Below, in pieces: positions 1 through 64,000 of a DNA stretch of 64,000 nucleotides (its first letter is position 1; every line of letters begins with the position of its first letter). Where the stretch lies: the IMG/VR virus record IMGVR_UViG_3300046798_000096, positions 1 to 64,000 of that record. One strand, 5' to 3'. The position numbers were made by a program, and so were the translations under genes. The notes under the pieces are model-generated. The model did no database searches. It worked only from the letters and a program-made list of their open reading frames with translations, and was not told the origin of the DNA. Origin of the DNA: a virus.

Positions 1-369
1 CACCGTCAAGCCTGACGCTGCAGTGAACGTCGTGGTGGTGATGCCCGTGATCTGACCAGCTCCGCCGAACTCGGCCTTGAGCCGGAAATCAGCGTAGAAG
101 AACGATGGCAAGACGTGCTTCATCGCGGGATACGTGAAGTCCATCGTGTAGTGGCCTGCTGCAGTCAGCGCGACAGGCACACCCTTCGCCGTCTGACGAT
201 CATCCCGGATGGGATTGCGCGTCATCGTCTTCAGCTCGCCGCCGAAGTCCGAGTACCCGTTGGGGTCCTGCGGATTCCAGGTCGGGGTGACTGGTAGATT
301 CTTCAGCGTCTGCTCCCTGGCGACGCGAAGGCCTGTCTGATTGCTGTTCAGCAAATTCACTGCGGCCAT
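1..369 (-). CDS. Major tail tube protein (3' end cut by window)
   Basis: The first 123 residues are visible, starting at an ATG at 369; the frame stays open to the window edge. The N-terminus (MAAVNLLNSNQTGLRVAREQ) and the following segment with PxWxPxDPNGYSDFGGE and RNPIRDDRQ resemble the tail tube proteins of siphoviruses, which form the hexameric rings of the tail shaft. It lies directly after a tail-terminator-like gene, where a tube gene is expected. The rest of the gene, the tail chaperones and most of the tape measure gene must lie to the left of base 1. Product call is from remembered family resemblance. Confidence 0.8.
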   Translation of the reverse strand, partial: MAAVNLLNSNQTGLRVAREQTLKNLPVTPTWNPQDPNGYSDFGGELKTMTRNPIRDDRQTAKGVPVALTAAGHYTMDFTYPAMKHVLPSFFYADFRLKAEFGGAGQITGITTTTFTAASGLTV

Positions 370-372
370 GGG

Positions 373-798
373 TTATTCTTCCTCGGTTCGCTCGTCATAT
401 TGCCAGATGGCAGACACGTTGGTTTGAAACCACCCGCCGCTGATGCCGATCTCGGCACGCGACACGTTGATGAAAAATACACCACCTGCGAGCTGTTTGC
501 CACGCAAAGCGCCCTCAATTCGCCCCACCAGCTGGGCTTGCAGCTCCGTTGGCATGCCGGCACCCGGGGGCGTGAAGATCTGGATGATGGCTGTGCCGCG
601 CTGGGTGTAGAGCTGCGTCGGCTGCGAGATGGTGCGCTGCTCGCCCTTCACGCTCTCGACCTTGGTGCGCGCCCACGCTGTGGGGTTGCCAGCAGGGATC
701 TGGGTGGTCTTGTTTGCCCAGAGCATCTGGAAGCCGCTCGGCGCCCATGCAGCATCGATGGCAGCACTGATGGCGCGTAGCGCCTGCAGATAGCTCAC
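373..798 (-). CDS. Tail terminator-like protein
   Basis: A 141-residue protein, 3 nt upstream of the tail tube gene and overlapping the preceding gene by 4 nt. Length, a central segment GTAIIQIFTPPGAG and an acidic C-terminus fit the small proteins (DUF4128/gpU-like) that cap the tail tube and join it to the head. Position between head-closure and tube genes is the main support; no catalytic residues are expected. It would act as a ring at the head-proximal end of the tail. Confidence 0.6.
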   Translation of the reverse strand: MSYLQALRAISAAIDAAWAPSGFQMLWANKTTQIPAGNPTAWARTKVESVKGEQRTISQPTQLYTQRGTAIIQIFTPPGAGMPTELQAQLVGRIEGALRGKQLAGGVFFINVSRAEIGISGGWFQTNVSAIWQYDERTEEE

Positions 799-1172
799 CG
801 GTTCACCCCTACGAAGTGCAGCAGCGTGGTGGTGCCAGGGCGCAACGTTTCCATTCCAGTAATGGTATAATACTGCGCTTCATCGATCACCTGGTTGAAG
901 CCTTCGAGCACCGCGGGGCCAGGCGCCAGGAAGATGCGCTTCGAGCGTTGCACCAGCTCTTCGATGTGGGTCCCCAAGCCTAGGCGCTGGAGCGAGTCTG
1001 GCTCCACGAAGCAGCCCTTGGTCACCAGCGAGCGCTTGGGTGCAGCTGCCGGCGCAGTTGCACCTTCCCATGGCAGCGCGCCCACATCGTTCAGCTCGAT
1101 GAGCGTGACCGTGCGACCATGCTTCGTGAGAAGCCGGTTCACCATCGAGAGGAACTTGTCGTGGACGCCCAT
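795..1172 (-). CDS. Head closure / neck protein
   Basis: A 125-residue basic protein between a connector gene upstream and the tail terminator downstream, with start and stop codons overlapping both neighbours. It has the small beta-rich look of head-closure (gp16/FII-like) proteins: alternating hydrophobic strands such as TVTLIEL, AQYYTITGMETL and TTTLLHFVGV. Synteny with siphovirus neck modules is the main evidence. It should sit between the connector and the tail terminator in the virion. Confidence 0.5.
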   Translation of the reverse strand: MGVHDKFLSMVNRLLTKHGRTVTLIELNDVGALPWEGATAPAAAPKRSLVTKGCFVEPDSLQRLGLGTHIEELVQRSKRIFLAPGPAVLEGFNQVIDEAQYYTITGMETLRPGTTTLLHFVGVNR

Positions 1173-1432
1173 TACTCTTCCGACTCTTCGTCTTCCGCCT
1201 TGGGGAATACGCCGATCGCCGCAAGTGCTTGCGCTTGCTCAGCGCGCTTCTGCTTCAGGTCCGTGATGGTGGTGCGCCTGCGCACGATGATGAGGTGATC
1301 ACCTCCATCGACGAAGCTCCACTTGTCATCCTCTTGCACTTCGTCAGCATCGACGAACGCTTCGAGCACCGTGCTCATGTCGACGTGGAACTCGTCTTGC
1401 TGGCTGGCCTTGTTGACGTCTGGCTTTGCCAT
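1172..1432 (-). CDS. Unknown small neck-module protein
   Basis: An 86-residue acidic protein, not recognised. It has a short beta-rich middle (DKWSFVDGGDHLIIVRRR) and an acidic tail (AEDEESEE). It ends exactly at the first base of the next gene, so it is part of the translationally coupled neck operon. A minor structural or assembly role is plausible only from position. Confidence 0.7.
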   Translation of the reverse strand: MAKPDVNKASQQDEFHVDMSTVLEAFVDADEVQEDDKWSFVDGGDHLIIVRRRTTITDLKQKRAEQAQALAAIGVFPKAEDEESEE

Positions 1433-1729
1433 TCAGATCACCTTGTTCCCGTAGCTCGGGGGAAGTGCTTGCAGCGGCTCGCACGCGAAGAACTCGTCCA
1501 CGACGAGCGCACCCTCTTGCAGTGTTCCACCAGCGCGCAGCACCGCGTCCTGGATCGACATCTCACCGTCCAGCACGGCCCGGATCAACTCGTCGTTGTC
1601 CTTCAGGGCCCTGAGCAGGACGCTGACCTTGCACGTCGCTTCGCGCAGGCTGACCTTGGGTTCGACGGGTTCGGGAGAGCTTCCTCCGCACGCCATCGAT
1701 ACGACCAACAACACTATTAGGTTCTTCAT
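1433..1729 (-). CDS. Small lipoprotein in the neck module
   Basis: A 98-residue protein with a short lipoprotein signal: MKN, a hydrophobic run (LIVLLVV), then a lipobox SMAC at residues 11-14. The mature part is acidic and mainly helical with two further cysteines (at about 33 and 83). A lipoprotein is unexpected between connector genes. Its start codon lies inside the gene ending at 1563, in the +1 frame, the arrangement seen for Rz/Rz1 spanin pairs, so an outer-membrane spanin is possible; a host-surface role such as superinfection exclusion is equally possible. Confidence 0.65.
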   Translation of the reverse strand: MKNLIVLLVVSMACGGSSPEPVEPKVSLREATCKVSVLLRALKDNDELIRAVLDGEMSIQDAVLRAGGTLQEGALVVDEFFACEPLQALPPSYGNKVI

Positions 1730-1832
1730 ACTTCTGTTTCAGCTTTCTGCCTGCTTCAACTACCTTGCCTGTAACCTCTAGGACTGTTATGACCCCTTGA
1801 GCTACAGAGCAGATAGCGTTCCACAGCTTCAT
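1563..1832 (-). CDS. Small amphipathic protein overlapping the lipoprotein gene
   Basis: An 89-residue reading frame whose ATG overlaps the stop of the upstream connector gene as ATGA, which supports translation. The first 37 residues look genuine: a moderately hydrophobic stretch (residues 5-24) then a basic helix (AGRKLKQKYEE). The remainder runs inside the lipoprotein gene in another frame and is Arg/Gln-rich, as expected of a shadow, so only the N-terminal part may be selected. A membrane-anchored inner spanin partner for the lipoprotein is one reading; confidence is low. Confidence 0.4.
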   Translation of the reverse strand: MKLWNAICSVAQGVITVLEVTGKVVEAGRKLKQKYEEPNSVVGRIDGVRRKLSRTRRTQGQPARSDVQGQRPAQGPEGQRRVDPGRAGR

Positions 1833-2350
1833 GCTCTGTATGTCCCACCAGACTGCGCAACCATATAGTCGACAAGATACTTGTCAGCTTTAGGCCAATT
1901 CTTGACTGTCTTGACACTAGAGCCAATGAAGGTCTTCTTCTCTTCAATCGGCCCAACCTTCTCGAAGATGGACTGTAGTTGAAGACCTGAAGCATCTGAC
2001 TCCGGGTTTGGTATTAGTGCCCCTGGAGTAATCAACTCGATGTATGCATACTCAGATAGTGCGTACTTCAACTTATCTGGAATACCTTCAACATACTCAC
2101 AGAAGCCTGGCACTACCAAGTACGCCCGCGGGAACTCCAGTGCCTGAGTGACCAGAAGTTTGCGCCCCTTGAACTTCTTGGTCAGATCAATGAAGTCGGT
2201 GGCCTTGATGAGCGCTCGCTCCTTGTCCATCGGGGTGTAGTTGGCCGTGATCTCCAGCCCTCGCAGACTGCAGTAGTCGTTGAACTCCGCCACCGACTCG
2301 TACGAGTTGGAGTTGTCGAGGCCAGTGCCGTCTTCAACCACAAAAGGCAT
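1829..2350 (-). CDS. Head-tail connector (DnaT-like domain adaptor)
   Basis: A 173-residue protein starting MPFVVEDGTGLDNSNSYESV, the beginning I associate with phage connector proteins annotated as putative DnaT-like domain proteins. The pattern of an N-terminal segment, 'VAEFNDYC', then 'KERALIKATDFID' and 'EFPRA' fits this adaptor family, which binds the portal ring. It is the first gene of the neck group after the plus-strand insert. Little doubt about the family, moderate about the exact virion position. Confidence 0.75.
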   Translation of the reverse strand: MPFVVEDGTGLDNSNSYESVAEFNDYCSLRGLEITANYTPMDKERALIKATDFIDLTKKFKGRKLLVTQALEFPRAYLVVPGFCEYVEGIPDKLKYALSEYAYIELITPGALIPNPESDASGLQLQSIFEKVGPIEEKKTFIGSSVKTVKNWPKADKYLVDYMVAQSGGTYRA

Positions 2351-2375
2351 GCAGATTCTCTAGCAGAAAAACCTG

Positions 2376-2404
2376 TTGACGCTAAGTGCTTTCGGCATCA
2401 TTCA
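2376..2404 (+). promoter_or_regulatory. Plus-strand promoter, TTGACGCTAA type
   Basis: TTGACG at 2376-2381, 17-nt spacer, -10-like CATTCA at 2399-2404. The -35 and the following CTAAG match the repeated promoter family found mostly on the minus strand at 17-54 kb. The ATG of the protease gene begins 6 nt after the -10, so the transcript would be nearly leaderless. Confidence 0.5.
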
Positions 2405-2410
2405 GTAGTG

Positions 2411-2971
2411 ATGAAGCTGATACTAGCACTAATGCTGATGTTCGCCTGTAGCGCGCCGGCTGACCCCGCTCCCGAGTGGGCTCCCTCGGAGCCAGTCATG
2501 GTGTCCTACGAGCTGACGCCCGAGGCTTCGCTGTTCGGCTTTTCGCAGCGTGCTGTCTACCGGTGGAACAAGGCACGCGGCTGCACCGAAGGCTCTGGCT
2601 GCGAGCTGGTGCTCGGTGAGGACGGCATCCCTGTGCAGTACGTAGACGAGATCCTGATGCCCGACCTGGATGACAAGGGCGAACCTATGCGCGCCTCCGG
2701 GTCCTCACAGCCCGTTGCCCCGGGCTACCCCGGCTGCGATTGGCTGTACGTGCATGTCTCCCTGGAGACAGACAACCCCGAGCGCACCATTGTTCACGAG
2801 CTAGCGCACGTCCTGGGCTTGGTCAGGCACACCCACACCGGAGTAACTCACGACCAGCCTGACCTTGACCACGCTGGCATGATTGCCATCCAAGCCTGGA
2901 GCATCAACGCAGATGTGCTGTCTGCTGTATGCTCGAAGACGGTCTGCTTGGAGTTTAATCCAGAGCCATGA
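2411..2971 (+). CDS. Zincin-type metalloprotease lipoprotein
   Basis: A 186-residue lipoprotein: signal with hydrophobic residues 3-11 and Cys13 in the context MFAC. A zinc-binding HELAHVLG lies at residues 129-136 with a further His at 140, one residue later than in the standard HExxHxxGxxH metzincin site. The segment CDWLYVHVSLE before the site looks like an active-site edge strand. It is on the opposite strand from the structural genes around it and is followed by an overlapping glycosyltransferase gene, so the pair looks like an inserted cargo. It would be exported and anchored to a membrane; its substrate is unknown. An ATG at 2411 is chosen over the GTG just before it. Confidence 0.75.
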   Translation: MKLILALMLMFACSAPADPAPEWAPSEPVMVSYELTPEASLFGFSQRAVYRWNKARGCTEGSGCELVLGEDGIPVQYVDEILMPDLDDKGEPMRASGSSQPVAPGYPGCDWLYVHVSLETDNPERTIVHELAHVLGLVRHTHTGVTHDQPDLDHAGMIAIQAWSINADVLSAVCSKTVCLEFNPEP

Positions 2972-3918
2972 TCGTTCTGAATATGATCGTGAAGAACGAG
3001 GCGCACTGCATCGAGCGCTGTATCAAGTCCGTGCTGCCCTACGTGGATGCTGCGGTCATCGTTGACACGGGCAGCACCGACGGTACTCAAGAGTTGCTCA
3101 GTGGCCTACTCTGGGAAAAGGAGCACGCCGTATACAACGAGGAGTGGGTGAACTTTGGTATCAATCGGACACAGGCCTTCTGGAAGGCTGTGGACATATA
3201 CCAGTGGATAGCGCCTGCTAGCTACGCCTTCATCATGGACGCCGACGAGGAGTTCCTTCCTGGGCCTGGTTTCGAGATGCCCCGAAAATTGGACTGCGCT
3301 GGCTACGCGATGTGGCAAGCCCAGGGTGGCATGCGACATCTGTACCCGAGGCTGCTTCGGCTGGATAAGCCGTGGGTGTTTCAGGGTGCAGTGCATGAAT
3401 ATGCAGAATTGCTTGACCCTGACCCGAAGCGCGGTGTGATCGACAACTGCACTGTCACTGGGCACTTCGACTCCGCACGCAACAAGGACGGCAGGTCGAA
3501 GTACCTACAGGATGCTCGTGCCATGGAGAACCTGCCGGCAACGCCGCGCAACGTGTTCTACAAAGCTAGGTGCTACGAAGGAGCGGGAGAGCACCTGATA
3601 GCGTTACAGTATTATCAGCAGCGTGCGCAGATGGACGGCTACGAAGAGGAAACATATCTAGCTCGGATCGGCATTGCTCGCATGGAACAACTCACGTTCG
3701 CACGCCCGTCCGTTGTGGCTCGTGCCTACGAAGCCGCGTACCACTTCAGGCCTTCGCGAGCCGAAGCTCCGTACTACCTAGCCACGTTCTGTAAGCAGCG
3801 TGGGCACCACGCTGCGGACTACTGGTTCATGGTAGCGGCACAGATACCAATGACAACCGATCAGCTGTTCGTCGACACTGCAGCATACAGCATCAATCAA
3901 ACAAAGACCTGTCATTAA
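2968..3918 (+). CDS. Family 2 glycosyltransferase with TPR-like C-terminus
   Basis: A 316-residue protein beginning MIVLNMIVKNEAHCIERCI, the typical GT2 start, followed by VDTGSTDGT and a DxD-type motif at Asp91-Ala-Asp93 (MDADEEF) for metal and nucleotide-sugar binding. The C-terminal half (from about residue 185) has repeated helical pairs (NVFYKARCYEGAGEHLIALQ) as in TPR domains. It starts 4 nt inside the protease gene. Such enzymes add sugars to surface or phage proteins; modification of host surface to block superinfection, or glycosylation of the virion, are possibilities. It runs 26 nt into the end of the opposing fibre gene. Confidence 0.85.
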   Translation: MIVLNMIVKNEAHCIERCIKSVLPYVDAAVIVDTGSTDGTQELLSGLLWEKEHAVYNEEWVNFGINRTQAFWKAVDIYQWIAPASYAFIMDADEEFLPGPGFEMPRKLDCAGYAMWQAQGGMRHLYPRLLRLDKPWVFQGAVHEYAELLDPDPKRGVIDNCTVTGHFDSARNKDGRSKYLQDARAMENLPATPRNVFYKARCYEGAGEHLIALQYYQQRAQMDGYEEETYLARIGIARMEQLTFARPSVVARAYEAAYHFRPSRAEAPYYLATFCKQRGHHAADYWFMVAAQIPMTTDQLFVDTAAYSINQTKTCH

Positions 3919-6900
3919 CGAAGATCCGACATCGATCCACACGCACATTCTTCGCAGCAGCGGCCCTGGTAAAGAGATTGATGCCGGGAATCACGAGACC
4001 GCTTGGACCAGTGGCAGTAGAGCTAGAGACCAGCGCATTGTTGATATAGAAGTCCCACAACGTCGTTGACTGACGTCGAATGGTCAGCTTCACCCAGGCA
4101 TTGGCTGTGGCAGTCACACCTGAGTTAGCATCCAGATTCGTAGTGGAAGCTGCTCGTACGATACAGTGCCAGGTTGTGCCCACATTGGTATCAAAGAAGA
4201 AGCACGCCGCCTCAGCACCAAACACGGAAGCAGACGTAACCACGTCAGCGCCTAAGCCACACATCACAAACTTGGATGTGACCTCTGGCAGCATGATGTA
4301 CCAGTCTATTGACAAGACGTCATCTGCAGCCAAGACACCTTCAGTACCCAGTGGAGACGAACCGTCTCTGGCTAGAAATAGAGAACAACTGTTACTTGAA
4401 GTAGATCCAGTGGCGATGTTGATTATGCCTTTATGCCCTGCCGTTCCGCCACCGATAGCTCCAATTACGCTAGTGCCGGCACTGGAGACAAAGAACCACT
4501 GACTAGTGTTTCCTGTGGCACCACTGAACACATCAACAACGTTACCAACTGTAACGTTAGTAGTTCCATATGAGGCGATGACACCCTTTGAAAAGTCTTC
4601 ATCCTCCCACATGATACCATGAGAGTTGTTGGTGGCGGGCAACGCCATCAACTGAGTAACTGTCAGCTGGTCCAATTCGCTGATGTCCCCTGCACCATCA
4701 GTAAACGTGCCTAACAGCTTACGCCCTGAAGCAGTCTGCGCGAGTTTGGTATAGGCCAGTGTATTGGTAGTAACCTGGGCGTTAACCAACTGAGCAGCAA
4801 CGATGTTGGCACCCACTCTGCCAAGAACAGTGTTGGTCCCGACAGCAACAGCAGTAGCGTTGTCTGTGGATGCCGTGGCGTTGGCCAAGACAGTGTTCGC
4901 TGCGATGGTCTGCAGGCTGGCGATCGGAACCGTATCCACAGGGAAGTCCGCAGCCTGCAGCACTGACCATTCGAGCGCCGTGTTTGCCGAGTTGTTCCTG
5001 AGATGCTGCAGAGCTACCGTTGCAGCCAGGTCCGTTGGATTGGCCGCAGCGTTCGTCGCGTTGGCCTTGACGGACTTCGCAGTCATGTCCGCGAGCAGCG
5101 CGTTGGTGATCTGATCTGCGCCGATGTTGTTCGTGACGAGTGTGCCGAAGCCCAGGTCGCCTGAGCCCGACCGACGAAGCACCTGGTCTGCAGCCGCCGT
5201 TGCGAAGAACAGGGAACCCGCAGCGCGCATGAGCATGCTCTGCGCCGCGCTAGTGATCTGCCCGATGTTGCCTGACGTCCTGGCTGGAATGGACTCAGCA
5301 GATAGAGCGACCGGCGTGTATGGACCTACGCCAGCAGTCGCGTTCGCGGCGAAGGTGTTCGCTGCCACGTTGGCGAACGTGGCTCGCAGCTCGGTCTCGC
5401 CGTTCACTGCATCGTCGGTCGGCGTGAACAGGATGTCCGTCGTGTCCAGGAAGTTCGCCGCAGCTCGCTGCGTCTGGTCGACACCATCCACGCGAATGAC
5501 GTGGCCTGGGCTGCCACCAGGAGGAACTGCGAACGAGCCATCAGCTCGCAGGAAGTTCACAGTGCCGCCAGCGCTCGCCGGCACGAGACCCTTGGCAGCG
5601 CCGAACACATCGAGCAGTGAAGTTGCCTGCGTGCCCGTCAGCTCCTCGATGTCACCTGCACCTGCAGTGATGCGACCCAAGATGCGGCTAGTGGCGGAGA
5701 CGTTCTGGATCTTGGCATACGTCCACAGGTCGTTCGCAGCCATACCAACGGTGAGACCGCCCCAGTTCAGCGTCGTAGCTGTGCGTCGAAACACGGTATC
5801 GTCTGCAGCAGACGCGATGTCCGTGGGATTCGCCGAAGCGTTGGTGGCGTTGCCTTTCACAGATAAAGCTGCAGCGTCCGCGAGCTTTGCGTTGGTCACC
5901 GCATCGGCTGCGATGGTCAGAGCCAAACCATTCTGCGTGCTCGTCACGTCGCCCGTATGGGCGCCGAGCTGGAACGTGTGAGACGTCGGATCCCAGATGA
6001 TGCTGGTGGAGTCGACGGTCAGGAATGCAACAGCCGTTGGCGTTGCAGTGCCTGCCGTAATGTTCGCAAGGAACGTGTCCGTAGCGATGGTCGCGAGCGC
6101 CGTTACGGGCACCACGTTCGCTGGGAAGTCACCCGTGGTGAACACGGACCATTCGAGGCCGGTGTTCGCAGCGTTGACCCTGATATGCTGGAATGCTGCA
6201 GAACCCGCGAGCGCTGCCGGCACTGCCGATGCGTTGGTCGCATTCGCAAGCACGCTCTTTGCTGCAAGCGCACCGAACGCCGTAGTGTTTGAATCCTGCG
6301 TCGCCGTGATGGCGCCGGTCAGTGCTCCGCGTTGAATGTCGTTGGCCCCAACGACAAGCGAACCGCCAGCTCCGACTGCAACATCAAGCGTGTGCGTACC
6401 GAAGACAAGTCCTGCGCCTGCAAGAGTACTGAGATTGACCGCAACAGGCGCAGCCGTTGAGCCAGATACGTTACCGAGGAAGGTGTCGTTCGCAATCGTC
6501 GCGAACCCAGTAAGGGGAATAGGAAACGTGGCAATCTGACGATCAGCGTTTGTGTCGTCCGTGAAGAATGGATTATTCGGTGTATCATTCTTCACCCAGA
6601 ATAGCGCTTGAGCTGCAGCCATCGAAGGTGTCGAGGCAGCAGCTTCAGTGAAACGCAGAAATCCTGTTGGTAGTATGACTACTGGAGCTTGCAGCGAGAT
6701 GCTGCCTGCAGTAGCCGTGACATTGACTCCAGTAGCACCCGTTGCATTGATGACGTCAGTTGCACTAGCGATGTCAATGACACCAGCGGAAAGCAGCGCA
6801 ATATCGTTCGTCAGCGTCGAACTTCCCATGTGAAGGAAGCCGCTGGGCGTGACGGTCATGTTGCCGCCGCACGTCATCACGATCTCGTCGAGCGCGGTAA

Positions 6901-8254
6901 CGTTGATGTCACTGTCATCGCTAGTCAGGTTCAGGCTATCAAAAGCTCGAACCGTCAGGCCACCAGCGGTGATGCGAAACAAGCTCGTGTCGAAACCAAC
7001 GAGTTGGATGTCCTCCCCAGCATTCAAATGCCAGTTCTTGTCGGCCTCGAACAGGAAGTTGTTGTTGGTGCGCGCTTGGCCTGTAGCTACACCACCAGCG
7101 AGTGTGCCCCACTGGATGAACTGTGCATCGTCAATGATGGGGTTCGAAGCGCCCGAGTGGTTGTCGATGAGGAGTGTGTCATCCCATCCTGCAGTGCCAC
7201 CCGCTCCGGAGTTGGTGATGGTGATGTCCACCTCACCATCCGTTGGGTCATCAACTACCGCGAGCGTGATGCCCGTGCCCTCTATGAGGTTCAGGCGGCG
7301 CTGCGTCGAGATGGTGGCGCCCGTGCTGTTCTTGCGAACACCGACGCCATCCCAATTAATACGGCCCGCGTTTGCTGGACGGATCGCAACGATCAGACCA
7401 GCAGAACGAGCTGCTCCGTAGGTGAACGCGCTCGGGTCCTCCGTCTGGTTCAGCGCCGTCTTGTACGCGAACCCGATGCGGCAGTTGATGCTCGCCGTCG
7501 CGCTCGCGATGGCATCCTGCCCCGTGCCGATGTAGCCGGCAGGGAACGCGGAGATGGTGGATGCCGCCTCGATGTCGAGACCAATGACCGCGAGGTAGAA
7601 GGTGTTGGTGGCCTCTGCGACCGCCCAGCTAGGCGTGACCGAGCCGATGTCCAGCGACGTGCCTGCACCGCTGTCGTTGACGGCAGAGGTGACCTCCATG
7701 TCACCGCTGGCCTTGTCGAGCAGCCAGTCGTGAACGATGGCGCCGGAAGCAGTACCAAAGGTGACGGTCTCGGTGGCTCCCTCTAAGCCAGTGATGACTC
7801 GCTTGTAGACAGCAATGATAGAAGCGCTAGTGGCTTGGCTCCCAACATGCGTCCACGCTGCGGGAGGCGTGATGGTCGTAAGACCACCGGTGGCAATGGC
7901 AACTGCTAGTACGTCCCCTGCTACCAATCCAGGTGGATAGGTATAGGTGTGGGACGTCGCAGAGACCGAGAACGCTTGCCCGCTAATCCCTTTGATCTCT
8001 GGAGCGTTGCCGCCCGCGACGCCAGACAGGTACGACAGGCCGAGGCCTGCGAACGTGGCCATGCTCCACGGAACACCGGCGCGCACGACTTCGGACAGGT
8101 TGCCGAAGAGCGTACCAGGAGGCTGCAGTGAGAAGTCATTGCCGCCGAGCCCTACGATGCGCGCAACGCGCGTACCGGCAAGGACTTCAATGCCGCCCGA
8201 GATGACGAGCTGGCCGTCAGGAACGAGCGGATGCGGTACCTCGGTGAACGGCAC
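3893..8254 (-). CDS. Giant virion fibre (possible head fibre)
   Basis: A 1453-residue protein from a GTG at 8254. The N-terminal ~300 residues hold a beta-sandwich-like module (PPGLVAGDVLAVAIATGG, then W, VYKRV). The middle is built of degenerate units of about 40 residues with the patterns IAxxTFLANxxAGTA, LKGNATNASAxPT and LEWSV, plus YAKIQNVSATSRILGRxTAGAGDIEEL, which I know from phage fibres. The C-terminal ~220 residues look like a concanavalin/LamG-type sandwich ending ARNVRVDRCRIFV-like. It probably forms a long trimer that binds the host. Unusually it lies between capsid and connector genes, so it may decorate the head. Small fragments of a second fibre module occur at 33-38 kb. Confidence 0.8.
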   Translation of the reverse strand: MPFTEVPHPLVPDGQLVISGGIEVLAGTRVARIVGLGGNDFSLQPPGTLFGNLSEVVRAGVPWSMATFAGLGLSYLSGVAGGNAPEIKGISGQAFSVSATSHTYTYPPGLVAGDVLAVAIATGGLTTITPPAAWTHVGSQATSASIIAVYKRVITGLEGATETVTFGTASGAIVHDWLLDKASGDMEVTSAVNDSGAGTSLDIGSVTPSWAVAEATNTFYLAVIGLDIEAASTISAFPAGYIGTGQDAIASATASINCRIGFAYKTALNQTEDPSAFTYGAARSAGLIVAIRPANAGRINWDGVGVRKNSTGATISTQRRLNLIEGTGITLAVVDDPTDGEVDITITNSGAGGTAGWDDTLLIDNHSGASNPIIDDAQFIQWGTLAGGVATGQARTNNNFLFEADKNWHLNAGEDIQLVGFDTSLFRITAGGLTVRAFDSLNLTSDDSDINVTALDEIVMTCGGNMTVTPSGFLHMGSSTLTNDIALLSAGVIDIASATDVINATGATGVNVTATAGSISLQAPVVILPTGFLRFTEAAASTPSMAAAQALFWVKNDTPNNPFFTDDTNADRQIATFPIPLTGFATIANDTFLGNVSGSTAAPVAVNLSTLAGAGLVFGTHTLDVAVGAGGSLVVGANDIQRGALTGAITATQDSNTTAFGALAAKSVLANATNASAVPAALAGSAAFQHIRVNAANTGLEWSVFTTGDFPANVVPVTALATIATDTFLANITAGTATPTAVAFLTVDSTSIIWDPTSHTFQLGAHTGDVTSTQNGLALTIAADAVTNAKLADAAALSVKGNATNASANPTDIASAADDTVFRRTATTLNWGGLTVGMAANDLWTYAKIQNVSATSRILGRITAGAGDIEELTGTQATSLLDVFGAAKGLVPASAGGTVNFLRADGSFAVPPGGSPGHVIRVDGVDQTQRAAANFLDTTDILFTPTDDAVNGETELRATFANVAANTFAANATAGVGPYTPVALSAESIPARTSGNIGQITSAAQSMLMRAAGSLFFATAAADQVLRRSGSGDLGFGTLVTNNIGADQITNALLADMTAKSVKANATNAAANPTDLAATVALQHLRNNSANTALEWSVLQAADFPVDTVPIASLQTIAANTVLANATASTDNATAVAVGTNTVLGRVGANIVAAQLVNAQVTTNTLAYTKLAQTASGRKLLGTFTDGAGDISELDQLTVTQLMALPATNNSHGIMWEDEDFSKGVIASYGTTNVTVGNVVDVFSGATGNTSQWFFVSSAGTSVIGAIGGGTAGHKGIINIATGSTSSNSCSLFLARDGSSPLGTEGVLAADDVLSIDWYIMLPEVTSKFVMCGLGADVVTSASVFGAEAACFFFDTNVGTTWHCIVRAASTTNLDANSGVTATANAWVKLTIRRQSTTLWDFYINNALVSSSTATGPSGLVIPGINLFTRAAAAKNVRVDRCRIFVNDRSLFD

Positions 8255-8271
8255 CGCTCACCTTACTACGG

Positions 8272-8622
8272 TTACGGGTTCCGCGGTATCAGGTACTGCG
8301 GGTCTTTCAGGCCGGGCGAGGACCACCAGTAACAGTTCGCCGACATGCCGGTACCCGTGCGCGACTTGAACGCCTTCACCGGCAGCGGCACTGGGCGCGT
8401 CTCGCCGACGTTCAGCTCCACCACGAAGTCCGTGTCGTCTTCGAGGGTCACCGTCACAGCCCCCGCAGTACCAGCGCAGTGCAGCTCGACGAGCTGGGCA
8501 CCGAAGGGTGGGAACTTCGAGATGGTCTGCAGCGACGTGGTCGTCGCGATGGCAGCATCAGCGAAGCTCTTGCCCTGATCTGCCGGCCTGTCTTGGTAGT
8601 AGCGGGGTGCGGCTTGAGGCAT
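8272..8622 (-). CDS. Small virion protein upstream of the fibre
   Basis: A 116-residue protein, not recognised by function. It has beta-strand alternation (AGAVTVTLEDDTDFVVELNVGE) and ends PQYLIPRNP. Its place between a coiled-coil protein and the giant fibre, in the head module, suggests a virion surface or fibre-base component. Confidence 0.65.
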   Translation of the reverse strand: MPQAAPRYYQDRPADQGKSFADAAIATTTSLQTISKFPPFGAQLVELHCAGTAGAVTVTLEDDTDFVVELNVGETRPVPLPVKAFKSRTGTGMSANCYWWSSPGLKDPQYLIPRNP

Positions 8623-8625
8623 GGC

Positions 8626-9147
8626 TCACTTTCCTGCAGGCAGTACTCGGGTGCGCCGCGCAGCACGAATGCGCGCAGCAGTGTTCTTGTGGAGAGCGCA
8701 AGGGCCCACCTGGGCTGGTCCACCTGCGTCGGAGATGATCTGGTCGAGGTGCTGCTGGCGCTTGAACTTCAGCAGGTCTTGCTTGTTCTGCGAGTCGATC
8801 CACTTCATGTTCGCGCGAGTCAAGTCGTGCGCGTCTCGGATGCGCTCCTCGTACGCGACGACGACCTCGGCCTTGCGCTTGGCTACCTCTTGCGCTTCCT
8901 TCGCCTTGCGCATGAGCTCGTCCGCAGAGAACTGAGCAGCCTCGGCCTCCTCCCGAGCAGCCTCAAGATTCGGCAGCTCGGGCTTGCTGCGCGAGAACAA
9001 GGGCGCTGCCCTCGTCACCTGCTCTCGGGTGATGTTGGGCAGCAGCTTGCCAACAACGTCCAACCGCGGAGCCCCATCTTCGGTCCAGTGATCGTCGACC
9101 TCGGGGTCGAGCGTTTCGAGAGCAGAGAGGATATCACTGGCGTTCAT
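8626..9147 (-). CDS. Coiled-coil protein of the head module
   Basis: A 173-residue protein whose middle (about residues 55-140) is a charged heptad-like helix rich in Glu, Lys and Ala (EAAREEAEAAQFSADELMRK) and whose end is basic (ARIRAARRTR). The short N-terminal part contains SALETLDPEVDDHWTEDG. That N-terminus resembles small proteins found beside capsid genes in other phages; function unknown. A purine-rich SD (TATAGGAG) precedes the ATG. Confidence 0.65.
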   Translation of the reverse strand: MNASDILSALETLDPEVDDHWTEDGAPRLDVVGKLLPNITREQVTRAAPLFSRSKPELPNLEAAREEAEAAQFSADELMRKAKEAQEVAKRKAEVVVAYEERIRDAHDLTRANMKWIDSQNKQDLLKFKRQQHLDQIISDAGGPAQVGPCALHKNTAARIRAARRTRVLPAGK

Positions 9148-9173
9148 ATGGGGCTCCTATAGCGGTGGGGTTG

Positions 9174-9746
9174 TTACGACAGGGCGTTCTTGCCGAAGCC
9201 TACGGTCACCAGTCGAACACTGCCGCGAACGCGAACAGTGATCAAGCCGGAGACGTCAGCATCGGGCAGGGTCATGTTCAAGAACACCGCCAAAGCTCCG
9301 GCGTTGTTGTTGAACGTACCTGCCGCTGCAGCGAGCGCACCTGCGATGGTGTTGATGCCATCGAAGGCACGCTTGACGTGCGGTGACACACCAGCCACAG
9401 CTGCTCCAGCAGCCGCTGCAGTCAGCAGATTGATCTCGGTGGTAGCGAGAGTCAGATCTGCCGTTGCTGTGGTGCCGAGCGCAGCAGTGACGTTGTACGT
9501 ATCCGAAAGCAAAGCCGACGCCGGGTCCTCGGTGACATCCAATTGCAGGACGCCACCGAGAACGAGAAAGTCGCCTCTGGGAAGGCCGCAGAGCGGAGTC
9601 GAGGCAAACTCGACAGCACCGCCTACGTTGCTGAACGTCACCAGCTTGTTGAAGGTGACGTAGGTCAGCTTGAGCGGATCGGAGCCAAGGTCATTACCTT
9701 GGCCGATCCGGTCAAGCCGCTGCTTGGAGCCAGACGAGGCGACCAT
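9174..9746 (-). CDS. Capsid-adjacent structural protein (possible decoration protein)
   Basis: A 190-residue protein whose ATG overlaps the capsid stop codon as TAATG, indicating coupled translation. It is rich in Ala, Thr, Val and Gly with repeated beta-type segments and contains AAAAGTFNNNAGALAVFLNM. Head decoration or capsid-stabilising proteins commonly follow the capsid gene, which is the main argument. Confidence 0.6.
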   Translation of the reverse strand: MVASSGSKQRLDRIGQGNDLGSDPLKLTYVTFNKLVTFSNVGGAVEFASTPLCGLPRGDFLVLGGVLQLDVTEDPASALLSDTYNVTAALGTTATADLTLATTEINLLTAAAAGAAVAGVSPHVKRAFDGINTIAGALAAAAGTFNNNAGALAVFLNMTLPDADVSGLITVRVRGSVRLVTVGFGKNALS

Positions 9747-10798
9747 TACGCTTCACGACTCCTAACACGAACGATCTTGTACATCTTGCGCTCGGGGTAG
9801 ATGCGCGACCAAGAAGCAGCTGCCTGCAGCTCGGCATCGCTCGGGCCTGCACCTGTGGAAGCAACCTTCCACTGATAGCCGACCGGGTGCAAGCACCACT
9901 CCCACCGGTTGTAGACGACCGTCTCGCCGTTGCCGTTGCCGGCGCCCGCGTGGCGTTCCTCTTCCAGGGGATTCTTGTGCTGGCCTTGACCAAGCACGAA
10001 GGCACCAGCACCGAAGTAGTACGTGTCGTACACACCGGTGGTGATCTCCGTCATGTCGTCGTCGATGATGACGCGCATCCCCATGAAGGTCGTGTACAGC
10101 GTCTGACCCTGCGAGTCCTTGACGGTCTCGATGAGGTCTTGCAGCGAGATACCCGCCTCGATGATGGAGTGCATCAGGATGATGCCGAGCTTGCGCTTGT
10201 TGTCACCCAACAGCTGGATGGCCTTGATGTGCGCCGCAGCACCGAAGGTCGTAACCCCGGGTTGGAACACACCCGCACCAGCAGCGTCGCTGATGTCCAA
10301 GGTCATGTCATTGGTGACGTGGATGTCGGTGCCCGTCGGAGCAGCCGCGTTGTCGGCGAAGATGCCCTTGCACTGGAACAGGAACATCTCCTGCAGCTTC
10401 CACGACCGGTAGGTCGCGATGCGGCCGAGGATGAACGCCAGCGGATCACCATCGAGGTCCAGGGAGTCCGTGAGGTCGGTGACGCCCCAGCTCTGGTTGC
10501 GGCTCGTGCGAGCTGCAATCTCTTTGCTGGAGGTCAGGCCCTGCGGGACCGGATCGTTGGTGCCGCCGGAGAACAGGATGGACGCGGTCTCCGTCGGCTG
10601 ACGGGAGGCGACGTTCGCCAGGTCGTTCCAGAACGGCATCTCAAAGAGAACGCCGCCCTTTTGCATGAAGCGGTCCATGCGCGGAGACGCCACGATGACG
10701 CCGGACTGGACGAGCGCATTGACCTTGGTGGTCAACACGTACGCCATGCGATCGAACTTCAGCGGGATGTACCCGCTCAAACTGGTAATGAAGGCCAT
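9746..10798 (-). CDS. Major capsid protein
   Basis: A 350-residue protein with features of HK97-fold capsid proteins of the broad 'coat protein' type: N-terminus MAFITSLSGYIPLKFDRMAY, then RMDRFMQKGGVLFEMPFWND, a later segment KRKLGIILMHSIIEAGISLQDLIE and GMRVIIDDDM, which I recognise from such proteins. It follows the scaffold gene across a 120-nt gap with a hairpin and is followed by coupled decoration genes. It forms the icosahedral shell. Confidence 0.9.
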   Translation of the reverse strand: MAFITSLSGYIPLKFDRMAYVLTTKVNALVQSGVIVASPRMDRFMQKGGVLFEMPFWNDLANVASRQPTETASILFSGGTNDPVPQGLTSSKEIAARTSRNQSWGVTDLTDSLDLDGDPLAFILGRIATYRSWKLQEMFLFQCKGIFADNAAAPTGTDIHVTNDMTLDISDAAGAGVFQPGVTTFGAAAHIKAIQLLGDNKRKLGIILMHSIIEAGISLQDLIETVKDSQGQTLYTTFMGMRVIIDDDMTEITTGVYDTYYFGAGAFVLGQGQHKNPLEEERHAGAGNGNGETVVYNRWEWCLHPVGYQWKVASTGAGPSDAELQAAASWSRIYPERKMYKIVRVRSREA

Positions 10799-10845
10799 TG
10801 GTCACACACTCCTGACGTTGATGTTACGACGGAGGCGCCTGGCCA

Positions 10846-10882
10846 CCAGTACTCATCGCCCTCCTGGGGTGATGAGTACTGG
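10846..10882. promoter_or_regulatory. 12-bp perfect stem-loop between scaffold and capsid genes
   Basis: CCAGTACTCATC (10846-10857) and GATGAGTACTGG (10871-10882) pair perfectly around a 13-nt loop. No T-run follows on either strand, so a classical intrinsic terminator is unlikely. Its place between scaffold (needed in moderate amount) and capsid (needed in large amount) suits an RNA processing or stabilising element at the 5' end of the capsid message. Confidence 0.55.
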
Positions 10883-10918
10883 GATCCTACCACTCCTTTA
10901 TTCAGGTATCCAGCCGAA

Positions 10919-11773
10919 TCACGAAAAAACGTTGACCTCGGGGATGCCATTGTCGGGGTGGTACGGGTCATCCACACCCACACCAGCTGCTTTGGCGAGC
11001 GCCTCGGCACGCTTCGGGTCCTTACTCTGGATCTCGCCCTGCTTGCCGATGTTCCAGGTCTTGGCTGCCCACGGATTGGCTCCCGAAGGACCACCCTTGC
11101 CGTTGTTGCCCTTGGCGTCGCCACCAACGGACTCGCCGAGCCAGTGCGTCTTTAGACCGTCGTCAAACATGCCGCGTAGAGCCTGCTGCAGCGGCAGCCC
11201 GCTCTTCTTGTCGATGACCTTGCCGTCGACAATCTGAGCATTGCGCTCCGCCCACACCAGCGCATCCGGATCCTCACCCGTGTACGTCGTCGGCGCACAC
11301 TTTAGAGCCACACACGCCTCGCGCATCGCCTCGTGGATGGTGCGCGTGGTGCCCTCTCGGGCGAAACCCTCGTTGGCGGTCTTCAGCGTGTCCCGCTCTG
11401 ACGACAGCGTCTTGATCTGCTCCTGCAGCGGTGCAGTCGCGACCTTCAGGCGTGCTTCCACAGCCGCATCGATCTTGACCTTGTCCTTAGTGCCAACCGC
11501 TTCCAGCTCGGTCTTCGTGGCTTCCAGCTCGGTCAGTGCAACTCGCACCTCATCGGGCTTCAGATCACCGAACGCGGAGAGCTGTTGCTTCAGTGCAACG
11601 TTGGCTGTGCGATGCGCAGCGTTCTCCGCTCGGACCGTCTTGACGATGTCGAAGTCGTCCGCCATCTCGATGGCAGTCAACTTGAACTTACCGTCCTTTT
11701 GAACGGTATACATGTCGTGGAATGCGGCATCGACGCCGTCTAGGCTGTCGACGTACCTCTTGAGTGGGTCCAT
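10919..11773 (-). CDS. Capsid scaffold protein
   Basis: A 284-residue protein with a long charged coiled-coil region (about residues 45-135: repeated Lys/Glu/Ala/Leu with TKTELEAVGTKDKVKIDAAV) and a basic-polar C-terminus, directly upstream of the capsid gene and downstream of the portal. This is the usual composition and position of a scaffold protein that guides procapsid assembly. No protease motif is visible. Confidence 0.75.
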   Translation of the reverse strand: MDPLKRYVDSLDGVDAAFHDMYTVQKDGKFKLTAIEMADDFDIVKTVRAENAAHRTANVALKQQLSAFGDLKPDEVRVALTELEATKTELEAVGTKDKVKIDAAVEARLKVATAPLQEQIKTLSSERDTLKTANEGFAREGTTRTIHEAMREACVALKCAPTTYTGEDPDALVWAERNAQIVDGKVIDKKSGLPLQQALRGMFDDGLKTHWLGESVGGDAKGNNGKGGPSGANPWAAKTWNIGKQGEIQSKDPKRAEALAKAAGVGVDDPYHPDNGIPEVNVFS

Positions 11774-11784
11774 ATAGCTCCTGG

Positions 11785-13323
11785 CTACTTGTTCTTCTTG
11801 CTGGTTGTTCTGGTCTTGCCACGTGCACTAGTGCCAGTGGGGTTCGCTGCAGACTTCACTGCACCACCCGCCGGGGCTGGTGGAGTGAGTTGCTTCGGAG
11901 TTTTGCCGGCAGGGTTCGATGTGGGAGTACCCGTTGCCATGATAGCAGGCGGTTCGCCCTTCAGCAGCGTCATCGCTGTCTCGAAGTCAGTGGTGGATAT
12001 ACCACGTTCGCGCGCCATGCGATGCAGATCTTCATCGGTGATGGGGTAACCCATGTTCTTCGCCTGCATCAGCTCCACCAGCGTCTTGGCGAACAGCTCA
12101 GGGTTGACGAAGTTGGTGTTGGGCCTGACCACCACCTCCTCGGGATCCTCTCCCAAAGCCACTGCGAGGTCTCGCAGTGCCTTCGTGATGGCTTCGCCAC
12201 ACGTCTCCGCCACCGACGAAAGCGTCGCTGTCTGAGACGCGAGACGAGTCTTCAGCGACTCGCCCGATTCGCGCTGAAGGCTGCGCGTATCGATCATCTG
12301 CCCACCAAGACGATCGGAATCGTTCGTCTTGTTGGCCACATGAGCACGCATTTCAGCCAAACCAGCAGCATTAATGCCGATCCAGTAGGCCTTGCTGCCC
12401 GCCTCCGGCGTCAGCGTCGCCCCAGAGCCGATTGCATACTTCTTGTCTGGGTCCCCACCCTCAATCACCAAAGTCTCCTGACTCTGGTCATGCAGCTGCT
12501 GCTCATGATCTGCACTGTTTCTATATAGCGAGAAGCACTTGAGCGCTAATTCGAGGTATGGAGGTGGTCCCGGTGTTACTTCCGTGTCTTCCGAATTCAC
12601 GAAGTAGAATGGAAGGAATGGCAATGGTGACGATAGAATCGTCGGAGTCCTCATCTCGCTCTCGTCGAACGCTTCGTTGAGGAACTGCCCGTTCTTGTAG
12701 ACCCCTCCCGGCGCTGGGCTAGACACCGAGCCCAGGGAGAGCACGCGGTGCTTCACGACTTCGGTCGCCTCGAAGTCGTCGCCCATGACCTCCTCCGTTT
12801 CGTCCAAAACCACGAGACGGAGGAGTTGATACCCATCAGCTGTGCGCTCACCCTCATCCCAGTTGATGATGTACTCGGTGGTGTACAGGCAAAGGTACGG
12901 CTTCGGCACCCCGCGGGGCCCCTTCGACGGCAGATCGATGAGGAACCCGCAGCGACCCACCAAGAGCTGCTCGAAGTTCACCTTCGCCATGAAGTCCTGC
13001 AGCGTCTGACCACTGTAGGTAGCGCGATTGATCAGGTACTTCATCCGCTTCGGTAGTTCGATGGTGGCGTCCTTACCCCACAAGATGCCAAGAGCAACAC
13101 GGACCATGTTGCTCATCTTGTGTGGGAACTCTGCACGCTCAATATACGAACAATACCGCTGCTTCTGCTCTTCGTCCGTCTTCCACTGCTGCATACCCAC
13201 CGTCGGAGGTAGGTACTCCTCGCGCAGCTCCTTGACGTGCAGCTCCCCCTCATAGGCGTCGCGGCACTTTTTCCAAGCGCACTTGTACTTCTTGTACAGA
13301 CGGTGTTGTGACGAGACGGCCAT
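11785..13323 (-). CDS. Portal protein (DUF4055 type)
   Basis: A 512-residue protein immediately after terL. Segments YLPPTVGMQQWKTDEEQKQR, FPHKMSNMVRVALGILWGKD, GRCGFLIDLP and YIINWDEGE match my recollection of DUF4055 phage portal proteins. Twelve copies would form the DNA entry channel at one capsid vertex and dock the terminase. The C-terminal ~60 residues are a low-complexity Pro/Ala/Lys tail. Confidence 0.88.
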   Translation of the reverse strand: MAVSSQHRLYKKYKCAWKKCRDAYEGELHVKELREEYLPPTVGMQQWKTDEEQKQRYCSYIERAEFPHKMSNMVRVALGILWGKDATIELPKRMKYLINRATYSGQTLQDFMAKVNFEQLLVGRCGFLIDLPSKGPRGVPKPYLCLYTTEYIINWDEGERTADGYQLLRLVVLDETEEVMGDDFEATEVVKHRVLSLGSVSSPAPGGVYKNGQFLNEAFDESEMRTPTILSSPLPFLPFYFVNSEDTEVTPGPPPYLELALKCFSLYRNSADHEQQLHDQSQETLVIEGGDPDKKYAIGSGATLTPEAGSKAYWIGINAAGLAEMRAHVANKTNDSDRLGGQMIDTRSLQRESGESLKTRLASQTATLSSVAETCGEAITKALRDLAVALGEDPEEVVVRPNTNFVNPELFAKTLVELMQAKNMGYPITDEDLHRMARERGISTTDFETAMTLLKGEPPAIMATGTPTSNPAGKTPKQLTPPAPAGGAVKSAANPTGTSARGKTRTTSKKNK

Positions 13324-13331
13324 AGGTCGAA

Positions 13332-14807
13332 CTATACGCCTGTGTGGCTGCCAGAGCCAGTGTATCGCGGCTGCTCATACACGAAATACCGTGTTTCGTC
13401 GCCTGCGTGGTCCTCAGCCTCGGTATCCACGTCATCCATGTCGTCTGGGTCGCGTGGAAGCGATAGTACGGTGCGTAGCCACTCCGTACAGTAGGGCCCA
13501 ACGACGAAAAGTCCTGGTCGCTCTCGAGGATTGCCTGACTTTGGTGGTACTGCGTTCTCCAGATACTGACGCATCGCTAGCCAACCTAGTTTTCTACTAC
13601 CTGAAGACTTGTCGGATAGCTTCCACTTGATTCCGGGGAACTCACGCCCAGTAGGCAGCCTAATAGGCGCTTCCATATCCTTCTGGACACTATGTCCGTT
13701 GGAGATGGTAACGATGGAGCCGTCAGCAACACCCTTCGTAACACGTTCCTGAATCTTCCACTGTAGCTGACGCTCCACCATACCTCGTGCAATGGTCGCC
13801 GCATCGAGCTTTAGGCCAACGTTGATCTCGTTGGGATGGCACCCGTACCACTCGCGGATGCGGAACAGGTCCCCTTTTACGGTACTGCGCATCTGCTGCG
13901 TGCGAGTCTTGTAGTCCGACCCATCCGAGATAGCCCACCAGCCGAGACTGAAGGGCTTCGATGACCCCCAGTCGAATCCCGGTCGGATCTTCCACGACGG
14001 CGGCACGTCGAAGGGAAGCAAGTTGTGCACAGGCGTCTGCCACAAGTCGTCGAACATGCCGCCGGCTACGATATCCCAGCTGCCCTCTAGCCACGCCTTC
14101 CGCTCTGCTTCCGAGCGACAGGATGCCCGCAACTTGTCCATGTACATGGGGTCCGCGGCGAGCAGAATCTTGTTCTCGCGGATGTCGCTGTGAATGGACA
14201 TCCGGTCCGGCAGAGCGTTCCCGTCGTCGTCCTTTAAATTCCGCTGTACCCGGCGGTCGCGAATAGCAAGGTGCAGGTCGTACCGGCGCTTCACCCAACC
14301 ATGTCCCGGTCCATACGGATTGGTAGTTGAGCGAATTCTCATGGGGATTCCACTGTGGGAAGACCTCACAGTGGACATCATCTTGGTAAGTACTACTGGT
14401 GTAGCCCAATTGGTCAACTCCTCCAGCCCGAGCCATGAGTACTCATGGCCGTGATAGTTCTCATAGTCGTCATCGCGCATGAAGTGCCGCAACAACAACA
14501 TCTCGCCCGTCTTCCAATTCCACACACAATCGGTGTTGTTGAAGACAGCGTCCTTCCCGAAGATGCGCGGGAACCACTTTTTCGACTTCGCGATGACGTC
14601 CGCGAGCTGCTTGTACGTTTTTCGGAAGAGAATTCCGCGCCAAGCGGCGCCGAACCCTCTTCCGCACTCCTTTGCGAAGTCCATGAGGAGGCAGTCGGTC
14701 TTCCCACCTCCGCGCGTGCCCTCGTAGAGCGTCTCGAAGATGGGACACGACAGAAAAGCGACCTGGGAGCCCGCTTGAGGCTTCCAAACGACGTCGGAGA
14801 CGTTCAC
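13332..14807 (-). CDS. terL: Terminase large subunit
   Basis: A 491-residue protein from a GTG at 14807. An ATPase Walker A GTRGGGKT lies at residues 30-37 and a Walker B-like WLGLEELTNW at about 125-134; the C-terminal nuclease domain begins around GFDWGSSKPFSLGWW. The motor cuts and pumps DNA into the procapsid through the portal. Its Shine-Dalgarno GGAG is inside a hairpin (14807-14841). Family assignment is secure from motifs and synteny. Confidence 0.92.
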   Translation of the reverse strand: MNVSDVVWKPQAGSQVAFLSCPIFETLYEGTRGGGKTDCLLMDFAKECGRGFGAAWRGILFRKTYKQLADVIAKSKKWFPRIFGKDAVFNNTDCVWNWKTGEMLLLRHFMRDDDYENYHGHEYSWLGLEELTNWATPVVLTKMMSTVRSSHSGIPMRIRSTTNPYGPGHGWVKRRYDLHLAIRDRRVQRNLKDDDGNALPDRMSIHSDIRENKILLAADPMYMDKLRASCRSEAERKAWLEGSWDIVAGGMFDDLWQTPVHNLLPFDVPPSWKIRPGFDWGSSKPFSLGWWAISDGSDYKTRTQQMRSTVKGDLFRIREWYGCHPNEINVGLKLDAATIARGMVERQLQWKIQERVTKGVADGSIVTISNGHSVQKDMEAPIRLPTGREFPGIKWKLSDKSSGSRKLGWLAMRQYLENAVPPKSGNPRERPGLFVVGPYCTEWLRTVLSLPRDPDDMDDVDTEAEDHAGDETRYFVYEQPRYTGSGSHTGV

Positions 14808-14845
14808 TTTCTATCTCCGAAGCCCTGTGAGCAGTAGAAAGGGCT
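14807..14845 (-). promoter_or_regulatory. terL leader hairpins covering the ribosome binding site
   Basis: On the minus strand CTTTCTA pairs with TAGAAAG (arms 14835-14841 and 14807-14813), with a shorter CTC/GAG helix inside; the Shine-Dalgarno GGAG followed by a single A is in the 3' half and the GTG start overlaps its end. A competing helix AGCCC/GGGCT (14841-14845 with 14821-14825) would break this stem and free the SD. Layout resembles the leaders at 15334, 20108 and 21841. Confidence 0.5.
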
Positions 14846-15333
14846 CATCCAAACGTCATTATGGTGTGTGCAGTGTCGATAACAGGGTAAATGGAGTGCG
14901 AATACATCAACGCTTCGACACCCTGACCCACTGCTACCTTATCACCACGAGCTTCCCACCCACTCAAGAACGCCATCGCCTCTGTATCCGCTAATCCGAT
15001 AGCATAATAGTCGACTTTTTCACTGATGAAAGTCACATAACCCTGGCAATCCACTCGAACCAGCGCCCTGGTCCGTGACAAGCCCAGGGCGATGACCCCG
15101 TCGCTCTTGTGGTCCGCCAGAATCTGCGAGACTTGGTCCACCACGTCGCTGTCGACCTTGAGATGGCGCCTCAATTTCTGACCAATGATGGCCTCTCCAG
15201 CTGTGGCCCACAGCCAGTTGTTGCAGGGCGACCTGAATATCTTGTTCACCTCAGATGGTAGCTTGTGGTCGTTGCATTGCTGACCCTGGTCAGCAATCAT
15301 CCATCCATCTCTGTGGGCTAGTACTAGTGTCAT
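14845..15333 (-). CDS. Proteasome/HslV-like Ntn hydrolase
   Basis: A 162-residue protein with the pattern of proteasome beta/HslV peptidases: Thr2 would become the N-terminal nucleophile after Met removal; DGWMIADQG places an Asp (15) where the catalytic Asp of the family lies; Lys31 in EVNKIF matches the conserved lysine before the next strand; ATAGEAIIGQ and YYAIGLADTEAMAFL match the GFAG and AIGSG segments of HslV. It sits between terS/zinc protein and terL. A self-assembling protease for procapsid maturation, or one acting on host proteins, are both possible; no HslU-like ATPase is seen in the window. Confidence 0.75.
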   Translation of the reverse strand: MTLVLAHRDGWMIADQGQQCNDHKLPSEVNKIFRSPCNNWLWATAGEAIIGQKLRRHLKVDSDVVDQVSQILADHKSDGVIALGLSRTRALVRVDCQGYVTFISEKVDYYAIGLADTEAMAFLSGWEARGDKVAVGQGVEALMYSHSIYPVIDTAHTIMTFG

Positions 15334-15557
15334 CTTCTATCTCCGATGTGAGGAGTAGAAGGCACTGCGTGTAGTGACTTGCACTCCGGACACGACTCTG
15401 GGGCGAACGCCACCACATGCCGCCGGTGCGATGATGGGTTCTTCTCGTTGGATATGACTGGGTCGTCGCACTTGAAGTGCGCGCCGCAGTGGTTGCAGAG
15501 GATGAGCAGCGAGAAGTTCGCTGCCCATGCCCTGGCGCTGGGTGAATTCTGAGCCAT
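15330..15557 (-). CDS. Small zinc-ribbon-like protein
   Basis: A 75-residue protein with two CxxC pairs (CNHCG near residue 22 and CPEC near residue 57) and several His between them, suggesting one structural zinc. The ATG at 15557 is used because it lies just past the terS stop; a TTG farther upstream would overlap terS. It ends 4 nt inside the Ntn hydrolase gene. Role unknown; packaging-operon membership suggests a DNA- or terminase-associated function. Confidence 0.6.
   Translation of the reverse strand: MAQNSPSARAWAANFSLLILCNHCGAHFKCDDPVISNEKNPSSHRRHVVAFAPESCPECKSLHAVPSTPHIGDRR
15334..15361 (-). promoter_or_regulatory. SD-sequestering hairpin of the Ntn hydrolase gene
   Basis: Minus-strand CTTCTACTCC pairs with GGAG-A-TAGAAG (arms 15352-15361 and 15334-15344) leaving one unpaired A after GGAG. 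GGAG is the only good Shine-Dalgarno and the ATG follows directly, so the stem would hide the ribosome site. Confidence 0.6.
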
Positions 15558-15564
15558 GCGCGGG

Positions 15565-16152
15565 CTATGGCTCGCGCATAGAGGGGGACAGGGAGGTGAC
15601 TTCAACTCCCGTCGCCGGGATATCAGTCGACTCCGGGAGGACTTGCGTCTCCTGGAGTCGCTTGAACTGCGCCTCCCACTCGTCCGGTGCGAGGATGGCC
15701 GGCGCGAGCATCACACCAGACCGCACCGTCAGGTCGATGTTCGTGCGTTCCTGATATTCAGGCCCGTGCGCGCGGAGCACCATCGCTCTGAGCTGCGTCT
15801 CGTACCGCTTGCGCGTGGAGCGCTCACCCGTAGGCCCGAAGATGGTCTCCTCGAAACCATTCATCGCCTGCGTCTCCAACTTACGCACACGCGCCTCGCG
15901 GTACTTGTCGTACGCTGCGTCGAACGCCTCCTGAAACTCAGGGTCGTTCTTCATGTGCTCGGATACTGTGTTGGTAGCCACTCCAGCATGCAGTGCTGCT
16001 AGAGTCCGTTTCCCATGCTTCTCTATCTGCTCCAGATAGATAGCCTTTAAACGGTCACAGAACTTTACCGTCCGCCGTTCCCTCGTCTGGTAGCGCCAAT
16101 TGGTCTTGTCCGCTACTTCGACTGCATATCCACTATTACCTTCTCGCTCCAC
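15565..16152 (-). CDS. terS: Terminase small subunit
   Basis: A 195-residue protein from a GTG at 16152 preceded by AGAGGA. Residues about 30-75 form a helix-turn-helix-like part (FCDRLKAIYLEQIEKHGKRT ... AGVATNTVSEHMKNDPEF), followed by a helical oligomerisation region and a polar tail. HTH plus adjacency to terL identifies it as the DNA-recognition subunit that selects the packaging site, likely in the non-coding DNA just upstream. Confidence 0.8.
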   Translation of the reverse strand: MEREGNSGYAVEVADKTNWRYQTRERRTVKFCDRLKAIYLEQIEKHGKRTLAALHAGVATNTVSEHMKNDPEFQEAFDAAYDKYREARVRKLETQAMNGFEETIFGPTGERSTRKRYETQLRAMVLRAHGPEYQERTNIDLTVRSGVMLAPAILAPDEWEAQFKRLQETQVLPESTDIPATGVEVTSLSPSMREP

Positions 16153-16166
16153 TCCTCTAGTGTTGC

Positions 16167-16195
16167 CTATCTATCTCGGCTTTGCGAGTAGATAG
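16167..16195 (-). promoter_or_regulatory. Stem-loop upstream of terS
   Basis: CTATCTA-T-CTCG (16167-16178) pairs with CGAG-TAGATAG (16185-16195) around a 6-nt loop, with one unpaired base at the same position as in the 15334 hairpin. Here the stem lies about 15 nt before the start codon instead of over it. Confidence 0.5.
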
Positions 16196-16408
16196 ATCGC
16201 TGCTTAGGTGCCACACTACGACTGTTGTGTTGAGCGGCTGGCCGTTCATATTAAGAAAACGGCTGGCTGATTTTTTTTATTTTTTGGAGCTGGTTTACAG
16301 GGGGAGGTTGAGGGGCCCCTGGCCTGCGAGCCATGTAGGTCTTGGCACGACCCCACCCCCTCCCGGCCCTGTGCCCCTCACATCGAGGGGCATGCTCCCT
16401 ACCTCTGC
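16196..16408. other. Non-coding stretch upstream of terS; possible packaging-site region
   Basis: No convincing gene. It holds a poly-T/poly-A tract (16270-16286), a direct repeat CGGCTGGC, the stem TGCCCCTC/GAGGGGCA (16372-16392) and C-rich runs. Non-coding repeated DNA next to terS is the usual place of pac or cos; nothing here proves it. Confidence 0.35.
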
Positions 16409-16621
16409 CTACAGTGCGCCTAGCCTGCGCACCCTGCGCACACTGCGCACAGCCTCCCTCACAGCCTCCCTCTGTGTGCAGCCGCGCCCCTCTGTGGTGC
16501 GGTATGCGACACCCGTCTCCAGGCAGTGTCGAGTCACGACACACCGCTCGTCGCCCGGCGCGCTGGTCCGGACGTTGAGCTGATAGATGAAGGTATCCGT
16601 CTTAGTCGCTGCGTTGTTCAT
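16409..16621 (-). CDS. Small basic protein at the head of the packaging operon
   Basis: A 70-residue protein from an ATG at 16621 (MNNAATKTDTFIYQLNVRTS). It is Arg-rich at its C-terminus (REAVREAVRSVRRVRRL). The start lies 6 nt after a consensus -10 box, so it would be made from a leaderless message. Function unknown; nucleic-acid binding is possible from charge. Confidence 0.5.
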   Translation of the reverse strand: MNNAATKTDTFIYQLNVRTSAPGDERCVVTRHCLETGVAYRTTEGRGCTQREAVREAVRSVRRVRRLGAL

Positions 16622-16627
16622 ACATAT

Positions 16628-16656
16628 ATTATAGCGCACCAGCTGCACCAGTGCAA
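16628..16656 (-). promoter_or_regulatory. Strong sigma70-type promoter reading into the packaging/head operon
   Basis: On the minus strand TTGCAC (16651-16656), 17-nt spacer, TATAAT (16628-16633): the best consensus promoter I see in the window. Expected start of transcription is about 16621, the ATG of the small basic protein. It is placed to drive terS, terL and the structural genes. Confidence 0.75.
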
Positions 16657-16704
16657 CCACCCCTATGGGTGATTACACCTGTTCAGTGGTACCAGGAGCG
16701 CTAG

Positions 16705-16737
16705 CGGTGTTAGGTGCACCATGTGTGCACCTACACC
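16705..16737. repeat. Inverted repeat upstream of the 16.65-kb promoter
   Basis: TAGGTGCAC (16711-16719) and GTGCACCTA (16725-16733) are perfect arms around CATGT; with one bulge the pairing extends to GGTGT/ACACC. It ends the preceding minus-strand gene region about 50 nt before the promoter and may be an operator or terminator. Confidence 0.5.
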
Positions 16738-16747
16738 AGTGCACGTG

Positions 16748-17020
16748 TCAGCCTCGCACCCCTAGGCGTGCCACCACGTGGGTCACACCTACACGCACCC
16801 TCGTGTAGGTGAGGGTGGACTCTCCTACCACAGTGCGCACCATGGTGCGCCGTGGTGGGAAGGTGCGCACCATGGGCAAGGTACCCTCACAGGTGACGAC
16901 GTACTGGCCGACCGAATCGGCCAGCTGGCGGCGCTCACACTCGGCCGCTTGGCCAGCGGTGCACCACAGGGTGCAGAGAAGAGCGAACGTTGCGAGAAGA
17001 GCGGCGAAAAAACGAAGCAT
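16748..17020 (-). CDS. Small exported protein
   Basis: A 90-residue protein from the ATG at 17020, which has GGAGA 8 nt upstream. The N-terminus is a signal peptide (MLRFFAALLATFALLCTLW, then TAGQA before AEC). The mature part has two Cys and is basic towards the end, where the coding sequence overlaps inverted repeats. Function unknown. A promoter of the repeated TTGACGCTA type lies 60 nt upstream. Confidence 0.6.
   Translation of the reverse strand: MLRFFAALLATFALLCTLWCTAGQAAECERRQLADSVGQYVVTCEGTLPMVRTFPPRRTMVRTVVGESTLTYTRVRVGVTHVVARLGVRG
16786..16811. repeat. Perfect 10-bp inverted repeat
   Basis: CACCTACACG (16786-16795) and CGTGTAGGTG (16802-16811), 6-nt loop. It shares the CACCTACAC word with the 16705 repeat and lies inside the 3' part of the exported-protein gene; nearby GTGCGCACCATGG occurs twice (16833-16846 and 16864-16877). 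Confidence 0.5.
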
Positions 17021-17078
17021 GGTCTGTATCTCCGATGGTTGGGTTAGAGGGTCTGCGGCGACTAGCGCCACCACAGAC

Positions 17079-17107
17079 ACCATGCCTACTAGAACGGCTA
17101 GCGTCAA
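17079..17107 (-). promoter_or_regulatory. TTGACGCTAG promoter
   Basis: TTGACG at 17102-17107, 17-nt spacer, CATGGT at 17079-17084. The -35 and its next 12 bases are shared with the copy at 17855. It would give a leader of about 50 nt with a GGAGA site before the exported-protein gene. Confidence 0.55.
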
Positions 17108-17113
17108 TAGGGC

Positions 17114-17278
17114 TTAAGGCTTTTTATCACTGTCAGGTGCTTTATCGCCACCTAGCAGCCGGCACAGTGCACGCGCTAGCGTGGCCTGACGTGCGTCCGT
17201 CAGGTCGACCCCTAGCGCAGCACAGTGCGCCTCGAATGAGGCGCCCTGTGCCGGCGTTGGGGCGGGTTTCGTGCTCAC
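17114..17278 (-). CDS. 54-residue unknown protein, GTG start
   Basis: GTG at 17278 overlaps the stop of the upstream gene as GTGA, a coupling arrangement used repeatedly in this phage. The protein starts MSTKPAPTPAQGASFEAHCA, is helical in the middle (LTDARQATLARALCRLLGG) and ends in Lys. No family recognised. Confidence 0.6.
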   Translation of the reverse strand: MSTKPAPTPAQGASFEAHCAALGVDLTDARQATLARALCRLLGGDKAPDSDKKP

Positions 17279-17451
17279 TCCCACGGTGCGCCCCGTTGCG
17301 ACCGATCGGGCAACGGCTCTCGGAGTTGGCGCTTGGTACGGTACAGCAGGTTGCCCGCTGCAGTGCGCACGATGATGTGCTTCCCGTCCAGCGAATCACC
17401 CACGATGGTGACGTTGGCCCACACTCCACTAACTTTCGTGCTGCGAATCAT
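17275..17451 (-). CDS. 58-residue unknown protein
   Basis: ATG at 17451 with a clear AGGAG 6 nt upstream. The protein has a short beta-rich part (SGVWANVTIVGD, HIIVRTAAGNLLYRTK) and a basic end. It is translationally coupled to the next gene. No family recognised. Confidence 0.65.
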   Translation of the reverse strand: MIRSTKVSGVWANVTIVGDSLDGKHIIVRTAAGNLLYRTKRQLREPLPDRSQRGAPWE

Positions 17452-17476
17452 GTTGTGCTCCTGAGGTTGACGGCTA

Positions 17477-17500
17477 GGGGTCGTTCCCATGAACGACCCC
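17477..17500 (-). promoter_or_regulatory. 9-bp stem-loop in the leader of the 17.45-kb gene
   Basis: GGGGTCGTT (17477-17485) pairs with AACGACCCC (17492-17500), 6-nt loop, between two small genes. It could end the upstream message or stabilise the downstream one; no T-run is present. Confidence 0.5.
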
Positions 17501-17512
17501 GCGCCGCTAACC

Positions 17513-17779
17513 TTAAGCGCCGTACAGCGTGACAGGGATGGTTGGCAGCTCTAGCCGCGCTTGGCTCGCGAGGTGCCTCGCCACGTTGACCGGGTGGTGC
17601 ACGTACGCCGGGAAGGTGCGCTTGGTAACCGTCGCGATTGACTCGCACACGACCGACTCACCATTCGGCAAGCGCTTGCGCTCGTTTACCCGAACCTGCT
17701 CGGGAAGCGTGTGCACCGTGGTAACAACTTCGGACTTCGCGGCGTTACAGACAATCTCGATGCTCGTAATGGTTGCCAT
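17513..17779 (-). CDS. 88-residue unknown protein
   Basis: Starts MATITSIEIVCNAAKSEVVT, preceded by CGGAG 9 nt upstream. It looks like a compact beta-rich protein with basic patches (RVNERKRLPNGESVV). First gene behind the promoter at 17833-17860 in a group of four small genes reading toward the packaging operon. No family recognised. Confidence 0.7.
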   Translation of the reverse strand: MATITSIEIVCNAAKSEVVTTVHTLPEQVRVNERKRLPNGESVVCESIATVTKRTFPAYVHHPVNVARHLASQARLELPTIPVTLYGA

Positions 17780-17832
17780 GTTTTTTCGTGCTCCGGAGGG
17801 TTAGGGGCAGGTCGTTGCGACCCACAAGACCT

Positions 17833-17860
17833 ATCATAGTCATAGAACGGCTAGCGTCAA
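17833..17860 (-). promoter_or_regulatory. TTGACGCTAG promoter with good -10
   Basis: TTGACG at 17855-17860, 16-nt spacer, TATGAT at 17833-17838. The best -10 in the repeated family. A small hairpin GGTCG/CGACC (17810-17822) lies in the leader. Confidence 0.65.
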
Positions 17861-18169
17861 TAGTGTCTATAGACTTTCTGCACCGATGGTGACGATTGTT
17901 CCGATGGTTAGGTCGGCTGTTCAGTGATGACGCGCGCGACCCCTATCCCAGGCCGGCTGGCAAGCCCAGAGCCCGTCTCCACCTCCCTCACTTACTCATC
18001 TTCCTACTCCGGCCATAAAACCGATCAGCTGAACCAATATACAGAACTAGTACTCAAGACTTTGCAAAGGACAAGTATACTACTAGGGATATATACCACA
18101 CTAACCGGTGGCAAGTGTGGGACTATGGTTCTGTATGTTGCCAACCTAAAACCACCCGCCAACCGACCC

Positions 18170-18598
18170 ATGACACCTTCAATCTGTCACCCGGACCGCC
18201 CCAACTTTGGACAGGGCTACTGCGCGCCCTGCTACCAGCGTCGCCGGCTCGAACTAACCCGCGGCAAAGCGGCGGAGTGCCACCCAGAGCGGCGCTTCTA
18301 TGCTCGGGGCTTGTGCAGTGCCTGCTACCAAGCCAAGCGCCGAGCGGGCCAACTGGCGCCCCTAGTGCCGCTCCGAGAGCGCAAGCAGCAAGCGGCCGAC
18401 CTATCCACGCTGAAGCGTCTAAAAGACATAGGGCCTAAGACAGTAAGCGAGCCACGTTGGCGCACACTATCGCGCAATCGCTTACTGCGGCCCGATGTGT
18501 TTCCGAAGCACCTAACGCCACCACACACACACGAGGACACCCAAGCGCTCTGGGCTTGGCTGCAGACTTGGGAACCACCCAATTGGGACGACCTATGA
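18170..18598 (+). CDS. Protein with tandem zinc-finger-like motifs
   Basis: A 142-residue basic protein with two copies of a CHP[DE]R-x6-G-xCxxCY motif (about residues 5-20 and 41-56), each able to bind zinc as in treble-clef fingers found near phage HNH proteins. The rest is basic and Pro/Trp-rich. ATG at 18170; an ATG at 18125 is an alternative start. It overlaps the next gene by ATGA. The plus orientation sets this pair apart from its minus-strand surroundings. DNA binding is likely; a homing-type role is possible. Confidence 0.6.
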   Translation: MTPSICHPDRPNFGQGYCAPCYQRRRLELTRGKAAECHPERRFYARGLCSACYQAKRRAGQLAPLVPLRERKQQAADLSTLKRLKDIGPKTVSEPRWRTLSRNRLLRPDVFPKHLTPPHTHEDTQALWAWLQTWEPPNWDDL

Positions 18599-18993
18599 CA
18601 CTGAAAAAAACACACGACCCGGCCGGACTTCTCACAATGCTTCGCTCTAACTGCACAGTAGAAAGCGGGCATTCAATCTACACAGGGCCATTGAAGGTGC
18701 AGCTAGGCGGACGGCTGCTGAAGCCTGCTACAGCATGGTGGATACTGACATTCGGCCAGCAGCCGCCAGACAAGCCTTTTATTGTGCAGACCTGCAATGT
18801 AGCCGGCTGCATAGACCCGGATTGTCACACGCCTAGCAGGTCACCACATGGGGTTATGCCTGACACTGCGACGGACAAGCGCACCAAAGAGCAGGCGCAA
18901 ACGGCCAACGTTCTGGAGTGCATCCTAGCGCGACTCGACTCGATTGACGCTGCGCTAGCGCGCCTAGATGCAAAGCTAGAGGGTCTGCAGTAG
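18595..18993 (+). CDS. HNH-endonuclease-like protein (possibly degenerate)
   Basis: A 132-residue protein coupled to the zinc-motif gene. The middle reads LLKPATAWWILTFGQQPPDK followed by TCNVAGCIDPDC, resembling the AHRxxWELxxGxxPxG...CxNPxH core of phage HNH endonucleases, but the first catalytic His is not evident. The C-terminus is a coiled coil (LARLDSIDAALARLDAKLEG). A mobile HNH gene that has lost activity, or a regulator built on the fold, are the options. Confidence 0.5.
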   Translation: MTLKKTHDPAGLLTMLRSNCTVESGHSIYTGPLKVQLGGRLLKPATAWWILTFGQQPPDKPFIVQTCNVAGCIDPDCHTPSRSPHGVMPDTATDKRTKEQAQTANVLECILARLDSIDAALARLDAKLEGLQ

Positions 18994-19073
18994 CAAGCTA
19001 GAAACGACCGAATCAGCCTAACCCCTTGAAAACACTTGTTCGGCCTGCTGTCCGCTGTGCTGCCTGGTAGCAA

Positions 19074-19102
19074 GCTCCCCGAATCGCCACGATTCGGGGA
19101 GC
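19074..19102. terminator. 13-bp perfect stem-loop between convergent genes
   Basis: GCTCCCCGAATCG (19074-19086) and CGATTCGGGGAGC (19090-19102), 3-nt loop, between the ends of the plus-strand pair and the minus-strand DUF932 gene. A bidirectional terminator is the natural reading; T-runs are weak. Confidence 0.6.
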
Positions 19103-19115
19103 ATTCTGGGCCGTC

Positions 19116-20105
19116 TCAGCCCTTCGCGAGTATCGTTTGGGCCACCGAAAGCGCCCGCCCTAGCAGGACACCACCCTGCCCAAACATGTTGGTTTCGAAG
19201 CGGTGGGCGTCTGTCGTATCCTTGCGGCCCCGTTCGTGCGTGGCGTGCTCCGTGATGGCATTGAAAGCGCCCCACAGGGTGCCACGCGAGAAGTGAGCGC
19301 CGCGACCAGCCTCGAACAGTTCCACGAGTCGATCCGTTCCGCGAACGACAATCTTCTCGTTGTCCGCGGCTCCCTCGTGGAGCACCTCGCGGAAGTACGC
19401 CGTTGCCTGTGCATCGTTGATCGTGTGCTTGGCCAAAGCCTGGAAGATGTCAGCTTGGACTCGCATCTGGGCACGCTGGACGTCGAACAAGTCGCGAGCG
19501 GCTTCCATGTTGATCATGCAGTTCCGGGTGTGCCGATGCTTCAACAAGTCCGAAGTCTGCAGCATGACGTCCAGCGTATTGCTGCACACCACCCGAGTCT
19601 TGCTGAATCCGAGTCGCAGTGCGAGCGAAGTATCGTGTGCGTGCGCCATGTTGACGTACTGCTGAATCACATCGCCCGGAACGATCTCCACCTCGGAGCC
19701 GACGATCTCAGCAGTGAGGCAGATGCGCTTACCGCCTCGCAGGGAGACCGAAGCACTGCGGCGAACGAGTCCAGCGTCGATCCACGGCTGGAAGAATTGC
19801 TCTAGCTCGATGTTTTGAATGTTGTGCCGTTCGGCGCCAACGATTCCGAGCACACCGTAGTCATTCTCGGAATCAGCCGTTCGGTCGTTGCGAGTGTTTG
19901 CACAGTGCGACGGGATGGCGTGGAAGCGCTCGCACCCATCAGCGTCGACACGCTTGATGTAGATCGGCTCCTTGTCGACCGACCAAGCCATATCGGAAGC
20001 CTGTACAGACTCCTCTGGGCTTGCGGGCGCTACCTCCAGCACGTTTCCCTGATGGTGCCAAGCGCCAAGACCAACGAAGTAACCAGAGTCGAATTCTGCA
20101 GGCAT
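19116..20105 (-). CDS. DUF932 (phage/plasmid-like) protein
   Basis: A 329-residue protein matching the general layout of DUF932 proteins: N-terminal GYFVGLGAWHHQGNV and PIYIKRVDADG, a middle with GSEVEIVPGDVIQQYVNMAH, LRLGFSKTRVVCSNTLDVML, and a C-terminal ALSVAQTILAKG-type helix. The ATG at 20105 is chosen because GGAG stands 9 nt upstream. Family members occur on phages and plasmids; their biochemical role is not established to my knowledge. The leader carries two mutually exclusive hairpins. Confidence 0.8.
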   Translation of the reverse strand: MPAEFDSGYFVGLGAWHHQGNVLEVAPASPEESVQASDMAWSVDKEPIYIKRVDADGCERFHAIPSHCANTRNDRTADSENDYGVLGIVGAERHNIQNIELEQFFQPWIDAGLVRRSASVSLRGGKRICLTAEIVGSEVEIVPGDVIQQYVNMAHAHDTSLALRLGFSKTRVVCSNTLDVMLQTSDLLKHRHTRNCMINMEAARDLFDVQRAQMRVQADIFQALAKHTINDAQATAYFREVLHEGAADNEKIVVRGTDRLVELFEAGRGAHFSRGTLWGAFNAITEHATHERGRKDTTDAHRFETNMFGQGGVLLGRALSVAQTILAKG

Positions 20106-20107
20106 TG

Positions 20108-20150
20108 CTTTCATCTCCAAGTGAAACGCAGGAGTGAAAGACTCCTGCGT
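20108..20150 (-). promoter_or_regulatory. Two-state leader of the DUF932 gene
   Basis: Minus-strand CTTTCA-CTCC pairs with GGAG-A-TGAAAG (arms 20131-20140 and 20108-20118; 12-nt loop; one bulged A), hiding the Shine-Dalgarno. Alternatively the same CTCC is taken up by the upstream stem ACGCAGGAGT/ACTCCTGCGT (20126-20150, 10 perfect pairs), which would leave the SD free. The two cannot form together. Confidence 0.65.
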
Positions 20151-20215
20151 GTTTCTAGTGACACCATCTCGGTGCCACACAATTACTATCCTCTGAGTCC
20201 CCTTTAAGGTCCACA

Positions 20216-20242
20216 ACTATCTACACGGCTGGTGTAGATAGT
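20216..20242. promoter_or_regulatory. 11-bp inverted repeat, operator or stem-loop
   Basis: ACTATCTACAC (20216-20226) and GTGTAGATAGT (20232-20242), 5-nt loop, upstream of the DUF932 gene. It abuts a weak promoter-like TTGTGG-N17-GAGGAT on the minus strand, so it could be an operator. Confidence 0.5.
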
Positions 20243-20251
20243 GTCGATGGT

Positions 20252-20279
20252 CTGTCTGGAGTGCCACACTTCCAGACAG
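20252..20279 (-). terminator. Stem-loop after the 20.28-kb gene
   Basis: CTGTCTGGA (20252-20260) and TCCAGACAG (20271-20279) pair perfectly, just past the stop of the upstream minus-strand gene. Position suggests termination or 3'-end protection; no T-run. Confidence 0.5.
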
Positions 20280-20283
20280 GTTA

Positions 20284-20550
20284 TTACTCTGTTTCTTCCG
20301 TGCGCTTGATCAGATACTGGCCACGGCGCACCCTGGTAGCATCATCATCCGATCGAAGGTGCCACTGCGAGCACACGGCGCACTGATACGGCCGTAGCTT
20401 TATCCCATCTTCCAGCTTGATTGCTTTCGCTCGGGATTGTGCAGCCTGCCTATCCCTGTAGCGATACTTTGCTTTGCAGATCTCAGCATGCCGGTCTATC
20501 TGCTCGCGAGCCCAGACCTTAGCTTTCGGTTGTGCCTTGCTCCTAGTCAT
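20284..20550 (-). CDS. Small basic zinc-motif protein
   Basis: An 88-residue Arg/Lys-rich protein with YQCAVCSQWHLRS near residue 55, a CxxC..WH motif common in small phage proteins. The ATG at 20550 lies 8 nt inside the upstream gene's end, and a longer start would overlap it fully. Probably nucleic-acid binding; function unknown. Confidence 0.65.
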   Translation of the reverse strand: MTRSKAQPKAKVWAREQIDRHAEICKAKYRYRDRQAAQSRAKAIKLEDGIKLRPYQCAVCSQWHLRSDDDATRVRRGQYLIKRTEETE

Positions 20551-20944
20551 AAAACACCAGCGTTTCGACTCGGCCACCATCGAAAAACAGTTGAATACCG
20601 CTGTAGGTCCAATCTGCACTAGCAGAGTAGAGAGCTGCACCGCGCACACCAGACAGCATGCAATCACCGGTGCGTGGCCAGAATTCCAGGCCACCAGTTA
20701 ACAAGCCTGTCTCCAGGCATGTTGGAGAATCGAACGAGTAGGCTCCCTGCTTCACTGTGAGACACAGCCTAGCAGCGGAGCACCATTGCCCCTCTAGCTC
20801 CGTTGCGAGCACGGGGCCAGAGTCGCACTTATTGCTTCCGTCTGGAAACGTGCACTCGGTGGCTACCACGCACGCTGGAAAGCTTAGCGCCACTAGCCAA
20901 CTCCAAAGAGCGGCTCTTTGGTGTTTCTCGACTCGGGTTAACAT
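20543..20944 (-). CDS. Exported cysteine-rich protein, possible lipoprotein
   Basis: A 133-residue protein with an N-terminal signal (basic MLTRVEKHQR, then hydrophobic LWSWLVALSF, then PAC at residues 23-25) and six further Cys in the mature part. AGGAG lies 1 nt before the ATG. It looks secreted, with disulphides or a lipid anchor. A surface or exclusion role is a guess. Confidence 0.65.
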   Translation of the reverse strand: MLTRVEKHQRAALWSWLVALSFPACVVATECTFPDGSNKCDSGPVLATELEGQWCSAARLCLTVKQGAYSFDSPTCLETGLLTGGLEFWPRTGDCMLSGVRGAALYSASADWTYSGIQLFFDGGRVETLVFYD

Positions 20945-21062
20945 CTCCTATCAATCCTTTACCGTTGCCGGTCAGTTCATAAACAACGTGCGTCCCGTCG
21001 CACACCGCAACGGGACGCACTAGGCCTAGCTCCACTAGGAGCGCTAACTCTTCCTGTGTCAC
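20829..21062 (-). CDS. Winged-helix-like small protein, start uncertain
   Basis: From a GTG at 21062 the frame reads MTQEELALLVELGLVRPVAV, then YELTGNGKGLIG, which resembles the helix-wing part of winged-helix regulators. The same frame is open upstream (LTLIRNQRKC) through a palindrome but has no start codon there. The last ~38 residues overlap the next gene in another frame. It may be a short regulator or a remnant of one. Confidence 0.4.
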   Translation of the reverse strand: MTQEELALLVELGLVRPVAVCDGTHVVYELTGNGKGLIGDVNPSRETPKSRSLELASGAKLSSVRGSHRVHVSRRKQ

Positions 21063-21065
21063 GCA

Positions 21066-21092
21066 CTTACGCTGATTCCGAATCAGCGTAAG
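21066..21092. repeat. 27-bp palindrome
   Basis: CTTACGCTGATTC and GAATCAGCGTAAG (13-bp arms, one central base) between two minus-strand genes, 3 nt before the next GTG. Terminator, operator or translation-blocking hairpin are all possible. Confidence 0.65.
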
Positions 21093-21094
21093 GT

Positions 21095-21565
21095 CTAGCG
21101 CTTTTTGAAGTTGAAGCAGTGCACTGCGCGCGAGCCACCCGGGCGAATGATTCGGACTCCAAGCTTGGAGTCCGAATCAGCGAGCTTGCGAGCCGCAATC
21201 AGCAGATCACTAGCTTTCGGCCCCTTCCAGCCGGTATCGTTCCACGTCTTGCGATCGGTGCAGGTCTCGATCTGGAAGCGCACGCATTCACCGGCAACCG
21301 GTGAATGCGCACCTCCGAAACACTTCTCCGGAATGCTGAACTGATTGCAAAGCTTGCGCTTGCTGCGTTCCAGGCCTGCTCGGCTGCGTCGTTGCTGATC
21401 GGTCGTTGCACTGATATCGCTATTCATATCGCTTGTTTCTCCCTTGAATGCATTCCAGCCGTGGCGTTGACACGCCAAAGTTCCGTATACGTTTAGTTCG
21501 TATACCCACATGTTATGTCCACATTGTGGGCATGAAGGCTTAATGTCAATCACTACATTCGTCAT
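21095..21565 (-). CDS. Unknown basic protein with N-terminal zinc-ribbon-like part
   Basis: 156 residues from an ATG at 21565 (MTNVVIDIKPSCPQCGHNMW); CPQC and a later ACQRH could bind zinc. A second in-frame ATG at 21427 has a better Shine-Dalgarno (GGGAG), so a shorter 110-residue product may also be made. The C-terminal part reads KASDLLIAARKLADSD and GGSRAVHCFNFKKR. Two near-perfect palindromes are embedded in the coding sequence. Confidence 0.6.
   Translation of the reverse strand: MTNVVIDIKPSCPQCGHNMWVYELNVYGTLACQRHGWNAFKGETSDMNSDISATTDQQRRSRAGLERSKRKLCNQFSIPEKCFGGAHSPVAGECVRFQIETCTDRKTWNDTGWKGPKASDLLIAARKLADSDSKLGVRIIRPGGSRAVHCFNFKKR
21149..21178. repeat. Perfect 30-bp palindrome inside a gene
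   Basis: GATTCGGACTCCAAG and its exact complement CTTGGAGTCCGAATC abut with no loop, inside the unknown gene at 21.1-21.6 kb. Confidence 0.85.
21283..21309. repeat. 12-bp inverted repeat inside the same gene
   Basis: CGCATTCACCGG (21283-21294) and CCGGTGAATGCG (21298-21309), 3-nt loop. Third strong palindrome within 250 bp. Confidence 0.8.
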
Positions 21566-21839
21566 GATGGGAAACGTTGCACGTACCGCTACCGGTCGCA
21601 TGATACTTGCTCCCGCAATCGTGGCATTCGTGCTCTTCTAGCGCATACTGGCGCCTACCGTGCTCGTCCAGATGGTAATCAACCATCTTTAGGTCAAGCC
21701 TGAAAACCCTGGTAGGGTAGTGCGGCTGGTTGTTGCGGTACTCGTGGCAAAGCTCGATTGCTTTCCACCCCAACGGAACGACATTAGAGCCGACCGTTTC
21801 CCATTGCTTGCCCCTCAATTGCTCGACTCGGTAAGTCAT
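21546..21839 (-). CDS. Unknown protein with C-terminal zinc-like motif
   Basis: A 97-residue protein from ATG at 21839 with GGAGACG upstream. It starts MTYRVEQLRGKQWETVGSNV, has a beta-rich middle and ends with EEHECHDCGSKYHATGSGTC, which could bind one zinc. Its leader has two alternative hairpins. Similar in style to the following gene at 21.92-22.18 kb, which also begins with a TYRIT/TYRVE strand. Confidence 0.7.
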   Translation of the reverse strand: MTYRVEQLRGKQWETVGSNVVPLGWKAIELCHEYRNNQPHYPTRVFRLDLKMVDYHLDEHGRRQYALEEHECHDCGSKYHATGSGTCNVSHHDECSD

Positions 21840-21840
21840 A

Positions 21841-21880
21841 CTTTCGTCTCCAAACGTAGTGTAGGAGCGAAAGGGCTCCC
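21841..21880 (-). promoter_or_regulatory. Two-state leader of the 21.84-kb gene
   Basis: Minus-strand CTTTCG-CTCC pairs with GGAG-A-CGAAAG (arms 21864-21873 and 21841-21851, 12-nt loop, one bulged A), hiding the Shine-Dalgarno; alternatively GCTCC (21864-21868) pairs with the upstream GGAGC (21875-21879). Same architecture and loop length as the DUF932 leader. Confidence 0.65.
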
Positions 21881-21890
21881 ATCGCTGTTA

Positions 21891-21919
21891 GTTGTGGTGT
21901 CGCTAGGACTTAGCGTCAA
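21891..21919 (-). promoter_or_regulatory. TTGACGCTAAG promoter
   Basis: TTGACG at 21914-21919, 17-nt spacer, CACAAC at 21891-21896. The TGA of the upstream gene is inside the -35 box. Confidence 0.5.
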
Positions 21920-22182
21920 CCAGTTTTCTGTTCGCTGCTACACGGAGCGCTGAATATCTGCTGACTCGCGTTGTCATACTCGTATTCACCATCGAACCAA
22001 CGCAGCTTGTAACCATTCTCAGTGATTCGGGCTAGTTCTTCCCGAGCACCCTCATAGCTGGTTGTGGTGTAGGTGCTGAAAAACACCGGTAGGTCATAGT
22101 TCCACGCCATACCGATATACTGCACGAGTCCGGGTGTGTGCTTCGGGCGAAACCGTGTGATGCGATACGTTAGGTCACTCAT
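21916..22182 (-). CDS. Unknown 88-residue protein
   Basis: ATG at 22182 (MSDLTYRITRFRPKHTPGLV) with AAAGGCGG upstream. It has mixed beta and helix segments and a Tyr-rich middle (STYTTTSYEGAREELARI). It resembles its downstream neighbour in opening with a TYR strand, so the two might be distant duplicates. No family recognised. Confidence 0.65.
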   Translation of the reverse strand: MSDLTYRITRFRPKHTPGLVQYIGMAWNYDLPVFFSTYTTTSYEGAREELARITENGYKLRWFDGEYEYDNASQQIFSAPCSSEQKTG

Positions 22183-22204
22183 TGTTGCCGCCTTTCGTTC
22201 TGTA

Positions 22205-22233
22205 ATTCTGTCCTGCAGTACCGTTAGCGTCAA
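22205..22233 (-). promoter_or_regulatory. TTGACGCTAAC promoter
   Basis: TTGACG at 22228-22233, 17-nt spacer, CAGAAT at 22205-22210. It directly follows an intrinsic terminator, which argues that the 21.92-kb gene has its own transcript. Confidence 0.6.
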
Positions 22234-22252
22234 CCATCTATCTAGCACTGCT

Positions 22253-22294
22253 ACAGAAAAGCCCCGAAAACACGGGGTTTTCAGGGCTTTCTGT
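22253..22294 (-). terminator. Intrinsic terminator
   Basis: Nested pairing of ACAGAAA/TTTCTGT, GCCC/GGGC and GAAAAC/GTTTTC around a short loop; on the minus strand the stem ends in GGGGCTTTTCTGT with a U-rich 3' side. It stands 20 nt before the next promoter. Confidence 0.7.
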
Positions 22295-22398
22295 AAGACA
22301 TGCTCCCATGGCTTCCAACATTACGCCGGAGCCCGAGTGGGAGACTTATTCCGCGGTACTACCGCACTAGCGAACCATGAGGACACCTCGCACGAGGG
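22295..22398 (-). ncRNA. Structured non-coding stretch ending in the terminator
   Basis: No gene. On the minus strand it folds as successive hairpins: CCTCG/CGAGG (22386-22397), GCGGTA/TACCGC (about 22342-22354) and a longer stem with CTCCCA/TGGGAG ends, then the terminator at 22253-22294. It could be the 3' tail of the upstream 53-residue gene or a small RNA. It is not a tRNA. Confidence 0.35.
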
Positions 22399-22560
22399 TT
22401 AAGGGGACTGCTCTAGCAGGACTGCTTTGGACAACCTGCGCCGAGCACGCGCATAGGAGCGTTTGAACCACTTGCGATCATGCTTCGTGTTTCCAGCGTA
22501 GAACTGGCATTCCCAGTATTCCGATCGCCAACGATTCAGGCTCTTTGCTGCGCGATTCAT
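22399..22560 (-). CDS. 53-residue basic protein
   Basis: ATG at 22560, MNRAAKSLNRWRSEYWECQF, Trp- and Arg-rich and ending ARRRLSKAVLLEQSP. AGGAG lies 11 nt upstream within a promoter-like element; if that promoter is used the message is leaderless. Nucleic-acid binding is plausible from charge. Not recognised. Confidence 0.6.
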   Translation of the reverse strand: MNRAAKSLNRWRSEYWECQFYAGNTKHDRKWFKRSYARARRRLSKAVLLEQSP

Positions 22561-22566
22561 GCAGTA

Positions 22567-22595
22567 ACCATGCTCCTAGCAGGACTTAGCGTCAA
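22567..22595 (-). promoter_or_regulatory. TTGACGCTAAG promoter, start codon at expected +1
   Basis: TTGACG at 22590-22595, 17-nt spacer, CATGGT at 22567-22572; ATG follows after 6 nt. The -35 contains the stop codon of the upstream membrane-protein gene. Confidence 0.55.
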
Positions 22596-22750
22596 ACTGT
22601 TTTGAGGTATACGGCTGCAATGGTGTATCCCGCTGCAAAGCATATCGCCACCACAGCAACGCAATCGACTAGGCGAAGCTTCCACAGCACTACTGCTAAC
22701 ACCACCCAAGCTACAGACAGCAAGAGCAGCAATCCCAGTAGCCGATCCAT
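22592..22750 (-). CDS. 52-residue membrane protein
   Basis: ATG at 22750 overlaps the upstream stop as TAATG. Two transmembrane segments: residues about 3-23 (LLGLLLLLSVAWVVLAVVLW) and 28-48 (VAVVAICFAAGYTIAAVY) joined by a short basic loop (KLRLVD). Inner-membrane hairpin topology; role unknown. Confidence 0.7.
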   Translation of the reverse strand: MDRLLGLLLLLSVAWVVLAVVLWKLRLVDCVAVVAICFAAGYTIAAVYLKTV

Positions 22751-22989
22751 TACTTTGGATTCCTCGAAAGCTCTCGTGCACGCTGCTTTTCCGCTGCGTT
22801 CATGGTGCTTCCAGCAATGCGAGCGCTTTCCAGATAATCCTGATAGTTCGTCAGGTCGTTAGGGGAGCCGAGGACCACATCAAGTTTGATGCGTTCCTCG
22901 TCAGCTGCCCAGCGTGCCTTTACTGCGAGCGCACCCCTAGCGACCTGCTTTTTCCGGTCGCCATAGAAGATCGAACTGTCATTGCTCAT
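22750..22989 (-). CDS. Unknown 79-residue protein
   Basis: A charged helical protein (MSNDSSIFYGDRKKQVARGA) with an internal acidic part and basic end (EKQRARELSRNPK). Its ATG overlaps the upstream stop as ATGA and also stands 5 nt after a weak promoter-like -10. No family recognised. Confidence 0.65.
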   Translation of the reverse strand: MSNDSSIFYGDRKKQVARGALAVKARWAADEERIKLDVVLGSPNDLTNYQDYLESARIAGSTMNAAEKQRARELSRNPK

Positions 22990-23219
22990 TGGTTACTGTG
23001 TGGCGCTTTGGACTTAGCGTCCAGAACTTTTGCATTCACTAGCGCGTTGTGTGCTTCTGCTTCCGTTAGGAACAATGCCGCTAGGACTCCTGCAGCCTTG
23101 CACTGCGCATAGACTTCGCGCCGAGTAACCCAGGGATACTCGGTGCCAGTCTCTGTTACTCGGGAAAAAACCGTGCTTCCCTCCTGCGTCCCTGCATTGA
23201 AGTAATACCAGCGTTTCAC
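22986..23219 (-). CDS. Unknown 77-residue protein
   Basis: Begins MKRWYYFNAGTQEGSTVFSR; looks like a small alpha/beta protein (REVYAQCKAAGVLAALFLTE). Coupled at both ends by 4-nt overlaps. A degenerate copy of the repeated promoter (TGGACGCTAAG at 23018-23023, -10 CACAGT at 22995-23000) is inside its 3' end. Confidence 0.65.
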   Translation of the reverse strand: MKRWYYFNAGTQEGSTVFSRVTETGTEYPWVTRREVYAQCKAAGVLAALFLTEAEAHNALVNAKVLDAKSKAPHSNQ

Positions 23220-23920
23220 TGGACCACCGACAAGCTAACCCGGCCTGAAACCGTGCTGGACACTTTGCGCCGTGCGTATCCGTGCGCACGGAAGCCGATC
23301 GCGTACTGCCGATCGCTGCGAGCGCAAAGCTTGCACTCGGCGCAAGACGTTTCGCGGTACTGCGCTGGACAGGTGACCACCCGAATTCCAGCCGGCGTTA
23401 GGGTGACTCTGGGCTCGCGCTCACCCTTTTCCAACATGGGAAGCACCACAACGGTAGGCAGTGCCAAGCCCAGAGAGTCTACAGCGGCCAGGGAATCGCA
23501 GGAAACGTTGACCGTGAAGCCGCGAAGGTTCGCGTCTGCAATTGCTGCGCGGTTTTCCCGGGTGAGAGTGTGGTGCGTATAGGTGAAGCCTTGACGGCCT
23601 GCGTTGGCTTCAACCAGGTCGGCCAGCGCTTGCTGATTGATCTGGCCGTCCTTGTCGCGCGGCAAGTCGCCGGCCGCATTGTGTCGCCACGTCTGACCCT
23701 CGGGGAGCGCTGCGATCTGCTCGCAGAATTCGGGCCACTGGACGCCGCGCTCGTCGACTTTGGCCCAGTGCAGTCTCATGGGCCAGCCTTCCGCATAGCA
23801 ACCGTTACCCATGAAGGGACAGGTCACCGGGCAGCTACCAGCCTTAGCGGTCAAGCTGACCGGAATCGGGCCCGTCTTCTCGTTCCCGGACTTCATCGTT
23901 AGGTGAACCATCGGAGTCAT
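23216..23920 (-). CDS. Conserved phage protein with cysteine motifs (DUF7227-like)
   Basis: A 234-residue protein with GNEKTGPIPVSLTAKAGSCP and CPFMGNGCYAE near the N-terminus, and TCPAQYRETSCAECKLCARS near the C-terminus. I recognise the first motif from a family widespread in phages and mobile elements; the Cys groups suggest a metal or Fe-S site. ATG at 23920 is chosen because a promoter of the repeated family ends 6 nt before it; a longer start would overlap the promoter. Function not known to me. Confidence 0.65.
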   Translation of the reverse strand: MTPMVHLTMKSGNEKTGPIPVSLTAKAGSCPVTCPFMGNGCYAEGWPMRLHWAKVDERGVQWPEFCEQIAALPEGQTWRHNAAGDLPRDKDGQINQQALADLVEANAGRQGFTYTHHTLTRENRAAIADANLRGFTVNVSCDSLAAVDSLGLALPTVVVLPMLEKGEREPRVTLTPAGIRVVTCPAQYRETSCAECKLCARSDRQYAIGFRAHGYARRKVSSTVSGRVSLSVVQ

Positions 23921-23926
23921 GGAAGT

Positions 23927-23974
23927 ATCATGAGTCCCATCGGTGTTAGCGTCAACCACTAGTTTCAAACTAGT
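23927..23974 (-). promoter_or_regulatory. TTGACGCTAAC promoter with adjoining palindrome
   Basis: TTGACG at 23950-23955, 17-nt spacer, CATGAT at 23927-23932, start codon 6 nt later. A 17-bp palindrome ACTAGTTT-c-AAACTAGT (23958-23974) lies 2 nt upstream of the -35, suitable for a regulator. Confidence 0.6.
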
Positions 23975-24309
23975 AGAATAACCATCTCACCCCACGAACT
24001 ATCCCAGCCATCGTAGCAGCGATCTACTGCTTGTTTTTTAGTCATGACTTCGGGCGCGTCAGCAGTGTATAGCTCCGTGCCGTAGTCGCCCATACCGACC
24101 ACAACGACCACATCTAGGTTAGGGCCGTTTAGCAGCATTACGGCGTAGTCGTGCGCTTTCATGACTGCCTTTTTCGGTGCCTGGCAAGTACCAGTGCCAC
24201 GCATGCTGCAGCCGCTCACACAACTACCGTCCGGATTGTGTGAATGCCCTTGTTGCTGCGCATACTCTTGCAATGCCTCACGCTCGGCTGTCAGGTCACT
24301 TGCTTTCAT
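23965..24309 (-). CDS. Unknown 114-residue protein
   Basis: Starts MKASDLTAEREALQEYAQQQ, includes four Cys in a CVSGCSMRGTGTC group, and a C-terminal alpha/beta part (VMLLNGPNLDVVVVVGMGDY). An internal ATG (MKAHDYAVMLLNG) could give a shorter product. It overlaps the upstream gene by 14 nt. Not recognised. Confidence 0.6.
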   Translation of the reverse strand: MKASDLTAEREALQEYAQQQGHSHNPDGSCVSGCSMRGTGTCQAPKKAVMKAHDYAVMLLNGPNLDVVVVVGMGDYGTELYTADAPEVMTKKQAVDRCYDGWDSSWGEMVILLV

Positions 24310-24577
24310 ATGCTTCCATGCACTCTTTGCAGTTCACGTTGTGGGCATACTCGGGATTGATCAGATAGCGATCGTCGGGAATGTCCAGCGAAGCGCCGCA
24401 CAGCAGCGCGCAGTTGTGCTCCCAGTGCACTACGTTCCGTGCCTGCAGGATCGCTAATGCCCTGCCCCAAGCATCACGAAAGCCTTGCGCGTAGTCGCTA
24501 CCGGGGCCCGGCTGCGCTTCGCTGTAGTCGCGCTTAGCTTGCTCATACGCTTCCGAGATTGCCTCTAGTGCGGTCAT
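24296..24577 (-). CDS. Unknown 93-residue protein
   Basis: ATG at 24577 overlaps the upstream stop as ATGA and has AGAGGG upstream. Helical N-terminus (MTALEAISEAYEQAKRDYSE), then HWEHNCALLCG and NVNCKECMEAY, suggesting a zinc site. Part of a coupled group with the membrane protein upstream. Confidence 0.65.
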   Translation of the reverse strand: MTALEAISEAYEQAKRDYSEAQPGPGSDYAQGFRDAWGRALAILQARNVVHWEHNCALLCGASLDIPDDRYLINPEYAHNVNCKECMEAYESK

Positions 24578-24858
24578 TGCTGCACCCTCTGGAAAGTGTG
24601 AAACAGATCGATCACTGAAACAATGAGCGGTACTGCAAACACGCACAGCATTACGTATGCCAGTACCGGTGGCATGCCTGCCCCGTAGTTCTCCACATCA
24701 TCTAGATCTCTGCGCTGCATGCTCTTGCACACAGAGACGATACAGACAATCCAATCCACACACAGATAGATGATGCCAACCAGTATCGCTACGCGAACGG
24801 CCTCACCCGGCTGATTCATCCAAGCGGGAGCGATTGAATTGATCCAACGGACAAGCAT
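24574..24858 (-). CDS. Small two-span membrane protein
   Basis: 94 residues from ATG at 24858, preceded by GGGAG. Two hydrophobic spans: about residues 22-41 (AVRVAILVGIIYLCVDWIVC) and 66-83 (VLAYVMLCVFAVPLIVSV), with a charged loop (KSMQRRDLDDVE). Inner membrane. The leader is strongly structured. Function unknown. Confidence 0.7.
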   Translation of the reverse strand: MLVRWINSIAPAWMNQPGEAVRVAILVGIIYLCVDWIVCIVSVCKSMQRRDLDDVENYGAGMPPVLAYVMLCVFAVPLIVSVIDLFHTFQRVQQ

Positions 24859-24956
24859 GGTGTCTCCCAATGAAAACCGAAACACCCACAAGCTTTCTAC
24901 CCACGCATTGCTGCGTTTCAGGGGCGCGCCCTAGTCGGCTTGTGGGGTGTTTCGGG
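24859..24956 (-). promoter_or_regulatory. Structured leader with competing hairpins
   Basis: A long stem pairs 24877-24893 (CCGAAACACCCACAAGC on the plus strand) with 24938-24956, enclosing a GGGCGCGCCC palindrome. A short alternative stem, GGTGT (24859-24863) with ACACC (24882-24886), would place the SD GGGAG in its loop. The ACACC is shared, so forming the long stem frees the SD. Confidence 0.55.
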
Positions 24957-25490
24957 CTTACCTCGGCCAATCGCTCCCGGACCGGCCCTTGCGGACCGGT
25001 AGCCCGGAAACGGGATGGTTGTTCGAAGCAGCGAGCCGCACGCACACCACAGTGCGCACTGAGACACTTGGGTCTAGAGCACCAAGCGAACGACAACAAT
25101 AGAAGACTGCTCACCGCCCGAAACGTAGTGAATGTCTCTCTACCAGCATACTGGCGGGTTTCCCCGCTCGTGCTGAGGTTCATCACTGTCTTCCACCCTC
25201 GGGCCTAGCGGGGTGAGTTGTCGTGAGTGTGTGCAGCTCGACGCTTCGAACACCTCCTAGTGGCCGGCACCCGATCGTGACACGCCCTAAAGCATGTTCG
25301 AGTCACGTCCTTATTCCACGGTCATGAGTCGTGGTTTATCGGTTGCGTGTGTCTGTGGCCATCAGTCGAGGGCCAGCCACTAGGAGGTGTTTCGGCCAGC
25401 GCCAGCAGTAGAGCACCTGTGCGGTGGTTGCTGCTGCGCGCCTGGCCAGGGCTTTTCAACCCCTTACGTTCTTATCCAAAGCGAAGCGCT
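24957..25490. ncRNA. Gene-free, highly structured stretch; candidate structured RNA(s)
   Basis: No convincing gene in 530 nt. On the minus strand ACCGGTCC-GCAA-GGGCCGGT (24981-25000) forms an 8-bp hairpin with a GNRA loop; CCCG/CGGG follows (25003-25014). CAGTGCGCACTG (25050-25061) is a perfect palindrome. A 14-bp closing stem, 25251-25264 with 25376-25389, encloses three helices: 25276-25281/25302-25307, 25316-25320/25330-25334 and 25356-25360/25371-25375. A further 15-bp stem lies at 25394-25408/25431-25447. Confidence 0.5.
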
Positions 25491-25850
25491 TTAGATAACC
25501 TCCACCTCTTTGCGCGAGCCCTTGAACGACCACGTAGTCGTCTCGGGGCCATCGCCGACGCCGGCCTTGATGTGGGTGGTGATCGACAGCACCTTGCCGT
25601 TGTAGTTGAACGGGCCTTTGCTGCCGGTACCTTCCGCAACGCGCTTGACAGCATCGCTGCGCAGCTGCTTGGCCGTCTCGACGGCTGCTTCGGCCGCTCG
25701 CACGTCGGCGTCCGCGACTTCGTACGCAGCGAACAGGGCGGCTTTGCGGGCCTTCTTCTCTTCGGGCGACTCTTCGACGATCAGCTCGTTGTCCGAAACG
25801 ACTTCGCTGGACGGTTCGACTGCGGCGACTCTGTTGGTTCTCTTGCTCAT
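25491..25850 (-). CDS. Unknown 119-residue protein
   Basis: Starts MSKRTNRVAAVEPSSEVVSD with TAGGAGA upstream. An acidic disordered start, a helical middle (KKARKAALFAAYEVADADVR) and a beta-rich C-terminal part (FNYNGKVLSITTHIKAG, TTWSFKGS). Monocistronic behind the promoter at 25899-25927 and followed by the structured stretch. Not recognised. Confidence 0.7.
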   Translation of the reverse strand: MSKRTNRVAAVEPSSEVVSDNELIVEESPEEKKARKAALFAAYEVADADVRAAEAAVETAKQLRSDAVKRVAEGTGSKGPFNYNGKVLSITTHIKAGVGDGPETTTWSFKGSRKEVEVI

Positions 25851-25898
25851 GTTGTAGTCTCTCCTACCACTGTTTGCCGTGGCGTTTGATGTGCTGCT

Positions 25899-25927
25899 AC
25901 TCTCGCTGATTCAGCGGTTAGGGTCAA
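25899..25927 (-). promoter_or_regulatory. TTGACCCTAAC promoter
   Basis: TTGACC at 25922-25927, 17-nt spacer, GAGAGT at 25899-25904; overlaps the end of the upstream coding region. Leader of about 45 nt carries AGGAG before the ATG. Confidence 0.45.
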
Positions 25928-26189
25928 GCCAAACTTCTACTTTTTCTTTGCTCCCCCAAGCACGACTATCGGCGTGGTTGTACAGGAACGCCACGTACAC
26001 GGGAACCAGCCAGAGGTTATGATCGTCTGCTGCCTGAATGGCGCCCCTCAGGTTGTTGCTGAGCACGTGCAGCAGGAAGTCCCCTGGCATGATCTTGTGC
26101 TCCAGGTAGCTCACCAGGTCGTACTGCATGTACTCGGGGATTCCCTTGCCGTGGAACGTGAACGTCTGCAGGGTTTGCTGTAGGGACAT
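25911..26189 (-). CDS. Unknown 92-residue protein
   Basis: ATG at 26189 preceded by AGGAG 11 nt upstream. MSLQQTLQTFTFHGKGIPEY, then a helical middle and DNLWLVPVYVAFLYNH-like hydrophobic strand. Its start lies inside the preceding membrane-protein frame. Not recognised. Confidence 0.65.
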   Translation of the reverse strand: MSLQQTLQTFTFHGKGIPEYMQYDLVSYLEHKIMPGDFLLHVLSNNLRGAIQAADDHNLWLVPVYVAFLYNHADSRAWGSKEKVEVWLDPNR

Positions 26190-26280
26190 GTTTTCTGTTT
26201 CTCCTATCGATCTGTTTCGCCACGAAACCAACGGCTAGCCAAAACACTAGCCATAGAAGCCACTCTTTTGCTGGGGTCAC
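26017..26280 (-). CDS. Small membrane protein overlapping the next gene
   Basis: GTG at 26280 overlaps the upstream stop as GTGA. The N-terminus is a single transmembrane span (about residues 6-22, EWLLWLVFWLAVGFVAK) followed by basic QIDRRNRK. From about residue 31 the frame runs inside the downstream gene and has shadow-like Pro/Arg/His composition. Only the N-terminal part is likely under selection. Confidence 0.45.
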   Translation of the reverse strand: MTPAKEWLLWLVFWLAVGFVAKQIDRRNRKHVPTANPADVHVPRQGNPRVHAVRPGELPGAQDHARGLPAARAQQQPEGRHSGSRRS

Positions 26281-26501
26281 CCCGCTGCGGTCTCCGCAGC
26301 GGGAGCGAGCACAGGATGCTGCGCAATGACGAGCGCGGAATTGATTGCACCCTGAACGGCTGCCAGGGATCCGAACAGGATCAGCAGCTGGGATATCGTC
26401 AGGATGTTATCCTTATTGGTCGCCAGGTCCTGCTGCACCATCTTCTGGGCAACATCCACGCAGACCAGCATATCCATCAAAACCTTGATTGTTCGTTCCA
26501 T
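26277..26501 (-). CDS. Small hydrophobic helical protein
   Basis: 74 residues from ATG at 26501 (MERTIKVLMDMLVCVDVAQK), with a hydrophobic segment around residues 34-58 (ILTISQLLILFGSLAAVQGA). A GTG 9 nt upstream has AGGAG at ideal spacing and is an alternative start. It could be a holin-like or membrane-associated protein. Confidence 0.6.
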   Translation of the reverse strand: MERTIKVLMDMLVCVDVAQKMVQQDLATNKDNILTISQLLILFGSLAAVQGAINSALVIAQHPVLAPAAETAAG

Positions 26502-26508
26502 GCCAGCC

Positions 26509-26537
26509 ACTATTACTCCTGCACCATCTAGTGTCAA
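26509..26537 (-). promoter_or_regulatory. TTGACACTAG promoter
   Basis: TTGACA at 26532-26537, 17-nt spacer, AATAGT at 26509-26514, ATG 7 nt later. It is the first promoter of the minus-strand early region; the next gene to the right is on the plus strand. Confidence 0.6.
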
Positions 26538-26741
26538 CTATCTGTCTACAACTTCTAGTTGCGCTTATCCCTCTGGTACTCCACACTCTTTCTTATGTCG
26601 TGCACAAGCTGCTCAAAACAGCCAGGGTACCCACACCACTGCGTCTTGAGGGTTGGTCCAGGTGGGTTTACTAGCCGATCCAATGAATGGCGCAGAGATC
26701 AAGTTTGGACGCTGTGCTGCAAGGCATCCGCGGTGAAAACT

Positions 26742-26936
26742 ATGGATGGCGAAGCATTCCTGGCACTGTTGAACGAGCGCGACAAGTCCCGACTGCGCTT
26801 CCAGCGCAGTCGGTCCCCGATGTTCGATCAGGGCCTCGACGGCTACCAGCGTGCGCTGTACGAAGAGTGGCAATCCCTGGAGACTGCCGTCGCTGCAGAG
26901 ATTGCGAAGGAGCGCACGTCATGTGGTACCCCGTAA
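26742..26936 (+). CDS. 64-residue unknown protein, first of a plus-strand operon
   Basis: ATG at 26742 (MDGEAFLALLNERDKSRLRF); helical and charged. An upstream in-frame extension exists but looks non-coding. It overlaps the next gene by 16 nt. Function unknown. Confidence 0.55.
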   Translation: MDGEAFLALLNERDKSRLRFQRSRSPMFDQGLDGYQRALYEEWQSLETAVAAEIAKERTSCGTP

Positions 26937-27214
26937 TACCCATCACTGCAACTACCCGTGTGAAGCACACGCACACTACACGGGCCCGCTCGCTACTGAA
27001 GAGCAGAAGCTTTCACTACGCGAGGGTAAGCCGAGCCGGTAGGCATATGGGACTGTGGGCTCGGCCTTCCGAGTGGCGTGGCGTCTTTCAACGCCACGTG
27101 AAAGACCTTAGACCCGTCGCTGGTGAGCGCTTCATCTGGGGTGCAGACAATCGCTGGGTGGATACGACAGACAGCACGCGCGGAAAGAAGAATAGGAGAC
27201 ACCATGGACGGTAA
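26921..27214 (+). CDS. 97-residue basic protein
   Basis: ATG at 26921 with AAGGAG 8 nt upstream. Very basic at both ends; the middle reads HMGLWARPSEWRGVFQRHVK and GERFIWGADNRWVD. It ends inside the next gene's start. Not recognised. Confidence 0.6.
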   Translation: MWYPVIPITATTRVKHTHTTRARSLLKSRSFHYARVSRAGRHMGLWARPSEWRGVFQRHVKDLRPVAGERFIWGADNRWVDTTDSTRGKKNRRHHGR

Positions 27215-27665
27215 CACGTGGACCAGCAACCATAAGGTTGCCGAGGCGATCAACAAGAGCCAGGACGCCAGCGGCTGCACTATCACGCTGCTGGCTGAAG
27301 ACGGGGAAGAATTCGACGAACTGGTCGGAGACCTGGCAGGGTGCTGCACGGAACAGACGCTGCGTGGGTCTTACGTCGTAGACTTCGCTGGCTACGAAGA
27401 GGGAAGTGTGCGCTGGTATGTGCAGCTTGCCTTGCGCTCGCTGCACAACCACAGCATCCCCCGATTGAGCCATGCCGAGCGAAATGGCCTGCGTAATGCC
27501 ACAGGCGGCTGGTCTCAGCACGTGGAAGAGTCGCATGACCAACTGGCTGACAATCTGACGAAAGCCTGCGAGATGCTGGCCGAGTACAAGCGACAGACAG
27601 CCCACTACAAATCCTTCACTCAGCTGAACGCAGAAGCAGAAGCACTCCTGGAGACGATGCGATGA
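27204..27665 (+). CDS. 153-residue unknown protein
   Basis: ATG at 27204 preceded by TAGGAGACACC. Acidic, with CTITLLAEDGEEFDELVGDL near the start and a helical C-terminal half (EESHDQLADNLTKACEMLAE). Member of a tightly coupled plus-strand operon of six. Not recognised. Confidence 0.7.
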   Translation: MDGNTWTSNHKVAEAINKSQDASGCTITLLAEDGEEFDELVGDLAGCCTEQTLRGSYVVDFAGYEEGSVRWYVQLALRSLHNHSIPRLSHAERNGLRNATGGWSQHVEESHDQLADNLTKACEMLAEYKRQTAHYKSFTQLNAEAEALLETMR

Positions 27666-28120
27666 CACCAGAATTCAAGCGACAGATCGTGCAGGCAAAG
27701 TACGACCTAGGGGAAGAGATCACCCAGGAAGACGTGGAGATCCTGGCCACCGGCTGGGGAAACCTACAGGGATGGATCATCTCGGTGGAGAAAAGGCTGC
27801 GCGCCATGGATCCGCCAGAGGACACGGAATCGCTGATAGAGCAGCTGGACGAGGCGCTGTGCACGCTGCTGCACATTGGCGACGAGGTAGGGGAGCATTC
27901 GCCTCGAACACACCTGGACCTGTTCTACGCTCGCGCTGCGCTACAGATTCAGCGTGACGCCAACGCCGATCTGGATAACAGACAAGGTCAGCTGCGGGTT
28001 AAGCTTGCCCAAGCAGTGACTGCGCTGCGTGGCCTGACTGTCATGAAGAGCCAGGACGCTGGGAACGTTGTGGATGCTCAGAGCGTGCATGAGATTGCAG
28101 ACGAACTGGAGCAGCTGTGA
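27662..28120 (+). CDS. 152-residue helical unknown protein
   Basis: ATGA overlap with the upstream gene. Acidic and predicted almost wholly helical (TESLIEQLDEALCTLLHIGD; QLRVKLAQAVTALRGLTVMK). Possibly a partner of its similarly acidic neighbour. Not recognised. Confidence 0.7.
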   Translation: MTPEFKRQIVQAKYDLGEEITQEDVEILATGWGNLQGWIISVEKRLRAMDPPEDTESLIEQLDEALCTLLHIGDEVGEHSPRTHLDLFYARAALQIQRDANADLDNRQGQLRVKLAQAVTALRGLTVMKSQDAGNVVDAQSVHEIADELEQL

Positions 28121-28323
28121 CACCAAAGCTCTGGACACTGGAAACCAACCAATCAGGTACCTTCATCCGAGAAGCCACCGAGCCACCACCGAAAGCCCCT
28201 AGGCGGCTTTCGGTGCGCTTCGCCTGGTACGACTTGTGGATCGGAGCCTACTGGGACCGCAAGCAGCGCGTGCTGTACGTGTGCCCGCTGCCCATGCTGC
28301 TCATCACCATTGGAGACCACTGA
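28117..28323 (+). CDS. 68-residue unknown protein
   Basis: GTG at 28117 overlapping the upstream stop as GTGA. It starts MTPKLWTLETNQSGTFIREA; a basic Pro-rich part is followed by aromatic strands (RFAWYDLWIGAYWDRKQRVL) and a hydrophobic end. Not recognised. Confidence 0.65.
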   Translation: MTPKLWTLETNQSGTFIREATEPPPKAPRRLSVRFAWYDLWIGAYWDRKQRVLYVCPLPMLLITIGDH

Positions 28324-28499
28324 TGCTGACCATTGCACTACTGATCGTGATGCACCTGTACGGCGCTGCGTTGATGTACAGCTACACTCCACTGGCGCGC
28401 TTCGCATCGCGCGCCATGGGGCAGCGCTGGCTGTACTGGTTCATGATCCTGACCTGGGAGTACCAGGCCACGTACATGCTGCTGTGTAGGAAGCGGTGA
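28323..28499 (+). CDS. 58-residue membrane protein
   Basis: ATG at 28323 (TGATG overlap). One or two membrane spans: residues 1-20 (MLTIALLIVMHLYGAALMYS) and about 35-52 (WLYWFMILTWEYQATYMLL). Last gene of the operon; its stop abuts the end of the opposing gene at 28500. Function unknown. Confidence 0.65.
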   Translation: MLTIALLIVMHLYGAALMYSYTPLARFASRAMGQRWLYWFMILTWEYQATYMLLCRKR

Positions 28500-28832
28500 C
28501 TAGGGCTTGAACCGAAAGCCTGAGTCCTGCTCGCCGATGTGCTGCGTGCCCTCGAAGTCACTGTCCCAAGAGTCAGGCAGCTGGAAGCCCCTCTTGTAGT
28601 CGACGGCGACGGTCTTCTGGACGTTGATGCCCCGTGGTAGTTGCGACTGCACCCACGCGCCGAGTCGTCGCATCCCGGCGACTCGGCGAAGCTCCGCCCC
28701 CTGGGCTTGCCAGTACGATTCCAGTGCGATCCAAAAGATCAGCATTGACAAGCCCAGGATGGCCCACAGCATGGACCACTTACTTAGCACGTCTGATGGG
28801 TCGTTCCAACTCAGCGTGCATAAGCTCGCCAT
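28500..28832 (-). CDS. Single-span membrane protein
   Basis: 110 residues from ATG at 28832. Hydrophobic span at about residues 21-38 (WAILGLSMLIFWIALESYW), basic helix after it, and a polar C-terminus (DSWDSDFEGTQHIGEQDSGF). Overlaps the upstream gene by about 50 nt. Not recognised. Confidence 0.6.
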   Translation of the reverse strand: MASLCTLSWNDPSDVLSKWSMLWAILGLSMLIFWIALESYWQAQGAELRRVAGMRRLGAWVQSQLPRGINVQKTVAVDYKRGFQLPDSWDSDFEGTQHIGEQDSGFRFKP

Positions 28833-29028
28833 GTTGTGGGTGATGCTGACACGCCCCGAGGCCGACCCCAGCGCTGCCCCAGCGATGGGGGATCGCCGTG
28901 TCCTTCTTTCCGACCATGCCCGAGCACCAGCACGTGCGCCGTGTTTGCTTCGGCGTTGCCTTGCGCACGTGCTTGCACATTGGTCGAGAGGGGCGCCCAC
29001 CGTCCTTGCAGCACAGATTACACCACAT
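28780..29028 (-). CDS. Small cysteine-rich, zinc-finger-like protein
   Basis: 82 residues from ATG at 29028 (MWCNLCCKDGGRPSRPMCKH), with CxxCC..C..C spacing that could bind zinc, and a basic body. The start overlaps the upstream stop by 11 nt. The C-terminal third overlaps the next gene in another frame and may not be conserved. Confidence 0.5.
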   Translation of the reverse strand: MWCNLCCKDGGRPSRPMCKHVRKATPKQTRRTCWCSGMVGKKDTAIPHRWGSAGVGLGACQHHPQHGELMHAELERPIRRAK

Positions 29029-29308
29029 GCTGTGCACACCGAACGTCTGTGCACCAAGGCTCCATGAAGTGACTGCTCTCGAAGAGCAGCGAACTGCAGG
29101 GGTGCACGTAGCGTGAAGAGTAGAGGCACACCCAGGTGCCCCCACGCGAGTCTTTGCGCCCAGCGCAGCGCTCGCGTGCCTTGCCCTCGCGGCACGCCCC
29201 GACGTCATGCGGCTGCATGAAGAACGGGGCGTACTTGGGGATGTCAGTGGGCACTCGAAGGTACCCACTGAACGTGCAGCAGCGGCGGTTATTGGCGGGG
29301 CTTTCCAT
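29018..29308 (-). CDS. Cysteine-rich unknown protein
   Basis: 96 residues from ATG at 29308 (MESPANNRRCCTFSGYLRVP); nine Cys spread along it (CREGKARERC; TWVCLYSS; EPWCTDVRC), suggesting a metal-bound or disulphide fold. Starts inside the end of the upstream gene. Not recognised. Confidence 0.55.
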   Translation of the reverse strand: MESPANNRRCCTFSGYLRVPTDIPKYAPFFMQPHDVGACREGKARERCAGRKDSRGGTWVCLYSSRYVHPCSSLLFESSHFMEPWCTDVRCAQHVV

Positions 29309-29852
29309 AGTAGTAGGCACTGCTTGGCACAGAGACGGGAAGATCATCTCCCGGCTTCTTGGTGTAGTCCACCTTGCGTATCTCGGTGACGTTGCTGTCT
29401 TGCAACTTCACCATTGTGCCAGACTCCATCTGGTAGGTAACGCTTTCCAAGGCGACAGGGCCTGGGAAGTACTCCTTGGTGTCGTCCTCGCAACGGCAGG
29501 GGCCAGAACGATCGTCCTTGCCCAAGGTAACGCTGTCAGCGAGCTTGGCCTGCGCCTGTTCGAGCGTGTCAGTGGTGTAGCCACGCTTCACGCAGTAGTC
29601 GTGGATCTGCTGCTCACGGTTGCGAAACTCCGGGTGAGCCTTCACGTGCGTGCAGTCCGCGGCAACTTCCACCTCCATCTCGATCACCTCTGCCTCCATC
29701 TCGACCATCACTCTGTCTGCTGGGTTCATGGTGATCTGCAGCTTGGTGACTGCGTTGATGGGAGTCTCTATTCCTTTTTCGTCTCGGTAGACGATGCTTG
29801 CGTCGCTGACATCTCCGGTGGGGCACTTGATGATGAATCCGGGTCTGGCCAT
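29289..29852 (-). CDS. 187-residue unknown protein
   Basis: MARPGFIIKCPTGDVSDASI, beta-rich N-terminal half with paired acidic strands (VMVEMEAEVIEMEVEVAADC) and a helical middle. SD AAGGA upstream lies in a small ACGT/ACGT hairpin loop. Not recognised; no motif. Confidence 0.7.
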   Translation of the reverse strand: MARPGFIIKCPTGDVSDASIVYRDEKGIETPINAVTKLQITMNPADRVMVEMEAEVIEMEVEVAADCTHVKAHPEFRNREQQIHDYCVKRGYTTDTLEQAQAKLADSVTLGKDDRSGPCRCEDDTKEYFPGPVALESVTYQMESGTMVKLQDSNVTEIRKVDYTKKPGDDLPVSVPSSAYYYGKPRQ

Positions 29853-30412
29853 GATACGTTCCTTACGTTGTACTCAATGTTGTAGGCTCTATAGTCTGGA
29901 AGGACTCGGCGGGCAACGACGTTGCTTTCACGGTACAAGGAGACATCCCACAGCCCGTCTTGCTCTGGGGTGCCACTGATCCTGAATCGAGCGCCAGAGC
30001 GCAAGCGCGGCACTTGATTCAGGCTCTCATACGTTAGGAACCCCAACGTACTGCCCCAGCACATCTTGCGAATCTTTCGCTGCTGGTGGTCTGTGAATTC
30101 AGTGAAATCGTCGTCCAGCCACTGGTCGTCTCTCCACACCAGGATGATGCCATTACGAGCACAGCGTATCAGCTCTGGCTTCTGTGGTAGATCCAGACCC
30201 CATGCTTGAGTGATGTAGACCAGCTCGACCCAGTCACCCATCTTCTCCTTCGAGATCAGGAAGAAGTCCTTGGGTTTACCCCTGGTTAGCACATGCAGCC
30301 CACACTTTGGGCATGGGCTCACGCGAGCTACGTAGCCGATCTGCCAAGGCAAGAGCCTCGGGCACTTGCAGCAGTCAGCCCACGGTGTCAGTGCGTGGCG
30401 TCGGTAAGTCAT
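29768..30412 (-). CDS. 214-residue protein with zinc-ribbon start
   Basis: N-terminal CCKCPRLLPW...PCPKCGLH gives two Cys pairs consistent with a zinc ribbon. The middle has alpha/beta character (MGDWVELVYITQAWGLDLPQ) and the last ~30 residues are Ser/Pro-rich and overlap the next gene. Function unknown. Confidence 0.65.
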   Translation of the reverse strand: MTYRRHALTPWADCCKCPRLLPWQIGYVARVSPCPKCGLHVLTRGKPKDFFLISKEKMGDWVELVYITQAWGLDLPQKPELIRCARNGIILVWRDDQWLDDDFTEFTDHQQRKIRKMCWGSTLGFLTYESLNQVPRLRSGARFRISGTPEQDGLWDVSLYRESNVVARRVLPDYRAYNIEYNVRNVSWPDPDSSSSAPPEMSATQASSTETKKE

Positions 30413-30650
30413 CCCACACCGAGCGTAGCAGAATCATCTCCATGGTCATATGCTCGAATGGCTCGCTCCAGTCTGGGAGGATAGGCACGCCCAGAAACTT
30501 ACGCACCTCTTGTTCCACTTCGATGACGCATGTGTCGTACTCCAACTCTTTGAGCAGGATCGGATTTAGTAGCCATAGCTTCGGTGCAATGCGATACTGA
30601 AACATCGCATCCAGGGCGCTTTTCACGGGGTTTTTGTCGAGGATCAGCAT
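30375..30650 (-). CDS. 91-residue unknown protein
   Basis: MLILDKNPVKSALDAMFQYR; helical with acidic VIEVEQEVRKFLGVP. First gene of a minus-strand group reading from the divergent promoter region at 30.66-30.69 kb. Not recognised. Confidence 0.7.
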   Translation of the reverse strand: MLILDKNPVKSALDAMFQYRIAPKLWLLNPILLKELEYDTCVIEVEQEVRKFLGVPILPDWSEPFEHMTMEMILLRSVWDDLPTPRTDTVG

Positions 30651-30660
30651 AGTATGGTAA

Positions 30661-30692
30661 GTGTTGCACGACCATCGGGTTTATGTCAAGGT
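30661..30692. promoter_or_regulatory. Overlapping divergent promoters
   Basis: Minus strand: TTGACA (30684-30689), 17 nt, CAACAC (30661-30666), start codon 10 nt on. Plus strand: TTGCAC (30664-30669), 17 nt, CAAGGT (30687-30692), start codon 9 nt on. Each -35 covers the other's -10, so only one polymerase could bind at a time. Confidence 0.5.
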
Positions 30693-30701
30693 GGGTAGTA
30701 T

Positions 30702-30893
30702 ATGTTCTACTACGGAGAGCGCTTGGTGTTGGGGTATAACATCGTGGAAACTTTGGAAGAGTATGACATGGCAGTCAGCATCGATAGCCCCGATGATGCA
30801 GTAATCACTATGATTAGCATACTGAACGAAGAGCTGCTCACCCATTCACGTATGCTAGTGCAGGTGCAGGAGCACCAGGTGTATGCATCCTGA
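30702..30893 (+). CDS. 63-residue acidic protein
   Basis: ATG at 30702, MFYYGERLVLGYNIVETLEE; acidic, mixed structure (ISILNEELLTHSRMLVQVQE). Overlaps the next gene by 11 nt. Function unknown. Confidence 0.6.
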   Translation: MFYYGERLVLGYNIVETLEEYDMAVSIDSPDDAVITMISILNEELLTHSRMLVQVQEHQVYAS

Positions 30894-31086
30894 GGCGGAT
30901 CTAAAGGTTGCGCTTAGCCGGGTGGCAGCGTATCAACGGGAATGTGACATCCAGGGTAGGAAGCTCTCGGAAATTGAAACAGTGTTAAGAGAAGCATCGA
31001 ATGAGGGGGTTGGCGATGATATTGGCTCTTTACACTACAGGGACCCAGTGCTACAACGCCTGGCATCAATCCTGGGATCCAGGTAA
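30883..31086 (+). CDS. 67-residue helical protein
   Basis: ATG at 30883, MHPEADLKVALSRVAAYQRE; a single coiled-coil-like helix followed by a polar end. Coupled to its upstream neighbour and 14 nt before a lipoprotein gene. Not recognised. Confidence 0.6.
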   Translation: MHPEADLKVALSRVAAYQRECDIQGRKLSEIETVLREASNEGVGDDIGSLHYRDPVLQRLASILGSR

Positions 31087-31100
31087 AACAAGGGAAACGA

Positions 31101-31937
31101 ATGCGATATTTGATTCTGGCGGTTCTGTTTGCGTTGGGCTGCTCCGGCGAGTACGACGACGAAGGCGCGATGGGTGAGGACGACATCGGCCAGGCCGAGC
31201 AGGCTCTCGGTATCCAAGGCAACGGCGCTGCGGGTTGGACGATGGGTGTCATCAGAAACAAGTCTCCCGCGCTGTCGTCCTGCACTCTAGCCCAGGCGAC
31301 GAGCGCAGAGTGCATCCTCCCGCGCAACCGCGTCATGAACTACTGCATTGCTATGCTACCGGCCTTCGGTGGATTCACCAATGCGACCGAGGTCGGTGAA
31401 GTGCGCGCGGCGCTGGCGCCGAACGTGGCGGCCATCAACGCGCAAGTAAACGCATTCGGTGACCCGTCCACCAACTGGGTGCTGACGGTCTCGCCGAGCG
31501 GGGCTACTTGCCCACCCGTGGACATTACACATACGACGATCGTCAAGTTCTCTGTGCCTGGCTCTGGCAGCAACAATCTGTCGGACTACCTGTCTGTAAG
31601 CCTGTCCCCGCTGTTGCAAGCGCCGTTGACGGAGAACCCGGCGGGATACAACGGGAGCGCGTACGTCAACCAAGGCTCGTCCTTCACCATTGACCTTGCC
31701 GACGTGCACGCCAAGAACTCGCCCTTCTTGCTTCAGCAAGCGTGCGCAAAGGGAGCGCTAGCGGTCATCGGCGTTGGGGCTACCGGAGCCAACACCGGCT
31801 TTGCAACTGCCGCCACGATCCAGACGGGCGGATTCGCGGAGATGACTGCTGGCCAGGCATGCCGGCTCGACAAATACACGACGATTGGCTCGACTACGCT
31901 GGACTGGTCCTCGTCCAGCACCTGCGCGAACAACTAA
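31101..31937 (+). CDS. Secreted lipoprotein of unknown fold
   Basis: 278 residues with SD AAGGGAA. Signal MRYLILAVLFALGCSGEYDD: lipobox ALGC with Cys14, then an acidic stretch ending DIGQAEQALG, a motif I associate with exported proteins of Myxococcota. The mature part is Ala/Ser/Thr-rich, beta-like, with paired Cys. It stands before a metzincin lipoprotein with a matching DIGQ motif, so both may be processed or sorted alike and act together on the cell surface. Confidence 0.7.
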   Translation: MRYLILAVLFALGCSGEYDDEGAMGEDDIGQAEQALGIQGNGAAGWTMGVIRNKSPALSSCTLAQATSAECILPRNRVMNYCIAMLPAFGGFTNATEVGEVRAALAPNVAAINAQVNAFGDPSTNWVLTVSPSGATCPPVDITHTTIVKFSVPGSGSNNLSDYLSVSLSPLLQAPLTENPAGYNGSAYVNQGSSFTIDLADVHAKNSPFLLQQACAKGALAVIGVGATGANTGFATAATIQTGGFAEMTAGQACRLDKYTTIGSTTLDWSSSSTCANN

Positions 31938-32076
31938 CGACTCGGCCCTTCGGGGCCCCCGCATGCGCGCCGCTGAAAACTCGACCGGGTCGACGTCTGC
32001 AGACGTTCCGGGGAAGGTACCGCAAGGGGCGGCGCGCAGTCGGAGGCCAAGCAGGCACTCAGAAAGTGAATCATCG

Positions 32077-33078
32077 ATGAAACTGAACATGCTATTTATT
32101 GCAGCGCTGCTGGTTGGGTGCGGCGCTGCATACGAGGCGGATCCGGACGACTCCGGCGGCTGGACGTATATCGACGGCACAGCGGAGAGCTACGAGAACG
32201 CTCCAAACATTCCGGCGTTCCAAGACCCTGACTGGGTAGAGGGGGACATCGGTCAGACGACGCAAGCGTGGTCGAGTAAAAAGTTCCACGGGGACGCGGC
32301 AGGGCTCACTTGCTACGGACCGGCCAGCGCCGGAAAAGTGTGCATATTCCCCCCGTTCAAGCAGGCCAACGTCACGACTCCAAACTGGAGCGCAGACACT
32401 GCGTCAAGCAATTGCGCGACCCAGCGGGCGAACCTGCTGGCGTTCGGTGGCACACAGGCCGAATTCGATCTCACCAAAGACGCATACGTCGCAGGCATGG
32501 CGACCCTGAACGGCATCGGGACAGGTGTCGTGGTGCATGTCAACAACGCCTCCGGAACGAACATGACTCTGCCAATCCGGTGCGCCAACTTGTTCCCAGC
32601 TCTTGGCGTTTTTGCTGAGGCAAGCGTGGCCAATCAGGTGCACGTCCAGTTACCTGCATTCCAAGGTATCGATCCTCTGTATGCCCGCCAGTATGTAGTG
32701 TCCGGCGCGGGCACAAGCGCGCACCAGATCGATATCGTGTCTATCTGGGATTTCGTCACTAGGCCGACCGGTGGGAGCAATCCCGGCTGCGGCCTACCGC
32801 CAGGCAATAACCGAAACCTGAAACTGGCCGAGGTAGCGACATACGTCGGCAAGCACGAAGGTTTGCACATGCTCGGCTTTGGGCACTTCGCTGAGGGCAT
32901 CATGTCCGTCGTCGAGTGCAATGTCGGCACACACGGGCCCACGGGTAAAAAGGTCCTCGATTCCGTGGTTCCGCCCGGATTCGGGGAAGCCCTGAGCAAT
33001 TACAACGGCAGCGCGTCCGGCGGGGTATCCATCACCGTGAACAGCTCAGACCCGCTCGATAGCTGGGGCCCTTTCTAG
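32077..33078 (+). CDS. Metzincin-like metalloprotease lipoprotein
   Basis: 333 residues from ATG at 32077. Lipobox LLVGC with Cys15, acidic segment and GDIGQTTQAWS. The zinc site HEGLHMLGFGH (residues 260-270) is a full HExxHxxGxxH, and GIM five residues later is a good Met-turn. The central domain carries four Cys. It would be a membrane-anchored extracellular protease. Phage-borne proteases of this type may remodel the surface, aid release, or be a cargo benefiting a lysogen; the sequence does not decide. Confidence 0.78.
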   Translation: MKLNMLFIAALLVGCGAAYEADPDDSGGWTYIDGTAESYENAPNIPAFQDPDWVEGDIGQTTQAWSSKKFHGDAAGLTCYGPASAGKVCIFPPFKQANVTTPNWSADTASSNCATQRANLLAFGGTQAEFDLTKDAYVAGMATLNGIGTGVVVHVNNASGTNMTLPIRCANLFPALGVFAEASVANQVHVQLPAFQGIDPLYARQYVVSGAGTSAHQIDIVSIWDFVTRPTGGSNPGCGLPPGNNRNLKLAEVATYVGKHEGLHMLGFGHFAEGIMSVVECNVGTHGPTGKKVLDSVVPPGFGEALSNYNGSASGGVSITVNSSDPLDSWGPF

Positions 33079-33080
33079 GA

Positions 33081-33410
33081 TCAGGGAATCGCTGGGAAGC
33101 CAGTAGTACGTACGTGGAACATGGTGTCCTCGTCGCTCTCTTGAGCGGCCTTCACCACACCCTGGCCTAGCCAGTGCCACGAGTAGTAGCCCCCTGCGAT
33201 GGTGATCGGCACCCTCGCAGTGAACACCCCTACGGAGTCGTTGACCACGTTGGTTCCTGGCACTGCCAGTGTCCACGTGTCAGACACAACGATTCCGTCG
33301 GGGCCGGTGTAGCGGAAGATGACCGGATCAGGGTTCTTCAGCACGCCCTCTTCATCGCGAAAGGTGGCGGTCAGCACCTTCTCATCGCCGACGTCACACT
33401 CAATCGCCAT
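33081..33410 (-). CDS. Small beta-sandwich virion protein
   Basis: 109 residues (MAIECDVGDEKVLTATFRDE) with strands DPVIFRYTGPDG, VFTARVPITIAGGYYSWHW, a pattern I know from small Ig-like proteins next to phage fibres. It overlaps the fibre gene by 11 nt and ends the module. Likely a fibre or baseplate accessory. Confidence 0.65.
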   Translation of the reverse strand: MAIECDVGDEKVLTATFRDEEGVLKNPDPVIFRYTGPDGIVVSDTWTLAVPGTNVVNDSVGVFTARVPITIAGGYYSWHWLGQGVVKAAQESDEDTMFHVRTTGFPAIP

Positions 33411-36400
33411 TGTTCGCCTCCACTACTACAGTAACATCTGCAGAGCCAACAGTCACGTTGAGCAGCAACGCTACCACGGTCAGCACGCTGACCGCGGCAC
33501 CCAAAATTGACACAGCGAGCGAAGCTCCCTCCCTGGGCTCGACGACAAGCTCCGGTCCACCGACAGTGACCACGGCGGATGGATCGACGAGGGCAAGCCC
33601 AGCGTGGCCTGAGCCGCTGCCGGTGAAGGGGATGCCGGTCAGCGCCAGGGTCGCTTCGTACAGGTTGATGGCGGTGCCTGAGCCGCTGCCGGTGAAGGGC
33701 ACCCCGGTGAGCGCGAGGGTGCACGAGACCTGGGAGGCAATGCCGGCTCCAGACCCAGTGAATGGCACGCCTGTCAAGGCTAAAGTGCCAGTGAGCTTCG
33801 CGACGCCCACACCGCTGCCGGCGAAGGGAACACCCGTCAGGGCCAGGCTGGCGGCGAGCTTCGCGACGCCAGTGCCGCTGCCGGCGAAGGGAACACCCGT
33901 CAGCCCCAGCGTGCCGAACGTGCTTGCCTGCCCCGTTCCTGCCCCGGCAAACGGTACGCCTGTCGTCGCCAGGGTGCCTTCGACCTTGGCGACGCCAGCG
34001 CCCGAGCCGGTGAAGGGCACCCCCGTCAGCGCGAGGTTGGCTGTGGGGTTGTTCGAGGCTGACCCGACCCCCGAGCCGGTAAACGGTACGCCGGTCAGCG
34101 CCAGGTCAGCGGCGAAGGTGCCCCGACCGACCCCCGAGCCGGTGAACGGTACGCCGGTCAGCGCGAGACTGGCGTCGAGCTTCGCGACGCCAGTGCCGAG
34201 GCCCGTGAAGGGCACGCCTGTCAGCGCGACAGTGGCCTCCACCTTGGCGGTGCCCGTGCCCGCGCCCGTGAACGGCACCCCCATCAGCGCGAGCGTACCA
34301 GCCACCTTGGCGGCGCCTGTGCCCGCCCCGGTGAAGGGCACGCCGGTCAGCGCGAGACTGGCGTCGAGTTTCGCGACGCCAGTGCCAGAGCCCGTGAACG
34401 GAACGCCCGTGAGCGCGAGGGTCGCCTGGTTCTTCGCGACGCCCGAGCCGGCACCGGTGAAGGGCACACCCGTCAAGCCCAGGGTGCCGAGCACGCTGTT
34501 GACGCCGGTGCCTGCTCCGGTGAAGGGTACGCCGGTCAGCGCCATCGTCGCGGCGAAGGTGCCACGCCCGACGCCGGTACCGGTGAAGGGTACGCCGGTC
34601 AGCGCCAGGCTGGCGTCGAGCTTCGCGACGCCAGTGCCAGAGCCAGTGAAGGGCACGCCCGTCAGAGCCATGGTCGCTGCGACCTTGGCTGTGCCCGTAC
34701 CGCTGCCAGTGAAGGGCACGCTCGTCAGCGCTGCTGTAGCTTCGATCTTCGCAACGCCAGTGCCCGAGCCAGTGAAGGGAACGCCCGTCAGCGCTGCAGT
34801 TCCGTCTACCGATCCTGCACCACCCGATGCAGGTCGCAGTGCGATGGTGATGGAGCCGTGCGAAGCATTGGTATTGGTGGTGTAGACACCAGGGTTCTCT
34901 GCACCTGCAGAGGTGAGTGCCTTGTAGCAGACAGTAGCTCTGCTGCCGTTGTCAGCACCACCACCAGAGTTAGTGTCTACAGTACCAATAGGGTCTGTGT
35001 AGCCAGACGACTTGACTAGCGTACCAGTATCACCATCCATAAAGCCGATCGCAACGATCATGCAATTGGGTGTGACAGTGGTGATGCTTGCTGGATCTGG
35101 TGGAGCTGCTGTACCACTGGAGGTTGTAGCAGTGGTATCGATAGGCGTCGTTGTATTGACGCCACTGAAGGCCATGGACTGAGCAGTCAGGCCATAGCCA
35201 GAGCCGCTGCTAAGTCCGTTGGTGAATGTTACGGTGCTCGGGTCACCAACGATCTTGAAGCGACCGTACGCAGCGCACTCGGGCGCTGTGGTGGTGGTAC
35301 CAACGACCTGCGAGCCCAGGAAGGTCCACGGTACCCCGTTGGTTGTGGGCGTGTTTGGAGTGCCATCCTGCGTGGTGGTGATGAAGACGACGATGTAGTC
35401 GCCAACAGCAGCGAGCGGAGGCATCGTGGCTACGACGCTGGTTGCAGGAGCACCCTGCTGAACGTCGTGGTCCCAGTCGACGAAGCTGATGGTACCGAAC
35501 GAGCCCGCAGTGCCTGCGCCGCTGCCGGTAAAGGGCACACCGGTGAGCGCTGCAGTGCCTGTGTTCTTCGCAACACCAGCGCCGCTGCCGGTGAACGGCA
35601 CACCGGTCAGTGCTGCAGTCGCCGTGACTGCTGGGTTCAGCATCACGGTCGACATCACCTGGCGAATGGACTCGCAGGTAGAGACGACTGACGTGGAGCC
35701 GGTGGCCGTGACTTCGCGAGCCACGTTCATCATGAACGCGCCACCGGTCGGGAATGAGCACGAACCACGACCCATCGCACGCACGCCACCGACCGTGAAG
35801 TTGGTGAAGTGCGGGTTGTTGTTCTTGTTGCTGGCGCTGAGGATCAGTGAGCCAGCAGCGTTGACAGTAACCGTCGTAGTGACAGTGGTAGCTGCTGCAG
35901 TGTTGGCGTTGTTGACCTCATCAACGTTGGTAGCCTGGTCAGTGTTGCCGACCAGGATGGCGTTGATGTAGCACTCGCCAGTCGCGCTGAGATTGACGAC
36001 GAGATTGTTCGCACCGTTGGCAGGCAGCGAAGCTTCACGCAGCGTCCACCACTCCGTGCGTGCCGTGTTCGTCGATGCAGCGGTGTTCGTGCCGTCCGTG
36101 ACCAGGGCCATGGACACGCCGCCGTACGTCATCGAGCTGACGGTGGGCGCCTCGGTCATGACCGAGACCATCAAGCGACGGTTGCTACCGGCGACCTGCG
36201 TGAAGCTGTTCGTGGGCGCAGTGCCAGAAGCAGAGTAGAAGCCCGTGCTTGCCAGGATGGGCTGCAGTGGTGCAGCAGGCGCAGTGCGGATAGCTACAGT
36301 TGCAGCAAGGTAATTGTCAGACTGCGCTCGGGTAAAGGTGCCGGGGTTCTCTGAGCCAGCATTCAGACTGCGCTCACCAAAGCCCTGGACAACGCGATTG

Positions 36401-36924
36401 GTCGTTGTTGCATCGGTGGATGTCTGCAGCGAAGCGTTGGTGGTGTAGTTCGTTGGTGCAGCACTGATCGTACCTGCTGCTGCAGTGCAGTCTCCGGAGG
36501 CAATCGCCAGCCAGAGCGTATCCTCTGTTGCCCAGTCAGCAGGGTCCAAGACCGGAGGGTCTGGGTTGGTAGTGGTGGCCGTTGCTGTAGCGAACGCAGG
36601 CGGTAGGTTCGGGTCATAGCCAGTCAGGCGTAGCGTACGACCAATGAAGTTTTCTGCAGGCCCGGCTACAGAAAGCGTACCTTCGCCACCAACAGCGACT
36701 TTGTAGAAGAACGTGAGCCCTGCTCCAGAGCTGAAGGAGCTGAACAGTACGTTCCAGCCAGCGAGACCGCTGCCATAGGTCAGCGCACCGATGCCATCAT
36801 TAGAGATGGCGGCGACCAGAAGCTCACCAGCGGCTATGCTCGCTGGAAGCGTAGCCGTGTACGCCCCAGCAGAGTTACCTGTGGAAGCGTTAGCGTTCCT
36901 CGCCTGAACGACGGGGAATGCCAC
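33400..36924 (-). CDS. Fibre/adhesin with 21-residue repeats
   Basis: 1174 residues. The N-terminal ~215 residues form a sandwich-like module (LPASIAAGELLVAAISNDGI, FFYKVAVGGEG); a second spans about 225-430, and a third about 470-700 (MPPLAAVGDYIVVFITT). Then 19 tandem units of about 21 residues with consensus ALTGVPFTGSGTGVAK, with two more units between modules two and three. The last ~75 residues are hydrophobic and beta-like. It is probably a receptor-binding or host-matrix-binding fibre; the module resembles the start of the giant fibre at 3.9-8.3 kb. Confidence 0.75.
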   Translation of the reverse strand: MAFPVVQARNANASTGNSAGAYTATLPASIAAGELLVAAISNDGIGALTYGSGLAGWNVLFSSFSSGAGLTFFYKVAVGGEGTLSVAGPAENFIGRTLRLTGYDPNLPPAFATATATTTNPDPPVLDPADWATEDTLWLAIASGDCTAAAGTISAAPTNYTTNASLQTSTDATTTNRVVQGFGERSLNAGSENPGTFTRAQSDNYLAATVAIRTAPAAPLQPILASTGFYSASGTAPTNSFTQVAGSNRRLMVSVMTEAPTVSSMTYGGVSMALVTDGTNTAASTNTARTEWWTLREASLPANGANNLVVNLSATGECYINAILVGNTDQATNVDEVNNANTAAATTVTTTVTVNAAGSLILSASNKNNNPHFTNFTVGGVRAMGRGSCSFPTGGAFMMNVAREVTATGSTSVVSTCESIRQVMSTVMLNPAVTATAALTGVPFTGSGAGVAKNTGTAALTGVPFTGSGAGTAGSFGTISFVDWDHDVQQGAPATSVVATMPPLAAVGDYIVVFITTTQDGTPNTPTTNGVPWTFLGSQVVGTTTTAPECAAYGRFKIVGDPSTVTFTNGLSSGSGYGLTAQSMAFSGVNTTTPIDTTATTSSGTAAPPDPASITTVTPNCMIVAIGFMDGDTGTLVKSSGYTDPIGTVDTNSGGGADNGSRATVCYKALTSAGAENPGVYTTNTNASHGSITIALRPASGGAGSVDGTAALTGVPFTGSGTGVAKIEATAALTSVPFTGSGTGTAKVAATMALTGVPFTGSGTGVAKLDASLALTGVPFTGTGVGRGTFAATMALTGVPFTGAGTGVNSVLGTLGLTGVPFTGAGSGVAKNQATLALTGVPFTGSGTGVAKLDASLALTGVPFTGAGTGAAKVAGTLALMGVPFTGAGTGTAKVEATVALTGVPFTGLGTGVAKLDASLALTGVPFTGSGVGRGTFAADLALTGVPFTGSGVGSASNNPTANLALTGVPFTGSGAGVAKVEGTLATTGVPFAGAGTGQASTFGTLGLTGVPFAGSGTGVAKLAASLALTGVPFAGSGVGVAKLTGTLALTGVPFTGSGAGIASQVSCTLALTGVPFTGSGSGTAINLYEATLALTGIPFTGSGSGHAGLALVDPSAVVTVGGPELVVEPREGASLAVSILGAAVSVLTVVALLLNVTVGSADVTVVVEANNGD
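33600..34815 (-). repeat. 63-bp coding tandem repeat (about 19 units)
   Basis: Units encode LTGVPFTGSGTGVAK with small changes (TGAGTG, AGSGTG) and occasional 2-residue insertions. Codon use differs between units, so the repeat is old rather than a recent slippage. On the plus strand it makes a long but meaningless open frame. Confidence 0.9.
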
Positions 36925-36927
36925 GGA

Positions 36928-37272
36928 TTACCCCACGTCTAAAAACATAGCTGCCGCAACTTCACCTTCACTGGCATCGAATGAAGCTGCCGAAACAGTG
37001 ATCCTGTCTCCAATCCTGAAGTCAAACGTACCCAGGTGGTATTCTTTTGTGTGGTGAGGAGCCATGGACACAAACAACTGTTCCGCAAACCCACCACGGA
37101 AAAGGGTAACAGTGAACGTCATCTGCAGCCCGGTCTGAGAATTTTGACCAGCGTATGTCAGAAGACAACGAACGGCTGCAGAAAAAGTCTTGTTGAATAG
37201 AACGTTAATTAGCTCGCCGATACCCACACTGGCAGGATTAGGGGAGCCACTTGAATAGATCTCAGTTTGCAT
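36928..37272 (-). CDS. Small beta-rich virion protein
   Basis: 114 residues from ATG at 37272, which has CGAGG upstream (MQTEIYSSGSPNPASVGIGE). Strands such as QMTFTVTLFRGGFAEQLFVS and DRITVSAASFDAS suggest a compact sandwich. An in-frame extension upstream to 37824 lies under the neighbouring gene and is not credible. Part of the fibre module. Confidence 0.65.
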   Translation of the reverse strand: MQTEIYSSGSPNPASVGIGELINVLFNKTFSAAVRCLLTYAGQNSQTGLQMTFTVTLFRGGFAEQLFVSMAPHHTKEYHLGTFDFRIGDRITVSAASFDASEGEVAAAMFLDVG

Positions 37273-37280
37273 GGTCCTCG

Positions 37281-38057
37281 TTACGACAGCGGTTGAGTGA
37301 ACGTACCGGACGTGATCTGCACGAGACCAGCGGACACGATGCTCAGCGTGTTCAGCACCATCACACCAATGGAGGATGCCACGGATGCAGCCAGCGTGAA
37401 GGAGTAGCTGGACAGAGTCACTGGCACACCGTTGGCGAAGATGTTGGTGTCGAAGTTGATGTCTTGGCCGCTGGTGCCCACCGAGCCGCGCCAGATCTCG
37501 GTGTTGCCTGATGTACGGAACCGGAACGCTGTGCACGTGCCAGATGCCGAGGCGTTGGCCGTCGGCGCTGGGCTCGTGTTCATCGCCGCAGCTCCAGCCG
37601 AGGCTGCAGCAAACGCCGTGGCGTTCAGCGGTAGAGAGGCGAGCGGGGTGCCGAACGTCGCGTCGGTGGCGAACTGGATGTGGCCGCTGGCTCCAATCAG
37701 CGCAGTGACTGCGTTGATTGCAGCGTTCCTGGCAATCGTGTCCAGGGTGATGTCGGAACCGTCTGCAGTGAGCGACGTGTTCCCAGAGATGACCGGCGTG
37801 CCGCCGCTTTGCCGCGCTCTCCAAACAGCAGCTGTGCCAGTGTTGTCCGCGCTGGTGTCCTGCAGCGGAGTGCCGAGCAGGGTACAGACGCCGGAGCTAG
37901 CCGCCGAGAAGGCGGGGTTGGCCAGTGTGATGGTGGCGAGGATGGATGCAAACGCGGTCGTCGCAATCTGGATGTTCCCTGGACCGGAGACATCGAGCAG
38001 GTCGACAATCGCGTCAGCTGCTGCGTTCTGAGCCGCTGCGGTGATGGTTTGGGCCAT
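37281..38057 (-). CDS. Virion protein with duplicated domain
   Basis: 258 residues made of two similar halves: AAQNAAADAIVDLLDVSGPG ... VWRARQSGGTPVISGN and ARNAAINAVTALIGASGHIQ ... AFRFRTSGNTEIWRGSV, each of about 85 residues. I recognise this NAAxDAxxxLL(D/N) type from phage structural proteins near tail fibres. An SD AGGCGG lies inside a hairpin directly before the ATG. Confidence 0.7.
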   Translation of the reverse strand: MAQTITAAAQNAAADAIVDLLDVSGPGNIQIATTAFASILATITLANPAFSAASSGVCTLLGTPLQDTSADNTGTAAVWRARQSGGTPVISGNTSLTADGSDITLDTIARNAAINAVTALIGASGHIQFATDATFGTPLASLPLNATAFAAASAGAAAMNTSPAPTANASASGTCTAFRFRTSGNTEIWRGSVGTSGQDINFDTNIFANGVPVTLSSYSFTLAASVASSIGVMVLNTLSIVSAGLVQITSGTFTQPLS

Positions 38058-38081
38058 GCCGCCTAGGATACCCTAGGCGGC
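38058..38081 (-). promoter_or_regulatory. Hairpin enclosing the SD of the 38.06-kb gene
   Basis: GCCGCCTAGG (38058-38067) pairs with CCTAGGCGGC (38072-38081), 4-nt loop; the minus-strand 3' arm contains AGGCGG and ends at the ATG. Translation would need the stem to open. Confidence 0.6.
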
Positions 38082-38096
38082 TACTCCCAGCCACCT

Positions 38097-38119
38097 CTAA
38101 ACACAGCCGCTGTGTTTAG
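38097..38119 (-). terminator. Stem-loop at the end of the HTH gene
   Basis: CTAAACACAGC (38097-38107) and GCTGTGTTTAG (38109-38119) pair around one base; the stop codon of the HTH gene lies within. Likely separates DNA-metabolism genes from the fibre module. Confidence 0.6.
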
Positions 38120-38358
38120 TCGGCTTTCTTGACCTTGGCCTTCTTCTTCTTGGGCTTGGCGGTGGCCAGACCGTGATGCACCAGCACCTTGTTCCGGTGG
38201 ATGGACAGGGTCTGCGTGCTCATCCCGTACTGCTCGGCTGCATCCTGAAGCGTGCATCCGGACTCGGTGAAGTACTTGAGAGCCTCGTCCTTCTCGGCCT
38301 CGGTGAACTGTCGGCGTCCCGCGGTGAGCAGCAACTTGGCTGTGGTCTGATTCAACAT
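38116..38358 (-). CDS. Small HTH protein with Lys-rich tail
   Basis: 80 residues from ATG at 38358 (SD GGGAGAG). Residues about 14-55 read RRQFTEAEKDEALKYFTESG ... DAAEQYGMSTQTLSIHRNK, a transposase/resolvase-like helix-turn-helix, followed by KPKKKKAKVKK. DNA-binding, probably a transcriptional regulator at the boundary between two gene blocks. Confidence 0.65.
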   Translation of the reverse strand: MLNQTTAKLLLTAGRRQFTEAEKDEALKYFTESGCTLQDAAEQYGMSTQTLSIHRNKVLVHHGLATAKPKKKKAKVKKAD

Positions 38359-38371
38359 TTCGATTCTCTCC

Positions 38372-39220
38372 CTAGACTGAAATATCAGCCTTGATGGCTG
38401 GATGAGGGTCGTAACCCTCAAGGTTGACATCAGCATAGGTGAAGCCATCGATGTTGTCAACCAGCGGGTTGAGTCGTAGTCGCGGAATGGGACGCGGCTC
38501 TCGGTCCAGCTGCTCCATCATTTGGTCGACGTGGTTGTTGTAGATATGAACGTCACCAAAGTTATGAATGAAGTCGCCGACCTCATAGCCACACACCTGA
38601 GCGATCATGTGTGTCAAAAGTGCATACGAGGCGATGTTGAACGGCACGCCCAGGAAGAGGTCTGCGGAGCGCTGGTGCATCAGCAGGGAAAGGCGCGGCA
38701 GCTGCGCTGGCGAGTTACCCAGCTCGACGTAGCACTGGAAGAAGCAGTGGCAGGGTGGCAGGGCCATCTGGTGCAGCTCTGCGGGGTTCCAGGCCGTGAC
38801 GATGTGGCGACGGCTGTCCGGGTTCTTCTTCAGCCCTTCGATCAGCTCAGCGATCTGGTCGATGGCTTGCGCTCCCTTGTACCGGTAATTGGCGATGTAC
38901 GCATTGCGCGTGCGCTGCCAATTGCGCCACTGGGCTCCGTAGACAGGACCCAGGTCTCCGTCTTCCTTGGTCCACTCATCCCAGATGTGGACGTTTCGCT
39001 CCTGCAGCTCCTTCACGTTCGTCGAGCCACGCAGCATCCATAGCAGCTCCTCGACGATGATGCGGAACGCGAGCTTCTTCGTCGTCAGGAGAGGGAAGCC
39101 TTCCTGCAGGTCGAAGTTGATCGACTCGCCGAACAAACTCCTGGTGCCGGTACCAGTGCGGTCCTTCTTCTGGTGACCGTAGTCGAGCACGCGCTGAGCA
39201 AGGTCTAGGTATTGGTGCAT
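38372..39220 (-). CDS. thyA: Thymidylate synthase
   Basis: 282 residues covering the whole family. [20 protein letters not shown] at 21-40, the folate/nucleotide-binding REELLW-type segment, catalytic Cys157 in [29 protein letters not shown], and [10 protein letters not shown] are all present. It methylates dUMP to dTMP with methylene-tetrahydrofolate and supports phage DNA synthesis, or supply of dTMP for later base modification. Confidence 0.95.
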
Positions 39221-39226
39221 GGCTCT

Positions 39227-39433
39227 CTATTCTCTTTCATCGACGTAGCAGATGTCGTGTACGTCAGCGAAGGACTTGCCGACCAGGCGAAGTGCATGGT
39301 CGGCAGAGTCTCCGAAGATAGCTCGCCACACAGTGGGGTTGTCCTTCCACTGCACGAGCCACTTGCTGCCTTCATCAGACGGGCCACGCTCGGTGAGCTT
39401 CTTGCCCGCATCGATCTCTTTTTGACTGGGCAT
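39227..39433 (-). CDS. 68-residue unknown protein
   Basis: ATG at 39433 with GGGGGAG upstream (MPSQKEIDAGKKLTERGPSD). Contains WLVQWKDNPTVWRAIFGDSA. Lies 6 nt before thyA. Not recognised. Confidence 0.6.
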   Translation of the reverse strand: MPSQKEIDAGKKLTERGPSDEGSKWLVQWKDNPTVWRAIFGDSADHALRLVGKSFADVHDICYVDERE

Positions 39434-39476
39434 AGGTTTGCTCCCCCAACGTTTGATGTACCTGCGGCTGGCCAAC

Positions 39477-39734
39477 TCAGTTCGGGTTGGGAACTGCCGC
39501 GTTGAAGTTCTTGATGTCGCGCTCGACCTGCAGCTTCTGCAGCCCGAGGATGATCTCATTGGCGCGCGTGGCCTGCTCGCGGTGCGCCGCCTGGGCTCGG
39601 ATGTCACGCGCCTGAGCTTCGAGCAGCTCTGCCTTCGCGTTGCATTCACGCACCGTTGCTTCATACAAGGTGCTGCCCTCGGTCTGATCCTTACGAGCAA
39701 CACGCTCGTCGTCCTTGTGATTGGTTTCGCTCAC
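39477..39734 (-). CDS. Coiled-coil small protein
   Basis: 85 residues (MSETNHKDDERVARKDQTEG), mostly one charged helix (RECNAKAELLEAQARDIRAQ). Overlaps the upstream Fis-like gene by 4 nt. Not recognised. Confidence 0.65.
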   Translation of the reverse strand: MSETNHKDDERVARKDQTEGSTLYEATVRECNAKAELLEAQARDIRAQAAHREQATRANEIILGLQKLQVERDIKNFNAAVPNPN

Positions 39735-39931
39735 GATGCTTTCTTTCTCAGTCCGTACTGGACCAGCTTGCGGTAGAGGGTTGTTCGGCCGATACCCAAA
39801 GCCTTGCAGGTTCGGGTGATGTTGGAGTTGTAGTGCTTGAACACGCCACAGACATGTTCGCGCTGCAGCTCTTCCAGAGTTTTGAACTTCCCGTCGGTGC
39901 GTGTGCAGATAATAGTGCTCAGCTCGGTCAT
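39731..39931 (-). CDS. Fis-type HTH regulator
   Basis: 66 residues ending in a classic HTH_8 motif: LEELQREHVCGVFKHYNSNI then CKALGIGRTTLYRKLVQYGL. This is the DNA-binding C-terminus of Fis/NtrC-type proteins standing alone. It may regulate phage or host promoters. Coupled to its neighbours by 4-nt overlaps. Confidence 0.75.
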   Translation of the reverse strand: MTELSTIICTRTDGKFKTLEELQREHVCGVFKHYNSNITRTCKALGIGRTTLYRKLVQYGLRKKAS

Positions 39932-40419
39932 CTAACTAGATCTCCCAATTCGATTGGTTGGTACCAGTCCCCCTTGACGACCTTGCCTTGTTCGTCTTTC
40001 ACGGGAACACCATCTTTGAGTTTGCTCATGTTCGACAGATAGAGGCGTCGCATCCCTTCGTCGAACACAGGTTCCAAGCCCAGGGAGAGCACGCTGCCGT
40101 CGCCTACGAACCTGCTGTCCAGCAGTGCATCGAAGGCGGCTTCGATGTCGTTGTCGCCCATGGCCTGAGCGAACTCGGTCAGCTCCTCGGTCATGAGTGC
40201 CAGCCGCTGAATGCAAACTGGCTTGTCATCGCTGTCCCGCAGGAAGTCCTTCAGGGCGCGCGTGACGATTCCCAATTGTCGCGCCGCGACGCGCATTTCG
40301 TAGCGCGCATCAGCGCTGGAGCCTGGGATGGACGGCTTACTCGGATTCGGGTACTCGAACACCTGGTGGAACTGCTTCACCAGGGACAGGCTGCGGTCTC
40401 CTTGAGGTACGTCTTCCAT
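39928..40419 (-). CDS. MazG / PRA-PH-like nucleotide pyrophosphohydrolase
   Basis: 163 residues. The helical core LMTEELTEFAQAMGDNDIEA followed by AFDALLDSRFVGDG shows the EExxEf...D...aDALLD pattern of all-alpha NTP pyrophosphatases, with acidic metal ligands. Such enzymes adjust nucleotide pools or alarmones. C-terminal LSNMSKLKDGVPVKDEQGKV matches the family's usual phage form. Confidence 0.7.
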   Translation of the reverse strand: MEDVPQGDRSLSLVKQFHQVFEYPNPSKPSIPGSSADARYEMRVAARQLGIVTRALKDFLRDSDDKPVCIQRLALMTEELTEFAQAMGDNDIEAAFDALLDSRFVGDGSVLSLGLEPVFDEGMRRLYLSNMSKLKDGVPVKDEQGKVVKGDWYQPIELGDLVR

Positions 40420-40606
40420 TAGGGTCTACTTCTCTCTTGCTGATCTTGTACTCGCAGTTGCTGCCATTATCAGCTGCTGCCTTGCGAAGTCTCTTAGCTA
40501 CATTCTTCACTTTGTGCAAGAAGAATGATTCGTATGGCCACTCCCACCACTTGGTACGACCATCACACCTCTGCAGGATGATGTACTTGTAGAGTGGTTT
40601 GCTCAT
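40337..40606 (-). CDS. Small basic unknown protein
   Basis: 89 residues (MSKPLYKYIILQRCDGRTKW). Aromatic start, then a basic helix. The last ~28 residues overlap the MazG-like gene in another frame and are Pro/Arg-rich. Not recognised. Confidence 0.55.
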   Translation of the reverse strand: MSKPLYKYIILQRCDGRTKWWEWPYESFFLHKVKNVAKRLRKAAADNGSNCEYKISKREVDPNGRRTSRRPQPVPGEAVPPGVRVPESE

Positions 40607-41025
40607 ACAATCAGCGCTGCAATCAGTTGCGACTCGCTGATGTTAACCCAGCTCCTGATCTGCAGTACATTGTTGGAGTCCATTTCAGCGATGTTGCCTC
40701 TGATGCCACCCTCGAACAGTAGCATGGTGCTGGAGCTCCACTCGCTGCCGTTCAGGCCGACCTTCATGCTGAGTAGAGCTTCGTACTCCCGCAGCAGTGC
40801 TCCGCCCTCGGAGCCTACGGTGCATTTTAGCGCGGAGCACATGGCGTACATGAGTGGCTTGTTTGTGGCCAGAATGTACTCAGCTGCCAGCAGGTAGTAA
40901 TCGATCGCATCCTTCACGACGGTGTTGGGATGCTGCTGGCAGTACAGCTGATGGTCCAGGCCACATACGAGCAGCCGTCGACTGTGCGCCTCATGGTAGC
41001 GGCGCGAGATGTTGGTGTTCTTCAC
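40603..41025 (-). CDS. 140-residue unknown protein, GTG start
   Basis: GTG at 41025 with GAGGAG upstream and a GTGA overlap with the preceding gene. MKNTNISRRYHEAHSRRLLV, then helices (IDYYLLAAEYILATNKPLMY). Not recognised. Confidence 0.65.
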   Translation of the reverse strand: MKNTNISRRYHEAHSRRLLVCGLDHQLYCQQHPNTVVKDAIDYYLLAAEYILATNKPLMYAMCSALKCTVGSEGGALLREYEALLSMKVGLNGSEWSSSTMLLFEGGIRGNIAEMDSNNVLQIRSWVNISESQLIAALIV

Positions 41026-41276
41026 GACTTCTCCTCGGCGGGCTTCTTCCTCAGCTCGTATCCCTGAGTGGCAGCCAGCTCGGCAAGCAGAGTCCATGGG
41101 AACAGCGAAGCGTCGCTGTAGCCATTGTAGCCGCTGCACCGCAGTGCACAGTTGACTCCTTCACCGTCGGCGCTCCACTCCGCCTCGCGACCCCCACCAG
41201 GGTTCTTCTCGTAGACGCACCACTCCCTCTCAGGGTATGTGACCTTCCATCCATCTGGTTTGAACTGCTGGTCCAT
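41022..41276 (-). CDS. 84-residue unknown protein
   Basis: ATG at 41276 (MDQQFKPDGWKVTYPEREWC). Contains two further Cys and aromatic strands. Directly behind a promoter with an overlapping palindrome; start codon is at the expected transcription start. Not recognised. Confidence 0.65.
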   Translation of the reverse strand: MDQQFKPDGWKVTYPEREWCVYEKNPGGGREAEWSADGEGVNCALRCSGYNGYSDASLFPWTLLAELAATQGYELRKKPAEEKS

Positions 41277-41278
41277 GC

Positions 41279-41312
41279 CCCTACTGATGCCGCATCAGTA
41301 GGGTAGTGTCAA
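41279..41312 (-). promoter_or_regulatory. Promoter with palindromic operator
   Basis: TTGACA at 41307-41312, 17-nt spacer, CATCAG at 41284-41289. A near-continuous palindrome CCCTACTGATGC-c-GCATCAGTAGGG (41279-41303) covers the -10 and most of the spacer, ideal for a repressor dimer. Confidence 0.6.
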
Positions 41313-41326
41313 CCCTCTAACTCGTG

Positions 41327-43612
41327 TTAGAAGGGTCGTGTCTCTGAACGATTAGCGACGATACGAGTCTTTCTCGTTCCAGAGTCCTGAATCACTGATA
41401 GCTCGTTCTCCGTGACACCCTTGATGTACACGCGAGCCGTCTTGCCAGTGCTACTGAGCACATAGTCGTCACATGACTCCCAGTCCAGCTGTTGCATGGC
41501 TCCGTCGACCACGCCTGCCTGGTTCGACCGGCGCTCGATCGGGATGTCGATCAGCGACCAGACGTCGTTGCTGCTGATGACACCCTCGTGCCCGTCCAGC
41601 TGTGACTGCAGCATGTCGAAGATGGGATCGGCTACTCGGTGCGCCTTCTGCACGAGTCCTGCTTGTTCGTACAGGTGTTTGGACAGCCGGATGCTCTCGC
41701 CCGAGGCTTCACGGAGTGAAGCCTCGGCCCACAGTTGATCTCTGTCTGCAGCGATGGCATCAGGCACCATGTCGCACGTCAGATCGATAGGCCAGTAGCG
41801 TCTGTTTCCAGTTGGGTCCTGTAGAAACCTTCTTGAATTAGTAGTGCCGAAGAGCACGAACTGACGTGGCACTTCCGTAGCAAACCTTCCGTAAGCAAGC
41901 CGCGCGCGGTCAGAGCACCGTGACAAAAATGCCTTCATGTGCTCCGCGTCACTCTTGCGCATGCCCTTTAATTCAGCAGCCTCCACGATCCACTTGCCGG
42001 AAAGTCTTTCTAGGATGACCTTGGAGTCAGCAGCCAATGGCAAATCATCACAGAACCAATTCTCGTCTGGGCAGAGTCGCTTCAGGCTCTTGCTCTTCCC
42101 TTTACCTTGGTGCGGAGAGATCAACACCAACATCTCGTCAAACTCGCAACCCGGTTTGCGCACTCGCCTCACTGCTGCGAGAAGCAGCAGCCGTGAAACG
42201 GCGCGCGTATACTCGGTATCGGCGGCACCGGCATGTTTGATCAGCCACTCGTCGAGACGAGGCACGCCATCCCACTTCAGACCATCAAGATAATCGAGTA
42301 CAGGATGAAAGCTATTCAACACAGCCATGTCAGTGATCACGTGCGTGAAGAACTCCATCTTCGGCATGAAGTGATACCGATCGTCCATCTGCAGCCACAG
42401 CCGGCGCAAGGAGTCGTCCGTCAGCATTGGTCCGAAGCCCTCCAGCCCCGTCATGTGGATGCGATCAGAAAATCTATCCTTCTGGAGAGTGACCCCCATG
42501 AGCTGCATGGCGAGTCTAATATTATCCTGCGTCGGATACGGAACCCCAGCATCGTTGCGTACAAAGTCCCCATCGGCAGCCCGCTGGTGGTGCGGCGCCG
42601 TAGCATCGCGCAGGGCATCGCCGACAGTGCGCGCAGCGTGCTCACCTTTAATGGCGTCAGCGTGGGCCTTCTCGACCTGCCGCCGAGCGTAGTGCTCCGG
42701 GCCTGGATGTCCCTTGTCGAGCACGCTGGCGCTGATGAGCCACTCCTTGTCCAGCAGCAGGCTGAGGATGATGTGGTCAGGAACAGCGAACCGGATCAGC
42801 TGGCAGATGCAGTCGTACAGCCAAGCGCTACGGGAGTCGTCCCCCTTCTTGGGCTCGCCAGGGACACGACCCTTGGCGATGACCGTGCGCACGCGCATGG
42901 GCACCTTCCACTGGTCGAGCATGGAGAGGTCCGTGATGGTCTGTAGGGGCTGCTCATCCCCGCCAAGCAGCCCCTGCTTGGCAGGCTTGCTCTTCTTGAA
43001 GGCCGTGATCGGGTACACCCGGCTCTCGTCAAAGAGCACCAGCTCAGCGAGGGTAGGGACCCGGCCCTTGGCGCGCTTCAGCTCACCCGGCATGTTCATG
43101 GTGCCGGGCAGCCGCATGAGCCGGTCGATGTTGTGGCAGTTGTCGCCGCCTAGGCGCTTCTCCAGCTCGACGTTGAAGAGCTTGGCCTCTTCTGCTGCCT
43201 CGACACTCCCATCGAGCACGATGGGCGTGTCGAGGCGCCAGAGCCCTTGGAAGCCCCCACCCGAGAAGATGATGACCGTGGGTGCCGGCGTGAAGTGCTG
43301 CAGCAAGCCCAGGGCGCGACTTCTGAACGTGACGTCGGCCGTCTCGGTCGGGAGAGGATCGAGGTCAATATGTAGGTAATGGACGGCAGCAACGTCAGTT
43401 CGCTTCAGCTTCTTCCGTGCGTTGGCATCACGCGCGGGGTTGACGTGGAAATAGACGTTGCGCTGGCCGTTCCAGGCTTCTATCCACTGCTCCGCAGCTT
43501 CAGGGTCGCTGAAGCTGCGGGTGTCGAGCTTGTCTCTGTCTGGGGTTGCTGCGCTGAGGCACCATGGGCCACCCGGGTAGAGCAGCTGTAGAAACTCGAC
43601 GGAAGCGTGCAT
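41327..43612 (-). CDS. Primase-helicase (AEP-like N-terminus, VapE-type helicase)
   Basis: 761 residues. The N-terminal ~200 residues read YFHVNPARDAN, AVHYLHIDLDPLP (DLD metal motif), FSGGGFQGLWRL and GGDNCHNIDRLMRLPGTMN, as in archaeo-eukaryotic-type primases. The C-terminal half matches virulence-associated E helicases: YLDGLKWDGVPRLDEWL, a P-loop SPHQGKGKSKSLK, IVEAAELKGMRKSDAEHMKA, VLFGTTNSRRFLQDPTGNRR. It would unwind and prime at the replication fork with the family A polymerase. Confidence 0.88.
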   Translation of the reverse strand: MHASVEFLQLLYPGGPWCLSAATPDRDKLDTRSFSDPEAAEQWIEAWNGQRNVYFHVNPARDANARKKLKRTDVAAVHYLHIDLDPLPTETADVTFRSRALGLLQHFTPAPTVIIFSGGGFQGLWRLDTPIVLDGSVEAAEEAKLFNVELEKRLGGDNCHNIDRLMRLPGTMNMPGELKRAKGRVPTLAELVLFDESRVYPITAFKKSKPAKQGLLGGDEQPLQTITDLSMLDQWKVPMRVRTVIAKGRVPGEPKKGDDSRSAWLYDCICQLIRFAVPDHIILSLLLDKEWLISASVLDKGHPGPEHYARRQVEKAHADAIKGEHAARTVGDALRDATAPHHQRAADGDFVRNDAGVPYPTQDNIRLAMQLMGVTLQKDRFSDRIHMTGLEGFGPMLTDDSLRRLWLQMDDRYHFMPKMEFFTHVITDMAVLNSFHPVLDYLDGLKWDGVPRLDEWLIKHAGAADTEYTRAVSRLLLLAAVRRVRKPGCEFDEMLVLISPHQGKGKSKSLKRLCPDENWFCDDLPLAADSKVILERLSGKWIVEAAELKGMRKSDAEHMKAFLSRCSDRARLAYGRFATEVPRQFVLFGTTNSRRFLQDPTGNRRYWPIDLTCDMVPDAIAADRDQLWAEASLREASGESIRLSKHLYEQAGLVQKAHRVADPIFDMLQSQLDGHEGVISSNDVWSLIDIPIERRSNQAGVVDGAMQQLDWESCDDYVLSSTGKTARVYIKGVTENELSVIQDSGTRKTRIVANRSETRPF

Positions 43613-43675
43613 GTGGAAGTCAAAGCTCTCTGGTCTGTTACGGGTCTACGAGTGTTTCACCAAGCGCACGTTACG

Positions 43676-44206
43676 TCAAGGAAGCCCCAGATCCTCGTTC
43701 AGCTCTTTCATGGGGATGGAGAGCGCGGTGCACATGGCAGGTCCACGACCTTCAGCAGGCACGAAGGTCTTCAGCTCTGGCCAGATCTCGATGAGTCGAG
43801 CGACGGTGGTCACGCTGTTCATGACTGCCATGCACTTCTGCTTCAGCTCGTAGCGCTTGTCCGTAAGAGCTTTGTCCTTCTCCTTCCACTTCTGCCAGGC
43901 CTTCGCCATCTTTGGGCACAGATCGTTGTTCCTGTACCTGCAGTGGTTCTCTGGGACACGTCGCGTTGTCGACAGGTCTACGGAGTAGCTGACACCTTGG
44001 TAAGTGAACCCAATGGTTTCGGTGTAGCTAAACCACTCGACGGGAGACTGAGTAAGCAGAGCCATTTCCTCGACAGTGAACCAGCTATCGTACAGCTGCT
44101 CAGCGAAGGTTACTTTGTCCTGCTGCAGCTGCTTGAACTGGTCGTCGAAGCGCCGAGACAGCAGCTCTGCGCAGATGGACTCGCGCATGTCCTTGGTGAG
44201 CCTCAC
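43676..44206 (-). CDS. Nmad5-like protein (putative nucleotide-modification-associated)
   Basis: 176 residues starting MRLTKDMRESICAELLSRRF, which recalls the Nmad5 family, then a helical body and CRYRNNDLCPKMAKAWQKWK. The family is predicted to relate to modified DNA; direct biochemical evidence is not known to me. It sits beside a kinase-like gene and in the same block as thyA and dam. Confidence 0.5.
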   Translation of the reverse strand: MRLTKDMRESICAELLSRRFDDQFKQLQQDKVTFAEQLYDSWFTVEEMALLTQSPVEWFSYTETIGFTYQGVSYSVDLSTTRRVPENHCRYRNNDLCPKMAKAWQKWKEKDKALTDKRYELKQKCMAVMNSVTTVARLIEIWPELKTFVPAEGRGPAMCTALSIPMKELNEDLGLP

Positions 44207-44703
44207 GACATCACCACTTCCAGCTCACCCCAGATGGTGGGCCACTTGGCGAGCATGTCGTTGAGCTGCCCGCGCATCACGATCCAGTGCGCCTCGGGCA
44301 TCTTGTGCAAGCAGCGTTCGAATGCATCCGACGGAGGCCGCACCATGACGAGGCGCGTGGTGAACCCATACGCCTTGGCGATGCCGACGTAGGGCGCGAT
44401 GCTGTGCACGTTGACGTTGGTGTTGTCCACGACCACATCCGAATGCTTCATCTGCAGGTGTACCGGGGTGCCACCCTCCGGCTGACCCAGCATCGCAGTG
44501 ATGAAGTGCGAGCGGCAGTGCTCGACGAAGTTGCGAATGCACTCTCCGTGAGCCAGTGGAGCGTTCTTGGGGTCGAACTTGTACTCGCCGCTCTTCTCGT
44601 GGAAGTGATCTGCTGAGCAGACTCGTGCGTCAGAACAGTTCGCCTTCACCCACGTTGTCTTGCCCGCTCCGGGGAGTCCGATCATGATGATTGCTGTTGG
44701 CAT
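44203..44703 (-). CDS. P-loop kinase (polynucleotide-kinase-like)
   Basis: 166 residues. Walker A GLPGAGKTTW at 9-18, then VCSADHF and a later VVVDNTNVNVHSIAPYVGIA, which is the AAA_33/T4-PNK-type pattern, and RPPSDAFERC. It would phosphorylate a nucleotide or nucleic-acid end. Overlaps its upstream neighbour's 3' end by 74 nt. Confidence 0.8.
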   Translation of the reverse strand: MPTAIIMIGLPGAGKTTWVKANCSDARVCSADHFHEKSGEYKFDPKNAPLAHGECIRNFVEHCRSHFITAMLGQPEGGTPVHLQMKHSDVVVDNTNVNVHSIAPYVGIAKAYGFTTRLVMVRPPSDAFERCLHKMPEAHWIVMRGQLNDMLAKWPTIWGELEVVMS

Positions 44704-44869
44704 CTAACTTCTCCAGTAACTGTTGTGTGCTCGTCCAATACTCTTGCGCTTCACCGCAGCGTGGGCACTCACACGCTGCTGCGCATCCCTCCCACGACAC
44801 CTGACACTTCTCGCACTCCATGTGCTTGGAGTACATGTGATGCGCCGCGAGGTTACCGAGGTAGGTCAC
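44630..44869 (-). CDS. Zinc-ribbon protein
   Basis: 79 residues; CEKCQVSW...CECPRCGEA gives two CxxC pairs at about residues 19-22 and 35-38. The tail overlaps the kinase gene in another frame. Probably a small nucleic-acid-binding accessory. Confidence 0.6.
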   Translation of the reverse strand: MTYLGNLAAHHMYSKHMECEKCQVSWEGCAAACECPRCGEAQEYWTSTQQLLEKLDANSNHHDRTPRSGQDNVGEGELF

Positions 44870-45307
44870 TTAGACCGCCCTTGCGGCCAGTAGCGCTTGG
44901 ACTCCGAAGTCCGGCAGTAGGAATGTGGCATCGTGGACGCTATCGAGGCCCACACGATCCGTTTTACGAGCATGGGGGTTGGGGTCATGCAGGAGCACGC
45001 GCCCGAGGTAGAGGACGCAGTGCATTCCGCGCGATGTGGGCCCGCCGGCAATCCACGGGATGGACGGAGCACATCTGTCGATCCACGCAAAAAGTCCTTC
45101 AGGATCTGCTCCGAACTCCTGGGTAAGGGCGGCGTAGCCCCTGGGCTTGAGCCACTTGAGGAATTCATCATACCACTCCGCGTCCTCGTACAGGTAGCAG
45201 AAGTTTGGGACTTCTGTCACTGGCAAGCCCAGGAGGCTGGCCACACATGCAGCGAAGCAGTTGCCTCGGGGTGTGCCGAATGTTGTTTGGTCTACGAGCT
45301 GTATCAC
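44870..45307 (-). CDS. Papain-like (C39-type) cysteine peptidase-like protein
   Basis: 145 residues. GNCFAACVASLLGLPVTEVP with Cys17, then GMHCVLY with His96 and LLHDPNP with Asp108 follow the Cys-His-Asp order of C39-like folds; I know this family from many phages. Substrate unknown; several relatives are only called hypothetical. Confidence 0.7.
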   Translation of the reverse strand: MIQLVDQTTFGTPRGNCFAACVASLLGLPVTEVPNFCYLYEDAEWYDEFLKWLKPRGYAALTQEFGADPEGLFAWIDRCAPSIPWIAGGPTSRGMHCVLYLGRVLLHDPNPHARKTDRVGLDSVHDATFLLPDFGVQALLAARAV

Positions 45308-45498
45308 TTGAAGGCCTGCAACTGATCGATGACTGCCTTGCGAGCAGATGGAAAGTGAGGGGCACCACTACCTTGGAACCATCGGTAGAACGTGCTCTTA
45401 CCGATACCAAGGTAAGCGCAAAGCTCACGAATAGTCCGTGCCTGCCCTGGTGTGGTGCAGGCTTGGGTAAACTGTCTATGGAACTCATCTTTAGACAT
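45304..45498 (-). CDS. Small HTH protein
   Basis: 64 residues; RTIRELCAYLGIGKSTFYRW is a clear helix-turn-helix. Overlaps both neighbours. A regulator or DNA-binding adaptor. Confidence 0.65.
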   Translation of the reverse strand: MSKDEFHRQFTQACTTPGQARTIRELCAYLGIGKSTFYRWFQGSGAPHFPSARKAVIDQLQAFK

Positions 45499-46000
45499 CT
45501 GCGAACGACTCGAAACTTTCTCGGACTATTAGTCCTGCTTCCCAGGTGCCCTTCACCCAGGCTCTAGCGTCCTCTAGCTCCTGCCACGTCTTCGACAACC
45601 AGCGCGTGATCTCCGAGGGTGGCATCCCCTTCACCCATCTCACTAGTGCTGACTTGTACAATTCTTGGCGTGTCACCGTATGCTTGTGGCGAAGGACCCC
45701 AGAGTCTGGTGCCGCGAAGAGGATCCACTCTAAACGGTTCGCTTGTAGTAATACAAATGCGGGTCCGCAGGCTCTCCATCGTCTGTTTAACCAGCGGAAC
45801 TGATCCTCGGTCAAGGGATGCTCTAAATTCACCGGCGTCGATGAGCGCACGGGCCAGCGCTTCAAGCATTTCGTCTCCACTACACTCGTCGTGCAGAAGT
45901 AGTCGGGGACCCCCGGCCCCGTTAGCGGGCTCTCGATAGGCCACGGGTCTAGCTCCTGCGTCGCTTGTATCAACGTTCGGCGTGTTGCTTTCTCTGACAC
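45491..46000 (-). CDS. VRR-NUC / PD-(D/E)XK-type nuclease
   Basis: 169 residues from a GTG at 46000 (TAGTG overlap with the preceding gene). GPGVPDYFCTTSVVETKCLK provides Asp33, Glu42 and Lys44 of the PD-(D/E)XK core; later AFVLLQANRLEWILFAA fits the next strands. Likely a structure-specific nuclease for replication or recombination. Much of it is overlapped by the HNH frame. Confidence 0.72.
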   Translation of the reverse strand: MSEKATRRTLIQATQELDPWPIESPLTGPGVPDYFCTTSVVETKCLKRWPVRSSTPVNLEHPLTEDQFRWLNRRWRACGPAFVLLQANRLEWILFAAPDSGVLRHKHTVTRQELYKSALVRWVKGMPPSEITRWLSKTWQELEDARAWVKGTWEAGLIVRESFESFADV

Positions 46001-46322
46001 TACTTAGCTTCCTTCTCCGGCAGGCCTTCACTCGCAGCCAGATAGCGGCCCAGTGCTCGCCAGTCCTCGCTGCTACGACCAAACAGAATGCGCGAACGGG
46101 TTTCTCCTGCCTGGATGAGTTGCAGCTCAGGCAAGCGGTCACTAAGTTCCTTGAGTCGTGCAGTCTTGCCCGCTGCACGCCCGTGGTACCGCGGAAACGC
46201 AATTTCGGTCGTAAGTGATCGAGCGTGAGCGTCGAGTCCGGTGAGTTGCAGTATACGCACCGAAAGCCATCGCGGGCGTAGATCCTCTGTCGCTTCTCTT
46301 TGCGAATCCCTGAACGACTCAT
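45564..46322 (-). CDS. HNH endonuclease in a frame covered by both neighbours
   Basis: 252 residues from ATG at 46322. Residues 1-75 are an unmistakable HNH domain: RDGFRCVYCNSPDSTLTLDH (Cys22, Cys25, Asp35-His36), HDSRNLVTACLSCNSSR (Asn59, Cys64, Cys67, Asn68). The rest continues open but has no recognised domain. The gene lies wholly inside the 3' end of the preceding gene and the 5' part of the nuclease gene. A true dual-coding region or recent insertion that recast the neighbours' ends are the options. Confidence 0.6.
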   Translation of the reverse strand: MSRSGIRKEKRQRIYARDGFRCVYCNSPDSTLTLDHLRPKLRFRGTTGVQRARLHDSRNLVTACLSCNSSRQEKPVRAFCLVVAARTGEHWAAIWLRVKACRRRKLSSVRESNTPNVDTSDAGARPVAYREPANGAGGPRLLLHDECSGDEMLEALARALIDAGEFRASLDRGSVPLVKQTMESLRTRICITTSEPFRVDPLRGTRLWGPSPQAYGDTPRIVQVSTSEMGEGDATLGDHALVVEDVAGARGR

Positions 46323-46650
46323 CTGCCCACTGCTCCACTAGTTGTTGGATGAAGTTCGGTGTAGGTGTCTTACCTGGTAGTCGGCCCAGGTTGTACAGGT
46401 AGTCTTCGCGGGTGTAGTGCTCCAACTGCTTGGCAGTCATATGCCACTGGTGAGATCCAATGGGATTACCAGTAGCATAGTGTTTGAACTTATGACGCAG
46501 CTTCTGCATTGTAGCGTGCTGCGAAGCGTTCCAGTCCGCAAGCTCGTCGATGTAGATCTGCTTGTAGGTGTGACCATCGACGTCACGACCAGCTACTGCC
46601 CAGAACACACTCTTGCCAGGCTGACGCCCGAGGTCGATGCCGTACTTCAT
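46000..46650 (-). CDS. Unknown protein with possible RNase H-like start
   Basis: 216 residues from ATG at 46650 (ATGA overlap). MKYGIDLGRQPGKSVFWAVA with later YIDELADWN resembles the first strands of RuvC/RNase H-fold enzymes, which begin with an Asp on a beta-strand. The N-terminal ~110 residues look real; the rest overlaps the HNH domain, but its stop couples neatly to the next GTG. A resolvase is one guess. Confidence 0.5.
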   Translation of the reverse strand: MKYGIDLGRQPGKSVFWAVAGRDVDGHTYKQIYIDELADWNASQHATMQKLRHKFKHYATGNPIGSHQWHMTAKQLEHYTREDYLYNLGRLPGKTPTPNFIQQLVEQWADESFRDSQREATEDLRPRWLSVRILQLTGLDAHARSLTTEIAFPRYHGRAAGKTARLKELSDRLPELQLIQAGETRSRILFGRSSEDWRALGRYLAASEGLPEKEAK

Positions 46651-46910
46651 GGCCAGCACTTCACAGGTCCATAGGTCCACTGGTTTTCAGACACACGGGC
46701 CAGGTGCTTTCCTTCTCGCTCTGCGACCACAATTCCGAGGTCGCCTTCAGGGCACACCAGCATCAAGTCCATCACGTTACCGTAGACGTATGCCCATCGA
46801 ACTACGCGGCGGTCATAATGGGTGCGTGCTTCGGGCAGTACTTCTTCTTGCTGCTGATCGCATCCTCGATGCATGTGTGATGATAGCATAGGTCCATCTC
46901 TCTTCCCCAA
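46647..46910 (-). CDS. Small unknown protein after DNA polymerase, start uncertain
   Basis: The C-terminal ~50 residues (VVRWAYVYGNVMDLMLVCPE, GIVVAEREGKHLARVSENQW) look like a genuine small beta-domain. The start may be the ATG at 46772 or one inside the polymerase gene up to 46910. Its stop overlaps the next ATG. Confidence 0.5.
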   Translation of the reverse strand: MGKRDGPMLSSHMHRGCDQQQEEVLPEARTHYDRRVVRWAYVYGNVMDLMLVCPEGDLGIVVAEREGKHLARVSENQWTYGPVKCWP

Positions 46911-48907
46911 GAGGGCCCAATGGTCTTGTCCACTCTGTACGGTACGTACTCGCTGATGACAGCGTTACGCATGATGTTCACTACCGATAGAATCTCTTGT
47001 CGGCTCTTGGTGCTGCCCTGCAGTGAGTCGTGCACCACCAGCTGAAGGTAAAGATGAGGGATCTGTTCGATAGTGTCAACTAGGGACTTCTTCACTTGAT
47101 CCGCTGCTGAGCCTTGAATCAACATGTTCAGGCACTTGTGCACCCAGTCATACTTGCCGCCGGGGGTCAGCGGCAGATGTAGGTGCCGGCCGAGCAGGGT
47201 GATGATCTCCCCGTACTTCGCGCCGCTCTTCTTCGCTGCTTGAATCAAGCCACGAAGGAACGGGGCGCGCTCGTGGAACTGGCGGATGATCTCCTTGCCC
47301 ACGGTACCTGCACATTCGTACACGTACACGTTGTCCTCGTGGAGGCCTTGGCGGAACGCCAGCGCCTTCCACTCCTCGTCGAAGAAGCGCTCCTGCTTGT
47401 CTCGCCAGGGCCCCCAGGACACGCTGTACTGCGTAGGAAGGCCCAGCTCGCGGCACAGCTTCGCCTCACCCATCGAATAGATGAGCCCGAGGTAGATGCT
47501 CTTCGCTCTCTTGCGCTCCAGGCCCGTCTGCTGCGACATGTAGTCGTGGTTGTCCAGCAGCGGGTCGTCATGATAAGCCTGCGCCACCTTGCGCGCACCA
47601 GGCAGGTCGAGCTTGGCTGCCCAGTGCGTGGCCAGGCGGGGCTCCTGCTGCGAGAAGTCAGCGCTGAACCAGTGGTAGCCTTCCTCTGGCTCGAAGATGT
47701 CCTTGAAGCGCGTGGACCAGTCCTGACGTGAGGGCACCTGAGTCAGGTTCGTGTGCTCGGCGCTGAACCTGCCCGTGCGTGTGCCCTTGTTCTCTTCCTT
47801 CTCGTCTTCATCACTGTCATCGACCATCTCCAGGCTGCGGTCACCCTTGGGGCTCCGAGTCTGGTTGTAGACGCAGTGGATGCGACCCTTGGTGATGTGA
47901 GCTGCAGCAGGGCGACTGAACTTCGCGCGCAGGTTCGTCATCTGCTTGCCGCGGAGCACAATCTTCCCCAGCTCGTGCGGGCAGTGCTCTAGGAAGTTCT
48001 CCGTGATCTTGTACTTGCCCTTCTTCCCCCTGGGCACGGCGACGCCCACCGACTCCAGCACTGGTCCGATGGCAGCGTTAGTGTTGAAGCTGTCGAGATG
48101 CACATCGCGGTTAGTCAGATGCTTGATCTTCGCAATCTGCACCTTCTCCTCGACGATGGACCACGTCTCGATCTCCTGCAGCTTCTTCTCGTTGACCTTC
48201 ACACCACGGTGGCGCATGTCCACGATGATAGGAGTCACGCGAGCCTCGATGTCACACAACTCCTCCAGAGACATTGCAGCTATCTTCTGCATCATCTTCG
48301 GGAACAGTGCTAGCGGAGCAGCAGTGTCAGAGAGGTTGTATGGAATGACGTAGCCTGCTGGCAGCTTCCACATCTCAGCCATCGGGTTCTTGAGCCCGAA
48401 CGCCTTGGCAGCTTCAATCAGCGCGGTCTTGTCTTTCCCTGGAACGCCCCAGCGCTTGCACAGCGCATCGAGCCGAGCTGAGCGCTCTAGCTCGTTGATG
48501 AGCGTATCGAGGATCTGCACGCAGTAGTGGCGTTTGGCTTTGGGCCACAGCACGCCGTTGACCTTCTCCCAGCAGAAGTCGTAGTACCGGTTGCAGCCGA
48601 GCACCTTGCCCTCGTAGGCGCCCGCGTTGTCTCGAAACCAAGCCCAGGCTGCCTCGGGGTTCTCAACGTTGCCGCCGCCATGGTGCTTCACGGGGAGGTA
48701 CACCGAGGGGCCGTGGTCGATGGCTACGCCGATGCCGCAGACGTAGCTATCGTCCCGGTAGCAGCCTGGACCTAGCTCCTCGATGTCCTCGTCCTTGCAC
48801 TCCAGGTCTACCGCGATGATGGACGCATCTCGGAACCGGGGCCACTCATTCGGTCTTGGTGCTGCCGCCGTTATCGTCGGCGCGAACATCGGGATCTGGG
48901 TAGGCAT
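46802..48907 (-). CDS. polA: DNA polymerase, family A
   Basis: 701 residues. N-terminal 3'-5' exonuclease: IIAVDLECKDED (DxE), RYYDFCWEK and a late YNLSDTAAPL. Polymerase domain: motif A FSADFSQQEPRLATHWA, motif B KRAKSIYLGLIYSMG, motif C LVVHDS, and GRFSAEHTNLTQVPSR. It lacks the 5' nuclease domain of E. coli Pol I, as usual in phages. The position after motif A's Gln-Gln-Glu-Pro-Arg is intact. Replicative polymerase, working with the primase-helicase. Confidence 0.95.
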   Translation of the reverse strand: MPTQIPMFAPTITAAAPRPNEWPRFRDASIIAVDLECKDEDIEELGPGCYRDDSYVCGIGVAIDHGPSVYLPVKHHGGGNVENPEAAWAWFRDNAGAYEGKVLGCNRYYDFCWEKVNGVLWPKAKRHYCVQILDTLINELERSARLDALCKRWGVPGKDKTALIEAAKAFGLKNPMAEMWKLPAGYVIPYNLSDTAAPLALFPKMMQKIAAMSLEELCDIEARVTPIIVDMRHRGVKVNEKKLQEIETWSIVEEKVQIAKIKHLTNRDVHLDSFNTNAAIGPVLESVGVAVPRGKKGKYKITENFLEHCPHELGKIVLRGKQMTNLRAKFSRPAAAHITKGRIHCVYNQTRSPKGDRSLEMVDDSDEDEKEENKGTRTGRFSAEHTNLTQVPSRQDWSTRFKDIFEPEEGYHWFSADFSQQEPRLATHWAAKLDLPGARKVAQAYHDDPLLDNHDYMSQQTGLERKRAKSIYLGLIYSMGEAKLCRELGLPTQYSVSWGPWRDKQERFFDEEWKALAFRQGLHEDNVYVYECAGTVGKEIIRQFHERAPFLRGLIQAAKKSGAKYGEIITLLGRHLHLPLTPGGKYDWVHKCLNMLIQGSAADQVKKSLVDTIEQIPHLYLQLVVHDSLQGSTKSRQEILSVVNIMRNAVISEYVPYRVDKTIGPSWGREMDLCYHHTCIEDAISSKKKYCPKHAPIMTAA

Positions 48908-49280
48908 TGATCATGTCCTGCAGGATTGCTTTGAGTCCCATCAAGTCGTTCAGGTCTTGCCAGGTCAGAACAGTGCGCACAGCTTCTCGCTGCAACGCGC
49001 TCATCTTCCACTCTTCACAATACTCCTGACACGGGGAGTACAGCTTGACACGCAGTACTGCCGGCACTCTATTCCTGCGCTCGAATAGGTGGTACTGCTC
49101 TTCCAGCTTGTCCACGTAGTGGACGGCCTTCTCCAGATCCTGCTTCCCTCCCTTCTGTCTGGTGACGTAGTGCAGGATGTCCATCTCATACGTGCCAATG
49201 CCGTACTTGTCCCAGTCCCACGGCTGGAACTTCTTGCCCTTGTAGTGCTGCCCGCCCACCTGAGTGTCGTTGGCGCTCAT
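48846..49280 (-). CDS. DUF3310-type protein
   Basis: 144 residues. NDTQVGGQHYKGKKFQPWDW, ILHYVTRQKGGKQDLEKAVH and YVDKLEEQY match DUF3310 (SaV-like), often annotated as nucleotide-kinase-like and found beside phage replication genes. The C-terminus overlaps the polymerase start by 62 nt. Function unproven. Confidence 0.75.
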   Translation of the reverse strand: MSANDTQVGGQHYKGKKFQPWDWDKYGIGTYEMDILHYVTRQKGGKQDLEKAVHYVDKLEEQYHLFERRNRVPAVLRVKLYSPCQEYCEEWKMSALQREAVRTVLTWQDLNDLMGLKAILQDMINAYPDPDVRADDNGGSTKTE

Positions 49281-49798
49281 ACCTTCATCTCCTTCTTGGC
49301 GATGGGCCCGTACTCCCCACCAGATTCCTTCTCGAACAGGCAGATGAGGTTCAGGTCGAAGGCCACTGCCGGCACAGTAGCTCTGCAGAACGCCTTCTTG
49401 CTCTTGAGCAGCGTGATGTGCGGGGTGTATTCGTAGTCGTGAGGGCCCTCCACCACAGTGCGCCCTGGCACGAGGGCACGCTTCAGGTCTCGATGGACGT
49501 GCTGCAGCATCCGGGTGGGGTCGATCAGCGTGATGACCAGGCAGCTGCCGCCACCGAAGCGCGCGAAGCCTTTGAAGCCAGTGGGCGCTGGCGGCATGTC
49601 ATCCGATAGGTGTCCAAACACGCGAAGAGCAACCTCAGAGGTTTGCTCTCCGAGGTAGAGCGCGGTGATGTGGAGGTCTTCTGGCTTGCCCATCACCCCT
49701 TCCATGATGTTAGGGCGCAACTCTTCCAGAGCTTGCGTTGCACGCTTTGGAAGAGGGTATCCGATGTAGTACTTGTTCACGTCAATCTCACTTTCCAC
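49277..49798 (-). CDS. 2H phosphoesterase (LigT / 2',5' RNA ligase-like)
   Basis: 173 residues with two HxT motifs, HIT at 43-45 (EDLHITALYLG) and HIT at 127-129 (YTPHITLLKS), in the spacing of 2H phosphoesterases. Family members cleave cyclic or 2',5' phosphodiesters; some phage members (Acb1) destroy cyclic oligonucleotide signals of CBASS defence. Whether this one does so cannot be told from motifs. Confidence 0.8.
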   Translation of the reverse strand: MESEIDVNKYYIGYPLPKRATQALEELRPNIMEGVMGKPEDLHITALYLGEQTSEVALRVFGHLSDDMPPAPTGFKGFARFGGGSCLVITLIDPTRMLQHVHRDLKRALVPGRTVVEGPHDYEYTPHITLLKSKKAFCRATVPAVAFDLNLICLFEKESGGEYGPIAKKEMKV

Positions 49799-50034
49799 CC
49801 ACGCCGCTGTAGCTGCTGCTTGAGCTGTTCTGTAGTTGCTTCGGTCAGGCCCCTAAGTACCACTGGTACCAACTCAGGCCTGACATCATGGATCTCGTAT
49901 GTTAGACCGGTTCCATATCCGTCGATACTGGCAATGGCCTCTTCAGGGGTAGCACCCCTGGCATAGCGGGTATCCACAGGAGGGCCTTTATGGCAAGTGT
50001 AGTCCCTAAAGTACTGGATGATGTACCAGTTCAT
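49777..50034 (-). CDS. 85-residue unknown protein
   Basis: ATG at 50034 (ATGA overlap), MNWYIIQYFRDYTCHKGPPV. Aromatic start and helical end (EATTEQLKQQLQRRGWKVRL). Not recognised. Confidence 0.65.
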   Translation of the reverse strand: MNWYIIQYFRDYTCHKGPPVDTRYARGATPEEAIASIDGYGTGLTYEIHDVRPELVPVVLRGLTEATTEQLKQQLQRRGWKVRLT

Positions 50035-50354
50035 GTGTTCTTGAATCCCGGTAGAAACTTGACTCCAACAGTGTTGACGACTGCAGGGCGCCACGTGTGA
50101 CCGCAGTGCTGGCAGGAGTGAGTGTGATGAATCTTGGTGGCCCACTCACCCTCATCGATGTGCCTGTGCGCGCAGATGGGGCAGTGGATCAGCATCGGGA
50201 TGGGATCACCGTTAGACTTGCCCTCCAGGCAGAACGCCTTGACGTTCTTCTGTTGCACGTACTCGTGGCAGCACAAGCATAGCTGGCCTAGGAACATGCC
50301 CTGGTCTGTTCGATTCTCGCAGTCCTTGACCAGGCACTTAATGCTGAGTGTCAT
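50031..50354 (-). CDS. Double zinc-finger protein
   Basis: 107 residues. Cys at CLVKDCEN and CLCCHEY make one possible site; CPICAHRHIDEGEW ... HSCQHCGHTWRPAV is a zinc ribbon type I know from phages. Possibly transcription- or DNA-associated. Confidence 0.7.
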   Translation of the reverse strand: MTLSIKCLVKDCENRTDQGMFLGQLCLCCHEYVQQKNVKAFCLEGKSNGDPIPMLIHCPICAHRHIDEGEWATKIHHTHSCQHCGHTWRPAVVNTVGVKFLPGFKNT

Positions 50355-51619
50355 CGCCCCACCTTCACCTTTCTGCGCGCTCGCGTGACTCCGGTGTACA
50401 GCCAGCGGTGAGGGAACTCACGGCAGCAGCGGTACGACTCGTCCATCAGCACGATGTCGTTGCCTTCAGAGCCCTGGAACTTGTGTACCGTCACCGCCTG
50501 AGCTGACACCATGCTCTGCGCTCCCTGCGCGTCCATCCAGTGGATGTCCTCGCCCTTGAGCACCTTGGTGTGCACGAGCGCTTGTCTAGTAGGCTGTGTC
50601 ACATCCTCGCTGCGTAAGGTCAAGCACAGCCGCTCCCCGTCGGGCGTGAAGTCGTGCACTTCCTCGGCGTACCAGATTTGCCCGTTGAAGAAGCCCTCCT
50701 TGCTGTTGCGCAGGCACATGAGCTTCTCGCCGACCTCGACCAGGTCTGTGTAACCCTTCTCCTCGCGCAGGCGCCGGTTGTAGTACTGCCGCGTCTCGTT
50801 GATGCCCACCAGCATCTGGTCGGCCTCCAGGCATTCCTGCAGCGTGACGTCGTTCGAGACCTCACTCTCCCCGTACTTGCCGATGGGCAGACCCTGCCCG
50901 TTCTTCACACGGTGCGCCATGTGGATGATCGGGTTATCCTGGGCTTGCCGATGGGGCTCGGTGAGGTGGGAGTCTGGTTTGCGGTCGATGAAGTGACCCT
51001 TGTCCTTCACGGGTGGCAGCTGATTGGGGTCCCCCATGACCAGCATCTTCACACCAGCCTCGCGGCAGATCTTCTCGATGTCCAAGCCCAGGCGGGTGCC
51101 GATGAACGAGCACTCGTCCACGATGATGAAGTCCAGGTCCCGCATCGGGCTCTGCGTGTTCAGAGTGAACTGTGGCGCCGACAGTGCGTCGCGCTCTTCC
51201 GCGATGCTCCGCCGCAGCTCTTCTATCTCTGCGCTGAGTGTGGCCTGCAGGCGCTTCATGGAGGCGAGCTGCTCTGCACCCTCGCAGGGCTGCTTCTGCA
51301 GCCTGTCCAGCTCTGCAGCAGCCTGCACGTAGCGCGCCTCGAAGCCTTCCAGGCGCTTCTTGCTCTGCATCGCAGGGATGTACAGGTCACTGTGCAGCGT
51401 GCCAGCGTCGTGGTGGCCCTTGGCGCGAAGAACGGAAGCAGCCTTGCCAGTGTAGGCGTAGGCTTTGCACTGACGGCCGCGTACGATGTTGGGGAACTCT
51501 ATCGACAGAGTGGTCTTCCCTGTACCAGCATCACCGAAGAGTAGGAAGCACGGCTCGTCGTTGTCTGCGAACCGCGTCAGCGCTTTGAGGCACTGCTCCT
51601 GCTGAGGTGACCAGGCCAT
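50351..51619 (-). CDS. SF1B helicase (RecD2/Dda-like)
   Basis: 422 residues. Walker A FGDAGTGKTT (28-37), AYTGKAASVLRAKG (motif Ia), DFIIVDECSFIG (motif II), VMGDPNQLPPV (motif III) and a C-terminal AVTVHKFQGSEGNDIVLMDE with YTGVTRARRKV (motifs V-VI). A coiled coil (about 95-145) is inserted between Ia and II. It likely restarts forks or loads primase, like T4 Dda. Confidence 0.9.
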   Translation of the reverse strand: MAWSPQQEQCLKALTRFADNDEPCFLLFGDAGTGKTTLSIEFPNIVRGRQCKAYAYTGKAASVLRAKGHHDAGTLHSDLYIPAMQSKKRLEGFEARYVQAAAELDRLQKQPCEGAEQLASMKRLQATLSAEIEELRRSIAEERDALSAPQFTLNTQSPMRDLDFIIVDECSFIGTRLGLDIEKICREAGVKMLVMGDPNQLPPVKDKGHFIDRKPDSHLTEPHRQAQDNPIIHMAHRVKNGQGLPIGKYGESEVSNDVTLQECLEADQMLVGINETRQYYNRRLREEKGYTDLVEVGEKLMCLRNSKEGFFNGQIWYAEEVHDFTPDGERLCLTLRSEDVTQPTRQALVHTKVLKGEDIHWMDAQGAQSMVSAQAVTVHKFQGSEGNDIVLMDESYRCCREFPHRWLYTGVTRARRKVKVGR

Positions 51620-51787
51620 CTACTTGCCCTCGGGTGCTGCACGCTTGTCAGCTTCGATGAAGAGGAACAGGTCGTTGAGGTGTCCGATGTAGTCGCGCTG
51701 CTTGGTCTTCGGCAGTGCCTTGAATATCTCCTCGGCTGCTTCCTTGACCGCTGCTGCTTCCTGCTTGGTGAACTCACCTTGTGCCAT
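51620..51787 (-). CDS. 55-residue helical protein
   Basis: ATG at 51787 with TTGGAG upstream (MAQGEFTKQEAAAVKEAAEE). One long helix and a polar end. It follows an intrinsic terminator, so it is probably reached by read-through. Not recognised. Confidence 0.65.
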   Translation of the reverse strand: MAQGEFTKQEAAAVKEAAEEIFKALPKTKQRDYIGHLNDLFLFIEADKRAAPEGK

Positions 51788-51807
51788 CGTCGTCTCCAAT
51801 AAAAAGC

Positions 51808-51847
51808 GCCCCAGCAGTGCCCCGGGGGAAGGGTTGACTGCTGGGGC
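51808..51847 (-). terminator. Intrinsic terminator within the replication block
   Basis: GCCCCAGCAGT (51808-51818) and ACTGCTGGGGC (51837-51847) pair perfectly; on the minus strand the stem is followed by GCTTTTTATT. The most typical rho-independent terminator in the window, lying between the ssDNA-binding-like gene and the helicase group. Confidence 0.8.
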
Positions 51848-51978
51848 ATGGTTGGCGCCCCGCCACCACTCGCAAGCGTACATGGTGATGGGGCAGAAAG
51901 GTTGCTCGGGCTTAACCCACCCGAGCGAAGTGCCTATGGCCTAACGGCCTCACAGGGGATCTATGTGCAGCTGCCTGC

Positions 51979-52005
51979 CCGACTACTACGCAGCGTAGCA
52001 GTCGG
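51979..52005 (-). terminator. 13-bp stem-loop after the ssDNA-binding-like gene
   Basis: CCGACTACTACGC and GCGTAGCAGTCGG pair with one mismatch around one base, directly after the stop. A weaker stem GCTCGGG/CCCGAGC follows at 51904-51926. Together with 51808-51847 they make a triple stop. Confidence 0.55.
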
Positions 52006-52899
52006 CTAGAAGTGCCGCTTCTCGGTGGCGCCTTCGTCTTCGGTCTTCTCGTAGGCCTCGGCGTCGAAGTCGGCCTTCGCGCTGCCTGCCAGGATGGCCT
52101 TGCGGAACTCGGCGCCCTTGAGCAGGAGCGGGTGCACCTTGTTCGGGTCCTGCGGGTCACGACCGGGAACCAGCGTCTGGAAGTACGTCGCGCCTTCCAC
52201 ACCCGGCATGAACTTGACGTTCTTGAACAGCTTGCCGGAGCCCTTCTGGACTGCCTGCACGCTGGTCATCCGAGCGCGAGCCGCGAACAACGGAGGCCCA
52301 CCGCGCACCTGGTCGATGGAGCTGATGAAGTCCTGCGTCGGCTTGATCTTGCTCTTGTTCGCGCCGAAGATGAAGTACCCCTGCGTGTCGTCACCGCGCT
52401 CGGTGAGGATGTGGGCGTACAGGTAGCGCGTGTCCACCAGGAAGTGCTCGCCGATCTTCAGCGGGGCTTCCTTGGTCGAGATGTGCGTACCGTTGTTGTG
52501 CCGGATGGCCTCTTCCACCTCGGGGTCCGTGAACTGGTAGCGCGCAACGATGCCGCCACCCTTGTCGCGGTCACGCCAGAGCACCATCACGCGCTCGATG
52601 TGAATGGGCTGGATGAGCAGGCCCACCTCGCCGGGAATGACCTCCTTGGTCACGCTGTTGAGAAAGTCGCCCGCCTTGATGCCGGGAATGGTCTGCTGCT
52701 CGACCTCGGGGCTGTTGGTCTGCATGAGGTTGAGGAACGGGATGCTCTTCTCGTTCGCCGGCAAGTCCTTCAGGCCTGCGCCTGCGAACTCACCCCAGCC
52801 CTCGACTGGGCCGCCTGGATCGGCGAGCACCATGCCGCCGCTGGCCGCCATCGCGGGAACCAATGCCGTCGACTCTTCCACCTTGGATTGTTTTGCCAC
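52006..52899 (-). CDS. Conserved replication-block protein, possibly ssDNA-binding
   Basis: 297 residues from GTG at 52899. Segments IPFLNLMQTNSPEVEQQTIP, GIKAGDFLNSVTKEVIPGEV and an acidic C-terminal tail (FDAEAYEKTEDEGATEK) recall a protein common in phages next to DNA polymerase. An acidic tail is typical of ssDNA-binding proteins, but no OB-fold motif can be named. Followed by strong terminators, so made in quantity. Confidence 0.5.
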   Translation of the reverse strand: MAKQSKVEESTALVPAMAASGGMVLADPGGPVEGWGEFAGAGLKDLPANEKSIPFLNLMQTNSPEVEQQTIPGIKAGDFLNSVTKEVIPGEVGLLIQPIHIERVMVLWRDRDKGGGIVARYQFTDPEVEEAIRHNNGTHISTKEAPLKIGEHFLVDTRYLYAHILTERGDDTQGYFIFGANKSKIKPTQDFISSIDQVRGGPPLFAARARMTSVQAVQKGSGKLFKNVKFMPGVEGATYFQTLVPGRDPQDPNKVHPLLLKGAEFRKAILAGSAKADFDAEAYEKTEDEGATEKRHF

Positions 52900-52944
52900 G
52901 TTACTTGTTCTTTCGTTGTGTTGTTGAGCTGAGTAGCGCCTTCG

Positions 52945-53577
52945 CTACTCAGCTGATCTGCGGGCCTTCTTGGCCTTCTTCTCTTTGATCTTGAAGGACA
53001 CCTGCTCTACCACATGGATGCCGAACAGGCCAAACTGATCCTTGGTGATCTTGCTCGCCTCCACCATGCGTGCGCACCAGGCGCTGTAGCGCGAGGACTG
53101 CACGGTTTCCTGAACACTGTACGCAAGTCCAGCTTCGTCGAGCTTGGCACGTGCTGCAGCCAGCTCTGCTTCCTGCCCTGCATTGAAGGGCAGCGTGACG
53201 TCGTTGGTGAGCAGCGCACCGAAGCCGTTGTCCTTCATGAACTTCAGCACGTACTCTCGATTGCCCTTGCTGAGAGCACCGCCTGGGTCCTTCTCGCGCT
53301 CGAACACAGCGGTCTGTCCGTTCGCCAACTCCAGCTTGTATTCCGTCAGGTTGCCAGCGCGCTTCATCAGCTCCGGCATCTCGCCGAAACGAGTCTTGTT
53401 GCGCTTGGCAGTGACTTCCTTGAGCACCTCTACCTGACGCTCCACCTCTGCATCCTCGCGGATGAACCGGAGTGCCATCGCCTCCAGCTCCTGCATGATG
53501 TTCTGCGGCAGCTTCTCGTCACGCACAGCGGCGTACGGGTCTTCCCCTGGTGCCAGCACTTGCTCGTTCAGTTCCAT
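52945..53577 (-). CDS. Conserved phage protein with PELM segment
   Basis: 210 residues from ATG at 53577 (SD TTGGAG); an upstream TTG is rejected. Helical N-terminus, GEMPELMKRAGNLTEYKLEL, NREYVLKFMKDNGFGALLTN and FGLFGIHVVEQVSFKIKEKK match a widespread phage family found beside DNA polymerase and ssDNA-binding-like genes. Function not established. Confidence 0.7.
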   Translation of the reverse strand: MELNEQVLAPGEDPYAAVRDEKLPQNIMQELEAMALRFIREDAEVERQVEVLKEVTAKRNKTRFGEMPELMKRAGNLTEYKLELANGQTAVFEREKDPGGALSKGNREYVLKFMKDNGFGALLTNDVTLPFNAGQEAELAAARAKLDEAGLAYSVQETVQSSRYSAWCARMVEASKITKDQFGLFGIHVVEQVSFKIKEKKAKKARRSAE

Positions 53578-53696
53578 CGTCTGTGTCTCCAATAATAGGG
53601 GAGCTGGCGTCGGGTGCTCTGCCTCATCAGCAAAGTCGTTTGGTTCAGGCCGGCAAGGACCCCGTGTTTTTCCCGACCCTCCGTCAGCTCTCAGTT

Positions 53697-53725
53697 GTTC
53701 TATCCCTGGTCCTGCTTAGTGTCAA
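53697..53725 (-). promoter_or_regulatory. TTGACACTAAG promoter
   Basis: TTGACA at 53720-53725, 17-nt spacer, TAGAAC at 53697-53702. It would give a leader of about 115 nt before the PELM-type protein and drive the two genes that end at the terminators. Confidence 0.6.
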
Positions 53726-54068
53726 GAGGCTTCCGTACTCTTGATCTCAGTAGCTCACCACACTCATACTGCGACCCCTGAAACGCATGGTCCACCGTCA
53801 AGCCAGTAAACTCGTAGCCGCGGTACTTGTCAGCTTCGGCCAGGTCCGTCAGTACTGATGACCGAGCAATACGTACCACACTTCCATCAGGCTTAGTCCA
53901 GATGGACTCCACATGATGGAACTTACCACCAATGCGCATACAGAGGCGGATCACTGCACTCAAATCCTGCGTACACCAGACGAACAAACTGCCGTCCCTG
54001 CAACGCTCCAGCTGCCGCGTCGTTCGCCCGGTACCACGATGCTCGTCTGCTAGTACACCCACAGGCAT
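53700..54068 (-). CDS. P-loop-like small protein
   Basis: 122 residues from ATG at 54068 (MPVGVLADEHRGTGRTTRQL). GTGRTTRQ is a P-loop variant seen in small phage ATPase-like proteins; a later GLTVDHAFQGSQYE fits the same group. Overlaps the Dam gene by 19 nt; its end contains the next promoter. Function unknown. Confidence 0.6.
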   Translation of the reverse strand: MPVGVLADEHRGTGRTTRQLERCRDGSLFVWCTQDLSAVIRLCMRIGGKFHHVESIWTKPDGSVVRIARSSVLTDLAEADKYRGYEFTGLTVDHAFQGSQYECGELLRSRVRKPLDTKQDQG

Positions 54069-54871
54069 TCCTGCACCTCTCCTCTCTTCGATGCGCCCAC
54101 GGTGCGCTTCAGCGAGACCGTCTCCCTGGGCTTGCCGTAGACCTCCAGGCTCGCGTCGGTGTCCGAGCCACAGACGATGACCAGCGCACCCTTGCGAGCG
54201 CAGTGCTTGGCCTGTGCAGCCAGAATCGTGTGCTGCCGCAGACCGAATCCTTCGAGGGTGTAGTCCTCGAACAGATCCAGGTAGGGCGGGTCGAAGAACA
54301 CGACGTCCCCTTCGCCGCACTCCCTGTTCAGATGCGTGTGCGGAGCGGTCGCCAGGATCTCGAACGGGGTGGCACTCAGGGTGGCCCTGGCGAAGGCTGC
54401 CGAGCCCAGGAGTAGCTGGGCCGTCGGGAAGCTGGCCAGCGTTCGGGGTAGGTTGTTGCCCGTCTTGCCGAGGGGCGTGTTCAGGTGGCCTGCCTTGTTC
54501 ACGCGCCACAGGCCGTTGAAGCACATGTGGTTCAGTGCCAGGAACTGCGCTGCGCGCTTCGCAGGCTTCGTCGTCTCGCGCGTGAGGTTGAACTGGTCCC
54601 GGATGGTGTAGTAGTTCTCATCGCGCAGCTGCTCTAGCTGCGCGATGACACTGCGTGGCCGCTCCTTGATGGCGCTGTACGCCTCGATGAGCGCTACGTT
54701 GGCGTCGTTCAGGTAGGAGATGCCTTCGACCCGCTCGTGCAGGTCGAAGAACACTGCTGCTCCGCCAGTGAAGGACTCGAAGTAGTTCCGGATTCGCCTC
54801 TTTCCGATGATCTCAGAGATAACCGGCAAGAGGCGGGTCTTGCCTCCCACCCAGCGTAGGATGGGAGTCAC
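54050..54871 (-). CDS. dam: DNA adenine methyltransferase (Dam-type)
   Basis: 273 residues. LRWVGGKTRLLPVI at the start, FESFTGGAAVFFDL (SAM-binding FxG), NHMCFNGLWRVNKAG and DPPY at 194-197 (VVFFDPPYLDLF) are all classical for the M.EcoDam family. It methylates adenine in a short site, protecting phage DNA from restriction or marking it for packaging or replication. Site not readable from sequence. Confidence 0.92.
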   Translation of the reverse strand: MTPILRWVGGKTRLLPVISEIIGKRRIRNYFESFTGGAAVFFDLHERVEGISYLNDANVALIEAYSAIKERPRSVIAQLEQLRDENYYTIRDQFNLTRETTKPAKRAAQFLALNHMCFNGLWRVNKAGHLNTPLGKTGNNLPRTLASFPTAQLLLGSAAFARATLSATPFEILATAPHTHLNRECGEGDVVFFDPPYLDLFEDYTLEGFGLRQHTILAAQAKHCARKGALVIVCGSDTDASLEVYGKPRETVSLKRTVGASKRGEVQECLWVY

Positions 54872-55068
54872 AGAGGCTCGTCCATGCCAGGTATCGGCGG
54901 TAGGACCCCCGCCTCCAGTCTGACCTCGAACATATCGTTCTGCCTGTCCAGATGAACGCTCATCACCTTGACAGGCACTGCATCTGGCCTGCGCTCAGAG
55001 TCCAGGTACATCTGCACAGCAGCAATGATGGTGGCTTCGTTGAGGCTCAGCTTGTTGTTGCCAATCAC
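54868..55068 (-). CDS. 66-residue conserved-looking protein
   Basis: GTG at 55068 overlapping the upstream stop as GTGA. MIGNNKLSLNEATIIAAVQM, then DAVPVKVMSVHLDRQNDMFE; helix then beta-strands. A phage family I have seen without function. Confidence 0.65.
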   Translation of the reverse strand: MIGNNKLSLNEATIIAAVQMYLDSERRPDAVPVKVMSVHLDRQNDMFEVRLEAGVLPPIPGMDEPL

Positions 55069-55277
55069 GCGAGCTTCTCCTTCTCCGCCCACCACAGCTG
55101 CACCACGAGGTTGCCCGAGTCTCCACGCTTGTAGACCTCCGAGTCGTCATGGATGACGGACTGCGGGATCCAGCGCTGCGTCGGCGTGCCCTCGATGACG
55201 ACGCAGATGGCCTTCGTGGAAGAGCCGACGCAGCGGGCCTTGCCTAACGAAACGCCAGCAGGCGCTTCGTTGGTCAT
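55065..55277 (-). CDS. 70-residue conserved small protein
   Basis: MTNEAPAGVSLGKARCVGSS; the segment AICVVIEGTPTQRWIPQSVI followed by DDSEVYKRGDSGNLVVQLWW is a recognisable small phage family of unknown function. Coupled at both ends. Confidence 0.7.
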   Translation of the reverse strand: MTNEAPAGVSLGKARCVGSSTKAICVVIEGTPTQRWIPQSVIHDDSEVYKRGDSGNLVVQLWWAEKEKLA

Positions 55278-55636
55278 TGGTGCAGCCCCATGCGTGCGAG
55301 CTTCAGTGCGAACGTCTCCAGCTCCTGTCCCTTGAGGCCATCAGTGTGGGCTTTGGTCAGGATGGCCAGAGCCAGCGCTTGCTTGGCTACGTGCGTATCG
55401 AAGATGTGCAGCAGCGCGTCCAGCTCCACCTTGTTCAGAGAGAACCCGGAGATGCTGGTCTTGGCGTTGAGGATCTGAAGCTGCTTCAGCTCTTCAGTCT
55501 GCGCTGTGACGAAGTCACTCAGCTCTTGAGGGGTCAGGTTGGCGCGCTTCGCCAGCTGCACCAACGGCGTAGTAACGATCTTTGGAAGCGCTTCTCCAGG
55601 TGGGAGGCGGGGCTTCCGCGGTGTCTTGCGTTTCAT
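55274..55636 (-). CDS. 120-residue unknown protein
   Basis: Basic Pro-rich start (MKRKTPRKPRLPPGEALPKI), then helical (LTPQELSDFVTAQTEELKQL). Lengthy overlap with the upstream gene (122 nt). Not recognised. Confidence 0.65.
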   Translation of the reverse strand: MKRKTPRKPRLPPGEALPKIVTTPLVQLAKRANLTPQELSDFVTAQTEELKQLQILNAKTSISGFSLNKVELDALLHIFDTHVAKQALALAILTKAHTDGLKGQELETFALKLARMGLHQ

Positions 55637-55817
55637 CTGTAATCTCCTTTATCGTGAACGAGACGAATCGATCGGTAACCCATTTGGTCCCAATGAACGA
55701 GACCGAAGCAGCATTACGAAGAACAGACCAATCGTACTCAGCATACCGCTTGAGTAGCACATCCAGCTGGTCCTTGTCAACCAGCTGTGTAGAACGAAGA
55801 TAGAGCCCCCAGATCAT
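55515..55817 (-). CDS. 100-residue unknown protein
   Basis: MIWGLYLRSTQLVDKDQLDV; alpha/beta N-terminal part (SVSFIGTKWVTDRFVSFTIK). The last third overlaps the next gene and has shadow-like composition. Not recognised. Confidence 0.6.
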   Translation of the reverse strand: MIWGLYLRSTQLVDKDQLDVLLKRYAEYDWSVLRNAASVSFIGTKWVTDRFVSFTIKEITDETQDTAEAPPPTWRSASKDRYYAVGAAGEARQPDPSRAE

Positions 55818-56164
55818 TGGGGTACCCGGCTGTCAATGACAACGTACTCGTTGTTACGAGAGTGCCATTGCAGGGTCTGGAGGTTTGGAATCTTGGAAGC
55901 AGCGAGGATCATAGCGGTCCAGAGCATGAAGTGATGGGAGCCCATCGGAAGAAGGAAGTCCTTCTTGTAGTCAAACTCCGAGAGCCCCTCTGTGAGTTTG
56001 GCGATGCAGGCATCTGAATCCCACACGTCGCTGTTACGGTCAAGCAGGATGACCAGCTCTCCGTACTCCTGCGCCTTGTCGAAGGACTCGAACTTCGGCA
56101 CCGTGCGCCGCAGCACCGGGTCGTAGCGCGTGGGAACCTGTGGAATGTAGACTCGCGGTTTCAT
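55814..56164 (-). CDS. 116-residue unknown protein
   Basis: MKPRVYIPQVPTRYDPVLRR, then GELVILLDRNSDVWDSDACI and SHHFMLWTAMILAASKI; alternating strands and helices like a small Rossmann-type fold. 4-nt overlaps on both sides. Not recognised. Confidence 0.7.
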   Translation of the reverse strand: MKPRVYIPQVPTRYDPVLRRTVPKFESFDKAQEYGELVILLDRNSDVWDSDACIAKLTEGLSEFDYKKDFLLPMGSHHFMLWTAMILAASKIPNLQTLQWHSRNNEYVVIDSRVPQ

Positions 56165-57597
56165 AGTAGCTCCGAGAACTTATCCCCGAGGATGGAGCGT
56201 ACCACATCTTCGTTGGACAGGTGTGTGTCGATGATGATCTCGTCACAGGTGTCCTGCGCGATGCAGTAAGTATAGTGGACGGCGTTGTGCTGCCCAATGC
56301 GGTGAGACCGGTCCTGGGCTTGCTTCAGCGCCACCGGATCCACGTCCACCCCGTGATGCCACTGCCGCGCTGCCTCGGTCAGCGTGAGGCCTGTTCCACC
56401 GACCTTGGGGTTGCTCATGAAGAACTGCTTGTCGCCCCTCTGGAAGGCTTCCAGGTTGGCTGCGCGCCCCTCATCGTCGATGGCTCCGTCGTACCTGGCG
56501 ACCCTGTCCAAGCCCAGGCGTGCCTGGATGAGATCCGCGTCGTGGCGGAACCGGGTCCAGATGATGCCCTGGGTGTTCGAGGCATCGCACCAGTCCATGC
56601 AGGCATCGATGCGGGGCCACTCGTCGTTGATGGGGTGGTGCTCTCCGGTCAGCGTGTTCTTGATGTAGCCCGATGACACCTGCAGCAGCTTGCGGAGCAT
56701 GACGAGCTTCGTCTTGATCTCCACCTCTTCCCCGCTCTGCAGCTCCAGGCGTAGGTCTGTCTGTAGCTGGTTGTAGGCTCGGCGGTGCTCTACGGGCAGC
56801 TCGATGTAGTGGCGCGAGTGCAGCTTCGGTGGCAGGTCTGGCAGCACGTCTGCCTTGAGCACACGCACCGAGATCTCCTTGAGCCACTCGCTCAGCTTGT
56901 CCAGGTTCTTGTACCGGATGAGCTTGTTCCATCCGTTGAGCGCCAGCCAGTCGGCAAAGTACGCCTTGAAGCACATGAAGTCTGGGATGCCGTGGCGCTT
57001 CCAGAACTCACCATCGAGGAACTTGATCTGCGAGTACACATCCATCGGACCCTCAGCACCCATGGGGGTGCCTGTGCCGATGGTCTTGAACTCAGCGTAG
57101 TTCCCTGAAGCGACGATAGTCTTGGTGCGCACAGCGCCTGGCGACTTGATAAAGTGACTCTCGTCTAGGATGTACGCCACCTTCCTCTTAGTCAGGAACT
57201 CCTTGACGAACTTCTTTCCCTGATCAGTAACAAATGCATGGTAGCTAATACAAACAATAGCTATGCCATCTTTGTAGGACATAATGTCCTTACGCTCGAT
57301 GGCAGCGCTCTTGTTCTTAGCCTGCTTGGTGGAGTAGATGAAGACCTTGTACGGGATACGATCAGGCCAGTGCTTCGGCATCTCCTTGACGGCGAAGTTG
57401 CGCTCGACACCCTTGGGAGCTACGAGCAGCAGCGCGTCCACGCGGCCCTGTTCGTAGGCTTGGGCAACCCGGTCGATGTACGTCTTCGACTTGCCCGTCC
57501 CCTGATCGTTGAACACCGCTAGTGCCGGGTCTTCACCGTGCTCGATGAAGATGGTGTGCTGGTGCTTCAGACTTTCCGACTTCTCTTGATAGCTCAC
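56161..57597 (-). CDS. SNF2-type SF2 helicase
   Basis: 478 residues from a GTG at 57597. Motif I NDQGTGKSKT (30-39), motif II DESH, motif III GTGTPM, and C-terminal QGIIWTRFRHDADLIQARL, FFMSNPKVGGTGLTLTEAAR, QAQDRSHRIGQ (motif VI) are those of SNF2/SWI2 translocases common in phages. Role in replication, recombination or defence evasion is not settled. A 111-nt structured element precedes it. Confidence 0.9.
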   Translation of the reverse strand: MSYQEKSESLKHQHTIFIEHGEDPALAVFNDQGTGKSKTYIDRVAQAYEQGRVDALLLVAPKGVERNFAVKEMPKHWPDRIPYKVFIYSTKQAKNKSAAIERKDIMSYKDGIAIVCISYHAFVTDQGKKFVKEFLTKRKVAYILDESHFIKSPGAVRTKTIVASGNYAEFKTIGTGTPMGAEGPMDVYSQIKFLDGEFWKRHGIPDFMCFKAYFADWLALNGWNKLIRYKNLDKLSEWLKEISVRVLKADVLPDLPPKLHSRHYIELPVEHRRAYNQLQTDLRLELQSGEEVEIKTKLVMLRKLLQVSSGYIKNTLTGEHHPINDEWPRIDACMDWCDASNTQGIIWTRFRHDADLIQARLGLDRVARYDGAIDDEGRAANLEAFQRGDKQFFMSNPKVGGTGLTLTEAARQWHHGVDVDPVALKQAQDRSHRIGQHNAVHYTYCIAQDTCDEIIIDTHLSNEDVVRSILGDKFSELL

Positions 57598-57619
57598 AAT
57601 GTCTCACAATTCTGTAATC

Positions 57620-57730
57620 TATCTGCGCTCCAGAGACTCCCTGCGGCGGGTGCCTGTAGGTCCGTCCTGCAGTATGCTAGCTCTGCATGTGCGAGTTACA
57701 CTAACGCAGGGTCTCTCCGGAGCGCAGATA
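57620..57730 (-). ncRNA. Candidate structured RNA with a junction
   Basis: A closing stem pairs 57620-57631 with 57719-57730 (12 perfect), 57632-57636 with 57712-57716 and 57639-57645 with 57705-57711, about 24 bp with two small bulges. The 59-nt loop can form two hairpins, CTG-t-AGG/CCT-g-CAG (about 57654-57672) and ATGC/GCAT. It lies between the lysis genes and the SNF2 gene. No T-run, so not a simple terminator. Confidence 0.5.
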
Positions 57731-57740
57731 GGAAGTGTTT

Positions 57741-57791
57741 CTACCGGTAGCCGCCCTTGACCTTCTTGGTCTTTTTCTTCTTGCTTGCCAC
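57741..57791 (-). CDS. Tiny basic peptide
   Basis: GTG at 57791 with GGAAGAGG upstream; encodes MASKKKKTKKVKGGYR. An in-frame GTG at 57830 would give 29 residues. Short Lys-rich peptides of this style occur in phages. Translation is not proven. Confidence 0.4.
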   Translation of the reverse strand: MASKKKKTKKVKGGYR

Positions 57792-57817
57792 GGCACCTCT
57801 TCCTTTCGACTTGATGG

Positions 57818-58093
57818 TTAGTGCTGCCACGTCGGGTCCACAGCGCGTGGACCCCGCTTCTCGATGATCTCGCTGAGCCGTTGCGCTGCAACACGTCGTG
57901 CGTGATACGGGCACGGTGCAAAGCCGGAGTCCCGAAGTTCTCGCTTCAGTTCTTCGGCTTCAGCATCGACTTGAGATCCTCGATGCGAGCGGCGCGTTCC
58001 GCCTTCAGCTCGCGCCAGCAGAAGTACAAACCTATGCCAAGCACCAAGGCAACGGGCCCTGATGCGATGAGAGAGTCCAGTACTTTTGGCCAT
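57818..58093 (-). CDS. Lysis-region protein overlapping the membrane protein gene
   Basis: 91 residues from ATG at 58093. The last ~45 residues (AEELKRELRDSGFAPCPYHA, RRVAAQRLSEIIEKRG) look coding, while the first half lies inside the 50-residue membrane gene in another frame. It could be a spanin-like or unknown partner made by overlap, or the true start may be non-standard. Confidence 0.4.
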   Translation of the reverse strand: MAKSTGLSHRIRARCLGAWHRFVLLLARAEGGTRRSHRGSQVDAEAEELKRELRDSGFAPCPYHARRVAAQRLSEIIEKRGPRAVDPTWQH

Positions 58094-58098
58094 TCCAC
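57946..58098 (-). CDS. Small membrane protein, holin candidate
   Basis: 50 residues from GTG at 58098 with AGAGGA 5 nt upstream. N-terminal MEWPKVLDSL, one transmembrane span (about residues 11-28, IASGPVALVLGIGLYFCW) and a charged helix RELKAERAARIEDLKSMLKP. Layout and position after an endolysin fit small single-span holins. Confidence 0.6.
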   Translation of the reverse strand: MEWPKVLDSLIASGPVALVLGIGLYFCWRELKAERAARIEDLKSMLKPKN

Positions 58099-58107
58099 AG
58101 TATCCTC

Positions 58108-58251
58108 TTACTGGGTCCCTGCGTCCAGCAACGCAGGCGACGGTGGAGGGCAAACGCCCTGAGGAACAGGGATCAGTCCCTGCTGAAATGCAGCACCGAG
58201 AACGATGCTGAAGAGAGTCACGCCTACCGCAATCAGCTTGTTTTTGGTCAT
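58108..58251 (-). CDS. Small exported or membrane-anchored protein of the lysis cassette
   Basis: 47 residues from ATG at 58251: MTKNKLIAVGVTLFSIVLGA gives a signal anchor, then a Pro-rich periplasmic part (LIPVPQGVCPPPSPALLDAG). It could be a spanin component or second holin. Not recognised. Confidence 0.55.
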   Translation of the reverse strand: MTKNKLIAVGVTLFSIVLGAAFQQGLIPVPQGVCPPPSPALLDAGTQ

Positions 58252-58298
58252 GCCGTAAGCGTGTCATGATCGTAACTATGTTGCAAGAGTAAGCGTAG

Positions 58299-58922
58299 CT
58301 ATCTGGTGCCAGCTGTGGCGCGAAGGATGAGCGGTGCGTCCTTGACGATCGCGCTGTATTGCTCGGATGGCACACGCCTGAACTGCAAGTCCTTGGTCAG
58401 CCGCGAGGTGAGCCGCACCCGGTTGTCCGAGTTGCCTTCCATCCCTGCAACACCCTCAGGGGTGAAGCCAACGACTGGAAAAACATGCCCTGTATCATCG
58501 TCGTTGACCCATCCTGCTAGATCGCCCGGCTGCACGTCATTCGCCGCTACCAGCTCGAACTGCTCCAGGCACTGCTTGGCCGACATGGTGCGCTTGCAGG
58601 ACACGCCAGCCTGAGTCAGCAGCATGTACACGAACGCGGCGCACCAGGGGTCCGGGTACGCATCGCCAGGTGTGCCACCAGCGTTGCGTATCCAGTCGTC
58701 GATCAGGGGCCCACGATTGCTTCCAAGCGGGCTCTCAGCGGTCCCTCGATAGAAGCATGCCGTGCGCACGATGATGCGCCGGTAGCGCGGCAGGTCGTCG
58801 ATGGCCATCGCCCACTTGGTGCGCGACCCGAGGTCACCGTCATTCAGCAGCAGGGCTCCATTCCAGTCCCTCTGCCTGGGCTCGCCCTCTTGCCACAACT
58901 TGATCTGCGCTCTCGTCATCAT
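58299..58922 (-). CDS. Endolysin-like CHAP/NlpC peptidase
   Basis: 207 residues. DPWCAAFVYMLL puts the nucleophile at Cys94; DTGHVFPVVGF gives His146 and MEGN (161-164) the third polar residue, the CHAP order. The first 80 residues are a helical domain with SPLGSNRGPLIDDWIRNAGG. No signal peptide, so it needs the holin. It cleaves peptidoglycan cross-links. Confidence 0.8.
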   Translation of the reverse strand: MMTRAQIKLWQEGEPRQRDWNGALLLNDGDLGSRTKWAMAIDDLPRYRRIIVRTACFYRGTAESPLGSNRGPLIDDWIRNAGGTPGDAYPDPWCAAFVYMLLTQAGVSCKRTMSAKQCLEQFELVAANDVQPGDLAGWVNDDDTGHVFPVVGFTPEGVAGMEGNSDNRVRLTSRLTKDLQFRRVPSEQYSAIVKDAPLILRATAGTR

Positions 58923-61900
58923 GTGAACGTCTCCCTCTGAGCTAGTTCACGGATCATAGCAGGAGAAAGCACAGCGCAATAGTGCCGAAGATTGTCAGCA
59001 AACCCAATAAGCCTGCCACCACCACCGCCGAACTGGCTGCGGAATGCACGCAGAAGCGATACCGTCCTGTTGGGTACTCCGGTTGCTTCGTCCACCATCA
59101 CACCGTCGAGATACAATCTCATGGTGCCACCCGCACTGTACGTCAGCGCGCAGTGGTGCCAGGCGTTGATGGTGAACAGGTTGGTGACTACATAGAATGT
59201 ACGGGACCCAGAATCACCATGTCCAGCTCTCAGCTGTGTGGAGCCATCAACTTCAAAGAACTGATGCCCTGTGGTGTCTGAGCTGAGGATGGTTCCTGTG
59301 CCAGTGCCAGTCGACTTGTTGACAGTGCAGACGATAGTGTAGCCGAAGTCCAGAGCTCGTGGAGAGATGATAGTGGTGGGCAGACCCTCACTGATGTTGG
59401 TACCTTCGTAGACAAAGCCACGTAGAGGATCCACGCCAGCGTCAGCTGCTACAGTCAGGAGGTTCGGCGTCTCGTAGGCTGACTTGTCGAAGAAGACTTC
59501 AGCTGATGCAATGGAGCTGCTGATCGGAAGGAACAGCATCAGCGCATCAGCGTGGTAGTACATGAACGAGTAGTTGGCACACGTCATCGTGTGAGTGTTC
59601 TTCTCGTTGTTGTGCTCACGGTCCATGACCTGGAAGGCCTTGGTCGGGTTGTTCTGATCCTTGACGATGAGGTAGGTCGTCTTGAGCGCAAGCCCAGGGT
59701 CGGAGTTGAGCGCTAACGCCGGTGCGTGGCCGAGCACCACCGAGTATTCGTCAGTGCCAGCGGAGCAGGGGATGGATTCGACGGCGCCGAACGCATGCTG
59801 CACGAAGATGGTGAACGTGCCTCCCGTGAGATCCACAGGCTGGCTGGTGGTCAGGATGAGACCCACCACCTTCTCGACGTCACCGTCCTGCACGTCAGGG
59901 CGCGTGTTGTCCTCGACCAGGATGCGCTCCATGAGGCGCAGCGTGCCTGCCTCTTCGAGCGCCTCGAACTGTACGGACTGGTTCTGGTGATCCTGCCGCG
60001 CCTGCTGCCGATGCCCGTGCCAGATGGCTTGCTTGCGATGCCTGAGGCCAACGATGCGAGACTGCAGCGGCGAGACAGGCTGCGCAAGCACGCGAGGGAA
60101 CAGCGAGGGAGGGATGTATGTCTCTGGCCCCGTGTCAGGATCCATGAACTCCTGCTCCACGCCATCGTTGTCACCGAGGCGGCCGAACGTGATAGCTCGC
60201 GCTTCAGAGCCGGGCACCTTGTTGCGATGGTTGAAGATGTACGTGCTGGCGTCCGTTGCAACGTCAGGGCTAGCCTTCATCACATCGCCCTGACGGAACG
60301 GAATGACGAAGCAGGCTGCGCAGATGGTAGCAACAGTCTCCTCTGCAGACATGTTCAAGTCGTCCAGCGTATAGCTGAATGCAGCTGCTGCTGGGTCTCC
60401 GAATGACTCGCGGATGAAGGCGAACGCATTCGCAATGGTCGCGAAGTCAATCTCAGCGTTCTTGCGATTACCGATGTACTCATCCTTCAGCACATGGAAG
60501 ACCATGTTCTCAGTGAAGTTGCCAAGGTCGACTGGCGTAGTGAACGAGACACCATTCCACGACAGTGTGGCCCGCGCTGCTTTGCAGTTCAGCTGGCGCT
60601 TCTCCACTCGCTTCGAAGATGGGTTACCTACGATGCGAGTCTGGATGGTAGTAATATCGGTAGCAGCGAAGTCAGGCTTAGAGACGGAGTAGCACTTAGA
60701 AACTTCAACGTCGTCATGGATCTGACCTGTGTATGCAGTGCTCTTGAGAATCGACGCAGGATCATTAGAGATGATAAACGTCGGCGTCCTGAAGAACGCT
60801 GTAGACGTTGGGTCCAACTCCATCTTGCGGAACGCAGCGCTGGTGCACGCGAACTGCACCAGGCAGCGGCCTGGCGTGATGCGTGGAAACTTGACCGTGA
60901 CACCGCGAGTCTGGTTGCCCAGCATAGAGCCGCTGATGCTCTGCTGGAATGACTCCGTAGGATCCGCAGTGGGTGTACCTGCTGCATCGCATGGCGTGAT
61001 GAAGCAAGCCAAGACGTGAGTCAGTACAACGCGGTTCGCAGTGTCCTCTGCGTAGAGCCCCTCGTTCGCAACGAAGTTGACCCACAGCTCCTCCATGTTC
61101 GGGTCGTCAATGAAGATGCCTGCATCGGCAGACAGACCTCCTGTCTTGTACCCAACGATCCATCGATTCTGCGCCGCGATGGCAACGTTCTTGTTGCGCA
61201 CCCCAGTTCCGGTTCCGACCTCAGTGCTGTACGCAGCGATCTTGTCCCACTCCGCCTGTAGCGATGCAGGCACGCTCACAGTCAGCTGCACGTTCAGCTC
61301 ATCAAACACAGTGACCGCGGTCACTGTGACAGGCGCCAAGTCGACTCGCCCATTCTCCGGGAACCCTACGATGTTAGGATAAGGTCCGGGAGGACTGACA
61401 CCATCGGCTCCAAAGGCGTAGCCTGCACTAAGATCTGGCTTGGGTGAGGTCAGCGTTGCAAGCTTGCCCCAGATGATCTGCAGCTCGTCATCGATCTGTA
61501 TCAAGCCTGTGATGTTGCCGGATGAGCCGTTGGTGGGCAGATCGATGGTACCTACACCAGACCCTAGATACCTGAAGGATGCATGCTTCCACTTGCTGCC
61601 GCTCTGCAAATCAGCGAAGGTCTGAAGACCACTGCCATACACGGTCAGCGCCTTAATGGATCTCAGCGGACGATTCTCTGCAGACGTTACCGGGATGATG
61701 GTGTACACATCCTCGGTGATCATCTCGCCTACAACCAGTAGTGGCGTTCCACCACCAGGAGCTTCCCCAGGAGGGTACACGACAGCAGCGGCTCTGGTGA
61801 TATCCTCGAAGTCAGTGTCACCATCCTTGATAGAGGTAGGAGAATTTAGGCCCCTACCGATGCACATGTACGAGTACTCGACAGGCTCGTTGTTTTCCCA

Positions 61901-62356
61901 GATGGTGTAGGGGTACTGAATCAAGTCGGGGATGGAGCGCACCACACCCAGGATGTCAGGGATGCGCTGATTCAAGCGCGCCTGGTTCTCTCGCTGCGAC
62001 AGCTGGTTGTTGTTCGACCCCTTGGAGAACACTTGCTCCAAAGGCTTTGGCTTGTCCTGCGTGAGCTGGTTGACCGTGTACGAGATGAGCAGGATGGCTC
62101 CCGTCAGCAGCAGGGTGCCAGGATCCGCAGGGTAGACGATCGCGTAGAATGGCCCCGGCATCTTCGCCAGTGCATCGATGCTGCGCTTGTCTCCTGGCGT
62201 GACGTCGTTCGCCAGCGCTACCTCCTTGTGGTACAGGCGCGCAGTCTTGGGCCACACGGGCAGCTGCTCCATGAGCACATCCCGCATGTCCTCCGCCTCG
62301 AACTCCTCGTAGGCGTTGACATCGAATGGGTTGGTGGAGATCCAAACTGTCTGCAT
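58919..62356 (-). CDS. Tail tip attachment protein (J-like) with lectin-like C-terminus
   Basis: 1145 residues from ATG at 62356. The N-terminal part has two hydrophobic stretches around PADPGTLLLTGAILLISYTV and then GKSNNNQLSQRENQ-like polar text, ARLNQRIPDILGVVRSIPDL, which I know from tail-tip proteins of the J type; the middle is beta-rich. The last ~200 residues form a LamG/concanavalin-type domain (WHHCALTYSAGGTMRLYLDG). It is the central host-recognition protein at the tail end. Confidence 0.82.
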   Translation of the reverse strand: MQTVWISTNPFDVNAYEEFEAEDMRDVLMEQLPVWPKTARLYHKEVALANDVTPGDKRSIDALAKMPGPFYAIVYPADPGTLLLTGAILLISYTVNQLTQDKPKPLEQVFSKGSNNNQLSQRENQARLNQRIPDILGVVRSIPDLIQYPYTIWENNEPVEYSYMCIGRGLNSPTSIKDGDTDFEDITRAAAVVYPPGEAPGGGTPLLVVGEMITEDVYTIIPVTSAENRPLRSIKALTVYGSGLQTFADLQSGSKWKHASFRYLGSGVGTIDLPTNGSSGNITGLIQIDDELQIIWGKLATLTSPKPDLSAGYAFGADGVSPPGPYPNIVGFPENGRVDLAPVTVTAVTVFDELNVQLTVSVPASLQAEWDKIAAYSTEVGTGTGVRNKNVAIAAQNRWIVGYKTGGLSADAGIFIDDPNMEELWVNFVANEGLYAEDTANRVVLTHVLACFITPCDAAGTPTADPTESFQQSISGSMLGNQTRGVTVKFPRITPGRCLVQFACTSAAFRKMELDPTSTAFFRTPTFIISNDPASILKSTAYTGQIHDDVEVSKCYSVSKPDFAATDITTIQTRIVGNPSSKRVEKRQLNCKAARATLSWNGVSFTTPVDLGNFTENMVFHVLKDEYIGNRKNAEIDFATIANAFAFIRESFGDPAAAAFSYTLDDLNMSAEETVATICAACFVIPFRQGDVMKASPDVATDASTYIFNHRNKVPGSEARAITFGRLGDNDGVEQEFMDPDTGPETYIPPSLFPRVLAQPVSPLQSRIVGLRHRKQAIWHGHRQQARQDHQNQSVQFEALEEAGTLRLMERILVEDNTRPDVQDGDVEKVVGLILTTSQPVDLTGGTFTIFVQHAFGAVESIPCSAGTDEYSVVLGHAPALALNSDPGLALKTTYLIVKDQNNPTKAFQVMDREHNNEKNTHTMTCANYSFMYYHADALMLFLPISSSIASAEVFFDKSAYETPNLLTVAADAGVDPLRGFVYEGTNISEGLPTTIISPRALDFGYTIVCTVNKSTGTGTGTILSSDTTGHQFFEVDGSTQLRAGHGDSGSRTFYVVTNLFTINAWHHCALTYSAGGTMRLYLDGVMVDEATGVPNRTVSLLRAFRSQFGGGGGRLIGFADNLRHYCAVLSPAMIRELAQRETFT

Positions 62357-62361
62357 GGGAC

Positions 62362-62721
62362 TCACTTCGTGGTGTAGAAAAGAATCACCGGGAACCCCGC
62401 AGTGGCGAGGCTGAGCGACTGGTAAGCAGCGCCGTTGCGTCGGAGATGTAGCACACCTCCCGAGTAGAACACACCGATGTGCGGCACGTCGTTCGCCCGC
62501 TGCATGAGCACCAAGCACGGACTCTCTGGGCTTGCCAACTCCTTGAAGTATGGCTGCTGCTCAGTGACGTGCATCCACACTGATGCCCTGGTGTACCCAA
62601 CAGGCCTGCACTGCTGGATGTCCTGGCCGGTGATGTCCTTCCAGACTTCCTTGGCCATATCCCAGCACTCATACTTGCCAGGTACGAACTGCTTGCTGAG
62701 ATAGTTGTCCACCTCGAACAT
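62362..62721 (-). CDS. NlpC/P60-type tail peptidase (K-like)
   Basis: 119 residues. YECWDMAKEVW contains the catalytic Cys19; PHIGVFYSGGVLHL carries the His. ATG at 62721 is preferred over a GTG 8 codons earlier. Tail-tip peptidases of this type open the cell wall during infection and sit before the J-like gene, as here. Confidence 0.8.
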   Translation of the reverse strand: MFEVDNYLSKQFVPGKYECWDMAKEVWKDITGQDIQQCRPVGYTRASVWMHVTEQQPYFKELASPESPCLVLMQRANDVPHIGVFYSGGVLHLRRNGAAYQSLSLATAGFPVILFYTTK

Positions 62722-62722
62722 A

Positions 62723-63274
62723 TCAACCAGTCTTGAAGAACGCACGCATCATCGGAAACTCTTTGATGGTGTACTTCCTGCCAGTCCTGGTGACTGACAG
62801 TCGTGTAGCCACTGCTTCGAACGAGCACCCAGTCTTGCTGTGAGTGATGGTGGTAATCTCGTGCGTGGTTGGCCCAAAGATGAGAGACACATCGTCTGAC
62901 CTGTACACTCTGTACTTCACCAGCGGCTTGATCTGCATGGCGTTGGCGGTCATCACCAAGTCGATCTCTTGCGGGATCAACGAGCCCAGGTCGCCGATGT
63001 CCACTTTCAAAATTTGGTCCAGGTCGTTGCCGGTTCCGATCTTGGTGATGGCGATGGGCAGGTACTCGTACTCGAAGGGGCCCACTGCACCCTCGTGCAT
63101 CACGATGATGCCGCGCTTGTTGTTGCCGTAGATGTCCAGCGCTGCCAGCTCGTCCTGCTCCGTGTTGCGCACGATGCGGAACGTCTGGCTGAACTTGGGG
63201 TGGCTGATCTCTAGCAGCTCCAGCTGAGCCACAGCCGGAGCACTACCGAGGAAGTAGTCGTGATAGGCAGTCAT
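62723..63274 (-). CDS. Minor tail protein (L-like, DUF1833)
   Basis: 183 residues from ATG at 63274 (ATGA overlap). LELLEISHPKFSQTFRIVRN at the start and EITTITHSKTGCSFEAVATR at the end match DUF1833 tail-tip proteins. Located between M-like and K-like genes, as in lambda. Confidence 0.8.
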   Translation of the reverse strand: MTAYHDYFLGSAPAVAQLELLEISHPKFSQTFRIVRNTEQDELAALDIYGNNKRGIIVMHEGAVGPFEYEYLPIAITKIGTGNDLDQILKVDIGDLGSLIPQEIDLVMTANAMQIKPLVKYRVYRSDDVSLIFGPTTHEITTITHSKTGCSFEAVATRLSVTRTGRKYTIKEFPMMRAFFKTG

Positions 63275-63939
63275 TCGGGCATCAACACTACGGCGCCGCC
63301 GGAGATGAGGGTTGTCTGACCGGGCACGGTAGCAAGCACAGCCCATGCTGCAGCGAGTGGGCCAGGCACAGTGATCTCTCGTATCGTGTCACTGGGGGCG
63401 CCAGAGATGGTGTAGAAGCCATCCAAATTGACAGCTATACCAGAGACCACTGCTGAGCTACCAACGATCTGCACAGTCCTACCGACAGGGAACTGCGTTG
63501 CCTTCTGAACACCGACGGCAACGAACTGAGGAACTGTGACGTTCTTCAGCTGCACGGCTGCAGCAAGGATTGGGTTTGGGAACACCTTGAACTGTCCCTG
63601 CACGACATGCAGAAGACCCTGGTTTTCAGCCAGGAACGGAGGCTCACCCGTGACTTGGCACTTGTAAGTAATCACGTGGTGAGTATCAATCTTGAGCCCC
63701 ATGCGGAACTGTAGCGTGCAGTCTTCCAAGCTCTCCCTGAAGAACGCCATCAGGCGAGTGTACTGCGATTCAGTGCACGAGAATCTGCACATGACGTAGT
63801 GACACATGCCGACCTTGTCGCGGCGCATGCGTGGAGCGCCACCATCCAGCTCGACCTCAATGAAGGACTGACCAGGCTTGTACTGGTATCCACCTTGGTC
63901 TGGAGGATTGATGCCAGTCGGGATGAAAGGTGTGGCCAT
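63271..63939 (-). CDS. Minor tail protein (M-like)
   Basis: 222 residues, MATPFIPTGINPPDQGGYQY, with YTRLMAFFRESLEDCTLQFR and YKCQVTGEPPFLAENQGLLH, a pattern known from phage tail-tip hub proteins. Coupled to the tape measure end by TAATG. Confidence 0.75.
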   Translation of the reverse strand: MATPFIPTGINPPDQGGYQYKPGQSFIEVELDGGAPRMRRDKVGMCHYVMCRFSCTESQYTRLMAFFRESLEDCTLQFRMGLKIDTHHVITYKCQVTGEPPFLAENQGLLHVVQGQFKVFPNPILAAAVQLKNVTVPQFVAVGVQKATQFPVGRTVQIVGSSAVVSGIAVNLDGFYTISGAPSDTIREITVPGPLAAAWAVLATVPGQTTLISGGAVVLMPE

Positions 63940-64000
63940 TAGCGTTGAATCCTTGCGCTCGTTTTGCGCGTCAGTGTGCGCGCCAGGCGGCTGTTCGGGT
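63939..64000 (-). CDS. End of the gene preceding the M-like gene, probably tape measure
   Basis: Only the last 20 residues are visible (PNSRLARTLTRKTSARIQR then stop). The basic C-terminus, TAATG coupling and lambda-like order suggest the tape measure protein. No further evidence. Confidence 0.5.
   Translation of the reverse strand, partial: PNSRLARTLTRKTSARIQR

Follow-up and report, generated by a model that had tools for sequence, protein, structure and literature searches.

The stretch of DNA analysed here (the window, 64,000 nucleotides) belongs to a 69,302-base IMG/VR virus record. Its terminase is about 52% identical to those of Mesyanzhinovviridae-like phages and RcSimone-Hastad, and the minus strand carries most of its genes. 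Three of these genes are preceded, on the same strand, by a hairpin that holds a GGAG Shine-Dalgarno (SD) sequence in its stem (Table 1). A search of 50,697 phage records returned no near match to the hairpin region. Elsewhere in the window, the plus strand encodes two cargo-like lipoproteins (31101-31937 and 31885-33078), one of them with an HExxH-type HEGLHMLGFGH motif; in style they presumably resemble Myxococcota proteins, a possible hint at the host. A promoter-like sequence, TTGACGCTA, recurs at 23955, 22595, 22233, 21919, 17860, and 17107 on the minus strand and at 2376 on the plus strand, and is followed 17 nt on by CATGRT-like hexamers. Two of these sites, 23955 and 22595, have an ATG 6 nt past the -10-like hexamer; leaderless mRNAs are therefore predicted there.

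Table 1. Positions of the three hairpins, their genes and neighbouring features in the window.
Feature	Position	Strand	Remarks
Gene after copy 1	19116..20105	-	DUF932 protein (PF06067, phrog_1221), 329 aa
Copy 1 SD-sequestering hairpin	20108..20140	-	6-bp outer stem and CUCC/GGAG core with bulged A; 2-bp inner stem inside the 12-nt loop
Copy 1 Shine-Dalgarno GGAG	20115..20118	-	within 3' arm, 9 nt 5' of ATG
Copy 1 rival hairpin	20126..20150	-	ACGCAGGAGU-CUUUC-ACUCCUGCGU; would free the SD
Gene after copy 2	21546..21839	-	97-aa protein without family, Cys/His-rich C terminus
Copy 2 SD-sequestering hairpin	21841..21873	-	
Copy 2 Shine-Dalgarno GGAG	21848..21851	-	8 nt 5' of ATG
Copy 2 weak rival arm	21875..21881	-	UGGGAGC pairing with GCUCCUA, 7 bp; equalled by 2-7% of random controls
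Promoter-like TTGACG-N17-CACAAC upstream of copy 2	21891..21919	-	consensus match only
Gene after copy 3	14845..15333	-	162-aa protein just upstream of terminase, no family match itself
Copy 3 hairpin	15334..15361	-	abuts ATG
Copy 3 Shine-Dalgarno GGAG	15341..15344	-	7 nt 5' of ATG
ORF upstream of copy 3	15330..15605	-	reads through the hairpin and stops on an ATGA overlap; possible translational coupling

A sequence-only reading of the window had described two of these hairpins, within 20108-20150 and 21841-21880. Both are confirmed, but on the minus strand, and its description of stem, loop length, bulge and covariation between the two proved correct. Copy 1 is CUUUCA-CUCC-ugcguuucacuu-GGAG-a-UGAAAG-CA-AUG and copy 2 is CUUUCG-CUCC-uacacuacguuu-GGAG-a-CGAAAG-U-AUG. 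The third hairpin, absent from that reading, is CUUCUA-CUCC-ucacauc-GGAG-a-UAGAAG-AUG. Two further copies were found in related loci, here called L010 and L096: CGGCUA-CUCC-ggcgcuacgcuu-GGAG-c-UAGCCG-AUG at 9084-9116 of L010, and CGGUCA-CUCC-gucgcuucgcuu-GGAG-a-UGACCG-AUG at 7042..7010 (minus strand) of L096. The set thus comprises five sequences, four with a 12-nt loop, from three genomes, two of which are fragments. All five follow a common plan, in which an outer stem of 6 bp is joined to a CUCC/GGAG core with a single unpaired base 3' of GGAG. The loop is 12 nt long in four copies and 7 nt in copy 3. The GGAG lies within the stem in every copy. Each hairpin stands in front of a different gene, with 0-2 nt between its end and the ATG.

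The five genes that carry the hairpin are those of the DUF932 protein, the 97-aa protein, an HslV-like protein, a long structural-region protein (MPFTS, in L010) and the head closure protein Hc1 (in L096). The third assignment comes from L010, where the gene at 1222-1818 occupies the same place before the terminase as the copy 3 gene and matches phrog_1040 (peptidase HslV family). The MPFTS gene is the orthologue of the window gene 8254..3893. The hairpin turns over between relatives: it is absent from the L010 counterpart of the copy 3 gene and, in the window, from the orthologues of the genes that carry it in L010 and L096. Since orthologues in sister phages often lack it, the hairpin is not essential to the genes themselves. 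The upstream surroundings also differ. Three of the five hairpins sit where an upstream cistron terminates, namely copy 3, L010 (stop codon 4 nt before the hairpin) and L096 (2 nt before), and the window orthologue of Hc1 overlaps its upstream gene via TAATG. Copies 1 and 2 have no cistron close upstream; the leaders before them are noncoding and measure 178 and 76 nt.

Further copies were sought by structure, by loop sequence and by homology. A structural scan for a CUCC/GGAG core with one 3' bulge, an outer Watson-Crick stem and a start codon in range found three sites in the window, each before an ATG on the coding strand; 60 dinucleotide shuffles gave 0.00 matches per 64 kb to the same design (at least 5 outer Watson-Crick pairs plus a start codon). 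Relatives were gathered by terminase alignment, which yielded 80 IMG/VR loci, L010 (73% terminase identity) being the nearest and the sole close one. The L010 copy was found by a blind structural scan of all loci, in which loop sequence was not used. L096 was picked by a scan of IMG/VR for the loop consensus followed by ATG, which returned 17 stretches; besides L010 it alone among them has a complete outer stem and bulge, and it proved to be related, with shared synteny, to the window and L010. Its outer stem, paired at 6 of 6 positions with the right bulge, is independent of the selection on the loop. When a single fixed criterion is applied throughout, 93 kb of this clade contains the strict design 5 times, against 0 in 1.72 Mb of other loci. 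The hairpins recur before unrelated genes, as the sequence-only reading proposed, and are specific to the clade.

Outside the clade the searches added nothing to the set. A looser loop-motif scan (67 stretches) gave no addition with six outer Watson-Crick pairs, and about 70 other matches to the loop motif have at most 5. Two of the candidates, L099 and L104, combine the loop motif with a 6-bp stem, a 5'-side bulge and one G-U pair; they were excluded, being within chance for about 70 candidates. Across 257 Gb of genome sequence from bacteria and archaea the loop motif had 5 matches, none with the stem. Patterns spelling out copies 1 and 2 letter for letter had no match in IMG/VR, and no Rfam 15 family matched the hairpin at gathering score. 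As baits for relatives, protein P0001 and the DNA polymerase gave nothing usable, and the capsid alignment gave L010 only. Two start-abutting stems of another kind were seen on the way. In L003, at about 3376-3407 (record 67376-67407, plus strand), a stem GGAGCCUCC...GGAGGCUCC without a bulge is followed by ATG; it lies on the strand opposite to most genes and may be a coding coincidence. In the window, at 24857-24884 (minus strand), a hairpin GGUGUUUC-12 nt-GAGACACC-AUG precedes a small ORF at 24856; it has no bulge and no covariance-model match.

The pairing is kept while the letters change. The outer stems CUUUCA, CUUUCG, CUUCUA, CGGCUA, and CGGUCA are each complementary to their own 3' arm, the arms being GGAGATGAAAG, GGAGACGAAAG, GGAGATAGAAG, GGAGCTAGCCG, and GGAGATGACCG. 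The four copies with a 12-nt loop were aligned (alignment A5) on the structure ((((((((((...((...))..)))).)))))). In this alignment 48 of 48 cells pair, and 7 of the 12 pairs vary, all on both sides and none broken; the outer stem has changed at five of its six pairs among these four copies from three genomes. None of 500 shuffles reached this level of covariation, shifted registers lowered pairing to 30-48%, and RNAalifold returned the same outer fold. Covariation thus establishes the fold, and the pairing is retained in homologous leaders (L010 and L096), where its loss would have counted against the sequence-only reading. The covariance model proposed there as a check was also built: the model (R1), not trained on copy 3, finds that copy at E 2.5e-4, and its next matches on both strands of the three genomes begin at 0.28. 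R1 gave no convincing copy in 85 other loci (best E 3.6) or in 36 more distant full records. One match at E 1e-3 in a distant record, antisense inside a helicase gene in 79% GC sequence, was judged to be chance.

Conservation extends into the loop. A 2-bp inner stem within the 12-nt loop covaries (pairs 14-20 and 15-19; G-C/A-U and C-G/U-A), and bases C13, U16, C18, U21, and U22 are common to copies 1, 2 and L010, which were selected blind to loop sequence. Identity at 5 or more of 12 positions in three unrelated sequences has a probability of about 5e-4 by hand (binomial, p=1/16). The loop bases of L096 agree by the manner of its discovery, and the 7-nt loop of copy 3 lacks the conserved apical part. 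Kept loop bases together with a covarying inner stem are as would be expected of a recognised site. A conserved apical loop and bulge, a variable but paired stem and several targets, the features by which a protein-bound operator was judged, all occur here, with copy 3 departing in its loop.

Short ORFs in a common frame run across the hairpins (20108-20167 and 21841-21882 on the minus strand; 9072-9113 in L010), with products M..LSLLRFTWR*, MGALSLLHYVWRR.., and MLEVRLLRRYAWS*. A leader peptide was considered and rejected: one frame crosses copy 1, copy 2 and L010 (LSLLRFTWR*, LSLLHYVWRR, RLLRRYAWS*), L096 has no start codon in frame, and the likeness in amino acids arises because it is dictated by the RNA motif.

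The sequence-only reading had further proposed a two-state switch, in which an upstream GGAG(C/U) arm competes with the SD for the CUCC and the choice responds to a ligand, a protein or temperature. The arm is strong in copy 1, where ACGCAGGAGU/ACUCCUGCGU forms a perfect 10-bp duplex of -17.4 kcal/mol matched by 0-1 per 1000 random controls, and marginal in copy 2 (7 bp); third bases x/x'/y covary between these two copies, U/A/U against C/G/C. The other copies do not support it. The rival arm of copy 3 is not beyond chance (7-9% of controls as good), its upstream GGAG falling in CPEC coding triplets, and L010 and L096 have no rival arm (59-79% of controls as good). Ensemble folding places the SD hairpin at 66-99% in copies 2, 3, L010, and L096, and at about 0-14% in copy 1 once at least 25 upstream bases are included. 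With the rival hairpin predicted to dominate, the SD of copy 1 may mostly be free already. Moreover, the copy 1 arm is one of 25 perfect hairpins of at least 10 bp in the window, against 0-2 in shuffles. As the arm is strong in copy 1 only and absent from L010 and L096, the switch appears to be an add-on and not part of the conserved element; in these predicted folds, the SD-freeing arm is an extra in copy 1 and perhaps in copy 2. The switch as proposed is therefore improbable.

The 25 perfect inverted repeats span 10-16 bp with short loops, and several lie inside ORFs; six fall between 20126 and 21309 (for example 21148-21179, 21066-21092, 21283-21309, and 20988-21020). The 178-nt leader of the DUF932 gene (20106-20283, minus strand) is itself strongly structured (z -4.6; 200 shuffles gave nothing equally stable) and contains strong dyads, one at 20216-20242 and one at 20252-20279.

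The main rival to a recognised operator is a gate that works in cis by translational coupling, in which the hairpin would prevent independent initiation until a ribosome completing the upstream cistron opened the 5' arm and exposed the SD; no trans-acting factor is needed. The stop codons just before the L010 and L096 hairpins, the ORF that passes through copy 3 and the TAATG junction of the window Hc1 orthologue all speak for it. However, copies 1 and 2 lie behind noncoding leaders, so that coupling cannot act there in the proposed way, and a coupling gate would need neither conserved loop bases nor a covarying inner stem. We regard it as an unlikely explanation, though a serious one. A temporal gate of the T4 gene e type, in which long early transcripts fold and are silent and shorter ones begun at a promoter within the 5' arm or immediately before it lack the arm and are translated, is known from phages and buries the SD in the same geometry (PMC3014915). 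By consensus reading, no late promoter of that class was seen in or at the 5' arms, which differ completely and have no common sequence, and no promoter-like motif is shared by arms or loops; the recurrent TTGACGCTA upstream of copy 2 would transcribe the whole of that copy. This gate is quite improbable here. An RNA thermometer or a small-ligand riboswitch, acting without protein, would likewise place the SD within a short bulged stem, as thermometers do. The predicted stabilities of the hairpins alone vary widely, from about -10 to -20 kcal/mol, which does not look like a tuned melting point; an element of 33 nt leaves little room for a ligand pocket, and the lack of an Rfam match also stands against this reading. 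The kept loop bases speak for an RNA that is recognised rather than for a plain thermometer, and we consider this pair of explanations very unlikely. Least probable of all is that the hairpins arose by chance or are inverted repeats at the DNA level, such as an operator or palindromic repeats. The wealth of perfect hairpins in the window gives this some ground, but the fixed bulge, the compensatory changes in both arms, the placement of SD and ATG, the agreement with gene strand and the enrichment in the clade argue against it, and a DNA operator would conserve letters rather than pairing.

We favour, with evenly balanced confidence, the reading that the hairpin is a translational operator which recurs, sequesters the SD and is probably recognised by a factor acting in trans. 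Because one hairpin, re-paired each time, hides the ribosome-binding site of five genes, it is probably a shared translation gate. The 33-nt hairpin at the start codon would lock GGAG in its stem and exclude the 30S subunit until the stem opens; for four copies, folded with 40 downstream bases as flank, opening the SD is predicted to cost about 3.5-9 kcal/mol. The modelled burial of an SD 7-9 nt from the AUG fits a translational off-gate, and from the established biology of SD sequestration we infer that the hairpin represses translation. The stem letters can vary freely provided that pairing holds, and the parts kept are the CUCC/GGAG core, the 3' bulge and an apical loop of the form nnC, 2 bp, UWC, 2 bp, UU. 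This would be expected if several unrelated genes shared one factor acting in trans, for which an RNA-binding protein encoded by the phage is the likeliest candidate. Such a factor is favoured by the conserved apical bases, the inner stem, the fixed bulge, the five unrelated genes and the turnover among relatives, and the unrelated genes and flanks fit convergent selection for a shared site. Against the operator stand the small sample (4-5 sequences from three genomes), the copy 3 loop without the apical part, the predicted dominance of the rival hairpin in copy 1 and the sister orthologues that often lack the hairpin.

Burial of the SD in phage hairpins has long been known. Inhibitory leader hairpins at the translation start occur in T4 genes e, soc, 49, and I-TevI and in Aeh1 mobE, and the T4 e hairpin lowers synthesis about 100-fold (PMC3014915). 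The present hairpins resemble this class in burying the SD of a phage gene at its start site, and the SD hairpin is dominant in four of the five copies, although not in copy 1 in context. The T4 structures are presented as belonging to single genes (PMC3014915), whereas here unrelated genes are preceded by one and the same kind of bulged hairpin, its loop conserved, and no internal promoter is seen in the hairpins. The SAS/ESAS elements of Cluster K mycobacteriophages are short GGAG-containing repeats that lie a few bases ahead of the start in many phage genes unrelated to one another (PMC3203893; PMC12699233). They share with the present hairpins this placement and the turnover among relatives. 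However, the SAS repeat is a linear 13-mer of fixed sequence, GGGATAGGAGCCC, and ESAS repeats have little support for RNA pairing, their authors favouring DNA-binding proteins for the inverted repeats (PMC3203893; PMC12699233), whereas here stem letters change while pairing is kept. No GGGATAGGAGCCC-like 13-mer occurs 3-8 bp before the start in the hairpin 3' arms. A covarying hairpin with a kept loop, common to unrelated genes, is in neither the T4-class nor the SAS/ESAS descriptions.

Among RNA sites bound by proteins is the MS2 coat operator, which has a bulged A. The T4 gp43 operator hairpin and gp32 pseudoknot are likewise protein-bound phage translational operators (PMC3014915). The present hairpins are like them compact structures at the ribosome-binding site with a conserved loop or bulge; the best-known of these operators are autoregulatory single sites, and their loop and bulge sequences differ from those found here. 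The iron-responsive element regulon, with a variable stem, a conserved loop and bulge, several unrelated genes and control of initiation, offers an analogy only, being eukaryotic and cap-dependent and without homology.

The literature compared here treats SD-burying phage leader hairpins gene by gene. With five sequences, a 33-nt consensus and a covariance model in hand, the present family is directly testable with reporters. Tentatively, we see in this dsDNA phage clade a post-transcriptional regulon, in which one phage RNA-binding protein would read a bulged hairpin with a UWC-capped apical loop and time several unrelated early and structural genes jointly at their start codons. A hairpin family that moves from gene to gene while keeping its pairing and loop would act as a portable and compact gate on translation, and it would mark a putative RNA-binding regulator in an uncultured phage lineage.
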